This document shows positions 1 to 64,000 of a stretch of DNA of 64,000 bases, in pieces (the first letter of the stretch is position 1; every line of letters starts with the position of its first letter). The stretch comes from Saturnia japonica. Lineage: Eukaryota; Arthropoda; Insecta; Lepidoptera; Saturniidae. A model generated the notes under the pieces. The model worked only from the letters and a program-made list of their open reading frames with translations. It was not told the DNA's origin and did no database searches. The DNA is taken from assembly GCA_033032175.1 (NCBI GenBank), contig CM065324.1, positions 310,001 through 374,000 on the forward strand. The letters are read 5' to 3'. The translations under genes were made by a program, and so were the position numbers.

Positions 1-740
1 ATTGTTTTGACGTGTACATCGGTTTTATGGAATTCATCGAGAATTAATGAAAAATCTGCCAGAATTCATTTGACGCATATTAATTTACACGATTATAAGT
101 ATACAGACTACGTCAAACAAGTAAATTTAATTTAATTAACTGAAATTGATCTTAGAATATAAATTTCCTGAAGTGCCCGTTTTTTGCAAATGAGTTTATA
201 TCCTACCATCGAGCAATTGAGTTTCATAGCTCATGTGGTTTTGCATTCTAACTTTAGCTCTAGGTTTTCTAGCTTCCCGACTATCTACCCCTACCTTACC
301 TTAAGTTTGAAATCTGTAGTTTAAAATACGTTGGTGTGTTTTTGTGTATCGGGAGCCAAACTTGAGAACTCACTATATTTCAGACTTAGCGTTAACACTC
401 TATGAACCATAACCCATCTGCGGTTATATCTCCGGTTTATAATAAACTGAAATTATTGTCAAAAGGCAAACATAAGCATATAATAAAATACAAAAACGAG
501 GCGCATTAAAATGAAATTCCGCCGACGCGGTGCGACGCGAAGTGCTTGATGACTGTGACAAAAAGTTTGCAATAAATACTTAGCAAGTAGGTATGTAAAG
601 CGGCTGCGTCGCGTCGGTTCGCGGGCACTTTTAGTAATTTATCGTTTTTTTAAACTAATTATGCAATTTTATTACAAAAAAGTTGGTCGTCATGGAACGC
701 CCGTCAAATGTGAAACGTGTAAGTAAATATTCACAACAAA
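1..740. other. AT-rich non-coding sequence
   Basis: I see no gene here. A GC-rich patch near 520-635 holds several CG-rich words such as GACGCG and GCGTCGC on both strands, as in the core of an old inverted-repeat element, but no ends could be defined. Confidence 0.4.
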
Positions 741-746
741 AAAGTT

Positions 747-768
747 TGTGTGTGTGTGTGTGTGTGTG
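747..768. repeat. (TG)n microsatellite
   Basis: Eleven TG dinucleotides in a row. A looser CA-rich tract follows at about 900-985. Confidence 0.95.
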
Positions 769-1057
769 CAACTGATTGACTGTACCAGTACCAGTGTCAA
801 CAGTACACCAGCACTACTCAAAAGGAAGTCACTGTGAAGATGTTATGTTTCAATCATATTCATATTTATATTTTACAGAAAATATATTATTTTATTCACT
901 CTTCGAAACACGCACATTCTAACACACAAGCAAGAACACACACCCATACACACACATCCATGTAACAAGCACACGCACACACACTCATGATGCTCTACAA
1001 CTCTAAATATTACTCATTTAATGGAAGAATGTATATTTTTGTAGTTTTTTCCCTCAT

Positions 1058-1300
1058 TAGCCTAGTGGCCGTAAGCGAGACTGCTATGATCGAGGCCCTG
1101 GGTTCGATTCCCAGGTCGAGCAAAGTGTTATTGGTTTTTTTTATGAAATTTTCAGTAGCAGCTCGGAGTTTGGCTTTGTGCCCGATTAATGACAATAGGC
1201 TCGCCCCCTACATGGGACCTAAAACATACTCGGCGAACTGTGGGTGTATATTGTACACTTCTGCCTAACCATTCGGGGATACAAGTGTGATAATATGTTA
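1058..1300 (+). mobile_element. tRNA-derived SINE, copy 1
   Basis: A pol III A box (TAGCCTAGTGG) lies at 1058-1068 and a perfect B box (GGTTCGATTCC) at 1101-1111, the spacing of a tRNA-type promoter. The body after the B box (about 1195-1290) reappears in reverse orientation at about 48107-48200, and the promoter part at 18930-18995 and near 42445-42480. SINEs of this type use LINE machinery in trans. The 5' end lies slightly upstream of the A box and the 3' end is approximate. Confidence 0.85.
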
Positions 1301-1439
1301 TGTTTTATTGTATTTCTCATTATGTTATGGAAAGCTACTGTTATATTGCCTAGAAGTAGGCCCATTTGGCCGCGGCCGGCACAGTCTTCACAAATGTAGC
1401 TAATATCGTACATATTTGTTATTTGTTGTAACATGATTT

Positions 1440-2600
1440 ATGTTTTTAATAAAATATATAATTATTATTCTAAAGATTGGTGACATGCACTGTTAGTTGG
1501 GTCACCAGCAATTTCGATTCCAAAGGAGAAATAACTACAGAAAGGATGTTAAATTTCTACACAATATCAATTTAGTTTATTAATACTCTTTTAATAATCA
1601 TTAAAACTACAAAAAACAAGAAATCATCATCATCATCAAGAGTTAATACAAAACCGCTGCTCGCATGCATGAAATCATATCATATCATATAATATATTTA
1701 CAATAAGACTGTGCCTGCGGCTTCGCGAGTGTTGTGTGCAAGAACCATGCAAGTGCTAAGACCAGAAACAATACACCGGTGAGTTCACTAAAAACATTAA
1801 AAATATATACAGTCCACTTTCATGACCAAGAGCTATTGTGATTGTGATCAACTGAAATCAGGTAGACTATGTACAAACTTAGCAATTATTACGAGTTACT
1901 AATACAGTTTTATAGTTTGATATTTTCGGCGCAGCGCTGCACATTGCGTCAGCAGTAGTCGCCATGGAACTGTTTTACTAGTAGCTTTTTGAATTAGTAT
2001 TGGGTTTCCTCAACAACAAAATAAATCATTGTCTAAACAATACCAATAAAGTTTAAAAATCCGGCCAAGGGTAAGTTGGACTCTAGCAAAGAGGGTTCCG
2101 TAATTGTACAGCCACATTCACCAAAATATTTTTTGTATGTGATAGCCAAATTCACGAGGAATAGTATAGGCTATCTAACATTGGGCTACACCTCTCAGCT
2201 AGCATTAAATATTCATTTTTGTTAAGCAAGTCGGAAGTCAGAGCGCTCATGAACTGAATATTGGTCCTTAGTATATCTAAAAATAATTAGCGATAGCATA
2301 TGCCTATCTCCTATACATAAGTCACAATACGTTGTTTTATGACAAAGATTTGTTTAAAATGAAAAAGTGGTTTACGAGCATTATTTTTAGACATGGCTTA
2401 TTAATCGAACAAAATTGTATTAGAAGAGGCGCGAATGAGCCGTGTGTGACTCATAAAATTGGGCCACCGAAGAGAACCCAGCAAAACAATATTTCCGTAT
2501 TTATAATTTATTTATTGAGGGACGGTATAGGCTATTTAACTTCACGCTACTGGTCTAGGAACCAGAGCAGTAACCATGCATTTCAAGTGAACCGGACAGC
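1440..2600. other. Non-coding, fragments of dispersed repeats
   Basis: No gene is visible. An (ATC)n run lies at about 1624-1638. A word like the inner end of the local Helitrons (TGTGCCTGCGGCTTCGCG) sits near 1708. The segment at about 2130-2180 resembles the Helitron 5' region at the right edge of the window (about 63940-63990). Confidence 0.45.
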
Positions 2601-2607
2601 TGTAGGG

Positions 2608-2631
2608 ACTTTCCGCGGCCGTACGGAAAGT
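2608..2631. other. Perfect 8-bp inverted repeat
   Basis: ACTTTCCG (2608-2615) and CGGAAAGT (2624-2631) are exact reverse complements around an 8-base loop that is itself CG-rich. No promoter or gene context explains it. Confidence 0.5.
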
Positions 2632-2639
2632 GAGGACAA

Positions 2640-3780
2640 TCCTTAACACGTTCGCGGATGGTAACACTTGAATCTGTGTTCTACAATGACACAATAACTG
2701 TCCATACCAATATTTTTCAAATTAAATACGTAGTATTGTATTATATTAGGTGTTTTAGAGACATTGTGACAGAAACGCTTTATCGAGTCGTCGTTTGCAT
2801 ACGTTTTGCCCTCATTAGTACAACTAATAAGATGTGTAGGTACGTTTTATGGAATCAACGTAAACTCGCCATCATTATCCTTGTTGGCGAGAGAACTGTT
2901 ATTTTCGTGTCTTGTGTTAGGATATTAAGTTATATTATTGTGTTTATGTGTTATGTACTATGTGTTATGATAAAATAGATTGATATGGATAATATTATAG
3001 AGAAATGTTAGCGACTACGCTACATTATAAGTTGCACGTTATATATTAAGTTGTATATAAATGCTTATGTATTGTGCGTCACTATATGGAAATAGAACTA
3101 ATATAGAATAGATAAATGCATAGAATAAGTCAATAGGGTAAGAATATTCAATGTTATGGGAACTTTACGAACGGAAAACGGTGATGCCGCCCGTAAATTG
3201 CATTGTTTTGGGCTTATGTATGGAATATATACTTGATGTATATAATATGTAAATGCTTAACAAATAGGTAATACGACAAGGAATATTTTGACATATAACA
3301 TGTATACACAAGATATATAATGAAAGAAATATAGAGCGATTAACAGGGCGACCAAAGTGAAAACTAAAATTAAAATACGAATTGAAACGGGGCTCTCTTT
3401 ACGGTCACTCTCCGAACTACTTAAGCTCGAAGAGGGGCCGTATTGGGCACGGTGCAATTCAACGAGTCTACAAGTACAAGCAACAAGTAACTACGAGAAG
3501 AAAGCTTTGGTCGTCCTGCGAACAATTAATTCAAGATATCGACTTTTATTGAAGACCCGGCACCTCAAGCGGTCGTGCATTATTGCACCCCCCGGACCCC
3601 CTCACTAACATCGCGTCCCACTGGCATCCGTACAGCGTCTACAAGACGGGCATCCGGCGCAACAAAACGCCCGTCCAAACCGGGGAAGCGTCACCCCCCC
3701 CACCCTCACGCAGAGGGGAAGTAACGCGTACCCAACAATCCTAGAATGGCTCTACGACGGCTTCCTATCCTATACATATA
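2640..3780. other. Non-coding; GC-rich block at its right end
   Basis: The first 700 bases are AT-rich with short open frames and no recognisable product. The block at about 3395-3720 is markedly richer in G and C than its surroundings and is probably transposon-derived, but I could not recognise a domain in any frame. Confidence 0.35.
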
Positions 3781-3784
3781 AAAT

Positions 3785-3960
3785 GTTTTGTCCTGAATGA
3801 CTGACGGATCAACGCACAGCCTAAACCGCTGATCGCAGAGACCTGAAACTTGGAGGGTGTGTTCTTTGTATGACGTAGGCATCCGATAAGAAAAGATAAT
3901 ATAATTATCGCAATTTTTTTTTTGTTATATAACTACAAATTTATATTTTTCGAAATTTTC
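3785..3960 (+). repeat. Dispersed repeat family B, copy 1
   Basis: It shares a long, nearly identical segment with 62870-63010: both read GTCCTGAATGAC, then ATCAACGCACAGCCTAAACC, then GAAACTTGGAGGGTGTG. The family is not named here. The two copies lie upstream of the NRF-6-like gene and in intron 1 of the likely paralogue. Confidence 0.75.
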
Positions 3961-4830
3961 CTTTACTTGTGCTAGAGGACATTGCTTCTTGTCAAATTGC
4001 TGCTACGGCCGCATCTTTCGATTGTGTTGAATTAGAACTTCGATTCTATCACAGCTCCAACATGCAGACCTGAATAAAACGGTTTTGACAGACATACATA
4101 CAACGAAATTATCCTATATGGGTTCCTTTTTTCCTTTTGAGGCACGGAACACTAAAATATATTTATATGAATGACGATATTGACTGGGATATTTTTCGAA
4201 CCGGTCTAAGATCTGCCATTTGTAAGTGCGTTCTCTGGGCCTGAATTGAATAAACTATTTTTGATTTTTATTTCGATCGATGGATTAAAATAGGATAAAT
4301 AGGATGAAGGCGACCGTCCATGTTTCTGTGCAGTGGTACTTTTGAACTGCGCAAAACGTGTGCGGTTATGTTACATTAAAACCATAAAAAGGTTGTTTTT
4401 AAAGAAAAAAAAAGAATGCGTCGGTTAGACTAGACTTTTTGATGTGAATCTACTTAATCCAGTACAAGTATAGTGAAGGTGAACTCGTTTAGTTTAGATT
4501 GTACGAGTACGTAAGCAAAGAATCCAACTTTGAGTTTTATTTTACATTCTACCTGTGATACCTCTAAAATGGTGTATTTTGTTTACTAAAAATCGCCTCA
4601 ACAATCTTGTCGCTACCAATTAAATTATAAATTATTTCTTTGTTATTGTTAAAAGATTTTATTATCCATGTAGATTTAACTTTGAAAAGTTTTAAAAACT
4701 TTAAAATTGCGTTGGAAATTGGTATACTTACATGAAAAAAACATATTTTTCCTTTTGAAATAAATTTTAAGAAGTTTGAAGTTTAAATAGTTACGAGTTA
4801 GTGACAAGTTATCCATATTTTTAGATATCA
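3961..4830. other. AT-rich upstream region of the host gene
   Basis: No open frame or repeat was recognised. This is the proximal upstream sequence of the gene that begins near 4861. Confidence 0.4.
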
Positions 4831-4892
4831 TATATAGGAAAAGCGTTGGTGGCGGAGGTCAGTCGTTGGTCGGAGCGTATGTGATGTAGACT
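4831..4892 (+). promoter_or_regulatory. Core promoter of the NRF-6-like gene (TATA, Inr, DPE-like)
   Basis: TATATAGG lies at 4831-4838. An arthropod-type initiator TCAGT lies at 4859-4863, so its A (4861) is 30 bases after the TATA start. AGACT at 4888-4892 falls where a DPE would be (+28 to +32) and matches four of five consensus positions. The first ATG is at 4898, giving a predicted 37-base 5' leader. The spacing is seen; transcription is inferred. Confidence 0.6.
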
Positions 4893-4897
4893 TACTC

Positions 4898-4991
4898 ATG
4901 AAGGAGTGCTGTGCGCGAAATATGTTCGTGTCTGTAGTGCTGCTTGTAGCTGCGGCTGGTGCGGCTGGTGCGGCAGACACCATAGTCACCG
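4898..4991 (+). CDS. NRF-6-like exon 1 (signal peptide)
   Basis: It encodes residues 1-31 plus one base: a short polar start, then FVSVVLLVAAAGAAGAA as a secretory signal. ATG 4898 is the first start after the predicted cap site; Met9 (4922) is an alternative that also leaves a signal peptide. Donor is G|GTAACT, phase 1. Confidence 0.8.
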
Positions 4992-7900
4992 GTAACTTTT
5001 TGACTGATTTGCATGGAGTTATTATGGTGGAGGTGATTCTGCTTTAATTCCTGCCAGTTCCACCAGGTCACGTTATTATGGATCGGTATTGTAAACTTCA
5101 ATAAATATAGTGATTTTGCTCGTATTGCAAAATTAATTGCGTTTAAATTGTAATAAAGTAAATTTTGGGGGTGTTTGTATAATTGGAACTAACTAATTGT
5201 TCGAACCAAATAGAATAATTATTTTATATTCAAATAAGTTTTTTCAAATAATTTATAATTTTTGAACTATTCGAATCAAAATTTAAATAAATTTTTCATT
5301 TTTTGTTATTTTTGATATTTGATACTTAAATTGAATTATTCGAAGTTTTCCAACAATTTGTAGTAATATTTTATTCTAATGCTATTTGTACATCCTTAAA
5401 TAAATTTACAAAAACAAAATTGTTAACTTCTTTACGCGCATTTGAAGCAAAAGTTCGTAGATCTTGTAGCAGATATTACATTGTACTAAAAATAAATAAG
5501 ACATTTTAAAATCTAGTGGTGTCTATTGATTAATATAAGTTACAGTCTAACGTACACGAAGCGTTACTAATAACTTACTTAATGAAATTAGTATTACATA
5601 TTTTTAAAGAGAAATTACATTAATGAATTTGTAAATTAATTAGCTGATTTATTGAACTTATTATAGGAATATTCCCTGAGTAATCATAAATTAACACGAT
5701 TTGTTTTGTACTATTATTTTTAGTAATTACGAGTACGTTCTTTTTTTAATATTTTTACAGCAAATACAATGAATATAATTAAATCGACTGTAATTACAGT
5801 GTGTTAGAACGAACTGTAAGTAACGAATATGAAAAGCTACAAATGTAGGTTTGTAGACTGAACATTGACGCTTTTCCGAGCTGTCCGAGCTTAACGTGAA
5901 AGTGTGCGAACCGCAAACCTCGACATTCGTGCGCGGTACGCGGTGCTCCACGCGCCAGTTCAGTGAAGCGCGGATAGGTTCGAAACTTCGACTACGGGTA
6001 TTATGCCTGATTGTAGCATCCGCTTACCCGCTTGACTAATGGATATAAGGTAAAAGGTCAAATTGAGTTTCAAGAAGGTGCTGACTAAAATCTTGATTTG
6101 ATCAACGTGAACCGTATGTTCGTGCAACGTAAACAATGGATTTTATTTATTTACTTATTAGCAGTGTGCCCACGGCTCCGCGCGTGTTTGTTAATGCGCA
6201 ATAATTATTTAAATCCCTTTATTTTTACTCATATTGTTGACAATTCATATGCCGTATCAATTGAGGAGTGGCATGTATTTCCTGTGTACAATATTCATCA
6301 AAATCTGTTGACAACTATTATTGTAATGTAAAAATTTTAATGCATTATTAACAATTCTTATAGTCTCTCAATTATAGTATAATGTACGTTTTCCTTCTAC
6401 AAAATTTGATCTGAATCGGTTGATTGATCCATAAATCCAAATTGATGAAAATTAAACTTTTCGAATTATTATTTTTTAATTCTAGTAGTAATATTGACAA
6501 TTCTTATAGCCCATTAATTATGTAAATAGTTAGACTTCCCGTGTATAAAATTTCATCAAAATCGGTTATGAATTTATGAAATTTTAAATTTTTGAAAATT
6601 CAGTTTTTTTACTATTCCCAAGTGTTATTGAAAATTCTCATTACTGATCATTCATGGAATGACTTATACTTCCCGTGTACATAATTGAACTAAGGAAAAT
6701 ACATAAATTTTTTAAATTTACAAAATTTTATAAGAATTGGTCAGGCCGTTTTTGAGTTAAATCCGGACATATAAACAGACAGACAGGAAAAAAATTTTAA
6801 TGGCATATTCGTGATCAGTAACGTTGATATAATATGCGTATCGGGAAATTTTGGAAAAATATTAAAAGTACAGACAGGACTACAGATTTATTAATATAGA
6901 TAGCTATATGTATATACTATAAAAAAAAAAACAAAAGAAAATCATAAATGGATTTATCACGATGTGTATTGTGGTCGCGATCCCTACCACTCCGCTATAT
7001 TACTGCATATGCACCGGCTGATTTCGGAACACGACAAACTAAAAGAAAACTATAGATAGGTTTATCACTGTTTTATGGTATTATCATTATATGCCAATAT
7101 GACTCCAATACATTGACCGTACAAATAAAACTTCAAAAATAATTAAAATCATACCTTATTGTACCGGCCTGCACGAAGGTTTTTTGATAAACGTGAAACC
7201 CTTTTTATTCCTTTCTTGCCAAAAGCATAAATATGAATTTTTCATATCCCTTGTTTGAGACATGATGGGTTCTTCATACAAACATTCACCCAAGTTTTAT
7301 TTTCACCATAATATGTGGAATAACACAATGAAATAATTCATTTGTAGCAAAACTGTATAATCCAGATAATTTATATAGGTATATCGTTTAGAATATATAA
7401 ACTCCTGCGAGCCGCGATTGACAGCGCACGTCATATTTCTATCATAAAATAAAACAGTAATTTTGCCGTACTGCGTAGTTAAACAGTTTAAAAACACTTC
7501 AGTCAATCTTAAAAAGATTACTGAACTATCATTTAATAGGTAATTATTAGAAATACAATACATTTCTTATTAAGTATAACAATGTCAATATATCAACAAA
7601 CCAGATTGATAGCAATGTCATTTCACCATTATCGCGCATGAGCATTTGGTGTTCCTATATTTTGTTCATAGAAACCTTTCATCCACTATTTTCTACCCTT
7701 AAAGTTTTATTTTCTCTATAAAAAGTACCCTATGTCCTTTCCCAAGTTCCAATCTATCTCTATACCAAAATTCAACAAAATTGGTTCAGCAGTCTAGGCG
7801 TGAAAACGTAACAGACAGACAGACAGAGTTACTTTCACATTTATAATATTAGTTATGTAACAACAATGCAATGTTTATAGTTAACTAGCAGTGCCTGCGG

Positions 7901-10900
7901 TTGCGTACGTGTGCAGTGCGGAATGCCGTCGATCGGGCTCACGCGTGTATCGTGCTGCTCCCGCTACCGGTTATCTTAAAAACAAAGATGCCTATTGTGG
8001 GCGATCATTAGAAGATAGACTTATTATACTCTGGCTGACTTTTTCCTAGATCTTTTTAAGACCTACAATTATGTTATACATTAATTTGATATTCTCATAA
8101 GATTTTACTCGGCGTAAGTCGTTTAAGCGCCCGAATGTATTCATCGACTACCATTTTCTTGTTATTTTATGTGCACGGAACCCTAATTATAAACCAAAAC
8201 CCTAAAATAAAAGTAGCCTAAGTTACTCCTTATAACATTAGCTACTTGCCGATGAAAATACCGTCAAAATTGGCCCAATAGTTTCGGAGATTAGCCGGAA
8301 CAAACAGACAAAGAAACATTTTAAAAAGTGGTATTTTGTTATAAGTCCCGTTTATAACTTTATATGAATTTAGTAAAAAACTGTTGTTTTGACATTACAG
8401 ACTGATAATAATATAGAGATGACAATTTAAGGCAATTTCTACCCCTTTTTAAGCGTATTGCGTGCACGGAAGACTGTGAGATTTGGCATGGTTAAAATTT
8501 ATAAGGAGAAGGAGTGCAGAAAGATAAAATGTATCTATAATATCTGTTACTTATATATAAAATTAAATAAATTAATACTGTGAATCATAATTCGACAAGA
8601 ACAGTACCATTGAACGTAGACCCCTCAAAATATTGACATTGTCACTCAACGAAAAGTGACAGCAAGTGATGTAGATAATACTCATTTTTTATGAATACTG
8701 GAAATGTCAAACAGAAAATAGTCTATGATCAAAAAGTAGCCGGTCGAATTTCGATCTTAGGGCAATCGCTAGTTAATTTAATTATGTTTGTAAAATATTG
8801 GTTTCAGTTGATTTCTTAATTATAAGAATATTTAATTATAATTTACTATTAAAATCAAAATCATATGAGTGACTAACTCTATGATTTATGAAACATATGT
8901 ACGATTAGCAATATAACTAAAGGTGTTGTTAGAATAAACGTTTTGTTTAAATAAAACTTGCTAAAAAGACAAACAAAACAAAAATATTTTCACACTTTGA
9001 ACTTTTATGAAAAAAAGCATTATAATTACAAAAAGAATCAATTGAAATAAATAAAGTCTTAAGTATCAATGTAAAACGTTTATCAATTAGTGAATTATGA
9101 TGTCGTAAATTTTGTACAAAAACCAACTTGAATAAGAGCCAGCTATCGCGAATACAAAATGTTCGTCAAATATTAGTTTTTATTGTATTCATTCCTAATA
9201 ATGAGATTTTAAAATGGCAGTCATCGGTTTCTTAATTATAGCTTTTAAATAATTTTACGTATTTTACAGTTTAATTCCTATATTATGATTAATCTACTTT
9301 AATGACATTAATTTTATATATAGTTGCGTCATACGCGAACATCAGTGCACTAAAAACAGCGTAATTAAACTATACATACAAACTATAAATAATGCTTTCA
9401 GTTATATAATACGCAAAAAAGGAAAAGAATATGCAATACATTTTATGTTATTTTTGTTGTTAAAATGAAATGACTATATATTTTGAGTTGTATTGATGTG
9501 CAACCGTGGATAACACGTGACTAAGAAAATGTCAGACGATTTCCTGACTTTATTATCGCCAAAATAGAGCGTGGGTAACGCATATAAATACACTTATAAA
9601 AACACCTTAGATCTACTTCATGTCATTTATTAGATAAAAAATTAATACGATGAAGAAAAATATTCTTTTTGACAGGACAGGGTAACGCTATACCCGTACG
9701 GTTAAATAAAACAAGTTAAATATATTTCAACACGGAAAGCACCTCTAAAGTGGTTATTTCATACTAGCTGTGCCCGCCGCTTCGCTCATGTGGACTACAG
9801 AATGCCCGCGCGAATCTTGCTCCCCCGCTCCCGGCTATTTTAAAGACAAAAATGCTTATTGTGGGTGTTCCTTAGAAGATAGATGTATACTCGTATATAT
9901 ATGTACTATAGATAAACACATCGTGACAAGTTAAATGCGTAGAAATTCTGAGGTAGATGTGTGGGAGGAGGTGGGTGAATAAAAAAATATTTTCAAATTT
10001 AGGGTCTGTAGAAGCTATAGCTCGGATATTAAAAATCTTAATTGTTAACAACCACCCCCGCAATCCATATTATGAGTAGGTTGTTATAAAATTCGCTCTT
10101 AGATCATTTTTACATCACTTAAAGAAGACTCCTACCAAATTTGGAGTCGATAGGAGCTATATTTTAAAAACGGTAATTTTTCACCCGCAAGCCCCTTTGG
10201 GGGAGGAATTTCTTAAAATCCGTTCTTAGCTCACCTCTACATGGTAAAAGTAATATTCCTGCCAAATTTCAAGTATCTAGGTCTTATAGTTCCAGATATA
10301 TCGTGATGAGTCAATCTATCTATAGAACAGCTCCTATTTATATATCCCGTCTACGAAAGTTTGTGAAAAGCAGTTGACATTTAGCACAAATTAATATTTT
10401 GTCTTTTTTTAACAATTTTAGAAATATTGTGGACCATCATCACTGCCTATCAATTGACCAATAACATAAGCATCCCTTGTAAAAAAAATTCATACGAATC
10501 GGCCGAGCCTTTTTTGAGTTTATTTTAGACATACAAACAGACAGACAAAAAAAATCTGTTTGCATATTTTTGATCAGTATCGTTCATATTATACTATATG
10601 GAAAAACGGAAATTATTATCGGGAAATTTGGAAAAACAATTGAAAGTACAGGCAGAAGTTCAGATTTATTAATGTAGATTATGTCAATATTTAAAGCAAC
10701 ATTTGCATACAAAACAGGATCGCGATAAAAAAAAACCTATAACATATAACATGTTAGTCTTGTAATATTTATTTACAATTTAAATGGATTAATAATCAGT
10801 GAATATTTATAAAGATAATGGTAGCAGCGTTGAATCCTTATTGGCTATTTATTAACATAATATATTATATTTTTATCGGGTAAATGGAATACTTGACTGT

Positions 10901-13900
10901 TTAAATAGAAGATTGGATTATTTTTTTGTTTTGGCTACATTAGAATACACGTGTCACGACTATCAATAACTATATATATTATAATTTTTACTGGATCTGT
11001 ATATTTTATTTAATAAATAATTAGTTTAACTATTTTGATTACATTAAAAAAAAATTGTGACTTATTTCACAGTTAGGAAATTTTGGTTTGAATTCAGTGG
11101 GTTTTGAAACTGCTTTAGGAGGATTTATTTTTGAACCGATGTTATGACTGTATTCAACTTTCTATTTAACATTATAATATTTGAAACCGAGTCGAAATTT
11201 ACTTTCCTTAATGTTATTACATATTCACTAAAACACAAGTGTTTACACACATGTACATCATATTAATAAATCTGTGGTTCTGTCTATACATTTAATATTT
11301 TTCCAATATTTCCCGATAGGCGCACTACATGAACGATACTGATCACGATTACGTCATGAATTTTTTTTTGTCTGTCTGTATGTCCGGATTTAACTCAAAA
11401 ACGGCTTGATTGATTCCTATGAAATTTTGTACACGGGAAATATTAAGTATTTACATAATGGATGGGCTGTAATAATTGTCAATATTATTTCTACAATACA
11501 AAAAAAAAGTTAATTTACATCAATTCTCAACCGATTCTAATTAAATTTTGTGGACGTGAAGCATACATCCATACCATAATTGAGAGGGTATAAGAATCGT
11601 TAATAATACGTTGGAAATCTTGTAATCGTAATAAAATTTTCAAACAATTTTGATGACAATTATACACAGGAAATACATGCCAGTCCTTAACTGATACGAC
11701 ACATGAACTGTTAAAAATATAAGTAAAAATAAAATTATGGGATGCAAAATCCCATCATCATCATCCCGATCATCTAGAAGAGTCGCCAACAAAATCGATC
11801 GGGTTTAACAACACGTGTTTTTACACTATATGTAGATATTATTTACAATTATTTGTGGATTTATGGAGAGGAAATCAATACCGTTTTGGATAATTCTTTT
11901 TCTTGTTTGATAAGGGATATCTCAGGGGTGGTCCCATTTAATTTCTTTCGCATTGAACCTTCAACTTCAAAGGTACATCGGGAAACTTTTGGTTTTCTTT
12001 TTTGTTAAAAATTGCCTTGTATCACGTTATTATTATTAGGTCCTTACATATGAAATTGGCGTTTTCTACGGGAGGAATATAAAGGCCATTTTTTTTTGTA
12101 AAATATATTTTATTAATCAAAGTATGAACCGTTGTTATCTATGCACTTTTGCCATCTCATAGGTAGTTCATTGATCCCTTTACTAAAAAAAACCATGGGG
12201 GCGATAATCAATAAACTCTTTGAAAGCGGTTTGGACTGCCGCATCGGAGTTGAATTTTTTTCCTTGTAAGAAGTTGTTCAAATCCCGGAAAAAATGGTAA
12301 TCTGTTGGAGCAAGGTCCGGGGAGTACGGTGGATGTCGCAGACATTACAATTGTAGCTCATCTAACTTAGCGGTTGTTTGTTGTGCAGTGAGTGGTCGTG
12401 CATTGTCGTGAAGCAGCAGTGGCCTAGAGCGATTGACCAATCTCGGTTGTTTAGCACCTAGTTCTTCCTTCATGGTTTGTAGTTGGTGACACTAGATATC
12501 TGCCGTAATCGTTGGCCAGATTTTAGAAAGCTGTAGTGAATGGCACCGGTGCTAGACCACCAAACACTCACAAGTATCTTTTCTGAGTTAATTTTCGTTT
12601 AGAGCAGGATTTGGCTGGGTCTCCAGGGTTCCACTTTTCATCACAAATAATGATTCGATTTAAAATCCCCTCATTATTGCGTCGATTGAGCAAAGTAACA
12701 CAGCAGTCAACGCGTGTTTGCAAGTTCGATTCACTCAATTCATGAGGTACCCATCGTTCAAGTTTTTTTACTTTCCCGATTTGCTTCAAGTGGATTAATA
12801 CAATTTTAACACTTACCCCGAAACCTGCAACTATCTCTCAAGTGCTTTGTGATTGATTCTGGATGTATTTATTTTCTACTTTGGTCTCCGGCCGTCCATA
12901 GGGTTGGTTCTGAAGGTCGAAATTTCCAGAACGAAAACGTTAAAACCATAAACGTACCGTGCTTTCTTTTGCGACACCAGCGCCGTACATATCATTAATC
13001 CTTCGAGCTGTTTCTGCAGCACTGGTGCTACGATAGAACTCGTACTCGTAAATATACCGATATTTCATGTTTTCCATAGTGCAGTAATAAGCAACGCGAA
13101 AGAAAAAAATAATGAGGAAAAACAAATGAATGACTGTTTTCAAAACTGAAATGTACCAGCTAAATGAATTTATAAATTTGAATTTGGAATTCTTAACCAA
13201 AGAGCAGATATTTCAGATCAAATTGGCCAGAACGACAAAACGCTAATTTCATGTGTAAGGACCTAATATTACGAAAATTTGCATATATGGCTTATATACC
13301 TAAGCTTTATAACCTATCTAACGCACCGTATCGCCAGTTTATTTCTTTTTGTTATTGGAATTTTTTTAAATGAAATATTGGTTTATTGTAATTAATCTTA
13401 ATGAAAATATAAGCATCATTTTTTAACCAACATCAAAAAAGGAAAATGTATATTTTTTTTATATATGTTCAGCCATAACTTCTTTGTTCATGAACCGATT
13501 TGGATTTGATTCTTTTATTTGTTTAATTAGGGGTACTTGAAGCGTGTTCCCATTTTAATTTCATTGGCATTAGACCTTCAACTTCGAACATACCCCAAGG
13601 AACTCTTCAAAACCAAACAACGATCTAATTTTCTTTTTTGTAAAAAAATGTCTTGTTATTTGTGTCCAGTTACGTTACGTACACCATAATTTGCACTTTT
13701 TCTAATTCTACATTTCTTACGAAACGTGAAACAAGATAGCGGTTTCATAATTATCTTCTTATTTGAAATGTATACTTTACTATAGAAAGTGTTATTATAT
13801 ATTTTTTAATGCATATAAAAGTACAATTAGAGGATTCAATGCTAAAAAGCATTCTGTACCAGTCGTCCAGGAGAGCAAGAGAAAGGTAATGCAAGGTGTG

Positions 13901-16900
13901 CATAATATTTAGTTTAAAAAAAATCTAACCAATATTCAACTGCTCTAAGTAAAACCTCCGTAGCGAATACTTGAAAGAATCCCGAGAGTTGGCTAGTTGG
14001 ATATTGATAGGAAGTGAATTCCACAGTCGTGCTGCTGTTAGGGCGAAAGATCGGTCGCGGGAATTTGTATGATGACTTGGTATACTGAGAATTAAAGAAT
14101 CAGAATATCTTAGCTGTATATTGTGTGCAACCGCGAGAGATTGAAATAGTTTTCTTTAAATATTTAGGGGTTTGATATTATTAAATATGAAGAAAAAAGA
14201 CAAAATATTCTTACATTCCTACTTTGCCGAATAGGTAGCCATTTCCTAAGTGTTTGATGTTTCATATTTTTACATGGTGGTCTGTGCTATACATAAAATC
14301 GAGATCAAAATCAAAATAATCTTTATTCTATTTAGGCGCTAAGAAGGCACTTATGAACGTCAAAATATCTACCTGTTCCTGGCTACTTGTTTCAACTGTA
14401 CAAGTATTAATATAACAGGTACAATAATATTAATTTAGTGAATGCACAGAGACAGAGTCATTTCCAGAAATTACTATCATTCACATAATCATCCACAATA
14501 TAATAACTGCAAAGCCCGCTTGACATGGTCCTTGAACTCGCTGTCCGGCAATTCAGTAATGTACTTCGGAATCTTATTAGAACCTAACACTATTACTTAA
14601 AAACTTTTACTAGTCTTACTTAGTTTAAAACACTGTACGACCAATTTATCCCTATTTATATTATTAACTAGATCAATCAATAGAAAATCTTGCTTTATTA
14701 AGTTTTTACGAATATACATTAAGTTATCATGGATATATTGGGCGGGCAAAGTTAATATACCATATTCCTGGAGTGTGTTCTTTAGCGATTCGCGAGGTCT
14801 CATGCTGTACATTGCTCGAATTGCCCGCTTTTGTAATATGAATATGGTATTGACCTCAGCTGCTGAACCCCAAAGCAAAACACCGTAAGACATTAAGCTA
14901 TGGAAGTAAGCGAAGTAGACTAACCTAGCGGTGGCAATATCTGTTAACTGACGAATCTTATGTACTGCGGATGCAGCAGAACTTAATCATCCCGCCAAAG
15001 TTTTAATATGCGGACGCTACTGTAATTTTGAATCAAGCGTAATACCCAAGAAGACTGTAATATCAACTAAGCCTACTAAATTCTTTTCAATCTAAATACT
15101 ATTATCAACACGCTGGATATTGGTAAAGGCAAATCTCATACATTTGGTTTTGTTTGCATTTAACAGTAAATTATTTAAAGCAAACCATTCAGAGATTTTA
15201 ACTTAGGTATTGTTTAATTGCGTAAGTTCCGAATCTATTCTTTTCCCTTTGAATACAAGTGAAGTGACATCTGCTAAAAGAACCATGCTAGCACTGTTTT
15301 CAACCACCAGCGGTAGATCGTTTATATAAACGAGAATCAAAAATGGTCCCAAAATTGAGCCCTGAGGGACGCCGATTCTTACCAATGATTCCGAAGATAT
15401 TGCTCCATTTACACTTATTTTCTGATAGCGTTTAATATAAACGTATTTCTATTTCAGAGGAGGAGTACAGTCGCTTCCCACGGCTGTTCCATCTGGATGA
15501 CTACGAGGGTTGTCTCACACATTCAGACGGACTGTACTGTCTTGGGACCTTCCATGTCGCACCGGCTACCCAGCCTCACCCGATCTATGATCTGATGAAG
15601 GTAAATATGCCTATAATTACATAGGTGTATCAAGTGTAGTAGTCTACGGAAGATCGAAGCCAAATAACATTGTGTTAAGTTACTGCGATGAGTAGGGCTT
15701 CCAGAGCTCTTTCGTGTAAAGGGCTTCAAAATTACGGCAGTCACTTAATATCAGGTGCTAAGGTGCATCAGGTATGCTAAAAAATCCAACGTGTGAGTTA
15801 TTTAATTATGCAAAATCCATGGCAAATCAAAGAGCGTGCTTGTCGGCTTAGGAATCGCCAGATCAACATTGCATAAAATAATTAAGAAAATACTCAAGTT
15901 CCATCCGTATAAAATTCAAATATATAGCTTAAAAATGTAACGAAAATGACTTCATACTCATTTTGAAGAAGTCGCTAACATTCTGTCGGCATAAGTCACT
16001 CTTGTTATGAAAATTCTGTGAATTCTTATTAATAATCCTGTAAATGGTTCGGTACTAAATTATTTTTGTTTGTAAATAACTTTTTACTTGACTTGATAAA
16101 ATTTTTGGAGGATGAGTGTCGAAGGGCAGAAAATTGCTTGAGTTTCCAGATGGTTGCTGACACGATCAAGCGTACCTACCAGGGATGTATTAAAGTTCAG
16201 GGCCGGACTGGGAATTTTAAAAGGTAGGGCGTTGCCTCTACTCCCCGTTCTGCCGTCACCCGGGGCCGGTCTGAGTGCACGTATTGTAAGGCGCCGGGCC
16301 ATAAAATTTTTCGTTGCACCGTGTTTGTTGCGTTACACGTGGACGCTCGTCACCGGATCGCAAACGCACGACAGAATTGTTTCTCGTGCTTGAGAAATCA
16401 CGGAGAAGTTGAGGGGTTATAGGCTAGCATGGTACGGGCATGTCATGAGGAGGGATGAAAGTTATATAACTAAAAGAATTTTAAGTATGAAGGTGGATGG
16501 ATACCGGAGTAGAGGAAGACCGAAGAAGGTATGGATGGATTGTGTGAAGAATGATATGCGTATAAAAGGTGTCAATACTGAGATAATATTTTACAGAGTA
16601 GAGTGGAAGAATTAACATGCTGTGCCGATCCTACTTACGTAGGATAAAGGGGTGAGAAGATAATGATGATGCTTGGGAAATCACTTCCAACGATAATGTC
16701 CCGACCCAAAGCCATGTTTGTGTTGCTGAGGGCACCACTTTGGCATATTGTGTGCGAATACAAATGGCATTGGCTGTTCATTGGTGCACATTGAGCCGGG
16801 CAGGGCGGATACAATGAGAGTAGATACCGGGTCGAATCCCGTAATTCTCCCCAGTGTTGTGTCACATACCACATTCCATGGAGGGTTCAGATCAGAAGTC

Positions 16901-19900
16901 TAAATGCTAAACCCTGAACACTTGATGGAGGACATAAGAAAAATAAAGTTATTAAATAAACTTAGTTGTTCGTAAAGGATTGCAAAATTTAACATTTTTA
17001 TATGCCTTTATGTCTTTTGGATAATATCGGTAAACATTTAAAATGATTTTAGTTGGGAATTCTCAAAGCTTGTACTGGCCAAATACAGTAGGGTGAGACT
17101 GAGGTGAAGTGAAGTTTTTTATACTTGCAGTTTTTCATACATGAAATATACTACGCGGACGAAGTCGCAGGCACAGTTAATATCTAAATAAAATACTAAA
17201 GAATTCCGCATTGTTTACCCTTTTGAGCAAATTAATATTAATATCAGCCAAAGAATATTTATCGTATGATGTTAACCTTGAGAAAAGGGCAAGTTCAAAT
17301 ACGAAGCGGACAGCACGAGTACGTGATCGCATGGCACTCATACCCCTGCAGCGGTATATCATAAAACGTATCATCTTTTTACTTGTATATGTTCTGTTGT
17401 TTTTCTGGTTTTGTTATATACGAGTAGTAGCTTTTGCCTACGACTTTGTTCGCTGTACCTTGAAAATGAAAAGAATTGTACGCCATCTGTTGTAAACAAC
17501 TTGTAAACCTTCATTACGCAGTAATTGTTTTCGTCTAGTAATTTTATTAGTACTCATATTAGTGACAATTCTTAAAGCCAACCAAATAAACAATTACGGA
17601 GAAGTTTGGTAATTAATTACAAGTTTTTCTTTCATTTCTAAAAATAATATTACCGATTCATATATCCCATCAATTACAATTATCGATTACCATATTACCC
17701 TTCTCGTCTACAAAGTCTTATCAAAATCGGTTGAGAATCAATAAAAATTTAATGATTTATTTGAAATGATTATTGTTTACGCCTTCTTTAATGTATTATT
17801 GATAATTCTATAATATAGCCTATGAATTGATTAATGATTACATAATTGTTCCGGGTACAAAATTTCTGAAAGATACAGACAGATAGATATTTTTTTTATG
17901 CCATACACGTGATCAGCAATCTTTATAAGGAGAGCCTATAGGGAAATTTCAAGAAAAAAACCTGTACAAATAGTATAAAGTAATGTCGCTTCCTGCTGTT
18001 TGTCCTTAAGCACGCTTAGATCTTTGAAACTACGCAACGGATTTTAATGTGTTACAGAAGGTTTGTATATACAGTGGGAGCGAGAGGTACACTAGCGAAA
18101 TTTCTTTACAACTTACTAAAAACCTCGGCCTGTCGAGAACTGCAGTAAGTTCTATTTAAGAATGGGTATCTAAAGCAGCATCAACAGGCTCTTACCAAAT
18201 CTGGCTTGGCAGGGAGGGTATCGCGGGCAGTCAAGGTGAGCGCTGATGTGCATCATTAAGGGGACCCCTTAAACCTACACCTTGGTCGCAAGTCTCAGCG
18301 GCCGCCACACGATAGACCCGGCACCTGCACGATCAATCCATGGGATGCTAAGATGTTTTTCTTCCAATTAAGTTTTTGTATAGTAGGAAAATTCAATTAT
18401 TTGTAATCAAGTAGTCAAAAAATGATTTTCGGGCGCTTAGATGGCTTACGCTGGTTAAACCTTATGAGGTCCTCATCAGATATATACAATATAATGTCCT
18501 ATCTTCACCATAATAATTAAAAGTATTGCGTTATTTGCGACACGCAATTTTCTGGAGAAATTTAAAAATAAGTAGGTATTTACTTTTATCCAGATAAGTT
18601 TGTTAGCTAATTTTAGCATTTAATATAGATTACAATTATCCTTTAAAGTTTTCGATTTAAATGAATACCGTAAAAGATATCATGAATTCAATATTACACG
18701 CGATCTAAGAAATCCCTCTCAGCAAAACCGGTCGCGGTCGGTTGGCTGGCACTCCACACCTATAATCAATTGCGCGTTGCGAGCTATGCGTGTTATTCGT
18801 AAATATAAAGTTACCCACAGTTCGATGGGTAGGGTCTCATGTAATAGGCTAGCCACCTACTGCCATTAATCTGCTACTGAAACCATTAATCTGCTACTGA
18901 AACTAAACGGAAACTCCAATAACACTTTGCTCAACCTGGGAATCGAACTTAGGACCTCGTGCATAGCACTCGGGTTTAGGACCACTAGGCTAAATGAGGC
19001 AGTTATGAAGCTATGAACTATCAGTATTGAAGCGATAAATTCTAAAGTTGTACCCGTGCGAAGCTGGGGCGGGTCGCTAGTATTATTTAATTTTATAACT
19101 TAATTAATATAAGAAATAAGTAATAAAGATAATAGAAATTAATTCCAGAAAGTTTGTCGTCATCGTTCTCTACCGATAGACAGCTTTAACTAAAAAATTA
19201 GTTAAAGCCTATACTACAAAGTTTATGCAGGATTTTGATCAAGCATGTCGTGGTTTTTATTTTGATTTAAAAATTTATATCATTTGGCTGTGTATTATAT
19301 TATTTTGGCAATATTGTATCGGATGTAGTTTGGTTATTGTACACAAATATAATAACCGGGAACATGCATTTTAAGTTGCCATAAAAACTCCTTGGATTAT
19401 TTTAACAAGGGAGCCGCCATCTTGTGGGAGCTATGTTTGAGGATTATAATAATAATTAAGGAATGTTCAATTGGCATAATTGCGGATGAGTACAGTTGCC
19501 ATTTAATAAAAAAGAAGAAGAAATAGGCAATTTTACACAAGCAGAGCTGAATATGAAGCTAGTTTTTAATTTATTATTTTAATCCGTGTGATTTTTATCA
19601 AAACGAGTTACTCGTAGGCTTCATTTATTATTTATTTATTATATAGGGTTGACATTTCGGTCATCACTCGTCAATCCGGTTCAATAACACTTCTATTCAT
19701 ATCTACTCTATGGAAATGAGATTGACAAAAAAAAAAAATAGCTCGCCATGGAAAGTTTTTAAATTGTTTTGTTTGTTTAGCAACCTTATGTATATTTAGT
19801 GTTGGACTAATGAATCAAGGTTAGGTTCTGTTAATTTTTTGTATGTATTTGAAAAATAAAAGAAGAAATTTTATTGAAAATATTTATTAGTACGAGTGAC

Positions 19901-22900
19901 CATTAAGAGGATACGGAAGTAAAAGAAAACAAAAGAGTGGGAGAGAGTTAGAAGTTTTCTTCTTAAAACGAATCTCCTATCGTGTCATGTCGTGACCTAG
20001 CGTAACTCGGCTAATTATATGAAATATATAAAAATATAGTAAGATATAGAATTGAAAGAGCTTCAATAAATATCCTATTACTAAAGTTAAACAACACAAA
20101 ATAGCAATTTTTCGGGGTTCTTGTAAATCTTTGCAAGATTAACAATACATGCAGGTACAACGTAAAAACGGTTCATTTGTAAGATGCGTTCTATCTTTCT
20201 TAGGTATATATGAAATTTGTGGACCCAACACGAGAATACTTTGTTTTTTTTTTTATTTGTCCTTAATATCTATCTATACTTAGTCTGGCCATAAATATTG
20301 TTACAATAAAAAAAAATACTATATTTAAATTTGGAATCTGTTATTCTTATATGAATATTCATTGTTTTCTCATTTTCGCGCCAATCGGTATTCAATATTT
20401 TTGTGATATTAAAATGGAGTGGGGTGATAAAGAGAACCGAATTGCTGTGCTAGCATTACACAAAGTAGGTAGGGAGTCAAATGCAATTTATGAAATTCTA
20501 CATCCTCTTGGTATTAGTCGAATGTTTGTATACCGGGCTATTAATAGGTACAATGAAACTGTAGCAGATTATGAGCCGGTAGCGCAGTTGAAGTTATTTG
20601 TAGTAATAAATAAAACCAGCATATAAAAGTAAAGAACAGGAAAAAACATATATATATATATATGGTAGCAATGATCTTTACACAACAAAAGACAACTGTG
20701 TGACACATACCAAATTTAAAATATAGAAGATACAAATTTATTATAAAAGAGTATCTACTCAACACGCTCCCTTAAATTGTACCTTCCAAAACATAGTATA
20801 ACTATCTACTATATACTTAGAGAAACAAACAAGGTATATAAACATAACAGCACATTAAAAAATTTAAGAAACTAAGTAACGCCTAAACCTTCCATACAAA
20901 AATAATGTTTCTGCTTAGGCAGTGGTTTCGTTAATATATCACCAAGCATCAGTTCTGTTGGAATATATTTCACCACAATATCTTTGTTAGTTTTTAACGT
21001 ATCTCTCAAGAAATGATACTTGATACTAATGTGCTTACTGCGGGAATGGAATACGGGATCTTTCGATAACGCTATTGCTCCCTGATTGTCCGCATGTAAT
21101 TGTACCCTGCTCACAGTCGCTAACCCGATTTCAGTCAACAAACTATTTAAGTAGATAGCCTCTTTCATAGCTACCGATAAACTTACATATTCTGCCTCAC
21201 AAGTAGAAGTCGCGACAGACCTCTGTTTTTGTGACTTCCAGGATATTGCTGCACCAGCTAAGGTAAAAACATAACCTGAATAACTACGTCTATCTATAAT
21301 ACAATTGCCCCAATCACTATCAGAATATCCCTTAATAGACTTACCAGTTTTCTTATAAACAAGACCATAATCACGCGTCCTTTTTAAGTAACGCAGGAAC
21401 CTCATTGCCGCTTTCCAACAATTTTTATCTGCTTTATCGACAAACTGACCCATTTTTGCTACTGCATTTGCAATATCTGGCCTGGTACCTACGGATAAAT
21501 ATATCAAACATCCTATTAACTCCCTATACGGAAAAATAGAACCACTATCAGTATCAATATTCTGTAGTTTTAAATTAACCTCCATTGGTGTGGCATTTGT
21601 ATCCTTACAATCTTGGAGTCCAAAACGTTGTACTATTTTATTTATGTATTGAGATTGTGTCAACTTTATGACGTTGTCACTTCTATCAATATCTATTCCC
21701 AATATAAACTTTGCAATTCCATAGTCTTTCAATTCGAACTCTTTTCCTAATTCCTTTTTAAAATCCAGAATACAATCTTTTTTCTGACTTGCAATCAAAA
21801 TATCGTCCGTATATACACAGACAAAGAGTTTTGATCCGCAGTCGTCAACCTCTTTAAAATACAAACACGGTTCATTAATGACTGCTTAAAGTTTATATTC
21901 TTCAATTTTTCGTCAAGTCTTATGTTCCACTGGCGTCCAGATTGCTTTAAGCCAAACAAAGACTTGCGTAAACGGCAAACATTGCCACCCGCTCGTATGT
22001 CCGCTAACATTTGCTGCGCCTGTTTCTTGACTAAAAAATCTTCCGTTTGTAACAATTTAACGAGACTTTCTTTTAAAAACTCCGGTATTTTCATGTATAC
22101 CTCCTCGTCTAGATATCCATTCAGATAGGCTGTGTTGATATCTATCTGATGTATTTCCATATCTAACTCAACAGCTAAAGCGGATAACAATCTGACAGTA
22201 TCAAGCCTCATCACTGGCGCAAAAGTATCACGATAATCAATACCGTATCGCTGACTGTAACCTTTGGCAACCAATCTGGCTTTTTTCTTTTCAGATTTAT
22301 CCACATTTATCTTTGTAGTTAGAACGAATCGACATCCTACTACATCACGATTTGAGGGCTTCTTGACGATTTCCCACGTCCGGTTTTTAACGAGACTTCT
22401 TATCTCTGAAGTAATCGCTTCTTTCCAAAGCTTTTCTTCACTACTCGATAACGCCTCTTTTAACGAAATTTCCATTGCATTGCCCACGAAATCTTCACAA
22501 TCAGTAAATTCATCTAAACTTACAGCTGTTTCTTCATTGCTGGCATTATTTCCACCTACTTCACTCCACTCATCTTCGTCTTGCTCTCGTTCGCTTCTCG
22601 GTGCACTGACAGTTCGGTACACCTTCTTCGGCCTACCTACTTGGCCTCTTTGAATTCTAGGTCTGCCTGGACCTCTACGAACTTGTTCTTCTCGTACTTC
22701 TTCTAGGACAATACTATCACTCAAAGGAGGCTCATGTTGAGCTGACCCTTCAATATGAGTCTTTGAAGTCGATGGTTTAATTTCTAAGTCCACATACTTG
22801 ACTGGCCTCCCTTCTTGTGATTCAGTCACAACCTGTAGTGGGTCTATGTTGTTCTCGTTTTCAGATGTGTTCACGTCTAAAAACCTTACATCTCTTGCAA

Positions 22901-25900
22901 CAATCAGTTTACGATCATTCGGCAACCATACTCTATATCCTTTTTGGTCTCTAGGATATCCGACAAAAATTCCTTCTACACTACGAGCTGTAAATTTATC
23001 CTTATTTATATCCTTATCTAAAATAAAAAATTTATTTCCAAAAGGTCTTAAATAATTTATATTTACACGTCTATCAAAGAATTTCTCATATGGTATTTCG
23101 CCATTAATCGCGGTAGATGGGCACTTATTTCTAACATGACATGCCGTCACTACAGCATCCGCCCAAAATCCGCCTGAAAGTTTAGATGATAACAACATGC
23201 ATCTTGCCATCTCAACCAGTGTTCTATTCATCCTCTCAGCTACACCGTTTTGCTGTGGAGTATGAGGAATCGTTTTTCTTCTAGAAATTCCTTCTTTACT
23301 CAAGAAGTCATCAAACTCTTTATTACAATACTCACCGCCATTATCAGTTTGTAAGTATTTTATTTTCTTGCCAGTCATATTTTCTACATATTGCTTGTAT
23401 ATTTTAAACACAGTAAAAACCGAACTCTTCTTACTTAATAAATATACCTCGCACCATCTCGTAGAATCGTCGATAAACGTCACAAAATATTTCTCGCCTC
23501 CTAAGGCTGCATTTTTCATAGGACCACATACATCGGAATAAACTATTTTTAGTTTTTCATTACACGGTCCGCTCGAGTAAGAAAAAGGAAGAGAACTCAT
23601 TTTACCACGTATGCATATTTCGCAATTACGCAACCTATTGACGGTACTCGTATTAGTTCCGACACGTAAATTGCAATGGTCTAAGAGTTTTGTTAGATCG
23701 TTTGCATTTAAGTGACCCAAACGCTCATGCCATTTTAAAATATCGCTTTCATTAGAAACCGATGAAGCTTGAGCACACTGTTCCTTTACATAATAAAGAT
23801 TATCTTTTCGAAATGCGATTAACTTCACATTACCATCAGTATCAGTCACTAGAGCCCTATCATCCCTAAACGTAACATAAAACCCCTTATCGGTAATTTT
23901 TGCAACTGAAATCAAGTTAGTTCGCAAATCAGGAACATATAACGTGTTAGGTAGTTCAACTACACTTTTGAAGTTAGTATTATATGCAGACAATCTTACT
24001 GTACCTTTACCTTGTACTAGAGCACTCTGATTAGTAGCCAGAGTCACTTTACCGTCAGAAGGCTGTAAAGTTTTTCCAAAATAGGTTTTATCGTTACATA
24101 TATGACTCGTACAACCGCTATCGATAATCCAGTTTCCATTCTCGCAGTTTCCAAAGTGACAATCACCTAAAATACAATTAAATGTTACAAAACTAGTATC
24201 GACCTTTTCTGTTGTTAATTTATTTTCTGATACATATTTTACCAAATCCTTCTGTTTTAATTTATTACATTCCGAAGCTTTGTGTCCTTTTTTATGACAT
24301 TTAAAACATTTGTAAACAAACTTAGACATTTTATCGATAGACTGAACAGAGTTTGATCCAAATTTCTTCTTATTTCTCTTCAAAACATTGAAAGTATTAT
24401 CGTTACTCGATCTCCTAGCATTGCTTTCTTCAAGAATTTTAATTTTTAATATCTCCGGGTCCGGAAATGTATATCTAGACTCAATTGCACACCTGAAATT
24501 CTCGAAACTTGATGGCAAGCTAAACAATAGCATTATCGATGCTAAATCATTGTGAATTTCTACGTCCATCTCGTGTAACTTGCATTTAGCGTCAAAGAAC
24601 TTGGCCAAGTGTTCGTGAATATCATCACCTTCGCTCATTTTACATAATATGAGCTGCTTCAGTAAGCTAGCCTTCCTAGCTGGTCCTTTCGAAGCATATA
24701 CCGACTCAAGTTTCAACCAAACATCGTTTGATGTCTTACACTCTCTTATATGACGTAACTCGCTCGGACTCATCGCTAAAATTAGCTCTGCCTTCGCTTT
24801 TGAGTCTTGTGACTCCCATAAAGCCGTCTCTGGTAATTCGACTGGCTTTAGTTTACTACCATCTACGTATTCCCATAAATCGTTCTTTATTAAAATCGCC
24901 TGTGCGTATACCTTCCAGGAATCATAGTTATTCCTACCAAGAACCTCGATCCTCACTGTAGTCATGGTGCCGCCCTTTTCGCTGCTCCACTTACAATTGA
25001 TCTCTTTGCACTTTTATTCGACGATCACATATGATAACTCTTCTTTCGTTATCCACCGATTTTATTTATATACTATTTATCGGCAACTGGGCCCATAACC
25101 ATTGTAGCAGATTATGAACCGGTAGCGCAGTGGAATTTATTTGTAGTAATAAATAAAACCAGCATATAAAAGTAAAGAACAGGAAAAAACATATATATAT
25201 ATGGTAGCAAAGATCTTTACACAACAAAAGACAACTGTGTGACACATACCAAATTTAAAATATAGAAGATACAAATTTATTAAAAAAGAGTATCTACTCA
25301 ACAAAAACCTCCTCTGCTTGTGACAGAAAGAGATCTGGCCGTCCACGTAGTATTCGTACAAAAAGGCGATCAAAACAATGAAGGAAAGAATTCGTAGAAA
25401 TCCTGTCGTAAAGCAAAACATTTTATCTCGGGAAATTAATATAGCACCTAGAACCATGTCGCGTATTTTTAACGATGACTTAGGACTTGCAGCCTATAAG
25501 AGATGCACTGTTCATTATTAACATGATAATTTAAAAATAAATAGGGAGGTAAAATCAAAAAACTTCTTAAGCGGTACGCAAAGGGAGCTCATAGAAAAAT
25601 GTTATTTACTGACGAGATAATTTTTACTATTGAGCAATGTTTTAACAAGCAGAATGACTGAGTTTATGCTCGAAGCTCTATAGAAGCTTCCCAATTAGTC
25701 AGCAGAGTACAACGTGGACATTATCCGACTTTAGTGATGGTTTGGTGGGGTGTTAGCTACCAAGGAGTGACTGAGCCCTATTTTTGTGAAAAAGGTATCA
25801 AAACATTAGCACAAGATGCGATTATTGAGAAGGTGTGTTGTATGATAAAATATAGTTTATGATGTCTATGAGCTGGCAACAATTAGATTGTCTGTGGTGA

Positions 25901-28900
25901 CTCATCCCTCTCTCTCTATGGTTGTTACGTGTGATGGATGTGTAATTGTAATCGATGTATCTGAGAATAATAAAGTGTATAAATCTATTAAATAAGGAAT
26001 ATCATTTATAACAAGGTGGTTAAGCCTCTTAACAATACCATGTTCCATAACCAAGAATGGTCCTTTCAGCAAGACTCAGCACCGGGTCATAAAGTTCAAT
26101 CCACTCAAGCGTGGTTGGAAACAAACGTTTCGGACTTCATCAGAGCTGAAGACTGGCCGTCATCTAGTCCCGATCTTAATCCGCTGGATTATGATTTATG
26201 GTCAGTTTTAGATAGTATGGCATGCTCTAAACGCATAAGATAAGTCCCTAAAATAATCCATAAGATTGGCAGTGAAGAATTTCCTCATGAAGAAAGCGCG
26301 TGTTTCCAGTGATAACTGGCCTCAACGTTTAAAGGACTATTAAAGCCAATGGCGATCATTTTGAATGAGCTTCATATATTTTTATTGTTATTATATTAAT
26401 TTATAAACTAACACACATTACAGTAATAAATGATACAATAGAAAAAAATAAGTTTTTTCCTTTTAACAATATTTATGACAAGACTAAGTATGGTTTTTAT
26501 TTATTAAGGGAAATATAAAACGAATAAAAAACTATTTATAATATGCAACGTAATTCAAACTGTAAGGGCAATATCAAATCAATTGAAATTAATTATCTCA
26601 TAAGAACTAATTCATTTTTTTTCCTTAATCGTGTTTAGACAAAGAAAACGTAAGTAATTATTATTTTCAAATTACATTCGGCACTTAATGCAAACCCCAG
26701 CCAATGTTTTTATAATCCTAAATGTTTTGTGATTTGTTGTTTGCTGTCCATGTTCGCGATACGTTATTTCCCTACATCGTCTCAAAGTAATAAAATTATA
26801 TAATCATTTACAGGAATATTCAAAAGAACCTCGACATTTCAACCACACGCAGCTCCACAGAGGTTACTGCGTGAGCGAGCGCTGTGCTTCGCTTGCGGCA
26901 GAGCGTAACGCGTCTCTACGCTTCGAGCGCTGCGCTGCGCAATGGGGGAAAAAGCGAGCTTTCAAATTATCACTGATGAAACTGCAGTACTGCCGTACTC
27001 ATGCTCAAGAGTACGCTAGGACCCACAACCCTGAGCCTATGGAACAAGGACATCGAATATTCCTGCTTGTCGTTGCGATATTACTTGCTGTTAATTTTTT
27101 GGGTACAGCGTATGACGTCACACGAGGAGATGAAAGCAAAAGTAAGTAAGCGATGCACTCATCTTATTTAGAATGTATTGAACATAGGATATTAGAGTAC
27201 CTAGGCTTTAAAATTTAATAAGTAACCTATCGTTTTCCATTTTAAATTATAGCTTCTGGATATATCTCACTGTGGGACGTCGGTATAGGGGACGTAGGTT
27301 GCGATATCAAATGTTTGTTATATATGGGAGTTTGCGTATAAATAATTCGTTTGATTTTCGTATATAAAATTCGTTTAATAAATACGTTTACAATTTTTAA
27401 AGACATTGAATGAATGTAGGCGCGAATCTCGTCCAATCGGTAACTCGCCGCGCCGCCCCAATGCGTTGCTATATTCGTTGTGAACACATGTGATAACTGT
27501 TTTGACTTAATTACCAATATTGCAAGTTTATTTTACCAAAACCTATTGTACCCACATGAACACAGTAAAAACGTGAGAAAAAAATTAAGAAACTTAGAAA
27601 TTTGAATTCTTACGAGATAATTATTTAGAGGAGGTAGTTGAAACCGTCAACAGCTTATTGATATCGCTTCACATAATTTAATTTTAAAAAGTGTTTAAAT
27701 CGTTTGCTTCGTATTGTTTCTTAAGTAAATATCGATTCATTTAATGAATACGTGCAGTGCAAATATAGAAGTTTAATATACTGCAAGTAAAAGTCAAATT
27801 ATAAGGAAAAACCAGTGAAACGATTAGGTGCAGTAAAAATAGCAAAAACAACAACAAGGTGCAGATTAGCGTGTGACTAGCTCAGGTACGCTTAGATTCT
27901 GAAAACCTAAGGTGATTAGGGTGCAATTAACGAAAAAGTAAAAAAAAAAATAATTATATAGCCTAAACTAGATCTGAAATTACTTATTGCGCCATCTATG
28001 GACTAGTTGCTATAGCATCACCTTAACTGAGCTCCAACTTCAATTATTGTTAACTACCAGACTACTAGCGTCATCTTTTGACTAATAGCATTAACGTCGC
28101 TTCGTTATTATTGATTGCTTATTATTATAATATAATTATTTATCATTATATATTTGATCCCAAAAAATTACAGTTATGGAAGAATGAAATATAATGCTTA
28201 TTTCTATACAAAACGAAATAGCAGAACAAAAAGAAAACATGAAGCAAATGGAAGCAAACATAATAGAAAATATAAATAAACACACTGACAAGAAATTCAC
28301 TGAAATTGAAGAAAAATACAAACAATTAGAAAATTACAGTAAAGACCAAGAACGGCGCTTAAACTTGCTGGAACGACAGATTTTGCGAAAAAACGTCGTA
28401 CTTTTTGGTGTAGAAGAACTAAAACAAAGTTACAAACAAGTAGAAGACAAAATACTACATATATTTAACAATGATATGAGTGTATCCCGTGTAAGATTTG
28501 AAATTGAAATTATAAGAATTGGAAAAAGAAATGCGCATCCTAGACTAGTGTTTCTATAATGATTTCAATGCTAAGAAAAAAATAATACTACTTCGTAACA
28601 AAAATAATCTAGAAAATACAGGTTACTATTTGAAAGAAGAATTCTCTCCAAAAGTAGTAGAAAAAGGAAAGAACTTAATGACAAAATTGTAATTTTAGAA
28701 AATAGGAAAAAACAAATCAATGATAATAAAAAGCAAAAGAGAAATTTATCCATCTCACCAAATGATAACATATCAAATGGCCCTAATAAAGCTCATCATT
28801 CGAATAAGAAAAACAAAACAAATATCAACCCATTTTTCACACCAAGAAGAAGAACTTCAGGCCCATCACAGGTCCATCATAAAAATAACGAATCCATATC

Positions 28901-31900
28901 AACTAGTTCCACCATATTGAAAAATAATGAATAGCAACGAGACCGGCCCCCTCCTCCTCTACAATCATCCCCAGTACGCCTTGTCAGCGAGGGGATATGC
29001 GACTCATACCCTCCAAAGAAAACAAACTCTAGTAAACATTAGATCACTAAGTACCAATGAAAAACTATTAGAGCTTAAAGAAGCACTCCAAAACATTAAG
29101 TACGATATCATGGGATTAGCTGAAATACGACGTATGGGTACAAAAATAACTGAAGATGAGGATCATATCTTGTGCTTTACAGGCCAAACTGCAGGTCTGT
29201 TTGGCCTCGGATTCTTAATAAAGAAAGAGTTCAAGCGTAACGTTGTGAGTTATACGGGAATATCAGAAAGAGTATGCGTACTAAATTTGAAGTATGATAA
29301 TTTTGATTTAACTCTCATACAAGTTTATGCTCCAACAGACAGCGCCAGCGATGACGAAGTCGAAAAATTCTACGATGATATCCAGCAAGCCCACGAAATA
29401 GCAGGAAAACACATAATAATATGTATGGGAGATTTTAACTCTAAAATCGGAGTATGGAAAAAGGAAGAATCGTTAACCATGAAGAAATATGGCTATGGAA
29501 TTATCAATAAATCAGGCGAAAGATTACTCCAATATGCCTCTGAACAGAAGTTAATGATAATTAACACATTGTTTAAGAAAAGAAAGAACAAAAAATGGAC
29601 ATGGCTTCGCCTGACTGAGAAGCAAAAAACGAAATTGATTTTATTCTTTCAAATACACCACGAATATTCACTAATTTTGAAACAATAACTACCCCTTTTC
29701 CATCGGATCACAAGATGTTAAGAGGCACCGTCGAATTAAAATCAATTAAACTAAACAGAAAAAAAATTTACAAATGTTAATATGTTAAAATATTATCAAA
29801 ACATGTTTACAAAAACAGCGTGACAAAAAACAAAATCATAAACAATCTATACACACAGAAAAAACACGAAATCTAATGAAACAATGAAGCCAACTGATGC
29901 ATAAACGATATTTAAGTCACCCCGAAAAAGCAGAGCTAGCAAAGCTATTTAAAATTACCAATAAATAAATTAAGAAAAATTACAAAGACCATGACAGTTT
30001 ATAGTTACAAAACACCTGAAATCTAGCAGTCTAAAGAAAGCGATAAAATAACTTAACATTGAGAAACAATGGCTATCATCACTGAACTCGAGAACTTCGA
30101 AACACCAAACCCGAGCAGAAGTGATTAACACTGCTACAGAATTCTACAAACATTTATATAGTACCTCTGAGGATTTGAGCTACGATGACATGGAAACTTA
30201 CACTATGTCGAATCAAAATGTTGAGATTTTACAATTTCAAGAGATTGAGGTACTAAATAAACTGGAGAAATTGAAATATGACAAAAGCTGTGGTTTGGAT
30301 GGAATATCAAACGAAGCTATTAAACTAGCTAAAACAGACATCCCTAGGCCCTTAACTATATTATTTAACAAAATCCTCGATGAAGAAAAGGTGCCACAGG
30401 AACGGACAGAGTCAGAAATGATGTAGAAAACTATCGTCCCATAAGTTTAATGTCATGTTTATATAGACTATTTGCCATCTGCCTATTAGAGAGAATTAAT
30501 AACGACATAGAAAGTCACCAACCAATAGAACAAGCAGGCTTCAGAAAATCATTTAGTACCACTGACCACATACAAGTACTAGAACAAATAATCGAAAAGT
30601 ACTACGAATTCCAAAGACCTTTATAATTGGCTTTCATTGATTATAAAAAAGCTTTTGATTCCATATCCCACAATTGCATTTGAAAAGCTCTTCGCGAGCA
30701 AAATGTTACCAGCAAATTTATCCAAATAATAAGAAATATATATAAAAACAGCACAAGTAAAATAAAACTAGAAAGCTCTGGACAGAGAATAAAAATTAAC
30801 AGAGGAGTAAGACAAGGTGACCCATTGTCACCACATTTGTTTATATCCGTACTTCAAAATATTATGAAAGATCTGTCGTGGAATAATAAAGGAATAAAAA
30901 TAGGCACAAAACGTCTTCACCATTTACGATTTGCAGACGACATCATACTTTTTTCTGAAGATCCTAAAGAGCTTCAAACGATGATGGTAGAGTTTAATGA
31001 AGTTACCACAAGCGTGGGTCTAGAGATGAATATCCTAAAAACAAAGGTAACGACTAATCACTGCAAAACACCGATTTCTTTAAACAACTTAACAGTCGAG
31101 TACGTAGATGATAATATTTACCCAGGGCAAACAGGTATCATTTCGTAAGGAAAACAACACTGGAGAACTAGACAGGAGAATTGCAATAACACGAAGGAAG
31201 TTCTGGGCTTATAAAGAAGTTATGAAGTCGGACATGAACTTATTGTTAAAAAAGAAAGTAATGAACTCTTGTGTGTTACCCTGTCTTACGTACGGTTGCC
31301 AAACATGGTTATTCGACTCAACAACCATCAGAATGCTAACATCATGTCAAAGAGCACTAGAACGAAGCTCACTAAAGATCAAACTGAAAGATAGAATACG
31401 CCACAATAACATAAGGAAACAGACAAAAGTAATAGATGCATTATCTTTCGCCCGAAGTTTAAAATAGAAATGGGCAGGTCACGTGGTTCGTAATACCGAC
31501 GACAGATGGACAAAAATCGCAACACTATGGAGCGGGCCTCACGGTTACAGACGCAGAGGTAGGCCAAAGACACGGTGGAAGGATGAATTAGAGGTTATCG
31601 CAGGCAAGAGCTGGCCTTCTGTTGCTAAAAACCGTGACGCTTGGCATTCTTTGGAGGAGGCCTTTACCGGAAGAGGGGCCCACGTAACTTAATCATACTA
31701 CATCTTATAATAATAGTACTTAAATTTATCTTAAAATTAATTACATTGCATGTATATAACTGTTTTATTGCTTTATGTAAGTTACTGGATTAAATAGGAT
31801 TTTATAATTATTACACATATTTTATTGATCTTCATATTTCTGAAATGTATTTTATTCAATTTGGAGGTAATTGCATAGAATACCTTAGATAGATTATTTT

Positions 31901-34900
31901 ATTAAGAGGTAAAATTGGTACAGACGTAAAATAGGAGTATAAAAATAACCACTCCCTAGCCACCTCTGTTGTATAAAAATAAGAACTGCTGATCAGATTC
32001 GAAAAATGATTTCACCGTGAACAAAGTCGTAGGCGATTGTTTTATATTAAAGGTGATTTCCAATACTTATTAAAGATCATTCCTTATGCATACAAGGTTA
32101 TAGAGGAACGTGGAAAATATTTTCAGTATCTTAATAAGTTAAGGATAACAACCAATTTATTGCAAACTTGGCTTTCATAAATTCTCTTTTAAGTATATCA
32201 CCATAATATGTATAACTAGCGCGTTGTCAACATAGAACCCCACTACCCCCAAGGAACCGCAGGAACACAACACAAGGTTATTTGGCTGCGATATTCTGTA
32301 GGGTGGAGGGGAGGTGCCACCAGTCGTGCTGCCCCGAGTAGAGATAAATCTCCAAAGAAATTTATCTATGCTCTACCTCTCTTTCTTTTATATAAAGGTT
32401 ATTTTATTATTCATAATAGACTTAAAAGAAGACGGAAATTATGTATTCAATTCGAATGTATATTTTTTATGGCTGATCAGTCATAACTTCTTTATTTGTG
32501 AACCGATTTCGATGATTTTTTTTTTGGTTGGATAGGGGGTCCCTCGAGCGTGGTCACATTTTAATTTAATTGTCGTTAGACTTTCAGTTTCGAAGATACA
32601 CCTGGTTACTCTATAAAATCATTGAAGACGGTTTTCTTTTGTAAAAATTATCATGTAATTCTCAAATTGTAATAATCTCGTGAATAGAGATTAGTATATT
32701 GTATATTGGAAGCTGAATATCAGAAGGATGAAGAACAAAATATAAATAGGTAGGTATATTGAGTAAGAAAGTACTTTGTTTCTAGAGAGTCGTTACCTGG
32801 TGGTTTGGTCAATACGATCGAACTGGCGAAGGCTGACGGCCACCTATGCGGATGGCGATCCTCGGCTGACGGCTCTTAACCCTGTGCAAGGGGTCAGGTA
32901 TTTACTGGAATCATTTTTAATAAAGACTCAATAAAATATTTAGAGTTTATATTTTATATTCCCATATTTGTAAAGCAGTAGTGGAAGGCCTTAAAGGTGA
33001 CGATAGAGGCTATTTAGTTCTTCTTGTAAAACAATGACCCGAATCTCAGTTGACATAATGAAGGTAGAAAATATGTTGTGCTGATCTAACTGGTACATTA
33101 GTACATACAAGTTCACCATCACTTGACAGTTATCACATAGAGTAAAACCTAACCTTGTATTTGAAACAACTGTACTGAGATTATTCTACTTTTCGCCAAT
33201 TGATAAACCGATATGCGAGTAAGGTTTTCATGTATATTTTATTGATTTAAATTGTATAAAGACTTGTTAGGAAACTTAGAAAATAAGCTTTAGCTAAGAA
33301 TTGAAATTACAAAAACGTTAATAGTATATCTGTAAATTTCAGGGTGCTTCTCATGGGGTTCACGATGGGAACCCACGCTGGCTGTATTCACGATATGCTT
33401 TATCTATATAATCCTCGTTTTGTGGAAAAGGTAAATGGAAAGCTTTAACTTTACTCAGTTCCTTTAAGAATTATAATTTTGAATAAAGCCAATAATATTA
33501 AATTCATGATGTATATACAGAAAGTGCTCGCTGACTGCTAGCCATATTAAGTCTATACAAATTCTGTATATATTACTATAGTAAGAGGTTAAAGTTTGTA
33601 TATTCGAGGGAGAATAATCTCTGGGGTAATGTTGGTAAAACATCTATTAACTATTATAAGCATTATCCGATAGTTGGAATAAAATTATAGATAAATCACT
33701 TCCAATACATAATGCGGGGTATTTTGTGATTACAACAAAGATTTCAGTTGGTCAATTTACCGAATTACAGTGATAAAGTGATGAGGAATAAATCCAAACT
33801 GGTCTTGAAAAATTAAAAAGTGTTTTAATATTATATTCATCAAATAATTTGAACGATATCTCCATTTTCAGATAAGTCACCATCCAACCATGACGTTGTT
33901 CTTTAATGGTACTTCTATTGTACAAGTTTTCGTTGTTATCTCCAACTTTCTGCTCGCCTACAACATTCTAATACACTCCAAAGAATACAACGTCACTCTT
34001 AAATATCTACCATATTGCTTGATCAAGAGGTTTGCAAGGTGAGTCTTTTTTTGGAGTCCATATATATTTAGTAGTTAAGATTCAATACAACCAATCCAAC
34101 TGTTTCGATCTGGTGTACCCCAAGGATTCATTCTGGTGCTTTCCCTGTTTAATCTATATATCAGCGACCTCCCACGACTCGCTAGGGAGCTGTGGTTAAG
34201 GTACGATCATACATTAATGACGCAGTCAATTATAGTTCGTTTAAGAAAAAGGTTCTGCATATAGGAGCACAGACAAGCCTTTCAAATTGTTCGGTGTAGA
34301 CATTCCCCGGGTCACCCTAATTAAATATCTGGATAGGACACCCTCGACAATAAGTTAATTTTTCAAGGCACATGTCCGAAGAGTTCGAAACAAGGCTGAG
34401 GCTGCCAATCCTGGGCCGCAAAGCTTACGCTTTACATAACATGATGTAGACCGTTCAAATTCCATTGTTTACTAGAAGGGCCAATTCTCTTAATATCTAG
34501 AAAAAAATTTATATCCTAGACCTCAAGACACACTGTATCTGTAATCTTGACAGTCTATTACAGATCTGTTTAGTTTTTAATCTATTGTAATTTTGACATT
34601 GGCTCAATTATAATATAAAGTTTCACTTACTTAAACTTGTCGAATGTACTGAAGTTCATGTAAAAAAAAATTAATTATTATAGTTAGGATAAACAAAATA
34701 ATTTCTTCTACCCTTAATATTTAATCCGATACATAGAGATCTTAGGTAAAAACAAATTTGTCATAATTGGAATTTTCTTATTAATACAAATTTGTTATTA
34801 AGGTTGGTTCGTACTATTATGAATGATAAATTTACATCAGTTATTGTAAAAGAAAATAAATACTAAACTTAACGATATAGCACATTGTTATAATGCGCCC

Positions 34901-37900
34901 TTCCAGAATATTCCCAGTATACATGTTGGTGGTGGGATACGCTGCGACGTGGTGGCCTCAGGCTCGAGGAGGCCCGCTGTGGCCCGCCACCGTGGAAGCA
35001 GAGAGCGAAGTCTGTAGGCGCAAGTTCTGGGCGCAGGCACTCTTCATTAACAATCTGGTGGAACCGCAGAGCCATTGCCTCGTGCAGACTTGGTTAGTAA
35101 GCTTGTATACTCTCCTTATAATTATTTGAATTTCTTATTTACTAGCTCACGATTGTATTCCTGGAGCTGCTTTTACTGTCCAGCATGTTTCAATGATTGA
35201 AATAACACTTTTAGAATATAATATAACCATTGCATTTGGATCTGTTTTACAATATAAATATGTTGTTGGTATGAATCCCACAGGTTCCTAGCGGTTGACA
35301 TGCAGCTTTACGTCGTCAGCTCGATTGTGACGCTATCCATAATCCAGTTCCGGCTTCGAGCGTTGCGCATACTTGGTGTGCTGATCCTGGCATCATCTAT
35401 ATTAAATGCAGGCCTCGCTTACGTTTTTGACTGGCAGGCACTTTTATACTTCGTTAATCCTGAGTAAGCTACTTAATCGAAAGTCAATTAGTATAGTCTC
35501 CCAGCCAACGTGTTTCCTCTCTCCTATAATATTGGGTTCTACAAAAAGGCGTGTAGAGGTATTTCAGGAGGTCTGTGTCACCGACGATCGCCGTTTGTGA
35601 ACTATATGGTGCTTACCATCAGATTTTGTATAGTGAACAGTCATTTTGCCGAGCTACTATAAAAATATTGCACTAAATTTACATAATTAACTGAAGTGTG
35701 ACAACAAAATTGTCCGTCACTTAGCATACATTTGCTATGGGTTTCTTTTGCGCCACGTTTGTGTTGACCAGCCGCTATGACGCATGCTAATTAAAATTTA
35801 ACTTACACAACACAACTTAGTCACACTCCAACAAAAAATAAATCCGTCACGGGACGCCCGCGCCTGACAGATGTGATACATCGAAATTATTTTATATAAG
35901 TTATATGCATAAAAGGACAGATTACGACAGGAATCAGATATCGCATAATGAAATTATAAAGCATTACAAATTTGTTTCATAAAATAATGACTATTACATA
36001 AATATTCATTTTTAATAAAGAAAAAATACAAAATTTTAAATTTATTTGCAATCGCGACAACTCAATTATTTTCATAATTGTATATTTATAATTTCATAAT
36101 ACATAGTACATATAGTCGATCATAAAGCGTGGCGATGCGTCGCCACGGCCTGTATCGCCACGCCAACAATCAGGTTTATCCTCGCCTATAGATGTTTCAC
36201 ATCAACAACTGAATAGATACGCCTAATTTTACCTTAATATTTACTAGAAGTCGCTTTTAAAAACTCTCTATACAGTTTTTATATTAAATGTGTATAACCT
36301 TTCAGAACCCTCCGTAACATGTACTATGGTGTACCTTCATTCCAACGCCTCTATATGTCCCCATGGGGCAGCCTTCCAGCCTGCTTCGTGGGTCTGTTTC
36401 TTGCGCACCTACACTACGATCTTCAGGAGAAAGGCTTCAAAATTTCCGCACACAAGGTACGTTACATGGAGTTTAAAGTGAATTTGAAAACTTTTATTTT
36501 GCGTTTTGTATAAGATTTTAGCGAAGTTCATAGCAATACATGTAGTAACGAGTGATCATTTAACTCTTGGCCTAATTGTTAGGGGCTCTTCAGTATTTTT
36601 AAATACTAGCTCGGTAAAGGACTGTACAGCATCTGACGGTACACACGGTATAGTCCACAAACAACGGTGACCGTCGGTGACACTAATTTCATCGGCAGTC
36701 GGCGATAGCATGCCAGACTGCTGAAATGCCTCTTTACGCCTCGTTTGAAGGACCCAATATCGAATATTATAGAGTTCGCGTTCGGGTGCCTTACTTACCC
36801 ATTAGTTGTTGCATCACGGGCAATCATGTCTTGAACATCCTTCCGATTTTCCTCTTTATAATTAAATACACACATAAATCACGCCTATTTCTCAACGGGG
36901 TAAGCAGAGACCAGGTCCTGCCATCTGCTACGATCCTGGCATTCATCTTTCGCTTCTTCAACATTCGTTAATTTTTTCATGCATGCTCGTCGGTTTAGAG
37001 TACTCTTGACCTGACCTTTCTTCAGAACGTCTCCGATTTGATCGATGAATGTTCGTCTAGGTTTTCCTCTTCCAAAGTTTCTTTTCACACTCGCATTATA
37101 AATTTGTTTAGTCATTGTTAAAATTAAAGCAGTTAGTTATTTTAGCGAGCAGTATCAGTGACGGTCATGCTAAACGAGATGAATGATAACTATATTTAAG
37201 AAAGCGTTCTAATCTATCCGCAGTGGTACAAAATACCGTACTACCTTTCCATCCCGTTGATAATCGCTTGGATCCTGGCGGGTAACTGGGCGCGTGTCTA
37301 CACTTCACGAGAGTTTGTCGCGCTGTACGTGGCTCTTGAGAGGCCTGTCATCAGTGGACTCTGCGCCATCGCCCTCTTCGGAATCTTCAACGGACTTGAC
37401 CGTAAGACCAAAATCATTTATTATAAGTCCGCAAATTGTTAAAATGCCGTTCATAAAGTTGTAGTAAACTACTAATAATTTCTTATTCTCAAAAGTTGTA
37501 GTAGTTATACCTGCTTTTAATTATATTCGGTGGCTTTTCTGTATAGTTTCATATACATGAGTAAATGAAGTAGGATGGAATATTCTCGAAGCACCTCACA
37601 CTGATTCGCATAGCTCATAGAATATTCGTGACTAACGCGTCATTCCAACTGTGTAAGAAAGGGGAACTCGGACTAACTGGTAAAAATACATCAATCCCCA
37701 CGCTAAAAACCAAAGTCCTAAATGTTTCTTTAAATAGACAAAGTATTAATTATCGGTTCCAAGAAACGATCTTTTTTATATGTACTTCAGTTGTAAAATG
37801 TAAACGACATGAGAGAACAAGTTTGCGAGGTGTAATGTATCATTTCATCAAATTATATGTTTGATGAAAAAACGTGGAAGAAGCTCAGAAACTTAGGAAA

Positions 37901-38517
37901 CTTTGAGATACTAGTAAGATCTAATAAGGGTGTATTTCTGCAGATATTCTAAAGGGCTTCTTCAATTGGCGAGGATGGCAAGCGATGGGCCGCATGTCGC
38001 TCTCGGCTCTGATGATACATTGGTGTGTAAACATGGTCATAGCGGCTTCGAGGCCTCATCCGATCACAACCTCAACACTTGATGTTGTAAGTTTATTTTT
38101 CATATTTTAACGATTTACTTACTGAGCTTTGCCCGGTACTACAGACTTACCTGTTCTGTGCTGTGTGGTGATCAGATCGAGGAATGTATCATACTAAGCC
38201 GAGAGCAGAAACTTTTCCTTCAGTCTAGTCACCAGAACATACTGATAAATAAGTGCTTGGTGAAAAATTGTGAAACACTACACATTGTACTGTTGGTTTA
38301 TAAAAGTGTACCTTCATTGAATGCTCAGGTTCATTGTAATTTTGGATCTATTGGAAGCCATGTCTTTTCAATCTGTTGTAATAAATCTTATTAAAAAACC
38401 GTTTTACAGTTAACAGATTTCATGGCGACTGGCGTATGGACATATTTACTCTCCACACCTCTCACGTTGCTAGTAGAAATGCCCGTTCAGAGGTTTATCT
38501 CCGCGTTGATGTACTGA
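4898..38517 (+). CDS. Nose resistant to fluoxetine (NRF-6)-like transmembrane acyltransferase, 12 exons, 625 aa
   Basis: Spliced CDS: 4898-4991, 15458-15600, 26814-27141, 32786-32897, 33343-33430, 33872-34038, 34907-35092, 35284-35463, 36306-36456, 37224-37401, 37944-38086, 38410-38517 (1,878 nt). Every intron is GT-AG and all eleven junctions agree in phase. Order: signal peptide (about 1-26), NRF domain with paired cysteines (about 40-165), first membrane helix near 166-182, then a multi-helix acyltransferase-3 domain (about 210-610). Family hallmarks seen include DPRL, NPRFVEK, FINNLVEP with C..QTWFLAVDMQ, SPWGSLPACFVG and the SLSALMIHW helix. In this family a membrane acyltransferase domain follows a secreted NRF domain; nematode nrf-6 acts in drug uptake and lipid transport. 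The substrate here is unknown. The usual VD.FF..SG motif reads VQVFVVISN, so activity may be lost or altered. Confidence 0.9.
4992..6157. other. Intron 1, left part: CpG-rich patch in AT-rich DNA
   Basis: Mostly AT-rich with no gene. At about 5870-5995 the composition changes sharply: many CG dinucleotides (GTGCGCGGTACGCGG, CACGCGCC) and a TCAGT initiator-like word near 5959. It could be an alternative promoter, an enhancer or the core of an old element; the sequence does not decide. Confidence 0.35.
6158..6900 (-). mobile_element. Non-autonomous Helitron-like element, copy 1 (degenerate)
   Basis: Same family as 9764-10678. On the + strand it opens with TTAGCAGTGTGCCCACGGC, a degraded CTAGCTGTGCCC start, and closes with ACAGATTTATTAATATAGA. 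On the minus strand this is a TC start and a CTAG-like end. Inside, a unit of roughly 110-120 bases, each with a 'CCCGTGTA.AAATTT' core, is repeated imperfectly. No coding capacity. Confidence 0.55.
7620..7856. repeat. Dispersed non-autonomous repeat with CAGACAGACAGA tail
   Basis: It ends in AACAGACAGACAGACAGAG and TTATAATATTAG, a termination pattern also seen near 60100-60137. No coding capacity; the left edge is uncertain. Confidence 0.45.
7885..8419 (-). mobile_element. Non-autonomous Helitron-like element, copy 2
   Basis: The + strand starts A|CTAGCAGTGCCTGCGG, and the next 130 bases match the start of 9764-10678 (shared TATTGTGGGCG.TC.TTAGAAGATAGA). The other end is placed at TATAGAGA|T by analogy and is less sure. 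On the minus strand this gives TC...CTAG between A and T, as Helitrons do. Confidence 0.5.
8420..9763. other. Intron 1, AT-rich non-coding
   Basis: I see no gene, terminal repeat or clear family here. Confidence 0.4.
9764..10678 (-). mobile_element. Complete non-autonomous Helitron, 915 bp
   Basis: Reading the minus strand, the element starts TCTACATTAATAAATCTG and ends GGGCACAGCTAG, with flanking A and T as Helitron rolling-circle insertion requires. It has no open frame of note and no terminal inverted repeats or target duplication. Related copies are at 6158-6900 and 7885-8419, and a 5' half is at 11258-11720 in the opposite orientation. Confidence 0.7.
10679..11257. other. Intron 1, AT-rich non-coding
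   Basis: Nothing recognised. Confidence 0.4.
11258..11720 (+). mobile_element. Helitron 5' fragment, same family, opposite orientation
   Basis: It begins TCATATTAATAAATCTG and runs through the TGTCTGTCTGTATGTCCGG segment seen reversed at 6760-6790 and 10535-10550. No CTAG end follows, so it is truncated. Confidence 0.55.
11870..12035 (+). repeat. Dispersed repeat family D, copy 1 (partial)
   Basis: It shares GGGTGGTCCCATTTAATTT, then ACCTTCAACTTC, then TTTTTTGTTAAAAATTG.CTTG with 13465-13680, 32470-32670 and 59085-59270. All four copies are in the same orientation. It abuts the mariner at 12036. Confidence 0.7.
12036..13266 (-). mobile_element. Full-length mariner transposon (D,D34D), defective
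   Basis: The inverted ends begin TTAGGTCCTTACA and match over about 28 bp with two differences; TA dinucleotides flank both sides (12034-12035, 13267-13268). The length of 1,231 bp is normal for mariner. The minus-strand transposase can be followed from ATG 13077 to near 12200, with interruptions. Confidence 0.88.
12190..13077 (-). pseudogene. Mariner transposase pseudogene
   Basis: The N-terminal helix-turn-helix part (MENMKYRYIYEYEFYRST, STVRLWF) is followed by CDEKW with the first catalytic Asp at 12640-12642, HDNARPL with the second Asp at 12405-12407, and YSPDLAPTDYHFF with the third Asp at 12300-12302. The last two are 34 residues apart, the mariner D34D signature. Stop codons (for example between the last two motifs) and frame changes break it. 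All three catalytic Asp codons survive, but the protein cannot be made whole. Confidence 0.85.
13465..13680 (+). repeat. Dispersed repeat family D, copy 2
   Basis: It carries CATAACTTCTTTGTTCATGA and CCATTTTAATTTCATTGGCA, homologous to 32470-32670 and 59085-59270. No coding capacity. Confidence 0.7.
14310..15435 (-). mobile_element. Jockey/CR1-like LINE, 3' part, in intron 1
   Basis: The minus strand encodes reverse transcriptase pieces: GVPQGSILGPF..LVYINDLP near 15360-15295, and the C-terminal GVLLWGSAAEV...LQKRAIRAMYSM and QEYGILTLPAQYI near 14890-14740. The 3' UTR ends AATAAAGATTATTTTGATTTT at about 14313; the same 3' end recurs at 50755-50830 and the C-terminal part at 54385-54720. The YXDD box has decayed (LLADVTS). 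It is 5' truncated, and its left-over sequence reaches to about 25 bases before the exon 2 acceptor. Confidence 0.75.
14597..15385 (-). pseudogene. LINE reverse transcriptase pseudogene
   Basis: Two open stretches, 15385-15203 (RT palm) and 14893-14597 (post-RT region), are separated by stops and frame changes. They belong to the truncated LINE described above. Confidence 0.7.
15458..15600 (+). CDS. NRF-6-like exon 2 (NRF domain, first half)
   Basis: Acceptor TTCTATTTCAG, donor AAG|GTAAAT. It completes Glu32 and encodes residues to 79, including LFHLDDYEGC and GLYCLGTFHVAP, the first cysteines of the NRF domain. Ends in phase 0. Confidence 0.88.
15601..16080. other. Intron 2, left end, non-coding
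   Basis: No gene. A short dispersed repeat with AATTACGGCAGTCACTTAA lies near 15730-15750. Confidence 0.4.
16088..16900 (+). pseudogene. BEL/Pao LTR-retrotransposon Gag remnant, split by an RTE LINE
   Basis: One frame reads LIKFLEDECRRAENCLSFQ and, after a stop near 16222, the zinc knuckle CTYCKAPGHKIFRC, then ARHRIANARQNCFSCL, as in BEL/Pao Gag. The RTE insert at 16402-16670 interrupts it. Beyond the insert, C.D.KPC..C..HH continues the second cysteine-histidine motif. No LTRs, protease or polymerase were recognised, so only a fragment remains. Confidence 0.7.
16402..16670 (+). mobile_element. RTE-type LINE, 3' fragment with target duplication
   Basis: The frame YRLAWYGHVMRRDESY...GRPKKVWMDCVKNDMR is the C-terminal tail typical of RTE LINE polyproteins. 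The insert ends in ATAATGATGATG, the short repeat expected of RTE. It is flanked by GCTTGAGAAATCAC (16388-16401) and GCTTGGGAAATCAC (16671-16684), a 14-bp target duplication with one change. It sits inside the BEL/Pao Gag remnant, so it is the younger event. Confidence 0.82.
16985..17185. repeat. Dispersed repeat shared with 42480-42684
   Basis: Both copies share TATGTCTTTTGGATAATATC, TTTAAAATGATTTTAGTT and the closing TGAAATATACTACGCGGACG region. The 42.5-kb copy ends in a Helitron-type CTAG terminus; this copy's end is decayed. Confidence 0.6.
17510..17990 (-). mobile_element. Helitron-like fragment of the 9764-10678 family
   Basis: It carries the GATACAGACAGATAGA and GTGATCAGCAATCTTTATA words in the same order as 6760-6900 and 10530-10680, and internal units with a TCATCAAAATCGG-like core. 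Ends are degraded. Confidence 0.5.
18800..19000 (-). mobile_element. tRNA-derived SINE, copy 2
   Basis: On the minus strand the A box TAGCCTAGTGG is at 18992-18982 and a B box (AGTTCGATTCC) at 18949-18939, matching the SINE at 1058. The 3' body is shorter and contains a direct duplication of a 20-base unit at 18863-18902. Confidence 0.75.
18863..18902. repeat. 20-bp unit repeated twice in tandem
   Basis: CCATTAATCTGCTACTGAAA occurs at 18863-18882 and again, identically, at 18883-18902. Confidence 0.95.
19051..19080 (+). mobile_element. Helitron 3' terminus (hairpin + CTAG)
   Basis: ACCCG and CGGGT pair around GTGCGAAGCTGGG-type sequence and are followed by TCGCTAG and host T at 19081. A subterminal hairpin plus CTAG is the Helitron 3' signature. 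The same ending with small changes is at 48972-49000 and 42655-42684. Confidence 0.65.
19290..19525 (+). mobile_element. Diverged copy of the GAA-tailed retroposon (family C)
   Basis: It shares TAGTTTGGTTATTGTACA, TTTTAACAAGGGAGCCGCCA and a closing AAGAAGAAGAA tail with the two complete copies at 52025-52358 and 63301-63630. It is clearly older; no target duplication was found. Confidence 0.6.
19530..20278. other. Intron 2, AT-rich non-coding
   Basis: Nothing recognised. Confidence 0.4.
20560..20764 (-). repeat. Copia 3' LTR
   Basis: 205 bp; reads TGTTGAGTAG at its start on the minus strand and ends CTGCTACA. It contains a (TA)n run five bases or so longer than the other LTR and AATAAA-type words. 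Confidence 0.93.
20765..20776 (-). promoter_or_regulatory. Copia polypurine tract
   Basis: Minus strand AAGGGAGCG directly precedes the TGTTG start of the 3' LTR, the position of the plus-strand primer. Confidence 0.75.
20872..21864 (-). CDS. Copia Pol C-terminal part: RT second half and RNase H
   Basis: 330 residues in the frame after the frameshift. It starts with the RT catalytic box YTDD (residues 18-21 of this open frame), then FILGIDIDRS, the conserved PYRELIGCLIYLSVGTRPDI connection, and RNase H with YSDSDWGNCIIDRRSYSGYV, CEAEYVSLS and HADNQGAIALS. It ends with KHISIKYHFLRD and the ILTKPL motif, the usual copia end. It belongs with the upstream frame as one polyprotein of about 1,390 residues, close to the family's usual 1,400. 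Confidence 0.92.
   Translation of the reverse strand: MYFKEVDDCGSKLFVCVYTDDILIASQKKDCILDFKKELGKEFELKDYGIAKFILGIDIDRSDNVIKLTQSQYINKIVQRFGLQDCKDTNATPMEVNLKLQNIDTDSGSIFPYRELIGCLIYLSVGTRPDIANAVAKMGQFVDKADKNCWKAAMRFLRYLKRTRDYGLVYKKTGKSIKGYSDSDWGNCIIDRRSYSGYVFTLAGAAISWKSQKQRSVATSTCEAEYVSLSVAMKEAIYLNSLLTEIGLATVSRVQLHADNQGAIALSKDPVFHSRSKHISIKYHFLRDTLKTNKDIVVKYIPTELMLGDILTKPLPKQKHYFCMEGLGVT
21876..24965 (-). CDS. Copia Gag-Pol: Gag, protease, integrase, RT first half
   Basis: Starts at ATG 24965. Gag (1-215) ends in a zinc knuckle CFKCHKKGHKASEC (220-233). Protease follows with IDSGCTSH (Asp282). Integrase has the HHCC finger (His413, His418, Cys448, Cys451) and catalytic Asp478, Asp541 and Glu577, the last two 35 residues apart. 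A GRPR-rich linker (about 770-800) is followed by RT with WKEAITSEI, ARLVAKGY and IDINTAYLNG. The true frame is lost near 21876, where one missing base shifts it and adds about 28 unrelated residues before a stop at 21795. All catalytic residues before that are present. Confidence 0.93.
25087..25100 (-). promoter_or_regulatory. Copia primer-binding site (half-tRNA initiator Met)
   Basis: CTGGGCCCATAACC on the + strand equals the anticodon-loop region of initiator methionine tRNA, so the minus-strand element can pair with a cleaved tRNA half. It lies two bases inside the 5' LTR, as in Drosophila copia, which is known to prime with a half-tRNA. Confidence 0.88.
25103..25303 (-). repeat. Copia 5' LTR
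   Basis: 201 bp, TGTTGAG...CTACA on the minus strand. It would drive transcription of the element; a TATATATAT run lies mid-LTR. Confidence 0.93.
25836..26013. mobile_element. Solo LTR, 178 bp, with perfect 5-bp duplication
   Basis: The segment starts TGTTGTATG, ends TTATAACA, and is flanked by AGGTG at 25831-25835 and 26014-26018. It interrupts the maT transposase between the residues EKV and VKPLNN. An AATAAAG poly(A)-type signal lies near 25967. TG...CA ends, a 5-bp duplication and no internal region mark a solo LTR left by LTR-LTR recombination. It is not homologous to the neighbouring copia LTR. Confidence 0.85.
26489..26813. other. Intron 2, right end, AT-rich
   Basis: Nothing recognised; it ends in the acceptor TCATTTACAG of exon 3. 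Confidence 0.5.
26814..27141 (+). CDS. NRF-6-like exon 3 (NRF domain, second half, first membrane helix)
   Basis: Residues 80-188: EYSKEPRHFNHTQLHRGYCV, SERC, RFERC, QYCRTHAQEYART, then the hydrophobic IFLLVVAILLAVNFLGTAYD. Acceptor TTTACAG, donor A|GTAAGTAAG, phase 1. This is the longest exon and fixes the family assignment. Confidence 0.93.
27142..28190. other. Intron 3, left part
   Basis: AT-rich with no exon. The last few hundred bases may be 5' UTR of the LINE that follows. Confidence 0.4.
28194..28930 (+). pseudogene. LINE ORF1 (coiled coil + RNA-binding fold)
   Basis: Residues 1-65 are charged heptads (EIAEQKENMKQMEANIIENI), a coiled coil. RKNVVLFGVEE starts an L1-ORF1-like RNA-binding domain. 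The open frame stops at 28559, but the next frame continues with KKKIILLRNKN and a basic low-complexity tail (NPFFTPRRRTSG) to about 28925, so a frameshift splits it. Confidence 0.7.
28927..29760 (+). pseudogene. LINE apurinic endonuclease domain
   Basis: VNIRSLSTNEKLLELKEAL, DIMGLAEIRR (catalytic Glu), VYAPTDS, MGDFNSKIG (Asp and Asn) and KWTW are in one frame. After a frameshift near 29605 the next frame holds NEIDFILSNTP and FPSDHK, the terminal Asp-His. All core endonuclease motifs are present but not in one frame. Confidence 0.85.
30121..31692 (+). pseudogene. LINE reverse transcriptase and C-terminal tail
   Basis: Motifs in order: KSCGLDGISNEAIKL, NYRPISLMS, EQAGFRKSFSTTDHIQVLEQ, LAFIDYKKAFDSI, RGVRQGDPLSPHLF, FADDIILFSED (catalytic Asp pair at 30936-30941), CVLPCLTYGCQTW, and RRGRPKTRWKDELE ending at 31692. 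At least four frame changes or stops occur, for example at 30424 and 31147. Confidence 0.88.
31741..32470. other. Intron 3, non-coding
   Basis: AT-rich; a GC-richer stretch at about 32230-32350 (CCCCACTACCCCCAAGGAAC) has no recognised product. Confidence 0.35.
32470..32670 (+). repeat. Dispersed repeat family D, copy 3
   Basis: CATAACTTCTTTATTTGTGA and CACATTTTAATTTAATTG match the copies at 13465, 11870 and 59085. Confidence 0.7.
32786..32897 (+). CDS. NRF-6-like exon 4
   Basis: Completes residue 189 and encodes YLVVWSIRSNWRRLTATYAD and GDPRLTALNPVQGVR, the linker that leads into the acyltransferase domain. Acceptor TTTGTTTCTAG, donor TCAG|GTATTT, entering in phase 1 and leaving in phase 2, which matches both neighbours. 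It has no long open frame and is easy to miss. Confidence 0.85.
33343..33430 (+). CDS. NRF-6-like exon 5
   Basis: VLLMGFTMGTHAGCIHDMLY then NPRFVEK: the first acyltransferase helix with its histidine. Acceptor AATTTCAG, donor AAAAG|GTAAAT, phase 0 out. Confidence 0.88.
33872..34038 (+). CDS. NRF-6-like exon 6
   Basis: Residues 256-310: MTLFFNGTSIVQVFVVISNF then LLAYN, YLPYCLIKRFAR. In most relatives this is VD.FF..SG.L; here Asp and Gly are replaced. Donor AAG|GTGAGT, phase 2. Confidence 0.9.
34107..34520 (+). pseudogene. Degenerate LINE reverse transcriptase fragment in intron 6
   Basis: GVPQGFILVLSLFNLYISDLP (34113-34180), DTLDNKLIFQG near 34345 and AAKLTLYIT near 34420 match the RT palm and following part of a Jockey-type LINE. 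Many stops. Same strand as the host gene. Confidence 0.65.
34907..35092 (+). CDS. NRF-6-like exon 7
   Basis: IFPVYMLVVGYAATWWPQAR, GGPLWPATVEAESEVC and FWAQALFINNLVEP are strong family hallmarks. Acceptor CCCTTCCAG. The donor is placed at ACTTG|GTTAGT because this joins to exon 8 as TG|G = Trp. Confidence 0.92.
35284..35463 (+). CDS. NRF-6-like exon 8
   Basis: FLAVDMQLYVVSSIVTLSII and a further helix ILGVLILASSILNAGLAYVF. Acceptor ATCCCACAG, donor CCTGA|GTAAGC, phase 2. Confidence 0.92.
36128..36147. other. Perfect 8-bp hairpin in intron 8
   Basis: CGTGGCGA and TCGCCACG flank a TGCG loop. A second copy of the right arm lies at 36155-36162. It may be the centre of an inverted-repeat element. 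Confidence 0.5.
36306..36456 (+). CDS. NRF-6-like exon 9
   Basis: TLRNMYYGVPSFQRLYMSPW, GSLPACFVGLFLAHLHYDL: the R..PY..G...G family region. Acceptor CCTTTCAG, donor AAG|GTACGT, phase 0. Confidence 0.92.
36600..36775 (-). repeat. LINE 3' fragment, same family as 55000-55640
   Basis: CATTGGTTGT-type coding is decayed, but the run from GTATAGTCCACAAACAACGG to CCTCTTTACGCCTCG parallels 55010-55115 closely. Confidence 0.55.
36885..37115 (-). pseudogene. LINE C-terminal tail in intron 9
   Basis: The 76-residue minus-strand frame reads NASVKRNFGRGKPRRTFIDQ then GDVLKKGQVKSTLNRRACMK and DRSRWQDLVSAYPVEK, the conserved end of a lepidopteran endonuclease/reverse transcriptase LINE. It is a 3' fragment only. 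Confidence 0.75.
37224..37401 (+). CDS. NRF-6-like exon 10
   Basis: WYKIPYYLSIPLIIAWILAG with two membrane helices and the ERPVISGLCAIALFGIFNG segment (family: R..W..g...i...c). Acceptor ATCCGCAG, donor GACC|GTAAGA, phase 1. Confidence 0.92.
37944..38086 (+). CDS. NRF-6-like exon 11
   Basis: ILKGFFNWRGWQAMGRMSLS then ALMIHWCVNMVIAASRPHPI: the conserved W...SR.SY..YL.H region of the family. Acceptor TTTCTGCAG, donor GTT|GTAAGT, phase 0. Confidence 0.92.
38410..38517 (+). CDS. NRF-6-like exon 12 (terminal)
   Basis: LTDFMATGVWTYLLSTPLTL then LVEMPVQRFISALMY and TGA at 38515-38517: the E.P...LEK-type family ending. Acceptor GTTTTACAG. Confidence 0.92.
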   Translation, partial: LTDFMATGVWTYLLSTPLTLLVEMPVQRFISALMY

Positions 38518-38598
38518 ACACTCTACGGCAACTCTTCAAACCGAGATCAGCTTCAAAAATTAATTCAAGGAGGTTAAAAATGCATCAGTTTTTATAGA

Positions 38599-38604
38599 AA
38601 TAAA
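38599..38604 (+). terminator. Poly(A) signal AATAAA of the NRF-6-like gene
   Basis: AATAAA lies 82 bases after the stop codon, with no other strong signal nearer. Confidence 0.6.
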
Positions 38605-39165
38605 TTATCGTGTACAGATGAAGAATCGCTTTAATAATTGAAGAAGACGGTACAGGGAGTTTAAGATTATCTGGGTGTTACATTGAATTTGTTCTACTCA
38701 GTAGTAAGTACCTATATGGAGCTGTTTTTTTTTTGTGTAAACTGGAATCTAGACATGAAATATAATTACAATACAAAAACAAGGCAATGTGAATTTCCAA
38801 TGCCATTAGTTCAGAGAACGAATAACAATACAAGAAGTGATATTAACGTTTTTACGAATAAGAGCGGTTAGACAATAAGGAATTTTAGTTAAATTTATTT
38901 GAAAAATTATTAAAGAGGAAACAAAAAATCCGACTGCTACAAAAAAAAAAACGACTTAAAAATATGTTTATTCTATTTTTGCTTTTTATTTGATTCCAAG
39001 ACATTATATGATCCATGTCACTCCTACAATAAAGACATCGTAATCTAAAATCCATAAAGCCGTTTACGCTACAAAGCGTGCCAAAGAAATAGACATACAT
39101 ATATACATACATATTAAAGCGGGCACCGGAGCCGGTACACAGAGGTATAAAGTGTGGGCGTATGA
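38605..39165. other. Intergenic, non-coding
   Basis: AT-rich; short open frames without recognisable product. Confidence 0.4.
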
Positions 39166-39322
39166 TACATCCTTTATTATTATTATTATTATTTATTTAT
39201 TTGAGAAATTGCACAATAATGTATTACATTTAAACTTAAAGCTAGTTTCCCACAAAACCGGTTTAGCGGTTTGACTGTGGGCGATTCGCGTAAGTAATAA
39301 ATAAGTTATGCCAAGTATTACA

Positions 39323-40180
39323 TTATAAACCTAATAAATATTTTTTAATTTTCTTTTTAAATCTATTAAAATCTAATTCCTTCCGGATATCCGCCGGCAG
39401 GCTATTTAGCAAGTAGGGTACGCGTTTATTAAGTGTTCTATTGCCGTAGTAGTTACCTACTCTCGGCACAATATATCTACCGGCAGACATCGACCGGGTA
39501 TTATGACTATTTGTTATCAGTGATAAGTCATGGTCCCGCCTGGTATGCTGGTTAATAAGCAAAAGATATTTATGTTTTAGGCTGACAGGCAAGACACCAC
39601 ATATTTTAAATAGTTTTCTATAATCACCCTTACAACTGGCTTTAGTCTTTTTTGTTACCATTAGCTTTAAAAATCTTATTTGCAAAGTTTCCAATTTATT
39701 CAAATATATTTTAAATGTTAATCCATAACTGTCAAGACCATAACCTATCACTGACTCGACTAGTGTGAAATAAAGACATCTTAAAATATTAATAGGAACT
39801 CTGAAACTTAGGTGATAGAATTTACCAAGTAATATTCTTAATTTAGCACAAATATAATCTATATGTTGAGACCACGAGAAGCTATTATCTGTTTTAACAC
39901 CGAGGTAAGTAACTGAATTTACATTTTCTATAGGTTTACATTTACAGCTTATTTTATTGTTATGTATACACGAGTATTCGTGAGCAAACAAGTCTAGAGG
40001 TGAGATAAAAAGTTGTGTATGAGGTGAGCGGATAGCCGAAAGTTTAGTTTTTTCGGAGTTTAAAACGATTCCATTATCATGCGACCATTTGACTACTGCA
40101 TCGATATCATTTTGAATTAGCTGGTAGGTTTCCGTGATGTCCGTGCCAGCCCGCAGCACACACAGGTTCGTCGGCATACA
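39323..40180 (-). pseudogene. LINE RT, C-terminal half
   Basis: After the catalytic box the frame reads CVLRAGTDITETYQLIQNDI, VVKWSHDNGIVLNSEKTKL, VTYLGVKTDNSFSWSQHIDY, and ends NKRVPYLLNSLPADIRKELD...LLGL at 39323. This is the thumb and post-RT region, intact to its stop. Confidence 0.85.
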
Positions 40181-40370
40181 TGTATGCGGTGCAATGCCGC
40201 AGCACGCTGCATAGGCTGTTGACATGCATGAGGTAGCAGACCGGACCACACCCGGAGCCTTGCGGCACCCTATCACTGAGCGTGTCGCCCAGCTTAACGC
40301 GATAAGAGCGGTCAGTAAGGTAATCACGGAACCACTGGTTCAATGGTTGTTCCACTCCGCACTCCTCCAT
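40107..40370 (-). pseudogene. LINE RT, catalytic segment with one-base lesion
   Basis: MEECGVEQPLNQWFRDYLTD, VPQGSGCGPVCYLMHVNSL, then YADE at 40178-40167, where the catalytic YADD should be. The frame then goes wrong, and the correct continuation (CVLRAGTD) is in the next frame: one base was lost inside the second Asp codon region. Confidence 0.8.
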
Positions 40371-40435
40371 GGCATTTAAAAGTGTTGTTTTTTGTAATGT
40401 ATCGAATGCTTTCTTGTAATCGAAAAATATAGCTA

Positions 40436-41434
40436 TTACAATTTTTTACTCTCCAGGTGATTATTAATTTTATCAGTAAACTGAAATAACAATGTACTTG
40501 TACTTTTACCTCTTAAAAACCCGTGTTGGCAACTATCAATTATATTGTTTTGTTGTAGGTACTTATCCAGCTGATTGACGATACATTTTTCCATTATTTT
40601 ATCTAAACTTGAAAGTATAGCTATAGGTCTATAATTAGATATATTTGTGTAATCACCTTTTTTATATATTGGTCGCACGATTGCTTCCTTCAATTTATCA
40701 GGAAACATGTGTTTGCTAACAGATAAATTAACAAGCTTAGCCAAAATAGGACTCACCCTATCCACAACTGTTTTTAAGTCTGACATGCGGATGCGATCGC
40801 AACCCGGTGACTTCTTACTGCTCATATTTTTTATTACTAGTTTCACATTACTCGCTGTTACGGGTTGCCACCTCATACACACGTTAACAGGTTTAACATA
40901 TTGTTTTCTATCTAGCCATGTTTCATTACAATTATGTTTTATTTTATCTATTTCTACAGAAAAAGTTTCAGCAAAATCATTACTAATTTTTGTAACACTT
41001 TGTACTCCACCCATTTTTGATAGAATTAAATTATCGATAGATTGTTTTGAATTTCCCATCAAACAATTAATTTTATCCCATAACATCTTAATATTATTAT
41101 TACATTCCAATATACTATTTTTATCGTATTTATTTTTAGCTCTGTTTGTACTCTTTTGACATTTATTTCTATACCTAGTGTAGTTCAGTCTCTTTACCAT
41201 ATTCTTTGGCTCATTACTCCAAACTTCAAATAATCTATCTCTTTCTTCGATCATATTCCTTAAACTACTATTAACCCACGATTTATTCCTTATACTAGTG
41301 TTTATACTTATACTTTTATAACATTCATTATATATATGAATAAATATCTTACAGAAAGCACTATATAGCTGACGAGGACATTCAATTGATAACAGAGCAG
41401 CAAAGTCGGTTCGTAATAATTTTTCTCTGACCAT
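40436..41434 (-). pseudogene. LINE RT, N-terminal half
   Basis: 332 residues: KSWVNSSLRNMIEERDRLF, SSKKSPGCDRIRMSDLK, KEAIVRPIYKKGDYTNISNY then RPIAILSSLDKIMEKC and CQHGFLRGKSTSTLLFQF. These are the fingers and palm motifs 0 to 2b of a LINE RT. Confidence 0.85.
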
Positions 41435-41440
41435 ATTATT

Positions 41441-42430
41441 ATCTAGGACGCGTTTACTAGGCGCTACCAGACGGTGAGCGTCTCGGCGATGTGTGTTTCC
41501 ATTCTATTACAGCCGATACATAATAATTATCTGATATTTTATGCTTAATTACAGCTGAGTCTTTTGAACTAGAGCGGAGGGTGAGCCAGGGCGGTCTTTG
41601 ATCTAGCACGGAACTTCAACCAGGGCGGCACGTCAACTAGGGCGGCCCATGAAACAGATTACGCACCGGCTTCGCACACCATTCAACAAGTGTATTTTGA
41701 TAACAAACTGATCCCAATAATACGAACATAGGTGTCGGTAGATTTAAAACATTTGTTTTTAAACTGTTTGCGAGCGCAGACACGTTACAAACATGTTTTG
41801 ATTCCTTTGCTCCATCATACATACGCTCGCAAAACATAACCTCCCCTTTCGCATTCGGGTAAAAATAAATTCTTGCCACTTTAATCATTCCCCAAGAGAC
41901 ATGGGTCGAATTCCTTCTTTCTATCGTTGAACCAATATAGAGGCGCCACCTAAAGCAAAGCAACAACGAACTCCTTTTAAAAATCATCATTTTTGTTGCG
42001 CACTTCGTGCAATACAAATGTATTGATAGCATTGAGTATATTGGTATTGGTATTGGAGAAACAACTATGAAGCTTGTCTAAGCTTAAACTGATGAGAACC
42101 TATCTGCGATCGAATATCTCAATCAAGTTTGACAAACTTGGCAACTTTATCAACCGAAAATGAAATTATAGAAAACATAGACTTTGATGCCTGATGATCA
42201 GTTGTTTTTCCATTTATTCCTCATGAATGAATTGTAGGGTAGAGAGGGGGCGCATAGAAATCTCGTCCAGAGCGCAGCATCGGTAATGCTGAAACCGGCA
42301 TTACATATTATAAACAATTTGACTGTACGTAAAAATATTTGATTGACGAAGATGTTACTTTGCGGAAATCCATAGTAAATTTCAGATTAACTATGTACGT
42401 AAAAACTTACTGCCCCTTAAAACCCAAACC
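41441..42430. other. Intergenic, non-coding
   Basis: A short GC-rich run at 41575-41645 repeats CAGGGCGG/TAGGGCGG three times. The open minus-strand frame at 41637-42032 has no recognised domain. Confidence 0.35.
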
Positions 42431-42684
42431 CACATTGCTGGACCTGGGAATCGAACCTAAGACCTCGAGCATAGCAGTCAGTCTTTATGTCTTTTAGATA
42501 ATATCGGTATGATTGTTAAACGGTGATATCGGTTAACATTTAAAATGATTTTAGTTCGGTATTATTAAAGCGTATACAGGTCAAATACCGTAGACTGAGA
42601 TTGAGATGTGGTGAGGTTTTTATTTAGTTGCTATTTTTCATTCACGAAATATACCATGGGGATGAAGCCGGGGCGGGCCGCTAG
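42430..42684 (+). mobile_element. SINE B-box fragment followed by Helitron-type 3' end
   Basis: GACCTGGGAATCGAACCTAA is a reverse-oriented tRNA B box of the SINE at 1058. From 42480 the sequence matches 16985-17185 and closes with GAAGCCGGGGCGGGCCGCTAG|T, the Helitron 3' signature seen at 19051 and 48972. Confidence 0.55.
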
Positions 42685-43019
42685 TCTAAAATAAAGTGTT
42701 TCGTTTTTGTGGCAACTCGTATATCTCGTTTAATTTATCATCAAAATTAAGGATCCGAACATCATTTTAAATTCCAAACTATTGACAAAACATATTATGT
42801 ATATAGTTTAAAACTAACATGTAGGAGACGCCATCTACTAACAAACTGATCAACTGACATGACAGCTGATGGATTGTTTACATTAAATATTCGCGCGGGC
42901 CAATTAATTCACTTTTATTTCTTTATATGGCTAATTTATATTTAAGTAATATTTCTCATTCATTTCATTTCCTTTAGAGCACCGTTATTGAATGGGTTTT
43001 TCCTCGGTTCAGAGCTGTC

Positions 43020-43200
43020 CTACTATTTGCCATCGAGTTCCAGTCTCTATATTCCGACTCCATCATCAGATCAGCTCCATGGAACTTTGGGGGTAATGTA
43101 AGGAGCAGGGTGTAAAGTTCCTCATCCACCATTGAAAAGGGAGGATCCTCCGACCAGACGGGTGTTGTGTCTGGTGGGCTACAGCCCATCGGTTGTTTTT
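43020..43200 (-). repeat. Old LINE-like coding fragment, also at 51030-51170
   Basis: On the minus strand the run CACCCGTCTGGTCGGAGGAT then GGATGAGGAACTTTACACCC matches the + strand near 51065-51125, so the two copies are in opposite orientation. Encodes DEELYTLLLTLPPKFHG; family not recognised. Confidence 0.5.
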
Positions 43201-43394
43201 TTTTTTAGAACTTACTATACTGTTAGCCTTAGAGGCCCTGGAGCCTCTGACGGCTTTTACAGCTTCACCGGACTCGAGCCCATCGGTTCATGTCGGGTTT
43301 TTGTATTATGTTCAATTATTGGGTTAATTTTAATATCGCGATGTAGGATGCGTCAGTTCTTAGTTCGTATGTGGCGAGATAGATGTCGCTACAG

Positions 43395-44260
43395 AATCAT
43401 AATATTGAATTGTCATGGACCCTTAGCCAAATCGCACATAGATTACCTAGTAGAAATCTGGGGATCCGCTGCAAAGACTAACCTAAGTAACTTACAAAGA
43501 GCACAAAATAAACTAGTAAAAATATTATTTAATTACAAATTTTTAACACCTACAACTAAAATCTATAAAGATACAATGTTACTGACTATTGAACAAACAT
43601 ATAAATACTATTCTTGTTTACTCGTAGGAAAAATATTTAATAAAGACTTGCATAGCAGTAAAATACATAGGCTGCACTAAAAGTATCGGGAATGGAATAT
43701 TTCCACTGTTTCTGTCATATTAAAATCTTTTTAATTGAAAACTCCTTGGTTTTAAAAATCAAATACAATTTATTTATTTAAAAAAAGATTCTCGGTCTTG
43801 TCACAAGGTTTTGTCAAACTTTTTTAGTCATTGAGAAAATGGAATTGACTCGAGAAAATTCAAGAGCGATGATTTATTATGACTTTCGAAGTGGTTTAAC
43901 ACAAAAACAGTGTGTTGACCGGATGATTTCTGCATTTGGTTCCATCGTATGGAAAAATGTGTCAAATTTCGCGGAGAATACTTCGAAAAGCAATAAATAC
44001 ATTTTTAAATAGTAATGTTGTGTCACTTCCTTGATTCCCGAAATTTTCAGTGCCGCCATTACTAAAAAGAAAAATGTACAAACAAAAATACTAAGAAGCG
44101 CAGACAATTTAGTCTTGCGCCATTCAAGGACAAATTATGGAAAAAAGAACATCACTTGTGAAAGCGCACAGTTATATAATAAACTACCCAAAAATATTAA
44201 AGAAACCAAATCTGTTTGAGCGTTTAAAATACTATTAATAAAGTTTCTAAAAAACTAAAA
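43395..44260 (+). pseudogene. LINE RT C-terminal fragment, split by a mariner
   Basis: DYLVEIWGSAAKTNLSNLQR then AQNKLVKILFNYKFL (post-RT region) up to about 43669, then after the mariner SADNLVLRHSRTNYGKKNIT and ESAQLYNKLPKNIKE to 44218. Same general class as the 39-41 kb LINE. Confidence 0.75.
43670..44057 (+). mobile_element. Internally deleted mariner, 388 bp
   Basis: Inverted ends GGCTGCACTAAAAGTATCGG and, reversed, GGCGGCACTGAAAATTTCGG match at most positions. The left part encodes the transposase start MELTRENSRAMIYYDFRSGL then TQKQCVDRMISAFG; the right part encodes the normal C-terminus MEKCVKF.GEYFEKQ and stop. The catalytic middle (about 0.9 kb) is gone. Inserted within a LINE fragment, next to TA. 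Confidence 0.82.
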
Positions 44261-44860
44261 GTAAATTACTAATAATTTACTAAACTAACAAGAAGCCACA
44301 TCCAGTTCATAGTATTTCATGTATTTTTAGTTTTTCTAGTAATTACTTATTCGTTATCATACCTACTTTCAATTTATTAATAAAAATGTGATGTTTCGCA
44401 ATACGTTTGCTCGCCCGCTGCGTATAAATATTTACATTTTAAGAATATAATGTAATTTAACATGTAAGTGAATTTTTGTTAATTCTTATGAGAACAAAGA
44501 TGTCTTTTAAACCGAACTTACGTACAATTAAATACGTACGTATTACTTACAATTGGAATTATTTTAGAAATGTAAGCATATGACTAGATTATTCGTATTT
44601 CACCTCACTCAGATTTTACTTATTTTCTTAGTACATAATACAATTTGTTTGATAGATTAGTATTCAAGGTCGCATACCTGCTAGTGTAGTCCGACGCGAC
44701 GGCCAATTTATAGAAACTAGTGATCGCCCAATTATCGAAATACGACCAGCGGCTTTGTATTCATAGACTATTTTCTGTTTGACATTTGTACTACTGAACC
44801 GAATTCAAAAAGTCTTTCAATGTTGGGAAGCTAAACTATCCCTTTTTTTTTATCGTGGGC
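44261..44860. other. Intergenic, AT-rich
   Basis: Nothing recognised. Confidence 0.4.
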
Positions 44861-45164
44861 AAATCCTGCATTGGATCCGCCTCCTGAGCCGGGCCGCTCA
44901 AGGGAGGGGTATGTCGGACTACTCTTACCGACTAAAACCCCACGGTGTCCTTCTCGCACCTAGTGGCCGGGGAGCGGGAACTGCTTATGCACGGCATCCG
45001 CTCTCCCGACAGGTTTGGCCCTACCCCGGGGCCCCGTCACAATCGGAGGCAATCGGAACCTCCAACGAGCCTCAGAGGGCGCACGAACACCAGTGCGCCT
45101 CCTCCATCTCGGGCCTGCAATACACGGTGACGGACACGCCCAAGTCCACCACCTGAAGACCCAT

Positions 45165-45910
45165 TTAAGGCGGCCGGAGATCATGCAATGACTTGCTCGC
45201 AAAACGAGGAGACGGAGTTCCATCCGCTCTCGCTCTCGACCATAGGCAGATTACCACGGCCGGGAGCGAGTGATCGGTGCCGATTGTCGCGACAATGTCG
45301 CGGCGCGGCGAGTCCCATGCGGGACAGACAGCTAAGGTATGCTGCGCAGTATCCACCGCGCAGCCACAGTGATGGTACCCGGGAGTGATCTCCTGTTCTA
45401 TGCGACACAGGAAACTCCCAAAACAGCCTTGTCCCGAGAGCACCTGTGTCAACCGGAAAGTGAGGGTGCCATGCTGTCTCCGGAGCCACCGAACCAGACC
45501 TGGCCTAATGGCTTCAACTGTCACCACGCCTGAGCTAGGGTGCTCAAGTCGTGAGTCCCACGCTTCCACCATGGGATTCTGGCGGAGCTCTAACCTGTAC
45601 GCCACAATCTTCCGCGGCGTTGGTCTTTCACCCCGCCTCAGGGCCCCCTCACGCCAATTAAACAACAGCGCGAGGACTCTCGCTTCGAGATCCCATGGTG
45701 AAGATCCGGCCAATAGGGAGGCTGCCTCAAACGAGACCGTACGGTACCCTCGGACAGCTCTGACAGCCATCGATCTCTGCGGTCTCCGCAGGAATGTGAG
45801 ATGCTGGGCCGGCAGGCTATCCGCCCACACTGGTGCTCCATATAGGGCCATTGACTGTACGGTCCCGAGGTAGAGCCCTGGGAGATCGCTTCCTCCGCCA
45901 GACTCTTCAC
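45165..45910 (-). pseudogene. R1 LINE post-RT region with zinc knuckle
   Basis: MALYGAPVWADSLPAQHL, VRAVRGYRTVSFEAASLLAG, FRLTQVLSGQGCFGSFL and the C-terminal knuckle HHCGCAVDTAQHTLAVCPAW, characteristic of the R1 clade; homologous to 57208-56303. Confidence 0.85.
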
Positions 45911-45940
45911 GTGCTTGATCGCATGTATTGTGAAGCGTCC

Positions 45941-46666
45941 TTAGCGGAAACCAAACTGGTTGTCAGCCAGGTCCGGCCCCACTTCCGTCAAATGGTGGAC
46001 GAGGCGGTCTGCAATTACTCTCTCCATGAGTTTGCCCACCTGGTCCAGTAGTACGATGGGGCGGAATGCGGATGGCGTGTCCGCCGGGCGCCCCTCCTTT
46101 TTGAGCAGGACCAGCCGGCCAGTTTTCCAGCACAGCGGAAAGCGGCCTTGCTCAAAACACGCTGTGAAGAGTCCCATCAATCGGGACTCGAGGACCTCAT
46201 GAGCCAGGACCCATGCACGACCTGGTATGCCATCGGGTCCTGGGGCGGTGTTCTTCGACTGAAGTCATCGCACCGCCCGGCTCAGTTCTTCCCGGGTCAC
46301 ATCGGGTACATTGTCACCCTCGTCCACGTAGGTCGCTGAAGGCGGAGCCATGGACGGAGGGATATGTTCTGTCCCCAATGGGAACAAAGCGTCCAACACT
46401 CGTTCTAGGAACCTAGGCTGGCTCTGGGTTGAAGGGCGCCCCCATGGATCCCGACTGAGAGTCTCCAGTAGTTCTTCGCGGGCCAATGCTTTCGCCCTGT
46501 CTATAGCGATTTTTAGCGCTTTGATATGGCCGCTCTGTACCTCCGTACAACTCCGCCTCCAGGGCGGTCGTGTCCTGCTGTCGGCTACGACGCCGTCTGT
46601 GCCTGGTATACCGGCGTTCTCGCCGAGACACAGACATCTCGCAGCTGCGCTATCTCGGCACTCCAC
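45941..46666 (-). pseudogene. R1 LINE linker and RT N-terminal part
   Basis: FPLCWKTGRLVLLKKEGRPA, SAFRPIVLLDQVGKLMERVI and NQFGFR at the end (45941), the finger motifs of the RT. The frame is broken between about 46180 and 46265. Confidence 0.8.
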
Positions 46667-46850
46667 CAGTACACCTGACGTCTGGTGGGTGTTCGCCTCA
46701 TACGAGGCATAGCCGCATCACAGGCACACGTCATCGTCCTGCGAAGTCATTCCGCCTCCTGCTCCACGCCGGTAAGCCTGTTAGAAGTCCCATCGAGACT
46801 CCAGGCCTGCCCAACAACTGTATCGCCGGATGCCTCGGCATCGAGGCGTT

Positions 46851-47527
46851 TTAGCGACCAACGCGGACCCCCCCCCCCCCTCTCGAGGTTTCTGGGACCG
46901 GATTGTAAGAGGTTTGGGCTGAGACGTCGAACCAGATATACCGATAGTCCGACAACGTCTCTACCCCCTCAAGGACTCTCCAGTACCGAACGCGGCATGC
47001 TAGGACAGGGCTAGCGAACGTTAGGTCCACTATGGACCCACCCTGCCGTCGCAGGCACGTGTGAACTGAACCTCTGTTGAGGATGGGTAGGCCGTTTGTT
47101 AGGGCCCACTCTTTTAGTTCCTCGCCCCTGGCATCCGTGGACGGGGAACCCCAAGCCGTAGATTTAGCATTGAAGTCCCCGAGCACTAGCACGGGACGAG
47201 GATGACTACGGGTGATGACGTTACCCAGTTCCACCAATAAAACCTGGAAGCCCCCACAATTATTATGTCGCCGAGATTTACCGCTACCCTTCCACGACTC
47301 TTTGTGACGACGACAAAGGGCGGGGAGTCAAAGGCTGCCCTATTAGTCAGGGCCACTGAGCCATTAAGGTCTCCCAGCCAGTTATCCCCGGGTGGGATGT
47401 AATAAGGCTCAGCGATCACGGCGACATGGATAGACCACTGCGCCGTGCTCTGGACCAGTAGATCCTGAGCTCTGGCGCAGTGGTTTAAGTTCGCCTGCAG
47501 TACACGGAGTGCCATTATTAATGACAC
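46851..47527 (-). pseudogene. R1 LINE endonuclease
   Basis: LRVLQANLNHCARAQDLLVQ, VAVIAEPYYIPPGDNWLGDL, VLVLGDFNAKSTAWGSPSTD and LSDYRYIWFDV. The R1-type endonuclease motifs (N, E, D.N, SDH position reads SDY) are recognisable, split over two frames near 47200; the altered SDH would impair cleavage. Confidence 0.82.
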
Positions 47528-47719
47528 TCCATATCGGCCTCTGCAGCGACCGGCGGCACCTTTTTATTGGCCAACTGGTGCCCACAAACATCACATTATC
47601 ACTTCCCATATCGCTTGCTTTATCGTTTGTCCTTGTTCTAGCCTTGGTCATAATATTTTTGTCCGATGTTCAAAAAAGTACTCTCGACGTTTCGTCAACG
47701 ATACCCAAACAAGAGAGGA

Positions 47720-48735
47720 CGGATACCGAACGTGACGCCGAAAATGGAGGACAGTGTGCTACGCTAAATATCAGAGGAAGTAGGTTCAATATAGATAATA
47801 GATGGATTGTTCCTTATTCTCCACTATTGTGTAGGACGTTTAACGCTCACATAAATGTAGAGTACTGCCACTCAGTTCAAACCATCAAATACGTTTGCAA
47901 ATATATAACGGATCTGATCCGTCATAAACCCAAATGGAAACTACGTAAATGGTTGGTACATAAGTACATCCGAAGTTGTCTGGCGAATATTCGAATTTCC
48001 GATACACGAGCGGCATCCTACAGTCTTGCGTCAGCTGTCCACTTAGAAAATGACCAAAGGGTTTATTTAACCGCAGAAACGGCTGAACAAGTAGCCCAAA
48101 TATAACATACCATCACGCCTGTATTCCCCGAAGGGTTAGGCAGAGGTATACTAATGTACACCCACAGTTCGCCGAGTATGTTTTTAGGTCCCATGTAATA
48201 GGGTAAAACCCACGTAAAACTACTTTGCTGGCTTTCTTTGAGCCCTGTAATGAAGATGAATTCGCAAAGACACTTCTATACCACGAAGTCCCGCAATACT
48301 ACACATGGGCCAATAAATTTAAGCAGAAATCGTGATATCCTTTTGGATGAGTCTCTAGGCCAAATAATCCATAATTTAGAAATTTTAATAGATGCAGGGT
48401 ATACCCTGACATTGAAAATTTGCACGAAAAGGACTTTCGTTGGATGTGTTCATAGCAATAGTGACACCTAGGAATGATACGGTGAACGAAATAAACAATT
48501 TGATTATTCAACAAATCCCTGGCCAAATAAAAAATTACAAATCGATCGACACTGTAAGTAATATCGAAGACGCAGTCCATTGCCCACAGGAATTTTTAAA
48601 TTGTCTAAACCGTTCTGGACTACCACCATATGAACTTGACGTTAAAAAGCAGCAAAATAAAACAACGTCAAATATCGTTTACAGGGAAGCTCTGACTCTC
48701 TCGGTAGAGAGTAGTATATTCTTTGCTCTGACTGA
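47720..48735 (+). pseudogene. Helitron Rep/helicase protein fragments
   Basis: DNRWIVPYSPLLCRTFNAHI then NVEYCHSVQTIKYVCKYI is the conserved region after the Helitron N-terminal domain. From about 48435, DVFIAIVTPRNDTVNEINNL, GQIKNYKSIDTVSNIEDAVH and CPQEFLNCLNRSGLPPYELD are the last helicase motifs (V/VI) of a Pif1-type Helitron helicase. The Walker motifs between them are gone. Several stops and frame changes. Confidence 0.82.
48107..48205 (-). mobile_element. tRNA-SINE body fragment inside the Helitron
   Basis: TTAGGCAGAGGTATACTAAT, CACCCACAGTTCGCCGAGTA and TTAGGTCCCATGTAATAGG are the reverse complement of 1205-1285 in the SINE copy 1. It separates two Helitron coding parts. Confidence 0.7.
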
Positions 48736-49000
48736 ATAAATTCGATGGCTTTTGTTTTGTATATATGATCTTTTTACAAAAATTAGAAAAAAATGTATTA
48801 AACACTTATTTAAAAGTAACAAAAAAATATATAAAAAATAAGAACAAAAAAAAACTTTAAAATAATAATATTCAATGTTTCCTAATAATTTTCTTTTTTT
48901 AGTAACCTGACGCAAATAGAAGGGTTTATTCATGTGTATTATAATTTTCAATTTTGAAATTTTTGTTAAATACCCCTGCGAAGCTGGGGCGAGCCGCTAG

Positions 49001-50750
49001 TTTAATATACTAGTAACAGACATTATAGATAAATTTTAGCTTTTTGCACTTCATATAAAATTTAACCATGTCAAATATCACAGTCTTCCGTGCACGCAAT
49101 ACGCTTAAAGAGGTGTAGGTATAAAATATTTGCTTTACGTATTAATATAATAATGATGATATCAGTTATCAAAGTCAAAAGGACGTAAGTCTAAGTACTG
49201 ATTTTTACAGAATGTTTTTAATAATCAACAAAATAAAGAAGTACTGCCGAATGCCAGACACTTCCTGTCGGTGGTTATTTCGGCTCGCAAATAAATTAAG
49301 GTCATATACGTGCAGTCTGTCTTCATTTATTTATAATTAAGTTAACAATACTTGTATATATGTAATTGGTTTGTCGGTAACGGCTTTTAACGATTTGGAT
49401 AACAATTTTTATTTAGATAATGTTTTACATTTCAAGTTTACCTAGTTAGGTGTTTTCCATGTTTTTCTAGCGCAGCTACTACTCGCATATATTTTTTGTA
49501 TAATATGATTCATTAGCTACAATATTGGATGTTACCAGTTTACATTTACAAGAAAACCTTCGTTTACTTAAATTTATAACGGTGATAAAATACAAAATGG
49601 ATATTCATTCACTTGAAGATATCGAATTTGGGGCGACCATTTGTGCAACTTTACGCTACAAGCCATGGTTATTTGAAGTCTTTTTATAAAAACCGCTACC
49701 CGCTATGATTTCATGTTCATATGCTTATAAAAAATAAATAAAAAAGCAAACATTTATTTGAAAAAATTAAACTATCTTGCCTTATCTGGATTAAAAGTAG
49801 GCTGTATTTTACTATATATCATTGTAATTTTTATTACTACTGCTAGTCTCTATGGAGTAAACTAATGATATGTAGCCTAGACCGTATCTTGGATAGAGTC
49901 CTATATTAATCTGATAACTACATTCATTTATAATCAAGTTTCAAACGGTGCGCATTGAATTACAAACAATGTACGATTTTATTACATGCCGGTTTAGAGG
50001 CAACTCGACGTTACTAAGTACTTTGTGAACGGTTGGTTGCAAGCAAAAAACAAATTAAATATATCAGACTTCTTGTTGACTTGTAAATCCCCGAGACGGT
50101 TAATTTATGTATCATATTATAATGAACGAAATGGTTCAGTCATTCAGTGTATATACAAATATCAACAGGTACAGTTTACAAAATAAGTAAACAACAAAAC
50201 AATCAATGAAAGAATTGAGGCAATAGAGTATGTGGGTAAAAAAATAAGTACTTGCAACGAGGCGTTACATCTTGTGTAGGACTTCATGTGTTGCCAGAGT
50301 ACAGGTGGTTGCGAGGGCTTGAGGTTGCTTGAGGTGGCTCGACAAACCGCGGGACTCCTGTGTGTCCTCGTTCTATAAAGCGCGTTACTCTGTTACTCTG
50401 TCGCTTGTGCATCAGGTGCACTTGGCCACATGTCACTTTACAGCAGGTAAGAATGTGGTTAAGGGCTAAAAAGCCCTTAGGGTGATAGGATATGATAATT
50501 GTGTGCAACGGGATTACAACCACCAAACGCTAGGCTTACGTAACACCCGACATAGTAACAAGTGTCACGTTCCAAGACCGTCGATGTATAGCCGATATTT
50601 TGGTGATCTCCACTGCTTTTAAATTTCCTTACTATCGGGCGCAGTACCGTCGCTTTTCCCTACTACTGTTCAAAATACCGAAGAACACTAGCTTATAACA
50701 TTATCTTTTGTGTGAAATAGTTATTTTAGTAATTTTGTTTATTATACTTC
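49001..50750. other. Intergenic, AT-rich, no gene
   Basis: Only short open frames (the minus-strand one at 50284-50526 has no recognisable domain). Confidence 0.4.
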
Positions 50751-50754
50751 AGTC

Positions 50755-50830
50755 AAAAAATCAAAATCAAAATAATCTTTATTCAATTTAGATCCTAAGA
50801 CGGGACTTATGAACGTCAGAACACTACTGT
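50755..50830 (-). repeat. LINE 3' end, same family as 14310
   Basis: AAAATCAAAATCAAAATAAT then CTTTATTCAATTTAGATCCT and CTTATGAACGTCAGAA parallel 14305-14370. Confidence 0.65.
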
Positions 50831-51029
50831 ACAAATCGTCGCCTCAGTGCTTATTTGTTCAATCCACCATTGGTTACTGCAGCGACATCTCTCGCCACAA
50901 CTGACGCATCGACGCAACTACGTAGCGACACATGTGACATCTATCGAGCCACATAAGACGCATCCTACTATCCTACATTGCGCTATAGAAATTAACTCAA
51001 TCGTTGAGTATATATACAAGAACCCGACT

Positions 51030-51170
51030 ACAACCGTCGGGGCAGCTGCCCGCCAGACATAGCACCCGTCTGGCCGGAGGATCCTCCCTTTTCTATGGCG
51101 GATGAGGAACTTTACTCTCTGTTCCTCACACCTCCGCTAAAGTTACATTTTATAAGAGAAGGTTTTTTTA
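51030..51170 (+). repeat. Old LINE-like coding fragment, partner of 43020-43200
   Basis: CACCCGTCTGGCCGGAGGAT and ATGGCGGATGAGGAACTTTA match the reverse of 43060-43165. Confidence 0.5.
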
Positions 51171-52012
51171 CTCTAATTTGAAAACAAAGCTTTATTCTAA
51201 AGGTTCTTGAAATTATCATTATACATGAGTGCTCCATGAATCAATAATTATAATTCTTATATACGGATGAAAATTACATTGCCTTATTTTTAAATTTTAA
51301 TTTGAAGGTTGAACAAACATGCATAATTGTAATAACGAACGTGGAGTTTGAACATTACGTCACTGGAGATGGCACAAAGTGGTTGTTCCATTTTTGAGTG
51401 CTTATTTGTTCAATGGACCTTATATCAGATACAGGGTGATCCAAATGTAATTTGAGAAAATTAACTTGCTTATTTATATTATCAGTTAGATAGAAACGGG
51501 GACTTCATAAAATTGAGGTTTAAGATAAAGGAGCGTGCCCAGGAGTGAGACAGTGCGTACACTATTTAAAAAATACATAGAGGTAATTTTAATTAAAATT
51601 CAAATCATTTTCAAAGGATAATTAAACAATTGAAAATCAATTACGTATAATAACTTAACTGGATTTTTTTTTTATTTCTGCGGGTTTTGTATTTTTTAAC
51701 TGTTTCCTTATCATTTACTTTATTATCTGTTTTCCCGTCGTCTGTCTTTTTTATTTCCTTTGGTTTCTTTTCTATTGGTCGGATCAATCAAATTTCCTTT
51801 TTCACCTTTCCTTTTTTAGGCTTTCTTAATAACACTTTCCAAATAAATTTGATCATTTACTGGCAATGACGTTTTATAAATAGACGCGTTATACTCTCAC
51901 TAAAAGCAATTTGAACACGTTACTGTTATCAGCATTTTGAAACAAAAGAGATAGGAAATCACATCGTAAGGCGAAAACTGTTGTCAAAAAAGGATAAAAC
52001 CTTTTTCTCTCT
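51171..52012. other. Intergenic, AT-rich
   Basis: Nothing recognised; the open frame at 51687-51869 is hydrophobic and low-complexity. Confidence 0.4.
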
Positions 52013-52024
52013 AACGCCGGTATC

Positions 52025-52358
52025 GGAGTTTTTGGCGGGATCTTGAAGTGACATGTTGTGGTTGTTAGTTTTAATTCATTTACTTAGGTTTTTGACCCTA
52101 TATTATGTAATATTTGTGGCGTTTTGCGTGATATAGTTTGGTTTTTGTGCATAAGTGAAGTGGATTATAAATATAAGCTGAAAGCATTCATTTCGAGATC
52201 ACACAAAAATTCCCTAGAAAGTTCTAACAAGGGACCCACCGTCTTGTTAGGATACTGAATCGTCATAACACTTGACAATATAATTCACTCGATAATGGCA
52301 GTAATGGTCTTCATTAAAGAGGACCGGTTGCCAAGTTAGGAAGAAGAAGAAGAAGAAG
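52025..52358 (+). mobile_element. GAA-tailed retroposon (family C), complete copy 1
   Basis: Bounded by AACGCCGGTATC at 52013-52024 and 52359-52370, an exact 12-bp target duplication. It begins GGAGTTTTTGGCGGGATCTT and ends in (GAA)n. It is close to identical with 63301-63630 over its whole length. No protein is encoded and no clear A or B box is present. Target duplication plus a simple 3' tail indicates target-primed reverse transcription in trans. Confidence 0.88.
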
Positions 52359-52584
52359 AACGCCGGTATCAAGTCGAAAGTGAAATGAGGTCAATTGACT
52401 ACCATTCACGATGGCATACAAAGAGCGTCAATGCCGTATCTACTTATAAAATATCTGATCTACTGGTATATATTTGTACATGCTCCGTATATCATCAATT
52501 TTATTTATCGGTAACATTTTATTTGTTTCTATAATAGAAATGTCACTTAAAATATGAAAATGTGGTTTTCTAGCGTCAACTGTT

Positions 52585-53580
52585 TTATGTTATTATTATT
52601 ATTATATTTGGTAAGACACACTAGCAGCTAATTAGCTGATGCGTGCGTATCAAATAGCTTGGAGATATCTTCCTTGTCCAATCTGCTCTTAAAGGAGGTT
52701 ATGGTAGGAGCCATCACAACTTTTTCTGGAAGTTTGTTCCATGCTGTGACCACTCTGTTAGGCAAGAACTGCTTCATTGGGTTTCTTTTTGCTGGGAATT
52801 CCCAAAGTTTCAAGGGATGACCTCGTAGGTGTATATTTTCATTTGACTTAAACATATCTTTAAGGCTGGGCACATCGTAATAATTAGTGAGGATTTTATA
52901 AGTTTCGATTAACCTGCCCCTTTGTCTACGGTGTTCTAGTGTGGTAAGGCCAAGGTTTATGAGGCGCTGTTCATAGGGTAAGTTACGCATTGCATACACC
53001 ATCTTAGTAGCCCTTCTCTGTACATTTTCAATGAGCTTAATGTCTTTTTTGAAGTAGGGATCCCAGATAATATAAGCATGTTCAAGAAGTGGTCTAATAT
53101 AGGTCTTGTATAACTTTATAAAAGTTTTAGCTGTTAGGAATTTAAATGCCTTGCGAATGATATAAAGGATCGAATTAGTTTTCTTCACAACCCCAAGCAC
53201 ATGAGTTTCCCATTTAAGATCTTTGGATACTGTAACTCCCAAGTCCCTTTGTGTTTCAACTGCGGTTAATTGTTCACCACCAAGATAGTATATCTGACAA
53301 GGATTATTACTACCAATGTGTAGCACGGAGCACTTATTCACATTTAAAGTTAGAAGCCAGTCATGAGTCCAGTTAAAAATCGCATTAAGGTCATTCTGTA
53401 TAGCTCGCCAGTTGCTTCGAGGGTTAGCAAAAAATTTGGTATCATCAGCAAAAAGCGAAAAAGGTAGTTGCAGAGTACTTTTCAAGTCTGAGAGGAACAA
53501 GATAAAGAGCAATGGACCAAGCACCGAACCTTGAGGAACGCCACTGACCAATGTGACCAATAGACAATTATTTATCATTC
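52585..53580 (-). mobile_element. CR1/Jockey-like LINE, 5' truncated, with (TAA)n tail
   Basis: Minus-strand RT from the VPQGS box onward, ending in a (TTA)n/(TAA)n tail at 52591-52610. The frame is open over the whole surviving part, so this is a comparatively young 3' fragment. Confidence 0.85.
52628..53575 (-). CDS. LINE reverse transcriptase C-terminal part, frame intact
   Basis: VSGVPQGSVLGPLLFILFLS, LPFSLFADDTKFFANP (catalytic FADD), RDLGVTVSKDLKWETHVLGV, YKTYIRPLLEHAYIIWDPYF, and the C-terminal FLPNRVVTAWNKLPEKVVMA to the stop at 52628. The open frame extends to 53668 but the part upstream of about 53575 is not LINE coding. The N-terminal RT and endonuclease are absent, so it is not functional alone. 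Confidence 0.85.
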   Translation of the reverse strand: MNNCLLVTLVSGVPQGSVLGPLLFILFLSDLKSTLQLPFSLFADDTKFFANPRSNWRAIQNDLNAIFNWTHDWLLTLNVNKCSVLHIGSNNPCQIYYLGGEQLTAVETQRDLGVTVSKDLKWETHVLGVVKKTNSILYIIRKAFKFLTAKTFIKLYKTYIRPLLEHAYIIWDPYFKKDIKLIENVQRRATKMVYAMRNLPYEQRLINLGLTTLEHRRQRGRLIETYKILTNYYDVPSLKDMFKSNENIHLRGHPLKLWEFPAKRNPMKQFLPNRVVTAWNKLPEKVVMAPTITSFKSRLDKEDISKLFDTHASAN

Positions 53581-53699
53581 TTAATAATAAAGGTGTTTGT
53601 TTGGAACACAAAAAGCAAACGGCAAATAGAAGACAAACAGCATTTAAAAGTAAGCTATCGAGAAGCACTTAGTTTCTATGTACTATCTTAGTTTAGAAA

Positions 53700-54384
53700 A
53701 TAGTAAACTTTCACTTACTTAGGAAATAAAAAAACAGTAATTACTTCTTCATTGTACATACCAAATAAGTTGCGTTTAATTGGTTGAGTTAAAAAAAAAA
53801 CGTGGCACGATATCACAACATTTGAAACAACCTGTGTAAAAATTATAACGGCATTGAATGCTACCTAAAAATAGCTTACTATTCAATTTCCGTCTTATTT
53901 TAATTATTGTTAGATTTGCAATATGATCTTGCCATATTTGTGGATTATTTTAATTCAATTTTTGAGCATAAACTTAACATATAACACTGTTATAATTAAT
54001 TTCAGTAAAAGTGACGATATAAACGCTGTTAAGTTTCTATGCACAGTAACAAATCAAACAAAATGGCGAACATGGCGTTAGGCCCTGTGATTGGTCAGTT
54101 AAGTGGAGATTAAACACATAAGCACTCAAAGTTTCCTACGATGTAGGACATACAACAAACTGTGGACATTGAACAAATAAGCACAAAATTTTGATTACAG
54201 TGCCTTGTGCACAGAAAAATTTTAATACATATTTTTATTATTTATTTAAGCAAATTTCATACGTCTCCCATACCTGTAGATTATAAATTGAAGCCTTAAT
54301 AATTCTGCATTAGAAACTTTGTTTCGGTAAATATGGTCGTTTGGACAAATAAGCACTGACGTGACGAAATGTTGATGTTAATAT
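53700..54384. other. Intergenic, AT-rich
   Basis: The phrase AAGCACT and 'ACAAATAAGCAC' recur several times (54118, 54174, 54344), suggesting an old short-unit array, but no element was defined. Confidence 0.35.
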
Positions 54385-54720
54385 AACAGGTACAATAATA
54401 ATAATTTAGTTGATGCACAGAGAGGGAGTCACTTCCAGATATCACTATCCTATAATAACCTTTTGACAGTAAAACTTGTTAGACATGGTCCTTGAACTTG
54501 TTGTCCGGTAAATCAGTAATATGCTTCGGGATCTTATTATAAAACCTGACACTATTACCTAAAAACTTTTATTGGACTTACTTAATCTATAACACGATAC
54601 GAATAATTTATCTCCATTTCTAGTATTAACATTGTGCTGATCTTTGACAAAATCTAAGTGTATTAAAGGTCAGACTGTGAATTTTCTGTTAATATCTGCA
54701 ACTTTTGAATTGCCTTCATC
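54385..54720 (-). repeat. LINE C-terminal/3' fragment, same family as 14310-15435
   Basis: TAATATAACAGGTACAATAA, GACATGGTCCTTGAACTTG and CTTCGGGATCTTATTAT run parallel to 14405-14680. Confidence 0.7.
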
Positions 54721-54999
54721 CGGTACACCTTTAGACAGATATTACAGAGTCGCGTCGCGTGTCGCGGTCGCGATACATCTACGTTACGTTCCTTGTTATG
54801 TTACTACAAGTTAACGCTTGACTACAATTTCCCCTGACGTTACTTTGCAAAGTAACACACCCATAAATGTTGGGCTAAAACGAGAGTATCTGCTGCCCCT
54901 ATAACTTAAAGGCATAACTATTGTTAATAGTAAAATTCTGCATTTCTACATATTTCTTTTAATAATAACTCGACATATTTATGGTTCTAATCCTTATGG

Positions 55000-55640
55000 T
55001 AAGAACAGTATAGTCCAAACACAACGGCGAGCACCGAGAGATCTAAATGCATCGGTGGTTACCGCTGTTATGCTGCCTGCACGGATACCTCTTCACGTTA
55101 CGCTTAAAAGACTCTATGTCGTGTGAAGGTGGGAACACACTGGCCGGGAGAAGGTTTCACAGCTTCACGGTAGGACAAAGATAAGTCCTATAGAACTTTT
55201 TAGTTCGTGCCGAGATAGAGGTTACCGTAAAACTATGACTTAGAAGGCCGGCGCGTGTGGTTCTGTTATGGAAGGGAGAGGAAGGTATTAGATTGAATAG
55301 CTCTTAAGAACACTCACCGTGATACAGACGATAGAACATGCTCAGCGAGGTGATGTACCTGCGTAGCTGAAGCGGCTCTATGTATTCAGTGCGAAGAGCC
55401 CGTCTCTGCGACCAGTTCAAAGCACCGAGGAGGTATTTTGCAAAAACAGTATTCCATACACGGCCGAACTTGTGCCTTGTAAAGAAGATACAGCTGACCG
55501 GGTGTGTACAATCGTCGCATCCTGTTCAGGATTCCGAGTCTTCGAGATGTTGTGGAGATGACACTACCGATCTAATCCCTCGAGTTCAGGTCGCTGCGAA
55601 TATCCACACCTAGGATTCTGAGGCTGTCACGCATTGTTAG
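55000..55640 (-). pseudogene. LINE RT C-terminal region, degenerate
   Basis: Minus-strand pieces LRILGVDIRSDLNSRD, YITSLSMFYRLYHGECS, LFNLIPSSPFHNRTTRAG and VKLWNLLPASVFPPSHDIES match the post-RT part of a common insect LINE. Another 3' fragment of it is at 36600-36775. Confidence 0.72.
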
Positions 55641-55658
55641 CGAGACAATCTGATGAGC

Positions 55659-55675
55659 GGGGGGGGGGGGGGGGG
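55659..55675. repeat. Poly(G) run, 17 bases
   Basis: An uninterrupted G tract that could be polymorphic or a sequencing-prone site. Confidence 0.9.
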
Positions 55676-56073
55676 AAGCAGTGATTTCTTTGAAGAAATC
55701 GCGCACACTTGAGCTTTCTTAGCATTGAACTGAACATAGTTACTTGGTCTTCATGTAGACACGAGGTGCAAGGATTGGTTAAGCTCAATTACAAGTTCCT
55801 CCCATCTCTTTTCTGTTTGTAATGTTTTCATTTATAACTTTAGCGTTATGGCCACAATTTCACCTGATATTAAGTGAAGGAACTGGCTCTCAAGTGCATC
55901 TGCCAGAATACACCCATAGGTATTTGACGGCAGATTTTCAACTTGAGAATGGTGGCTAACTATGCGGACATTAGAAAATAACCATGCTTTGGTTTCATTA
56001 CGATGTTTTCCTTCACCGGGCGCTCAGGCTCGTTGCAGGGATTCGAACTCACGTCCATCGACGCGGTGTCCGT

Positions 56074-56087
56074 ACAGGCTACCAACT
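56074..56087. repeat. Target-site copy 1 (ACAGGCTACCAACT)
   Basis: Left boundary of the R1 LINE insertion; exact match to 57954-57967 and 59053-59066. Confidence 0.9.
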
Positions 56088-56302
56088 CTCACTAAAAAAC
56101 TCCGCGGTGTTCCATCCGCCGCCATACTGGGGCGACGTGGGCACTACGTTAGCATTCAGCCACGCCGCCCCGGCGGCCGGCCCGGCTGACCGGGCCCCGG
56201 CCTAATTAGGAGACAGCTATGATACACGATAGCTGTCTCCTCCGCCTGCCGAACCAGTGCAATGAGGAGACGGGCCCCCCCGCCCCGTCTCCTCTGGTTC
56301 GG

Positions 56303-57208
56303 CTAGGATGGCGGGAGTTGACGGATAAACCGCCTCCTCCGGCCACCCCTTCGTCCTTGGTGGAGAGGGCCGCTCAGGGGATCCCCCTCGCGTACCCTCT
56401 CCGCAGCCTCCTTCTGCGAGATGACCTCCTCGCAGAAGGAGGCCATCTCCGTCCATGCGGTCTCGCTGCCGACCATGGCTTTAACCACGCTCGGCAGCGA
56501 GAGATCTCCTCCAACAGCTACGGCCAGAGTGCGGCGCTGCTCCACCCACGCAGCACACTCAGAGAGAGTGTGCTGCGCCGTATCCTCAGCAGCCCCGCAC
56601 TCGTGGCACGTAGTGTTTGGCTCCCTCCGTGCTATCTTGTGCGGGTACCATCCGAAACAACCATGTCCGGATAGTACCTGCACAAGTCTAAACGTCAGGG
56701 AGCCCCGCTCCCTGGCGCACCACTCCCGGAGGACCGGGTGGATGGCGTCTATGGTATAACGCCCATAACGCGCGTCCGCCAGGTCCTCCTCCCACTTCCT
56801 CAAAACAACCTCCCGGACCTCCGTCCTCACTCTTTCAACTTCCGTGGGAGCTGGAGGCTCTTCTAACTCCCTTCTCGCCACCGTGAATTTGTACACGGCG
56901 GCGAGCACCTTCGCCTCCAGCTCCCACGGTGGGGAGCCGGCAAGAACCATGGCCGCCCCCGCGGACACCGACCGGTACCCGCGGATGACTCTCAGCGCCA
57001 CGACACGCTGCGTAGCACGCAGTACGCGTCGGTTCGTGGCGCTGAGAGCATCGGCCCAGAACGGTGCCCCGTAGACGGCCATGCTCCTGACAACTCCCGC
57101 GAACAAACGGCGACAGCTCGCGCCCGGCCCCCCCGAGTTCTGGAGAAGCCGGCCGAGAGCCGCCGCCGCTCCCACTATCCGCGGTTCGAGTCCCTGAAAG
57201 TGGCCCAT
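56303..57208 (-). pseudogene. R1 LINE post-RT region with CCHC knuckle
   Basis: RSMAVYGAPFWADALSATNR, VALRVIRGYRSVSAGAAMVL, FRLVQVLSGHGCFGWYPHKI and the knuckle CHECGAAEDTAQHTLSECAAW-type motif (C..C....H....C). The frame is open to its stop at 56303. A frame change near 57208-57230 separates it from the RT. Confidence 0.88.
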
Positions 57209-57231
57209 GAAAAAGTATGGCCTCGGTCTTA

Positions 57232-57953
57232 TCAGCCGCCACCCTGAGGCCCAACGCCTTTATGCGCCCGACCACGAGGGCAGTGCCCTCTGTGGCCAGA
57301 CGCGCCACCTCTCCATATGTCCCCCCCCCCCCGGGCTACGACTAGGGTGTCATCCCCGTAGCACAGCACGCGAATCCCCGAAGGGAGCGCTACGCGGAGC
57401 ACCCAGTCATAGCCCATGTTCCACAGGAGCGGCCCCAACACTGACCCCTGTGGAACACCACACCCAGTGCGGCGCCGGACCACAGCCCCCCTTCCGTCCA
57501 CGAAGGCGACCTCCCTCCCCTGGAGGTAGTCCCCCAACAGCCGCCGCAAGTACGAGGGCACCCCGAAAAACGGGAGCGCCTCCCGTATAACACCATCCGG
57601 CAGATTGTTGAAGGCGTTGGCGATGTCGATCGACACCGCCAACAACCTACCTCCCCCCTCGGCCGCCTCCGCAGACCACTCCTTCAGGGTGGAGAGGGCG
57701 TCCAACGTTGAACGCCCTCTCCGGAAACCGAACTGCCGGTCCGAAAGTACCGGCCCAACTTCCTCCATGTGCCGGACGACACGAGACGCCAGAATGCGCT
57801 CCAGCATCTTCCTCGTGTCGTCCAGCAGCACTAGGGGCCGGTACGAGGACGGGCAGTCCGGGGGGCGACCCTCCTTCCCCAGAAGGCAGAGTCACCCCAT
57901 CTTCCAGAGCTTCGGGAACCGTCCAACCGACAAACATCGGTTGAACAGCTCCC
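57232..57953 (-). pseudogene. R1 LINE reverse transcriptase core
   Basis: LLDDTRKMLERILASRVVRH, DRQFGFRRGRSTLDALSTL, AVSIDIANAFNNLPDGVI, GCGVPQGSVLGPLLWNMGYD and the catalytic CYGDDTLVVA (residues 138-141 of the open frame from 57831). An earlier frame (57955-57835) holds the preceding RT finger. A C run at 57318-57329 probably caused the shift after the catalytic box. Confidence 0.88.
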
Positions 57954-57967
57954 ACAGGCTACCAACT
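57954..57967. repeat. Target-site copy 2
   Basis: Shared boundary between the R1 LINE and the ribozyme element. Confidence 0.9.
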
Positions 57968-58052
57968 TTTTTTTTTTTTTTTTTTGTTGACGTGGAGTGG
58001 AAAACCCGTCATGGGTACACACTCGCAAAGGGGGTCGAGTGGTTATGTGAGA

Positions 58053-58300
58053 CTTATACTCACTAAAAAACTCCACGGTGCACCGTCCGCCGCCATACTG
58101 GGGCGACGCGGGCACTGCGCTGGCATTCAGCCGCGCCGCCCCGGCGGCAAGGCCCGGAAGGGCCGCCCGCTGACGGAGACAGCCCGGTGACGAACTGTCT
58201 CCCCGTCCGCCAAACCAGTGCAATGGGAAGACAGGCCCCCCAACCCATCTCCCCTTGGTTCGGCCTGGCAGGAGAAGGAGGCGGATGAACCACCACCTGT
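58053..58300 (-). repeat. R1 LINE-like 3' region in the non-autonomous element
   Basis: CTCACTAAAAAACTCC.CGGTG, CCGCCGCCATACTGGGGCGA, GCATTCAGCC.CGCCGCCCC and CCAGTGCAATG follow in the same order as 56088-56330. Similarity stops where the hairpin array begins. Confidence 0.88.
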
Positions 58301-58322
58301 CCCCTACCCACCCGTCGTTGGG

Positions 58323-58864
58323 TTTTTTATAGAGGTTTTCTCCTCTGTCCCTGCCATAATGTTTGGCATATGGCTGGGGTAAGGGGCGAATGAACGCACC
58401 CCCACCCCGCTAGCCCGGCCATGATTTTTTACCGAGGTTTTCTCCTCTGCCGTCCTGTAACGGCAGGAGAAGGAGGTGAATGAACGCACCCCCTCCCCCA
58501 CCAGTCCGTCGTTGGTTTTTTATAGAGGTTTCCTCCTCTGCCGTCATTCAGCTCCCGTCCGTCCTTAACCAGTCCGTCTTTGATTTTTTAACGAGGTGCT
58601 CATCCTCAACCGTCCGTTTATTTTTTTAAGTGGTTTCCTTCCACTGTCCGTCCTTGATTTTTTATACTGGTGGTTTTCTCCACCTCCGTCCGGTAATTTT
58701 TTAAGGTGGTTGTCTTCCACCGTCCGTCCGTGATTTTTTAAAGGGTGGTTTACTCCACCACAGTCCGTCCAAGATTTTTTAAGGTGGTTTACTCCACCAC
58801 CGTCAGCGATTTTTTAAAGAGGTTGTATCCTCTCAATTTTTTAAGGAGGTTTTCTTCCTCCTCC
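58323..58864 (-). repeat. Array of eleven covarying hairpins
   Basis: Each unit has a T-rich word (GATTTTTTA), then a stem of 4-5 bp with a 6-7 base loop, then often GTCCGTCC. Stems (left arm start, + strand): AGAGG 58331, GAGG 58434, AGAGG 58524, GAGG 58593, AGTGG 58629, GGTGG 58669, GGTGG 58705, GGTGG 58744, GGTGG 58783, AGAGG 58818, GGAGG 58845. Each has its exact complement after the loop. The centre pair switches between A-T and T-A while pairing is kept. Confidence 0.85.
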
Positions 58865-58973
58865 GCCGTCAATGACGAGTCCGTCCGTAGTGGACGAGCC
58901 GAAGCAGGTCCACTCTTGCCCCATCCCCTGTCTCCTCTGATGAGCAGAGGGGTACAGGGGAGGAACGCCGTCG

Positions 58974-59052
58974 GTCTGGTATTAGCCGTCGGCCGTGAAG
59001 CGACCGCCGTTGCCCGGGGCACACCACGAGGAGGTTCCAGACATAGTGCCCC
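58974..59052 (-). ncRNA. HDV-like self-cleaving ribozyme
   Basis: On the minus strand, from the first base of the element: P1 GGGGCAC with GTGCCCC (7 bp, 59052-59046 and 59022-59016); P2 GTCTGG with CCAGAC (6 bp, 59042-59037 and 58979-58974); P3 ACC with GGT; loop L3 TCCTCGT; then GGGCAAC, whose GG can form P1.1 with L3; an imperfect P4 with the inner pairing GGTCG/CGGCC; and the joining CTAA with the catalytic C at 58985. All nested pairs of the double pseudoknot are present. Known LINE ribozymes of this class cut at the element's 5' end. Confidence 0.9.
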
Positions 59053-59066
59053 ACAGGCTACCAACT
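59053..59066. repeat. Target-site copy 3
   Basis: Right boundary; its last six bases overlap the SINE A box. Confidence 0.9.
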
Positions 59067-59084
59067 GGGCTATCATTGTTCAAC

Positions 59085-59270
59085 TATAAAACTTCTTTAT
59101 TTATGAACCGATTTGGATGATTATTTTTTTGTTGGAAAGAGGATACCTCAAGGGTGGTCCCATTTTAATTTAATTGGCATTGGACCTTCGGTTTCGAAGA
59201 TACACCAAAGAATACTTAAAAATCATTGAAATTGATTCCCTTTTTTGTTAAAAATTGTCTTGTTTATTAT
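59085..59270 (+). repeat. Dispersed repeat family D, copy 4
   Basis: AACTTCTTTATTTATGAACC, GGTGGTCCCATTTTAATTTA and TTTTGTTAAAAATTGTCTTG match the other three copies. Confidence 0.75.
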
Positions 59271-59460
59271 CCGCGGGTGTAACGTTATTTTTTGTAGTTA
59301 CATACATTGTTATTTGATTTTATTATTGTCTCTCATAATATCATATTCCGCAATATGTTACAGATGTTTATAGCCTATTGCACAGTTGAAAAGACAGCAA
59401 TCATTTTGATATGTCAGATTACATCTTATAGATAAAAGTTGAGAATCCACGAGCTGAAGG

Positions 59461-60140
59461 CTAGCTGACCCGCGCAACTTCGTCTTCGTCATATAATGTA
59501 GATAGAGTGGGTCGTAGGCAACGTATTACAGGTGCCGCCCGCCTCCCACATCATTCTGCATTAAAAGTGCGCTCGCGGTAGTTGATCATTATTTTGCTGC
59601 AGAGTTATTTTAAAACTGTGATACCTTCTGAAATATTGATTTAAATCAATTACTGCAAAGGGCAATTTTGTACAAAATGAAATACTTGTGATGAATAGCG
59701 TATTTATTTCGATAAGGACTAATACCATGCATATAAAAACAACTTCGCAAAAAATTTATTATTTTAGAACAAATTTTATTATCATAAAAAAAGCTATATT
59801 GAGTAAACCTTAAAAGATAGGCATATTCTATGGCGAACTTTTTTTTAGAACGTTTTAAAAGAAACAATCTTGCGACACACAATTGTTGCATAACTTTAAC
59901 CATTCACGAAGCGCACGCAATGGAAGCTCTCAAAAGGAATAAATTTCTCCCGTTTTAGCAACATTTTACATTGATGCTCGGCTCTTAATTGTTGTAGCGT
60001 GATGTTATATAGCCTATAGCCTTCCTCGATAAATGGACTATCGAACACTAAAAGATTTTTTCTATTCAAACCGGTAGTTCCTGAGATTAGCCCGTTCAAC
60101 TAAACAAACAATAAACTCTTCAGCTTTATAATATTAGTAT
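59461..60140 (-). mobile_element. Probable non-autonomous Helitron-like repeat
   Basis: The + strand starts CTAGCTGACCCGCGCAACTT and ends near TTTATAATATTAGTATA, a pattern like the Helitron 5' end TCTATACTAATA at 63844 read in reverse. The base before CTAG is G rather than A, so the boundary is uncertain. Confidence 0.4.
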
Positions 60141-62462
60141 ATATTTAAGCAATGAAGTCTCAGTGGTAGATATAAGTTCCAATTGTAAACTGAGCTATTA
60201 ATGATGGATGCAAGGTGGTAAGGCAGTTTCTAATGTTCACTTGGCTCTTAAAGATATAATTATTGCGGAAAACGCTCAGTCTATATTAGTGTATTTTTTT
60301 TATAACATCAAGGGCCAAAACTGGACAGAAAACTGTTAATCGTTAATAGTTAACACAATTGCTAAAATTGAACTTTTAGTTTACTTAAAGAACCATTAAC
60401 GGTTTAACATATCTTACATTAACTTATTTTCATCAAGGGTGTTATATTATTTATCTGGAAGATAATCTTATTTAATATCTACTTTATATTATTCATCATA
60501 AGTTCATTTGATTTACCTTATTATTGTTTTGGTGTACCATTCGTCATAAGTTCATTTGATTTACCTTATTATTGTTTTGGTGTACCTATTCTTTTATTTC
60601 CAGAATACCAATTAATGATAGGTTTATGTATTGATGCGTTTAGATAATTTATAACTTGATAATTTTGGTTTAATAACAGCTTTGTTAATATTTTAGGTTC
60701 GTATTGTTTACATTGCAATATTATGACAATCTCTGTCATTGATAATTCTTTGATAGTAATAGAGCATGCGCAGTTAGGAGTTTCTCAGGTATAGACAAAT
60801 ATTCTATCCAGGTTCTAGTTTAGCAAAATAAATCTATGATTAGATTTATTTTGAATTTTTAAAATAAGAAAAGTCTAGTAAGATGAAATTTTGAATTCAA
60901 ACGAAAACAAAAGAGAAAATTAGAACAGAGAGTATGACAGATTCTTCAGGATGGATCTGATCAAGTTTTATGCATTGTACGGCAGACCTTTGAATAGTAG
61001 TAACGTTTATATCATAATTATCATGTGTTTTGATAATAACCAAATTATTGTACAACAGACCTGGGAGTCGAAAAGATAATTTATTTTATAACATATTTAT
61101 ATAGAAAAGTTATTTTAATTGTTATAATTTATAATTTTAATATTAATATGGGTGAAATACCCTTTATCAAAACGACAAATACCTACTGAACATTGAAAGA
61201 ACACTACCGGGAAAGTATCACCTGGATTTTGTATTTATAATACAAATAATAACTTTTCCTTTTACATATGAGGAAATCTCAATAGATAAGATATTTGGTG
61301 CTGCGTCGTCTGCTTGAGCAGTGTATCCTGATACGGCCTACACCGTGCTGACTTCTATTCTAGATCCTAGGCAAGGATCTCTACGCTGAGCTGTCGGAGC
61401 AAGAAGAACGTCTCGGTTACGGACATTAAAAATTGTGTACTAATAAATTGTAAAACCCATATTATTTGAAAATTGTAAGGTATGCTGGAAAATTATTCAT
61501 AACTATCCTAAATTACATTATTATCATAACAAGGGTTATAGTTAATATAATTTTATTTTAGGCTCGCGTAAAGGTGGTAGAAGTACTTGGTTTGGCGCAG
61601 CTCGGACAACCCTTGTGGATGAGACATGCGTTCTGTTGTTGCGTCGAAACTCTTTGTTTATTACTTGGGCGCCTTATATTTTAATATCTGCCAGTATATA
61701 GCTTGGACCGACGACATGCATTGACAGGTTCGACACTCTATACAGAAAAACCCGTAATAAAATCTTGAATTCATTATTTTTCATAAAATCATTCGTTTGG
61801 TAAAAATAAGCTTTACGATCATCAGTAAAAACTCGCAAATAAACGACTTAGTTCATTTATATTTTAAAAATTATGAAGCATATAATTAATTACTTTCAAA
61901 GTAAAAAATAGCGAATATATTATAAACTAAGTAGGTAGCTTAGGTCAAAATTAAGATTAATAATAAAATTATAAACGTAAATCCTTGTGTTAGTTGATGG
62001 AACGCGCTCGTGCAATACTGTAGCGTTAATTTCCTTACAAAAAAAAACCTTGAGTTCAGCATAATGTCTGGAAACTTATTAGGTGCCGTTTCATTATAAA
62101 ATTTTACCAATCGAAACGAAATACACGTATCGTAACTGTACACCGACTATTGTGTTATGTAGTTCATTTTTGAAATTTTGTAAATAAATATTTGCAAATT
62201 CTAATCGGTAATTTCTTAAATCTTACAAAACATATTTGACAATAATCTTTTTTATTCAATAAACAAAATATCAATCACAGTTAAAAATAAATTACAGGTA
62301 TGCAACAAAATTAATAATAAAAACCAGCTGAATTAAAAACATTGTTAGTTTCATAAATAATAAAGCGTGGAAGACTTACATATCTGATTCGCCTCAACAA
62401 ATATTCCTAGATAGCAATTAAGTAAGTAATTAAGAGATTTAAAGTGTGTTCGAGTGGCAGTG
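60141..62462. other. Intergenic region upstream of the likely paralogue
   Basis: AT-rich; no exon of the NRF family was found. A tandem duplication lies at 60491-60586. The proximal promoter of the next gene should lie at its right end, but no convincing TATA-initiator pair was found. Confidence 0.4.
60491..60586. repeat. 48-bp unit duplicated in tandem
   Basis: ATTCATCATAAGTTCATTTG...GGTGTACC (60491-60538) is followed by a second copy (60539-60586) with one difference (A to G). Confidence 0.93.
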
Positions 62463-62526
62463 ATGAATCTCTACTGGGTCATGTTTTATGTTCTTCTAAC
62501 AGCAGTCTCATCTTCAGAAATAACAG
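62463..62526 (+). CDS. First exon (signal peptide) of a probable second NRF-6-like gene, partial
   Basis: ATG 62463 opens MNLYWVMFYVLLTAVSSSEI then TG, a secretory signal, and meets a strong donor ACAG|GTAAGC in phase 1. Exon 1 of the complete gene has the same length class, the same ...T-G|donor ending and the same phase. The remaining exons would lie beyond the window. With one short exon the family cannot be proved. Confidence 0.5.
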
Positions 62527-62869
62527 GTAAGCTAACATAAATTCCTTTTTTAATTAATTATTCCATAATGGTCAACGCAATAGTTGAAAAAGACGCAAGA
62601 AATTTTCAGTTATCTGGTCAAAGCCAATAGCAGAAGCTATTCAAAGCTTGCAAGAGGAAAAATACACTTACTATGGTAGTTTGTTACCAGAGCTAATAAG
62701 GATTTAACATATCATCAAATGTCTTAGGATGGAAAAAGCTAAAATACTGCAACTATCTTCTAGATGTATATCTAGATCTGAAATACTTAATTTAAAAGTA
62801 TCTTGCATTTTTTATTCCAGATACTTTGTATAGGGTATCTTGTACATCTCTGTCTATATATATATATAA

Positions 62870-63010
62870 TGCTTTGTCCTGAATGACAGACTGACTGACT
62901 GATCAACGCACAGCCTAAACCGCTGATCGTAGAGATCTGAAACTTGGAGGGTGTGTTCTTTGTATGATGTAAGCATCCGATAAGAAAGGATTTTCCAAAA
63001 TTCTACCCCT
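62870..63010 (+). repeat. Dispersed repeat family B, copy 2
   Basis: ATCAACGCACAGCCTAAACC and GAAACTTGGAGGGTGTGTTC match 3805-3865. Confidence 0.75.
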
Positions 63011-63288
63011 AAGGGGGTGAAAAAGGAGGGCAACATGATTCCTCGGTCCGATCTACTTCAAATTTTCCATAAACCTTTTTTAACAGAATTGATGGAAGAC
63101 GTGTTTCGTATGTTACTGAAATTCATCCCCTAACAGGGTTAAAAAGGGGCAGAAAGTTGTTTTGGCGGTTATTTGCTTCGAAGTTGATGTCAATACTCCT
63201 TAGTGCTTTTGATTTAAATTACATTTTATTTTGACACATGTTGGAAAACTCAATCCGATTTTATTCAAAAAAGATTGAACACACTTAT
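63011..63288. other. Non-coding, probable continuation of repeat family B
   Basis: Runs such as CCCCTAAGGGGGTGAAAAAG and CCCCTAACAGGGTTAAAAAG are typical of such repeats; no gene. Confidence 0.4.
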
Positions 63289-63300
63289 AAACATAAGCAA

Positions 63301-63630
63301 GAGGTTTTTGGCGGAACCTTGAAGTGACATGTTGTGGTTTTTATTTTTAACTCATAAACTTAAGTTTTTGACTCTATATGATGTATTATTGGTGGCGTTT
63401 TGCGTGATATAGATTGGTTTTTGTGCATAAGTGAAGTGGATTATAAAAATTAAGCTGAATGCATTCATTCTGAGATCCCACAATAACTTTCTAGAAAGTT
63501 CTAACAAGAGAGCCACCATCTTGTTAGGATACTGAATCGTCATAACACATGACACTATAATTCACTCGATAATGGCAGTAATGGTCTTCATTAAAGAGAA
63601 CCAGTTGCCAAGTTAGGAAGAAGAAGAAGA
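63301..63630 (+). mobile_element. GAA-tailed retroposon (family C), complete copy 2
   Basis: Bounded by AAACATAAGCAA at 63289-63300 and 63631-63642, an exact 12-bp target duplication. Starts GAGGTTTTTGGCGGAACCTT and ends (GAA)n, matching 52025-52358 from end to end with scattered substitutions. Confidence 0.88.
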
Positions 63631-63843
63631 AAACATAAGCAAATACTTTTTAAAATTGGAATGTCTCGAAAGCCACCGTACTATATTAGTACCTCATTTG
63701 AAGGTTTCTAGGCTTAAAGAGGTTATGCACTTTTAGGGCACGGCCTCATAGGGACGTAGAGTTCGAAATTTGAAATGGTAAGAACTAGAACATTTTGGTT
63801 ATAAATTATACGAATCATTCCATATTCAATAAAATATGTAAAA

Positions 63844-64000
63844 TCTATACTAATACTAATAATAAAATAAAGCGGAAAAGTTTTTTGTTTGTTTGTTTAA
63901 ACACGCTAATCTCTGCAACTAACAGTCGGATTCGAAAAATTATTTTTTATATGATAGCCAGACTCACGAGTAATAGTACCTAAAGGTTCTATTATAACAT
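63844..64000 (+). mobile_element. Helitron-like 5' end, runs off the window
   Basis: A|TCTATACTAATACTAATAA followed by TTTTTTGTTTGTTTGTTTAA and ACACGCTAATCTCTGCAACT is a widespread lepidopteran non-autonomous element start with the TC of Helitrons. Confidence 0.5.

Follow-up and report, generated by a model that had tools for sequence, protein, structure and literature searches.

Self-cleaving ribozymes of the HDV-like type have been reported in R2, R4 (Dong), L1 and RTE elements (PMC3774820), as well as in R2/R1 SIDEs (PMC3414825). In R2, as described in the sections of PMC3774820 used here, such a ribozyme at the 5' end sets the 5' end of the element RNA, which is also what we propose for the present locus. 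The R2/R1 hybrid SIDEs of Drosophila resemble our element in being short and in combining a 5' HDV-like ribozyme with an R1-type 3' end, and their 14-bp target duplications compare with 13–17 bp here; according to the excerpts of PMC3414825, however, they are rDNA insertions whose ribozyme comes from R2, whereas the insertions described below are telomeric or dispersed and the ribozyme is common to the element's own R1-clade LINE. The L1Tc/NARTc Pr77 ribozyme of Trypanosoma cruzi (PMC4748587, in the part cited) differs in its clade (ingi/L1Tc) and its protist host. On the telomeric side, the insertion point of SART is between the T and the A of (TTAGG)n, its poly(A) being joined to AGG (PMC7265360), a junction also found here; the portion of that account available to us mentions no ribozyme and presents SART1Bm as telomere-specific, while the copies described here are also dispersed. 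A literature search on HDV-like or self-cleaving ribozymes with retrotransposons, insects or telomeric repeats gave, among the matches listed, no report of a ribozyme in TRAS or SART elements, two key papers lying outside the scope of that search. HDV-like ribozymes are already known from other LINEs, and what would be new here is their presence in telomere-type R1-clade LINEs, in both autonomous and non-autonomous partners.

The locus lies in a window of 64,000 nt from Saturnia japonica (C21:310001-374000 of the 580-Mb genome), and further copies were sought in the same genome. Our main reading, which we hold with a probability of roughly 0.88, is that an HDV-like self-cleaving ribozyme forms the first ~79 nt of R1-clade LINEs of telomere type (SART-like) and of the short elements that accompany them, where it would free the element RNA from read-through transcripts. 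The features of the window that bear on this reading are collected in Table 1.

Table 1. Features of the ribozyme-bearing element and its surroundings (window positions; strand given as - or as. where it does not apply).
Feature	Positions	Strand	Remarks
HDV-like ribozyme	58974..59052	-	Rfam RF02682 and RF00094 (both below gathering); covariation over 22 variants; 40/40 copies begin at G1
Non-autonomous (SIDE-like) retroelement, 1,085 nt	57968..59052	-	14-bp target duplication; full-length relatives at other genomic loci
Target-site duplication, 5' side of short element	59053..59066	.	ACAGGCTACCAACT, 3 exact copies in the window
Target-site duplication, 3' side of short element and 5' side of truncated LINE	57954..57967	.	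ACAGGCTACCAACT copy
Third ACAGGCTACCAACT copy, 3' side of truncated LINE	56074..56087	.	exact 14-mer
Truncated copy of autonomous R1-clade LINE (broken RT, C-terminus, 3' UTR)	56088..57953	-	RVT_1; 88-94% protein identity to genome copies scored
3' region common with LINE 3' UTR	58059..58298	-	75% identity to the adjacent truncated LINE, 253 aligned columns; 79-83% to autonomous 3' ends including terminal tail
5' part of tRNA-like (SINE-type) host sequence with box A	59053..59090	-	box B part beyond 56074
Array of 11 small hairpins (NGWGG, A-rich loop, CCWCN), A-run after each	58310..58870	-	54/55 stem pairs standard

A first-pass annotation of the sequence had proposed an HDV-like ribozyme on the minus strand, and all the pieces it named (P1, P2, P3, L3, GGGCAAC and CTAA) are present in the right order. 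Read from 59052 to 58974, the strand gives GGGGCAC-TAT-GTCTGG-A-ACC-TCCTCGT-GGT-GTGCCCC-GGGCAAC-...-CTAA-TA-CCAGAC. P1 is formed by GGGGCAC and GTGCCCC (59052-59046 / 59022-59016), P2 by GTCTGG and CCAGAC (59042-59037 / 58979-58974) and P3 by ACC and GGT, with L3 as TCCTCGT; the catalytic-type C, at 58985, lies within CTAA. The nested double-pseudoknot order P1-P2-P3-P1'-P4-P2' is preserved, and the 7-bp P1 opens with the G at 59052 (G1), immediately 3' of the predicted cut. An excerpt of PMC5035012 gives CCTCCTCGTGG, the L3/P3 core here, as the most conserved sequence in R2Dm, and the core CCUCCUCGUGG is identical to that quoted there for R2. HDV-like ribozymes have a highly conserved L3 G that pairs with an L3 U (PMC3774820, in the section cited), and counterparts of both bases are found in the window ribozyme. 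Silkmoth R2 ribozymes, as portrayed in the same paper, depart from this architecture: R2 sits in 28S genes and these ribozymes cut 28 nt upstream, in 28S, with a very long J1/2 and no P4, whereas here the predicted cut is the element edge, J1/2 has 2-3 nt and P4 is present.

The Rfam covariance models recognise this fold with significant but sub-threshold scores. On a 401-nt segment, RF02682 (HDV-F-prausnitzii) gave 38.5 bits against a gathering score of 44 (E 8.7e-6) and RF00094 (HDV_ribozyme) 37.3 bits against 50 (E 5.8e-4). This was the covariance-model check that the first-pass annotation had called for. Over the full 64 kb the ribozyme had E 0.0014 and was the sole ribozyme in 4 matches at E <= 0.05; it is absent from the Rfam output at the default gathering threshold. 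The P4 stem, already noted as imperfect, owes this in part to a private C->T change at 59003 (a U.G wobble), a position where 39 of 40 copies have C; with C there, P4 has 7 standard pairs and one G.A.

Copies of the short element were collected with a query of 167 nt from its 5' end, in which position 15 corresponds to G1; scoring covered the best 40 among 1314 candidates. Every one of these, the window copy among them, has GGGGCACTAT at its start, and the predicted cut lies at the 5' edge of a non-autonomous retroelement, as the first-pass annotation had proposed. Apart from the window copy, alignments start between query positions 10 and 15, and no scored copy (39 others, of 1314 candidates) extends upstream of G1 beyond a few chance bases; copies running upstream of 59052, which would have spoken against the ribozyme, were looked for and the scored ones stop there. 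The base preceding G1 was T in 26 copies, A in 7, C in 4 and G in 3, the query itself favouring T. In the window copy alone, the exact junction is ambiguous by 3 nt, GGG being common to flank and element; the 40 copies (window included) settle it, since GGGGCAC is the start of every one while their flanks differ. In 38 of the 40 the 79-nt ribozyme has one and the same sequence, the two exceptions being the private change in the window and one change in P1' of another copy. Target duplications of 13-17 nt flank 26 of the 40, most often with A as first base (22), G as second (19) and G as third (20), while 14 have no clear duplication. These 5'-end samples consist of the copies with the best scores and so contain too few worn or truncated ones. 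An additional subfamily query (40 scored of 1741) gave 39 copies starting at its first base; this query begins at G1 and is hence silent on upstream extension.

The first 22-23 nt of the motif (P1, J1/2, the P2 5' strand, P3 and the start of L3) have 1,118 mismatch-free genome matches, a count of matches to this start and not of whole ribozymes, against 0 for the reversed pattern. Pattern and protein searches of virus and prokaryote contig collections confirmed nothing, which is uninformative for an insect. With RF02682, 62 of 20514 genome candidates were scored, yielding 39 matches at E <= 1e-3, of which 25 lie above gathering; the same model had 0 matches in 14 control genomes. All 20 RF02682 matches examined, of the 39, begin at G1 (L104 and L105 sharing a flank). 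The loci scanned singly by Rfam (L009, L053, L054, L080, L081, L092) were all below gathering.

To follow pairing across variants, 22 distinct ribozymes were aligned, chosen as distinct rows among the sequences at hand. In this set 97.2% of cells pair, compared with 91.6% after shuffling and at most 47.3% when slid; a smaller set of 5 distinct rows gave 96.7%. Two-sided changes occupy 38 cells, a number reached by 0 of 500 shuffles, in a test that related sequences without structure can also exceed. Both sides switch at P1 pairs 5 and 6, P2 pairs 4 and 6 and P4 pairs 5-7; P2 pair 4 is UA in 14 ribozymes and AU in 8, and P2 pair 6 is GC in 17, AU in 2 and other in 3. The covariation in P2 does not stem from Rfam-based picking, since P2 is unpaired in the Rfam matches. 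The catalytic C in J4/2 is invariant (22/22 aligned), L3 appears as TCCTCGT, TCCGCGT or TCTTCGT, and several different P4 stems occur among the genome ribozymes. Two of five whole-structure measures are not clearly above shuffles: 7 pairs show two-sided change, which 35 of 500 shuffles reach, and further pair types are fewer than in shuffles (11 observed, 14.2 in shuffles). The misfits include 8 unpaired P2 cells and P4 pair 3, unpaired in 4 rows. The first-pass annotation had called for a search of the same genome for further copies with conserved pairing, and the motif does recur there, with 25 hits above gathering and with conserved, covarying pairs.

These data bear on the possibility that the window fold is a chance or decayed resemblance without function. 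The sub-threshold scores of the window copy would fit such a view, as would a crude home-made descriptor: when the GC-rich region was shuffled 2000 times, 41 of the shuffles contained a match to it. In its loosest form the descriptor had 92 window matches against a shuffle mean of 72.6 (max 92), and in its strictest 2 against 0.2 (max 2); it is a weak control, too loose to decide, and was replaced by the covariance models and genome copies. The 1,118 matches to the 5' 22-23 nt, the exact junctions, the covariation and the gathering-level genome hits leave a chance resemblance scarcely credible.

A search with the LINE C-terminus, in which 131 of 5061 candidates were scored, led to autonomous relatives, several of the scored copies having open frames of 1,057-1,062 aa. 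At the 5' end of one of them (L080) stands a complete ribozyme (RF02682, 36.8 bits). Among the first three autonomous 5' regions examined, the other two were incomplete, L078 having lost ~9 nt and L079 having no ribozyme through 5' truncation. A further query was made from the L080 5' end, in which G1 is position 15 (40 of 1520 scored); the 39 copies other than L080 start between positions 5 and 15, and all 20 autonomous-type 5' ends examined start GGGGCAC at G1. Nine autonomous copies have both ends known; the duplication abuts G1 in 7 of them, while of the remaining two one has 1 extra nt and the other 8 extra T. In a second autonomous-type subfamily (L121), near the end of C7, GGTTA repeats immediately precede the ribozyme. 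In the L080-L100 subfamily copies, a G-run and then a long T-run directly follow P2' on its 3' side.

The endonuclease of these LINEs is APE-type and of the R1 clade: in one copy (L124) the domain has as best PDB sequence matches the TRAS1 EN (1wdu, E 1.3e-11) and the R1Bm EN (2ei9, E 4.8e-7), and its Pfam match is Exo_endo_phos_2. The closest solved structures to the reverse transcriptase are R2 and then LINE-1, and ORF1 had no Pfam match. Named protein relatives are mostly from Lepidoptera, with some from ants, and two database names say type-1 element R1. At their 3' ends, 28 of 30 LINE loci carry the terminal tail of the short element (78.9-82.9% identity over 294-346 columns). On this evidence and that of the insertion sites described below, the partner of the short element is an R1-clade, SART-type LINE with the same ribozyme. 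Another LINE fragment, more diverged but with a recognisable EN domain, lies in the window at 44900-47500 (-); it is weakly similar to the RT copy and had no ribozyme in Rfam. Reverse-transcriptase fragments of lepidopteran type are also filed under Acinetobacter baumannii and Pseudomonas aeruginosa (P0124, P0128, P0135, P0155, P0214, P0224, P0239) and are probably insect contamination of bacterial assemblies.

Insertion sites link these elements to telomere repeats. In the LINE 3' flanks, GG follows the poly(A) in 26 of 28, the pairs L054/L055, L067/L068 and L072/L073 sharing a flank and so not being independent among the 28; four of these flanks (L053, L074, L076, L077) run into GGTTA repeats. 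Poly(A) that abuts the AGG of (TTAGG)n is the SART-type arrangement. On the 5' side, GGTTAGGTT directly joined to the ribozyme start occurs 289 times in the genome, against 0 for the reversed pattern. The first junctions listed include 45 on C1-C31; for 39 of them a contig end is no more than 0.4 Mb away (the length of C31 not being known for this count), and 31 of the 39 are oriented towards it. A separate sample of 39 5' flanks (L081-L120, one duplicate dropped) includes 9 with at least 2 GGTTA repeats within 80 nt, 4 ending in TTAGGTT at the junction and 10 with a poly(A) tract of at least 12, as expected for head-to-tail arrays. Copies are also dispersed outside telomeres, so the Drosophila hybrid SIDEs are not matched in insertion site, the sites here being dispersed and telomeric instead of rDNA. 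The same ribozyme, the common 3' end and the SART-type site poly(A)|AGG together point to a telomere-type LINE family with a short satellite.

Two further observations were made in telomeric flanks. After GGTTA repeats, L077:2762-2824 holds a shortened ribozyme-like stretch (45.6 bits, model R1) that seems to be without the P2 5' strand and is perhaps a deletion derivative. In the 3' flanks of L074 and L075, the telomere repeats give way to other DNA that has GGGGTCGAGC close to its beginning and may represent the 5' end of a distinct family of telomeric elements.

Combining these observations with the behaviour of R2, the likely role of the ribozyme is release from read-through transcripts. 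We infer that cleavage takes place, that the transcript comes from read-through and that the short element borrows the LINE proteins, as follows. The elements would be transcribed within longer RNAs starting upstream, in telomere repeats, in a preceding head-to-tail element or in a host transcript. The ribozyme would fold co-transcriptionally and cut just 5' of G1, giving an RNA that starts exactly at the element. The LINE proteins would then recognise the poly(A) tail together with the common 3' UTR and make a nick at TT/AGG or a comparable site; reverse transcription would run as far as G1, in which case a full-length new copy would again begin with the ribozyme. Such a ribozyme at the head of telomere-type LINEs would extend the same solution to telomeres and would explain how elements inside repeat arrays gain a defined 5' end.

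In a telomeric head-to-tail array, a ribozyme might also act on both sides of its cut, freeing its own element's 5' end and trimming the read-through RNA of the upstream element so that it finishes in A(n)(GGUUA)nGGUU. At the nick, such a terminus might base-pair with the CCTAA strand and assist in priming reverse transcription back into telomeres. If true, this would make the ribozyme a telomere-array processing device coupling both ends of the LINE life cycle; we consider the idea possible but rather unlikely.

In the main alternative, the conserved 5' block would be mainly an internal pol II promoter, with G1 as the transcription start and the HDV-like fold secondary or dual-function, as in Pr77/L1TcRz of Trypanosoma cruzi. 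According to the part of PMC4748587 cited here, the core promoters of TRAS1 and SART1 of Bombyx contain a DPE motif, so that read-through may not be needed, and Pr77 is both promoter and ribozyme; the window element has CGTG at +25 to +28, in L3/P3. This CGTG, however, belongs to the segment CCUCCUCGUGG, which is conserved in R2 too (PMC5035012, as excerpted), and a promoter alone leaves unexplained the paired changes in P1, P2 and P4 and the several different P4 stems. We judge a mainly promoter function improbable, while a dual role as promoter and ribozyme is quite possible.

The surroundings in the window suggest how the short element came to its present site. The element ends in poly(A) at 57985-57968 and shows no RT-like ORF, the only overlapping frames being mechanical ORFs of up to 153 aa. 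With the 5' ribozyme and 3' UTR of an autonomous LINE and without the LINE proteins, it has the composition of a SIDE. For a SINE one would look for an own pol III promoter derived from a small RNA gene; the 5' end here is the ribozyme, and ARAGORN found no tRNA in the window. Three copies of the 14-mer ACAGGCTACCAACT flank the two insertions, a number reached by 0 of 100 shuffles. Homology of the truncated LINE to an intact copy starts at ELFNRC, just past the target copy, and its lack of a ribozyme follows from 5' truncation. As we read this arrangement, the truncated LINE entered the SINE-like sequence first and was followed at that site by the short element, a history that would explain the triple ACAGGCTACCAACT. 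Site-specificity for this SINE-like 14-mer was considered and dropped, other copies having different target duplications.

The host sequence bears on the earlier suggestion that the SINE-like sequence is transcribed by pol III and that the ribozyme frees the element from this RNA. When the outer flanks are joined by script, a box A (TAGCCCAGTTGG) and a box B (AGTTCGAATCC) appear 44 nt apart, so the part of the suggestion that places this insertion in a tRNA-like box A/box B sequence stands. As a general account of release it has little support: the insertions now put the boxes ~3 kb apart, ARAGORN found no tRNA in the window or in the joined flanks, the other copies examined lie in differing flanks, and many ribozymes directly follow telomere repeats. 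We regard release from a pol III transcript as very improbable, and release from read-through transcripts of the kinds outlined above as the better description.

Between its ribozyme and the 3' region common with the LINE, the short element contains an array of small hairpins (Table 1). The search pattern fixes 3 of the 5 pairs in each stem, and the pairing test rests on the outer and middle pairs, which vary together between units; 0 of 5000 arm permutations reach 54/55 pairs. Stems were counted by script, and a MAFFT alignment of the units was left out because at least one unit was misaligned. The region 58310-58890 folds at z -6.27, with 0 of 100 shuffles as low. Our guess is that it serves as a protein-binding RNA array.

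Rfam also reported miRNA-family matches at three places in the window, 26126-26188 (-), 57403-57471 (+) and 40297-40372 (-). The families, named here without regard to that order, are mir-3389, mir-2834 and mir-2830; they are Bombyx families and, like the protein relatives, point to Lepidoptera. The mir-3389 match falls in the LINE RT and recurs in another LINE copy (L054), and the mir-2834 match falls in sequence resembling, by eye, a Tc1/mariner transposase; at least the mir-3389 match looks transposon-derived. Finally, a 48-bp direct repeat, 98% identical, occurs in tandem at 60491-60586.
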